Origin: Actinomycetota bacterium
Lineage (GTDB): Bacteria > Actinomycetota > Humimicrobiia > Humimicrobiales > Humimicrobiaceae
DNA length: 5,078 nt
Direction of reading: 5' to 3'
Assembly: GCA_023475715.1 (NCBI GenBank)
Contig: JAMCVO010000473.1
Coordinates: forward strand, 1-5,078
Shown: positions 1 through 5,078 of the stretch, piece after piece
How positions within the stretch are numbered: position 1 is the first letter of the stretch
Layout of the letters: every line of letters begins with the position of its first letter
Made by a program: the position numbers and the translations under genes
Notes under the pieces: generated by a model
Databases searched by the model: none
What the model was told of the DNA's origin: nothing
Seen by the model: only the letters and a program-made list of their open reading frames with translations

Positions 1-27
1 CCGCGTATCCAGGGCTTATAATTTATT
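1..27 (+). repeat. 27-base exact direct repeat, copy 1 (probable chimeric contig end)
   Basis: These bases are identical, on the same strand and in the same codon phase, to bases 1270-1296 inside gpmI. Identity stops at base 28 (T here, G at 1297). The encoded residues RVSRAYNL belong to the gpmI substrate-binding domain and do not resemble what precedes the QPR motif in phosphoglucose/phosphomannose isomerases. A 27-base match by chance in 5 kb is effectively impossible. The best reading is an assembly or template-switch chimera at the contig end; a genuine micro-duplication is less likely. Confidence 0.8.
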
Positions 28-646
28 TAATTTCGATTCTCAACCGAGAGAAGCCTTTCCCTATCTGTTTTTATTGTTATTAAGCATTTTTAACAAACTA
101 GGTTATTTCAATATCAGCAATAAAGATATAGAGAGAACAGCTGAGTTCCTGGGACAATATAGAGATAAGTTTAAAACGGAGACTCCCTTCGCTATAAATT
201 TAGCCAAGGCTCTTGCTTCTAGAATCAGTGGAAAGGTTCCTTTGATCTATGCGGGAGGATATTTAAAATCAGTGGCAAAGCGATTTAAATCTCAATTTAA
301 TGAAAATGCTAAGACCTTTAGTTTTGCCGAAGCCTTTCCTGAGTTAAATCACAATGTTATTAGTGGTTTTGAAAAACCTAAAGCAACAAATTTTGTTATT
401 ATACTTGAATCTAACTATGATTTTGAGAGGATTATCAAACAGGAAAATATTACTGCTGTAATTCTACGTAAATTTAACATTGAACTTGAACGAGTTAAGT
501 TTGTGCCCTGTGATAGTCCGTTGTCAGAAATCCTCTTGATGGTCATGCTGGGTGATTTTGTTTCTTGCTATCTCGGCATTTTAAATGGCGTCAATTTATC
601 AGATATTAAAAATGTTATTTTTCTAAAAAACGAATTGGAGAGATAA
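2..646 (+). CDS. Bifunctional phosphoglucose/phosphomannose isomerase, C-terminal part (5' partial)
   Basis: Likely interconverts glucose-6-phosphate or mannose-6-phosphate with fructose-6-phosphate in the cytosol. The frame is open from base 2 to TAA at 644-646, so the TTG at 74 is an internal Leu codon and not a start; the N-terminal SIS domain is missing off the left edge. Visible hallmarks are SQPREAFPYL (bases 38-67), which matches the family's QPR-aal-y segment; a second SIS-like domain beginning GKVPLIYAGG; then NENAK and FPELNHN. The Glu of NENAK (302-304) and the His of LNHN (350-352) are exactly 16 residues apart, as are catalytic Glu203 and His219 of the Pyrobaculum enzyme. A Lys near the C-terminus (626-628, FLKNELER) fits the family's third catalytic residue, Lys298. 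Bases 1-27 duplicate part of gpmI and are probably not native, so trustworthy coding sequence starts near base 28. An 18-base gap separates it from gpmI, suggesting cotranscription. A single-function isomerase of the same SIS family cannot be excluded. Confidence 0.87.
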   Translation, partial: RVSRAYNLFNFDSQPREAFPYLFLLLLSIFNKLGYFNISNKDIERTAEFLGQYRDKFKTETPFAINLAKALASRISGKVPLIYAGGYLKSVAKRFKSQFNENAKTFSFAEAFPELNHNVISGFEKPKATNFVIILESNYDFERIIKQENITAVILRKFNIELERVKFVPCDSPLSEILLMVMLGDFVSCYLGILNGVNLSDIKNVIFLKNELER

Positions 647-653
647 AATTATT

Positions 654-659
654 GGAGGG
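654..659 (+). promoter_or_regulatory. Shine-Dalgarno sequence GGAGGG of gpmI
   Basis: GGAGGG ends five bases before a TTG codon at 665. This is a strong ribosome binding site, and it fixes the TTG as the gpmI start although no ATG lies near the N-terminus. The CTG at 668 is the only nearby alternative and would change the protein by one residue. Confidence 0.8.
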
Positions 660-664
660 CAGCT

Positions 665-2257
665 TTGCTGAATATATCTAAAAAAACGAAAAAACCTTTT
701 GCATTGATAATTCTTGATGGTTGGGGAATTGCTCCCGCTTGGGGCGGAAATGCCATCACAAAAGCTAAAACTAAAACTTTTGATTTGCTTTGGAAGAATT
801 ATCCATCAACCTCACTATTGGCCTCTGGTCAAGCAGTCGGATTACCACTAAATTCTCCCGGCAATTCAGAAGCTGGTCATTTGAATCTCGGCGCTGGAAA
901 AGTTGTTCACCAAGATCTAACTTTAATTGACCAAAGAATCGATGATCAGTCGTTTTATAGTAACCCAATTCTTGTAAATGGTATTAAACATGCAGAGAAT
1001 CATCATTCCAATATTCACATAATTGGTCTCTTATCAAAAACAGGCACTCACAGTCACATCAAACATCTTTATGCTCTTCTTAATTTGATGAAGAAAAACA
1101 ACTTCAATAGAGTGTACATAGATCTGTTCTCCGATGGTAGAGACTCTGATCCATTTTCTGGAATAGAAATGATATCCGAAGTTGAGAATGAAATTAAAAA
1201 AATAGGCGTTGGTAAGATTAATTCTATATCAGGGCGATTCTTTGCAATGGATAGAGATAATAGATGGGGCCGCGTATCCAGGGCTTATAATTTATTGGTA
1301 AAAGGTGAAGGAAATATTTACGAATCTCCTAAAAGCGCTTTTTCCTCAGCTTATACTTTAGGACAGACCGATGAGTTTATAGAGCCAAGATTGGTAGGAA
1401 ATAAGATTTCCAATACTGAAACGATATCAAACAATGACACTGTCATACTTTTTAACTTTAGGAACGATCGGACAAAAGAACTAGCGGAAGCATTTCTTGC
1501 TGATAAATTACCAGAATTTCCTGATCGCCAAAAATTGAATAATTTATACTTTGCTTCATTCGCAGTTTATGATGATAATCCGATTTCAAAACAGGTATTT
1601 TCTCCTGAAATAATTCATGAGCCAATTGCTAAGGTCTGGGCCGACCAGGGATTAAGACAATTTCACATCGCAGAGACAGAGAAATTCCCTCACGTCACAT
1701 ATTTTATAAACGGGGGTATAGAAAAACCTTTTTGGGGTGAAAGTCGACTTATGATACCATCACCCAGAAATGTGAAGACTTATGATTATAAACCGGAGAT
1801 GAGTGCTAAGGAGGTAACTGAATCTCTAATTCTTGCGATTAATAAAAACTTGAATGATGCGATAATCTTAAACTACGCTAACGCTGATATGGTCGCCCAC
1901 TCTGGTAATTTAGAGGCGACTGTTATGGCAGCAGAATGTGTTGATGCTTGTTTAAATAAGGCTTTGACAAAAATCACTAGCCTAGGAGGAACTGCTATAA
2001 TTTGCGGCGATCATGGTAATGCTGAGCAGATGGTAAATCCGAGAACTGGACAACCAGATACAGAACATACGACCAATCCAGTCCCTTTTATAATAGTTAG
2101 CGAAGATGAAAAGATAAAAAAGTTTAAATTAAGATCCGACGGAATTTTGTCATCAGTGGCACCAACAATTCTTGAATTAATGAATATACCAAAGCCTCAG
2201 ACTATGATAAACCAGTCTTTAATAATCAAAGAGATAAACACCAATGAAAGTTCTTAA
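665..2257 (+). CDS. gpmI: 2,3-bisphosphoglycerate-independent phosphoglycerate mutase
   Basis: Interconverts 3-phosphoglycerate and 2-phosphoglycerate in lower glycolysis through a phosphoserine intermediate, using two divalent metals (usually Mn). The 530 residues are close to the usual length of about 510-515. The phosphatase-like domain is split (about 1-80 and 315-530) around the phosphotransferase domain. Motifs: LDGWG with metal ligand Asp18; GNSEAGH with nucleophile Ser68; NADMVAHSGN with Asp408 and His412; GDHGNAE with Asp449 and His450; and His468 before TTNPVPF. Expected substrate ligands are present: His129 (GTHSH), Arg159/Asp160 (SDGRD), Arg191 and Arg197 (SGRFFAMDR), Arg266/Arg269 (FRNDR) and Lys340. 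All correspond, with a constant 5-6 residue shift, to the Geobacillus stearothermophilus enzyme, except Lys340, which is shifted by about 4. It should be active. Small oddities are a TTG start and the LLSKTGTHSH segment, where the family usually has LLSDGGVHSH. Its last 14 bases overlap the next gene, a paralogue, suggesting translational coupling. Confidence 0.98.
   Translation: MLNISKKTKKPFALIILDGWGIAPAWGGNAITKAKTKTFDLLWKNYPSTSLLASGQAVGLPLNSPGNSEAGHLNLGAGKVVHQDLTLIDQRIDDQSFYSNPILVNGIKHAENHHSNIHIIGLLSKTGTHSHIKHLYALLNLMKKNNFNRVYIDLFSDGRDSDPFSGIEMISEVENEIKKIGVGKINSISGRFFAMDRDNRWGRVSRAYNLLVKGEGNIYESPKSAFSSAYTLGQTDEFIEPRLVGNKISNTETISNNDTVILFNFRNDRTKELAEAFLADKLPEFPDRQKLNNLYFASFAVYDDNPISKQVFSPEIIHEPIAKVWADQGLRQFHIAETEKFPHVTYFINGGIEKPFWGESRLMIPSPRNVKTYDYKPEMSAKEVTESLILAINKNLNDAIILNYANADMVAHSGNLEATVMAAECVDACLNKALTKITSLGGTAIICGDHGNAEQMVNPRTGQPDTEHTTNPVPFIIVSEDEKIKKFKLRSDGILSSVAPTILELMNIPKPQTMINQSLIIKEINTNESS
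1270..1296 (+). repeat. 27-base exact direct repeat, copy 2 (native copy inside gpmI)
   Basis: This copy encodes gpmI residues 203 to about 211 (RVSRAYNL plus part of the next codon), directly after the DRDNRW segment. A basic patch followed by AY is normal for the family at this point, so this copy is native and the one at bases 1-27 is the displaced one. Confidence 0.85.
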
Positions 2258-3812
2258 TGATCCATTAGTTTTATTGTTAGTGGAAGGGTTAGGGATGTCT
2301 TCCAGTTGGAACGGAAATGCAGTTCTAACTGGCAACCCCAAGAATTTTTTTGACTTATGGGCCAAATATCCTCATACTTTGCTCAATCCATCTCTTGGAC
2401 TCAATAAAGAAGCTGTTTTCGAGAACAACGAATCTATTTTTTCTACTTTATCTACTGGAGTTAACGCTCTCTATAATAGTGCTTTTTTAACCGAACAAAT
2501 TAACGAAAACCTAGTTGAGAAAAATATTCTAAAAGCCTTTGATAGACTAAACCAACAAAAAAGCAACCTTCATTTTGTAGGCAATCTATCAAGCTCGGCC
2601 GGAAAATATGGTGATATCAACCATTTACTTGCTCTGCTTAAATTGGCGAAGAAAAGGAGCTTATACAACGTATATATTCATTTAATTGTTGACGACAGTG
2701 AATTTTCCGACTTAAGAGAAATATTATCTTTATTGAATGCTCTTACAATGGAGATAAATAAAATAGGGGTCGGTGAAATAGCCTCTATCTGTGGCCAAAA
2801 GTTTATATCCGATGATGCAAAAAGTGCTGATTTCATCTTAGCCTATAAGGCAATGGTTGAAGGTAAGGGTTATGTCGGTCTTAGCGCAGAACAAGCCTTC
2901 AATCTTTTTAAAGGAAATTCTTCTATCCCCGATCATTTAACTCCAAGAGTGATCTCTTTTCGAGGAAAGCCAATTGGCAAATTTAGTAACTTTGATGTTG
3001 TCATATTTTTTAATCATAACAACGACTCTATTAGTCGGTTTATTCTTTCTATTAGCCAAGATCGTTCTCAATATAGAGGTATTAACCTGCCGAAATTTAT
3101 TGAAACATATGTATTTTTTAAATTGTTTCCTCAACAAATAGGAAACTTGAAGGTTATTTATCCCACCGATCCTCAGAATACTCTTACATCTCTGTTACTA
3201 GGGGCTGGCATAAAGCAGTCTTATATTTCTGATTATTCGAGAATTGATCATATAAAATCATACTTCCAAGGATCGGTGAAAAATACTGATTTAGTAGAAA
3301 ATATTTTTATTTCAGAAGGTCAATTGGACAATCACGCAGAAATATTTAACCGAATTTTATCCTTATTAAAGAAAGAGCTCGATGTAGGAAGTAAATTCAT
3401 TTTGATTGACATCCCACTTATTTATCGTTTTGCTATTAAGAAATCATTTAACGAGACTGTTTCCGTTATTAAAAAGTTTGATGACTTCCTGCCCCAATTG
3501 ATGAAAACAGTCTTCGATAAAAAAGGTACAATTATTCTTACATCAAATCATGGATGTGTAGAACAGCTAGTTACTAAAAGTCACTATGAAAGAATTAATA
3601 ATAAAACTTTAAACCCTCTGCCTTTTTTATATTTATCCTCCGATATTGCACCAAAATCGAATATTCAAAGTGGAGGAAACCGATTAATTTATGATATCCT
3701 GGATAAGAAGCGCCATAATTTAATTGATATCGCCCCCACGATACTCGAGTTATTGGGCATACCAAGACCAGCCAATATGGAAGGACAAAGTTTTATTAGC
3801 GAATTAATATAA
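2244..3812 (+). CDS. Catalytically degenerate phosphoglycerate mutase (iPGM) paralogue, putative pseudoenzyme
   Basis: A 522-residue protein that aligns end to end with the adjacent GpmI. Shared landmarks are EGLG for DGWG, NLSSSAG...INHLLALLKLAKK for LLSKTGTHSHIKHLYALL, EINKIGVGEIASICG, FFNHNNDS for FNFRNDRT, SNHGCVEQLV for GDHGNAEQMV, NPLPF, and a well-kept C-terminus (DIAPTILELLGIPRP). The active site is stripped. By hand alignment, Asp18 becomes Glu14, Asp408 Tyr394, His412 Ile398, Asp449 Asn435 and His468 Lys454; only His436 stays. The GNSEAGH motif is absent, although Ser64 falls near the nucleophile column. The substrate ligands Arg159, Arg191, Arg197, Arg266 and Arg269 become Ser, Gln, Asp, Asn and Ser, and His129 is lost. 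Mutase activity is therefore unlikely. The gene has an ATG start, a weak AGAGA upstream, a 14-base overlap with gpmI and no frameshift or internal stop, so it does not look like a decaying pseudogene. Its role is unknown; a structural or regulatory partner of GpmI, or a new ligand-binding function, are inferences only. Confidence 0.93.
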   Translation: MKVLNDPLVLLLVEGLGMSSSWNGNAVLTGNPKNFFDLWAKYPHTLLNPSLGLNKEAVFENNESIFSTLSTGVNALYNSAFLTEQINENLVEKNILKAFDRLNQQKSNLHFVGNLSSSAGKYGDINHLLALLKLAKKRSLYNVYIHLIVDDSEFSDLREILSLLNALTMEINKIGVGEIASICGQKFISDDAKSADFILAYKAMVEGKGYVGLSAEQAFNLFKGNSSIPDHLTPRVISFRGKPIGKFSNFDVVIFFNHNNDSISRFILSISQDRSQYRGINLPKFIETYVFFKLFPQQIGNLKVIYPTDPQNTLTSLLLGAGIKQSYISDYSRIDHIKSYFQGSVKNTDLVENIFISEGQLDNHAEIFNRILSLLKKELDVGSKFILIDIPLIYRFAIKKSFNETVSVIKKFDDFLPQLMKTVFDKKGTIILTSNHGCVEQLVTKSHYERINNKTLNPLPFLYLSSDIAPKSNIQSGGNRLIYDILDKKRHNLIDIAPTILELLGIPRPANMEGQSFISELI

Positions 3813-3816
3813 GGAA
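3811..3816 (+). promoter_or_regulatory. Shine-Dalgarno sequence AAGGAA of pduL
   Basis: AAGGAA overlaps the last two bases of the preceding TAA stop and ends five bases before the ATG at 3822. It supports this start and suggests that ribosomes finishing the paralogue gene can reinitiate on pduL. Confidence 0.6.
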
Positions 3817-3821
3817 ATAAG

Positions 3822-4394
3822 ATGCAGTCAAAAATAGAGATCTCAGCTCGACATATTCATCTCACAAAGGAAGATTGTATGACCTTGCTAGGAAAGGAGA
3901 AACTTACTTTTTTAAAAAAACTTAGCCAAGACCAAGATTTTGCTGCCAAAGAAACTCTAAAAATAGAGGGGACCAAAAATAGTTTTTCTAGCGTGAGAAT
4001 AATTGGTCCCTTTAGGAATTATTCTCAAGTTGAAATATCTCAGTCCGACGCGGTTTTTTTAGGAATAGATGCTCCCTTAAAAATATCGGGCGACTTGCCG
4101 GGGGCTAGAATAAAAGTTACGGGGCCAATAGGTGAAATCGAAAAAGATATCGCAATAGTAGCAAAACGCCATCTTCACCTTTCTCCAAAAGAAGCCGAAG
4201 AATTGACTCTTACAAATAACGCTAATGTGAGCGTAAAAATTGGAGGTGAGCGTGCTTTAATCTTTGATATGATTACCGTGAGAATAAAGGAGAACTTTAG
4301 TAAATCGGTTCATCTTGATACTGATGAAGCAAATGCAGCTGGATTAAAATCCTGCGGGGAGGGAGACTTAATTATTAATAGGGCGATAGACTAA
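3822..4394 (+). CDS. pduL: PduL-type phosphate acyltransferase (phosphotransacetylase)
   Basis: Exchanges CoA and phosphate between acetyl-CoA (or propanoyl-CoA) and the acyl phosphate; with acetate kinase directly downstream, acetyl phosphate formation is the likely job. The 190 residues hold two PduL repeats. The first has ARHIHLT (His11, His13), VRIIGPFR (Arg65, phosphate-binding candidate) and SQVEIS (Glu71). The second has KRHLHLS (His117, His119) and VHLDTDEANA (His164). These match the two-zinc site known from the Rhodopseudomonas palustris enzyme (three His/Glu ligands and three His ligands). The first zinc motif starts only about ten residues from the N-terminus, so there is no encapsulation peptide of the kind used to target PduL to bacterial microcompartments, and no shell gene is in view; a cytosolic enzyme is inferred. 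It is unrelated in sequence to Pta. Its TAA stop directly abuts the ATG of ackA. Confidence 0.96.
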   Translation: MQSKIEISARHIHLTKEDCMTLLGKEKLTFLKKLSQDQDFAAKETLKIEGTKNSFSSVRIIGPFRNYSQVEISQSDAVFLGIDAPLKISGDLPGARIKVTGPIGEIEKDIAIVAKRHLHLSPKEAEELTLTNNANVSVKIGGERALIFDMITVRIKENFSKSVHLDTDEANAAGLKSCGEGDLIINRAID

Positions 4395-5078
4395 ATGATA
4401 TTATCAATAAATCCCGGTTCGAGCTCATTAAAATACAAGCTTTTCGATGATTCAGTCGATGAACTTATTTTAGGTGACGATATTGTGATTGATGGCACAG
4501 AAATTAAAAGTCATACCGATGCTAGCAATAAAATGCTTGAGAATATAGGCTCAAGAATTAATTTCATTAAAATGATTGGCATTCGTGTTGTTCATGGCGG
4601 TCCTAAGTATAGCGAACCAATTATTATTGATCCAGACGTCATCTCTGAAATCGAAAAATATTCTCAATTTGCCCCAATACATAATCCCTTTGCTTTGGAA
4701 ATAATAAAACTGCTTGATAAAAAAAGTTTAACCGGTGTTTTATTGTTTGCAGTTTTCGACACCGGTTACTTTAATTTGATATCTGAAGAAAATCACTCTT
4801 ATGCACTTCCTGAGATTGAAGGCGATATTAAGATCCGACGTTACGGTTTTCACGGCATTTCACATAGATATGCTCAGAAAATTGCAGACAAGGAAAATCA
4901 AAAAAAGGTAATCTCTATTCATCTTGGTGCCGGTTGTAGTGTAACTGCTATTAACTGCGGCAAAGTTGTTAAAACATCAATGGGTATGACTCCAATGGAA
5001 GGCCTGATAATGCAGACTAGAAGCGGAGATTTGGATCCTGGACTTTTAATATATCTAGTCGAAAAGTTTGGAACAAAA
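4395..5078 (+). CDS. ackA: Acetate kinase, N-terminal 228 residues (3' partial)
   Basis: Transfers phosphate from acetyl phosphate to ADP, giving acetate and ATP, the energy-yielding end of the PduL route. The ATG follows the pduL TAA with no gap; an AGGG lies 11 bases upstream. The frame is open to the window edge; the full protein is usually about 400 residues. Motifs in order: INPGSSSLK (Asn6), RVVHGG (Arg64), APIHNP (His96), VFDTGYF (Asp122), RRYGFHGISH (His153), HLGAG (His176), TSMGMTPMEGL and TRSGDLDPGL (Arg209). They correspond to Asn7, Arg91, His123, Asp148, His180, His208 and Arg241 of the Methanosarcina thermophila enzyme. Oddities: Ala179 replaces the usual Asn of HLGNG, Lys193 replaces Asp of DTSMG, Gln207 replaces Gly of GTRSGD, and the segment between the phosphate loop and RVVHGG is about 27 residues shorter than in M. 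thermophila. A related acyl kinase (propionate or butyrate) is possible, but pduL linkage favours acetate. Confidence 0.94.
   Translation, partial: MILSINPGSSSLKYKLFDDSVDELILGDDIVIDGTEIKSHTDASNKMLENIGSRINFIKMIGIRVVHGGPKYSEPIIIDPDVISEIEKYSQFAPIHNPFALEIIKLLDKKSLTGVLLFAVFDTGYFNLISEENHSYALPEIEGDIKIRRYGFHGISHRYAQKIADKENQKKVISIHLGAGCSVTAINCGKVVKTSMGMTPMEGLIMQTRSGDLDPGLLIYLVEKFGTK
4729..4768. repeat. 10-base perfect inverted repeat inside ackA
   Basis: TAACCGGTGT (4729-4738) is the exact reverse complement of ACACCGGTTA (4759-4768), with a 20-base loop. It is fully inside the ackA coding sequence, over the codons for LTGV and DTGY of the conserved FDT segment, so coding constraint may explain it. 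A T-rich tract follows the stem on the minus strand, but no minus-strand gene is there to terminate. Confidence 0.4.

What the first reader, a model, noticed from the sequence alone, without database searches (positions are those of the whole stretch)
2244..3812. Intact tandem paralogue of phosphoglycerate mutase with its active site erased
Next to a GpmI with every catalytic residue lies a full-length homologue that keeps the fold landmarks but has replaced almost all metal ligands (Asp to Glu, Asp to Tyr, His to Ile, Asp to Asn, His to Lys) and all the substrate arginines that can be aligned. Five hundred intact codons, a conventional start and overlap with gpmI argue for a maintained protein. 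Known iPGMs are monomers that need no partner, so a coupled pseudoenzyme would be unusual: possibly a regulator of GpmI, a metabolite sensor or a scaffold. The substitutions are read directly from the sequence; the function is speculation.
Basis: partly seen in the sequence, partly recalled or inferred. Interest (0 to 1): 0.72.

Follow-up and report, generated by a model that had tools for sequence, protein, structure and literature searches.

The report
Maintained dead twin of phosphoglycerate mutase
Next to a normal sugar-burning enzyme gene sits an intact gene for a look-alike protein that has lost the parts needed for catalysis; relatives show that such dead copies are kept by evolution, most likely for a job other than the original reaction.

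The parts
2..646 (+). 3' part of a bifunctional phosphoglucose/phosphomannose isomerase gene (bact-PGI_C), cut by the contig start
   Evidence: PF10432 123.8 bits; NCBIfam PRK08674 models matched below their cut-offs, the gene being partial
665..2257 (+). gpmI, ordinary iPGM with all 15 key residues; TTG start with GGAGG just upstream
2244..3812 (+). degenerate iPGM paralogue (522 aa), 14 of 15 key residues replaced, overlaps gpmI by 14 nt
2283..2285 (+). codon 14, Glu in place of metal ligand Asp12 (Glu in 5 of 5 members)
3018..3020 (+). codon 259, Asn in place of substrate Arg261 (Asn in 5 of 5 members; motif FFNHNN)
3240..3242 (+). codon 333, Arg in place of active-site Lys336 (Arg in 5 of 5 members)
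3603..3605 (+). codon 454, Lys in place of metal ligand His462 (Lys in 4, Arg in 1 of 5 members)
3642..3725 (+). long loop with a short helix before the last conserved segment (28 residues here, 27-29 in the 5 members, most often 16 in the other aligned iPGMs, range 10-28)
   Evidence: model helix 479-487 next to a stretch of lower confidence
3822..4394 (+). PduL-type phosphate acyltransferase gene, 9 nt after the degenerate gene
   Evidence: PF06130 198.8 bits
4395..5078 (+). acetate kinase gene, 5' part, cut by the contig end
   Evidence: PF00871 209.8 bits over profile 2-256 of 392

Best explanation
The gene encodes a member of a small, maintained family of catalytically dead iPGM paralogues in uncultured, probably Patescibacteria, genomes. 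Shown by sequence: the two-domain iPGM fold is kept; the serine nucleophile, both metal sites and the phosphoglycerate-binding residues are gone; the family has its own fixed residues. Inferred: the former metal site is now a metal-free cluster (E14, E/D60 and D330 against R333 and K/R454) that holds the protein in one conformation or binds a different ligand; the protein is co-translated with GpmI and works by protein contact, as a non-catalytic partner or regulator of GpmI or of the PGI-GpmI-PduL-AckA module, in the manner of trypanosome prozymes. I put 'no mutase activity and maintained' at about 0.87 and the partner role on top of it at 0.42.
For: 14 of 15 key residues lost against 15 of 15 in 257 of 276 aligned sequences. 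Four more degenerate proteins in one clade (SH-aLRT 99, 100). Loss concentrated at the active site: 9 of 60 cells kept at 12 catalytic columns against 119 of 225 at 45 other highly conserved columns (cells are not independent). Fixed replacements at sites conserved in 267-270 of 270 other iPGMs. Fold kept. Overlap with gpmI in a run of same-strand genes. A GpmI on a contig of the same length and source as the degenerate protein in 2 of 4 other cases, P0002/P0195 at 20,083 bp and P0005/P0203 at 259,527 bp. About twice the rate of the GpmI partners (2.13, 2.42, 1.45 against 0.93, 1.01, 0.80 changes per site): faster, yet constrained. Independent precedent that eroded iPGMs are kept: Acidobacteriota.
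Against: No direct evidence of interaction. No GpmI residue is specific to the three pair-bearing lineages (0 columns; random triples average 0.46). No partner seen for P0003 and P0004 among the 120 GpmI hits listed. Rare: of the 42 listed GpmI relatives whose longest contig is 15 kb or more, 2 share a contig length with a degenerate protein. In the Acidobacteriota series each of 15 genomes has a single iPGM, eroded in 11, so an eroded iPGM does not need an active iPGM. The fixed E/D/R/N set could be a new active site.
Confidence: 0.42

Rival explanations
1. A second, non-mutase function that the ordinary iPGM fold already carries (a moonlighting role, for example binding another protein) has been handed to the dead copy; GpmI itself is not its target.
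For: Eroded iPGMs are also kept in Acidobacteriota, there after another mutase (dPGM) is present and without any active iPGM: 15 of 18 dPGM-bearing genomes with an iPGM have an eroded one, 1 of 33 without dPGM, median dN/dS 0.163 over 23 pairs.
Against: The two series differ: Acidobacteriota keep R185, R261 and H445 in 21 of 21, the window clade loses R185 and R261 in 5 of 5. 4 of the 22 dPGM-bearing genomes show no iPGM at all, so the role can be lost.
Confidence: 0.22
2. Neofunctionalised enzyme: mutase chemistry was lost but a remodelled, metal-independent site acts on another substrate.
For: Fixed, charge-keeping replacements at former catalytic sites (D12E, E333D, K336R) in 5 of 5 members. 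P0023, next to the clade in two trees, keeps the metal site but not the substrate residues, so a change of substrate may have come first.
Against: No nucleophile is shared (position 62 is N, I, S, G, E); D403 and H407 are scattered (Y, T, D, D, S and I, K, N, N, N).
Confidence: 0.17
3. Stand-alone metabolite sensor that does not touch GpmI.
For: Polar invariant residues remain in the former cleft; the operon runs from glycolysis to acetate. In Acidobacteriota the kept R185, R261, H123 and D154 would fit a phosphoglycerate sensor.
Against: In the window clade H123 and the substrate arginines are lost, so phosphoglycerate is an unlikely ligand there.
Confidence: 0.12
4. Decaying duplicate on its way to being lost.
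For: Most of the listed long-contig GpmI relatives show no such protein; it evolves about twice as fast as GpmI. In Acidobacteriota erosion is graded and 4 of 22 dPGM-bearing genomes show no iPGM, as slow decay would give.
Against: Five proteins at 35-52% identity share a clade and fixed replacements. The frame would not stay open under neutral drift. Codon preferences correlate with those of gpmI plus pduL at 0.82, between the isomerase (0.73) and acetate kinase (0.85) fragments.
Confidence: 0.06
5. Assembly artefact or frame error joining pieces.
For: The contig start (1-27) repeats 1270-1296, so this assembly has at least one doubtful end.
Against: The ORF aligns end to end with four other proteins and with iPGM structures.
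Confidence: 0.01

Closest known systems
[quoted passage not shown]
   Different: Nucleophile, both metal sites and phosphoglycerate ligands replaced; TIGR01307 147 bits against cut-off 331; long C-terminal loop
Eroded iPGMs of Acidobacteriota (21 examined here)
   Same: Intact full-length iPGM homologues with 6-14 of 15 key residues, kept under selection
   Different: Separate clade; sole iPGM of the genome, dPGM present in most; keep R185, R261 and H445 in 21 of 21
Prozyme-type catalytically dead paralogues (trypanosomatid AdoMetDC prozyme, deoxyhypusine synthase)
   Same: Intact dead paralogue kept beside an active enzyme (PMC5201418, abstract and outline; PMC3663545, start of abstract in a listing)
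   Different: Complex formation and activation are shown there, untested here; here the pair is bacterial and overlapping
PirC-iPGAM regulation in cyanobacteria
   Same: Protein control of an iPGM; the iPGAM loop concerned is joined by a strand to the H462 equivalent (PMC12077085, passages), about where the degenerate family carries its long loop
   Different: As far as I recall PirC is a small unrelated protein; the loop there sits on the active enzyme
P0023, iPGM homologue with metal site but no substrate site
   Same: Next to the degenerate clade in two trees (SH-aLRT 99 and 98, on a long branch); shares E333D and a 27-residue loop
   Different: Keeps D12, S62, K336, D403, H407, D444, H445, H462

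Membership tests
iPGM (functional GpmI, TIGR01307) | Score above the equivalog cut-off (330.65 bits) | tested here: not met
   147.3 bits; the other four degenerate members 132-190.5
iPGM (functional GpmI, TIGR01307) | Serine nucleophile and two metal sites (D12, S62, D403, H407, D444, H445, H462; roles recalled) | tested here: not met
   E, N, Y, I, N, H, K in the window protein
iPGM (functional GpmI, TIGR01307) | Substrate-side residues H123, R153, D154, R185, R191, R261, R264, K336 (roles recalled) | tested here: not met
   Y, S, E, Q, A, N, S, R
iPGM structural family (PF06415 + PF01676) | Both domains, full-length fold | tested here: met
Pseudoenzyme paralogue of GpmI | Homology with loss of the catalytic set, the protein being kept across lineages | tested here: met
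   Five members, one clade
Pseudoenzyme paralogue of GpmI | Purifying selection at DNA level | not testable with these tools
   DNA of only one member at hand; done only for the separate Acidobacteriota series
Pseudoenzyme paralogue of GpmI | No catalytic activity | not testable with these tools
   Needs purified protein
Prozyme-type regulator | Physical complex with the active paralogue and a change in its activity | not testable with these tools
   No complex prediction on hand; no biochemistry
Prozyme-type regulator | Recurrent genomic pairing with the active paralogue | tested here: inconclusive
   Window, plus 2 of 4 others with a GpmI on a contig of the same length and source; order unread

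The most novel reading that the evidence does not exclude
The iPGM fold carries a second, non-mutase function, laid bare at least twice: in probable Patescibacteria by duplication, where the dead copy sits beside GpmI and lost first the substrate side (as in P0023) and then the metal site, and in Acidobacteriota where dPGM is present and the eroded iPGM is kept. In the Patescibacteria form the dead copy has become a dedicated subunit that controls GpmI, a bacterial glycolytic prozyme.
Probability: 0.28. Interest if true: 0.8.

Novelty: new variant of a known kind. Interest (0 to 1): 0.64.

Why it matters
Second iPGM copies are rare in bacteria: a survey found duplicate iPGMs in only 4 of 702 genomes, and PGM paralogues mainly in larger genomes (PMC2964296, passages). 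A kept dead copy in what are probably small genomes is unexpected. Eroded iPGMs kept in Acidobacteriota with dN/dS like that of intact ones suggest that an iPGM can be worth keeping after its chemistry is gone, which is directly testable. Annotation also matters: some of these genes can be named phosphoglycerate mutase by homology although they cannot be expected to act as one.

Tried and rejected
Decay and assembly artefact: considered and ranked low (see rivals). Mobile origin: tblastn of the degenerate protein gave matches in 38 plasmid and 20 phage records, all under 60% identity; I saw only the five best of each listing, at 24.0-26.6%. Viral contigs gave no relative. More members of the window's clade: a profile search with the five found no sixth among the 120 hits listed, the score falling from 799 to 298 bits. 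The genome-contig scan needed an exact match to one of two short motifs and gave 16 loci at 22-28% identity; the tree puts its Acidobacteriota loci apart from the window clade and L015 (Clostridia) among ordinary iPGMs. Terminators: 6 terminator-like sites against 3.1 (sd 2.0) in shuffles, none in the gaps between genes; promoter-like sites 14 against 17.9, so no sign of a break in the run of genes, but the scan is weak.

Corrected on the way: a first residue table used the wrong column for H462, put right; a first repeat check was off by one base, redone; a first neutral simulation let some draws leave the base unchanged, redone.

Unresolved: a tree holding the degenerate clade with the Patescibacteria-type GpmIs is not rejected (p-AU 0.718) and is slightly more likely than the free tree, so where the duplication arose is open. 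P0023's place rests on a long branch (2.19); in the tree without it the smallest well-supported set around the degenerate clade joins it with 12 ordinary iPGMs. aPGM is no alternative mutase in the 16 genomes: 0 of 16 over the cut-off.

Papers: looked for a described dead or inactive iPGM paralogue (0, 3, 2 and 8 papers listed) and for the operon in Patescibacteria/CPR; no title or abstract start describes one, but I read few of the papers. [quoted passage not shown] Passages of PMC7143001 and PMC12839542 gave nothing used.
Full report
What is in the window. Five same-strand genes follow each other closely: the end of a phosphoglucose/phosphomannose isomerase (2-646), gpmI (665-2257), the ORF in question (2244-3812), a PduL-type phosphate acyltransferase (3822-4394) and the start of acetate kinase (4395-5078). 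The gaps are 18, -14, 9 and 0 nt. No whole genome is held for the window. Among the nearest relatives of its GpmI that carry an organism name most are Patescibacteria or Berkelbacteria MAGs and one is labelled Actinobacteria, so a Patescibacteria source is likely but not proven.

The observation. The ORF encodes 522 aa, 26% identical to the neighbouring GpmI (E 7e-34). Residues are numbered through the alignment to 1ejj. Their roles are recalled from the iPGM structure literature; only H462 as a manganese ligand was seen in print here (PMC12077085, passages). In a 276-sequence alignment the window GpmI has 15 of 15 key residues; the second protein has 1 of 15: E, N, Y, S, E, Q, A, N, S, R, Y, I, N, H, K for D12, S62, H123, R153, D154, R185, R191, R261, R264, K336, D403, H407, D444, H445, H462. 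Of the 276, 257 have 15, 6 have 14, 3 have 13, 3 have 12, P0140 has 11, P0023 has 9 and five have 1-3. The rows are the listed best hits of three searches plus the window GpmI, not a random sample.

A family, not a lone wreck. Four database proteins (P0002-P0005, 517-530 aa) are 35-39% identical to the window protein and also degenerate. P0004 begins about 13 residues late, perhaps at a contig end; the DNA of these four was not seen. The five form one clade (SH-aLRT 99, 100). Ninety columns are invariant in the five: 54 agree with a residue held by at least half of the other iPGMs, 25 differ from the commonest residue, and 11 agree with a commonest residue that is under half. Against 270 other iPGMs, all five carry E at D12 (D in 269), D at E333 (E in 270), R at K336 (K in 269) and N at R261 (R in 270); H462 (H in 267) is K in four and R in one; the glycine two residues before S62 (G in 270) is E or D in all five. 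Twelve catalytic columns kept 9 of 60 cells, 45 other highly conserved columns 119 of 225 (Fisher p 7e-8; the cells share ancestry, so p is only a guide; R153, D154 and R264 were not among the columns counted). The frame would not survive neutral drift: 1 of 1000 simulated copies stayed open at 0.1 changes per site and 0 of 1000 at 0.25, while members differ by 1.45-2.42 amino-acid changes per site in the three comparisons measured.

Pairing. P0195 (GpmI) and P0002 (degenerate) come from one source and a contig of 20,083 bp; P0203 and P0005 likewise from 259,527 bp. P0003 (17,979 bp) and P0004 (3,715 bp) have no such match among the 120 GpmI hits listed, of 8000 found. P0002 and P0005 are sisters among the degenerate proteins, and their GpmIs fall in one group of five, as inheritance of the pair would predict. 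Of the 120 GpmI hits listed, 42 have a longest contig of 15 kb or more and 2 of these match a degenerate protein, so the pair is rare. P0156, 95% identical to the window GpmI, lies on a contig of 3,369 bp, and I cannot tell whether its strain has the pair. No member of this clade turned up in the scan of one genome for each of 84,980 species, which needed an exact match to one of two short motifs.

A second, separate series. Reading the 16 loci of that scan showed that 11 of 16 are eroded iPGMs (6-14 of 15 residues) and 5 intact. The 15 loci titled Acidobacteriota, Acidobacteria or Pyrinomonadaceae form one group with P0097 and P0105 and three other proteins, apart from the window clade (100). 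Each of the 16 genomes has one iPGM match; 13 of 16 have a dPGM over the TIGR01258 cut-off and 0 of 16 an aPGM. In a sample of 60 genomes of the family of the L001 genome (the family's name is not told by the tool) 52 have an iPGM and 22 a dPGM over the cut-off (for G015 it is a partial match of 87 bits). Of the 22 with dPGM, 15 have an eroded iPGM, 3 an intact one and 4 none. Of the 38 without, 30 have an intact one, 2 a truncated one without replacements, 1 (G065) an eroded one, 1 (G053) a fragment that I did not examine, and 4 none. Eroded against intact by dPGM is 15:3 against 1:32 (Fisher p 3.8e-9; not corrected for kinship, and MAGs may be incomplete). Outside that sample G006 (L005) is a further eroded case without dPGM over the cut-off. 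The eroded genes are open and 503-535 codons long. Counted by Nei-Gojobori, 20 eroded genes with at most 12 of 15 residues give 23 of 190 pairs with dS under 1.5, median dN/dS 0.163; 33 intact genes give 167 of 528 pairs, median 0.196. L006 and L065, both 8 of 15 with mostly shared replacements, give dN 0.122, dS 0.88, ratio 0.138. Pairs share branches, dS is high, and part of the path may predate the erosion, so this shows selection on the protein but not its exact strength. Over 21 eroded genes R185, R261 and H445 are kept in 21, H123 and D154 in 19; H407 and H462 are kept in 5, and in 0 of the 13 with at most 10 residues. This looks like substrate binding kept and catalysis lost, the reverse of P0023 and unlike the window clade.

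How it likely works. Shown for the window clade: the residues for nucleophilic attack, metal binding and phosphoglycerate binding are gone, the fold is kept, a set of replacement residues is fixed. Inferred: E14, E/D60 and D330 with R333 and K/R454 form a metal-free, salt-bridged site in place of the two manganese ions; the protein is co-translated with GpmI through the 14-nt overlap and acts by contact. Precedents for the manner are trypanosomatid prozymes (PMC5201418, abstract and outline) and, for protein control of an iPGM, PirC (PMC12077085, passages). Against GpmI as the target: no GpmI residue is specific to the three pair-bearing lineages (0 columns, random triples 0.46), and eroded iPGMs in Acidobacteriota persist as the only iPGM.

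P0023. This 522-aa protein keeps D12, S62, D154, K336, D403, H407, D444, H445 and H462 but has lost H123, R153, R185, R191, R261 and R264. It shares E333D and a 27-residue loop with the degenerate clade and sits next to it in two trees (SH-aLRT 99 and 98) on a branch of 2.1-2.2. It may record an order of loss, substrate side first. It is one sequence, and long-branch attraction is not excluded.

Novelty. Dead paralogues are a known kind. A maintained dead iPGM was not described in the titles or abstract starts returned; I read few of those papers. I rate it a new variant of a known kind.

Noticed in passing
L001-L006, L010, L011, L013, L014, L016, L063-L072: Eroded but open iPGM genes in Acidobacteriota (6-14 of 15 key residues), associated with the presence of dPGM and under purifying selection.
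   Followed up: partly
L001:7640-11524 and L016:9322-11527: A GNAT acetyltransferase gene lies directly upstream of the eroded iPGM in both loci looked at; in L001 an enolase gene and a 174-aa ORF without Pfam match precede it.
   Followed up: partly
window 1-27 and 1270-1296: The first 27 bases of the contig are an exact copy of 27 bases inside gpmI, read in the same frame; the contig start is probably an assembly junction, so the first ~9 residues of the isomerase ORF may not be real.
   Followed up: partly
protein P0023: iPGM homologue that keeps all metal ligands and the serine but has lost the substrate arginines and H123: a possible intermediate or a different phosphatase.
   Followed up: partly
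protein P0140, named as a Lachnospiraceae iPGM: Keeps the substrate arginines, D403, H407, H445 and H462 but has N, A, T, T for D12, S62, K336, D444.
   Followed up: no
proteins P0040, P0064, P0082: E or K for R191, Q for R264 and P for H462; they group with L013 and so belong to the Acidobacteriota series.
   Followed up: partly
window 3822-5078: A PduL-type acyltransferase precedes ackA; it has no long N-terminal extension of the kind I recall for microcompartment targeting.
   Followed up: no
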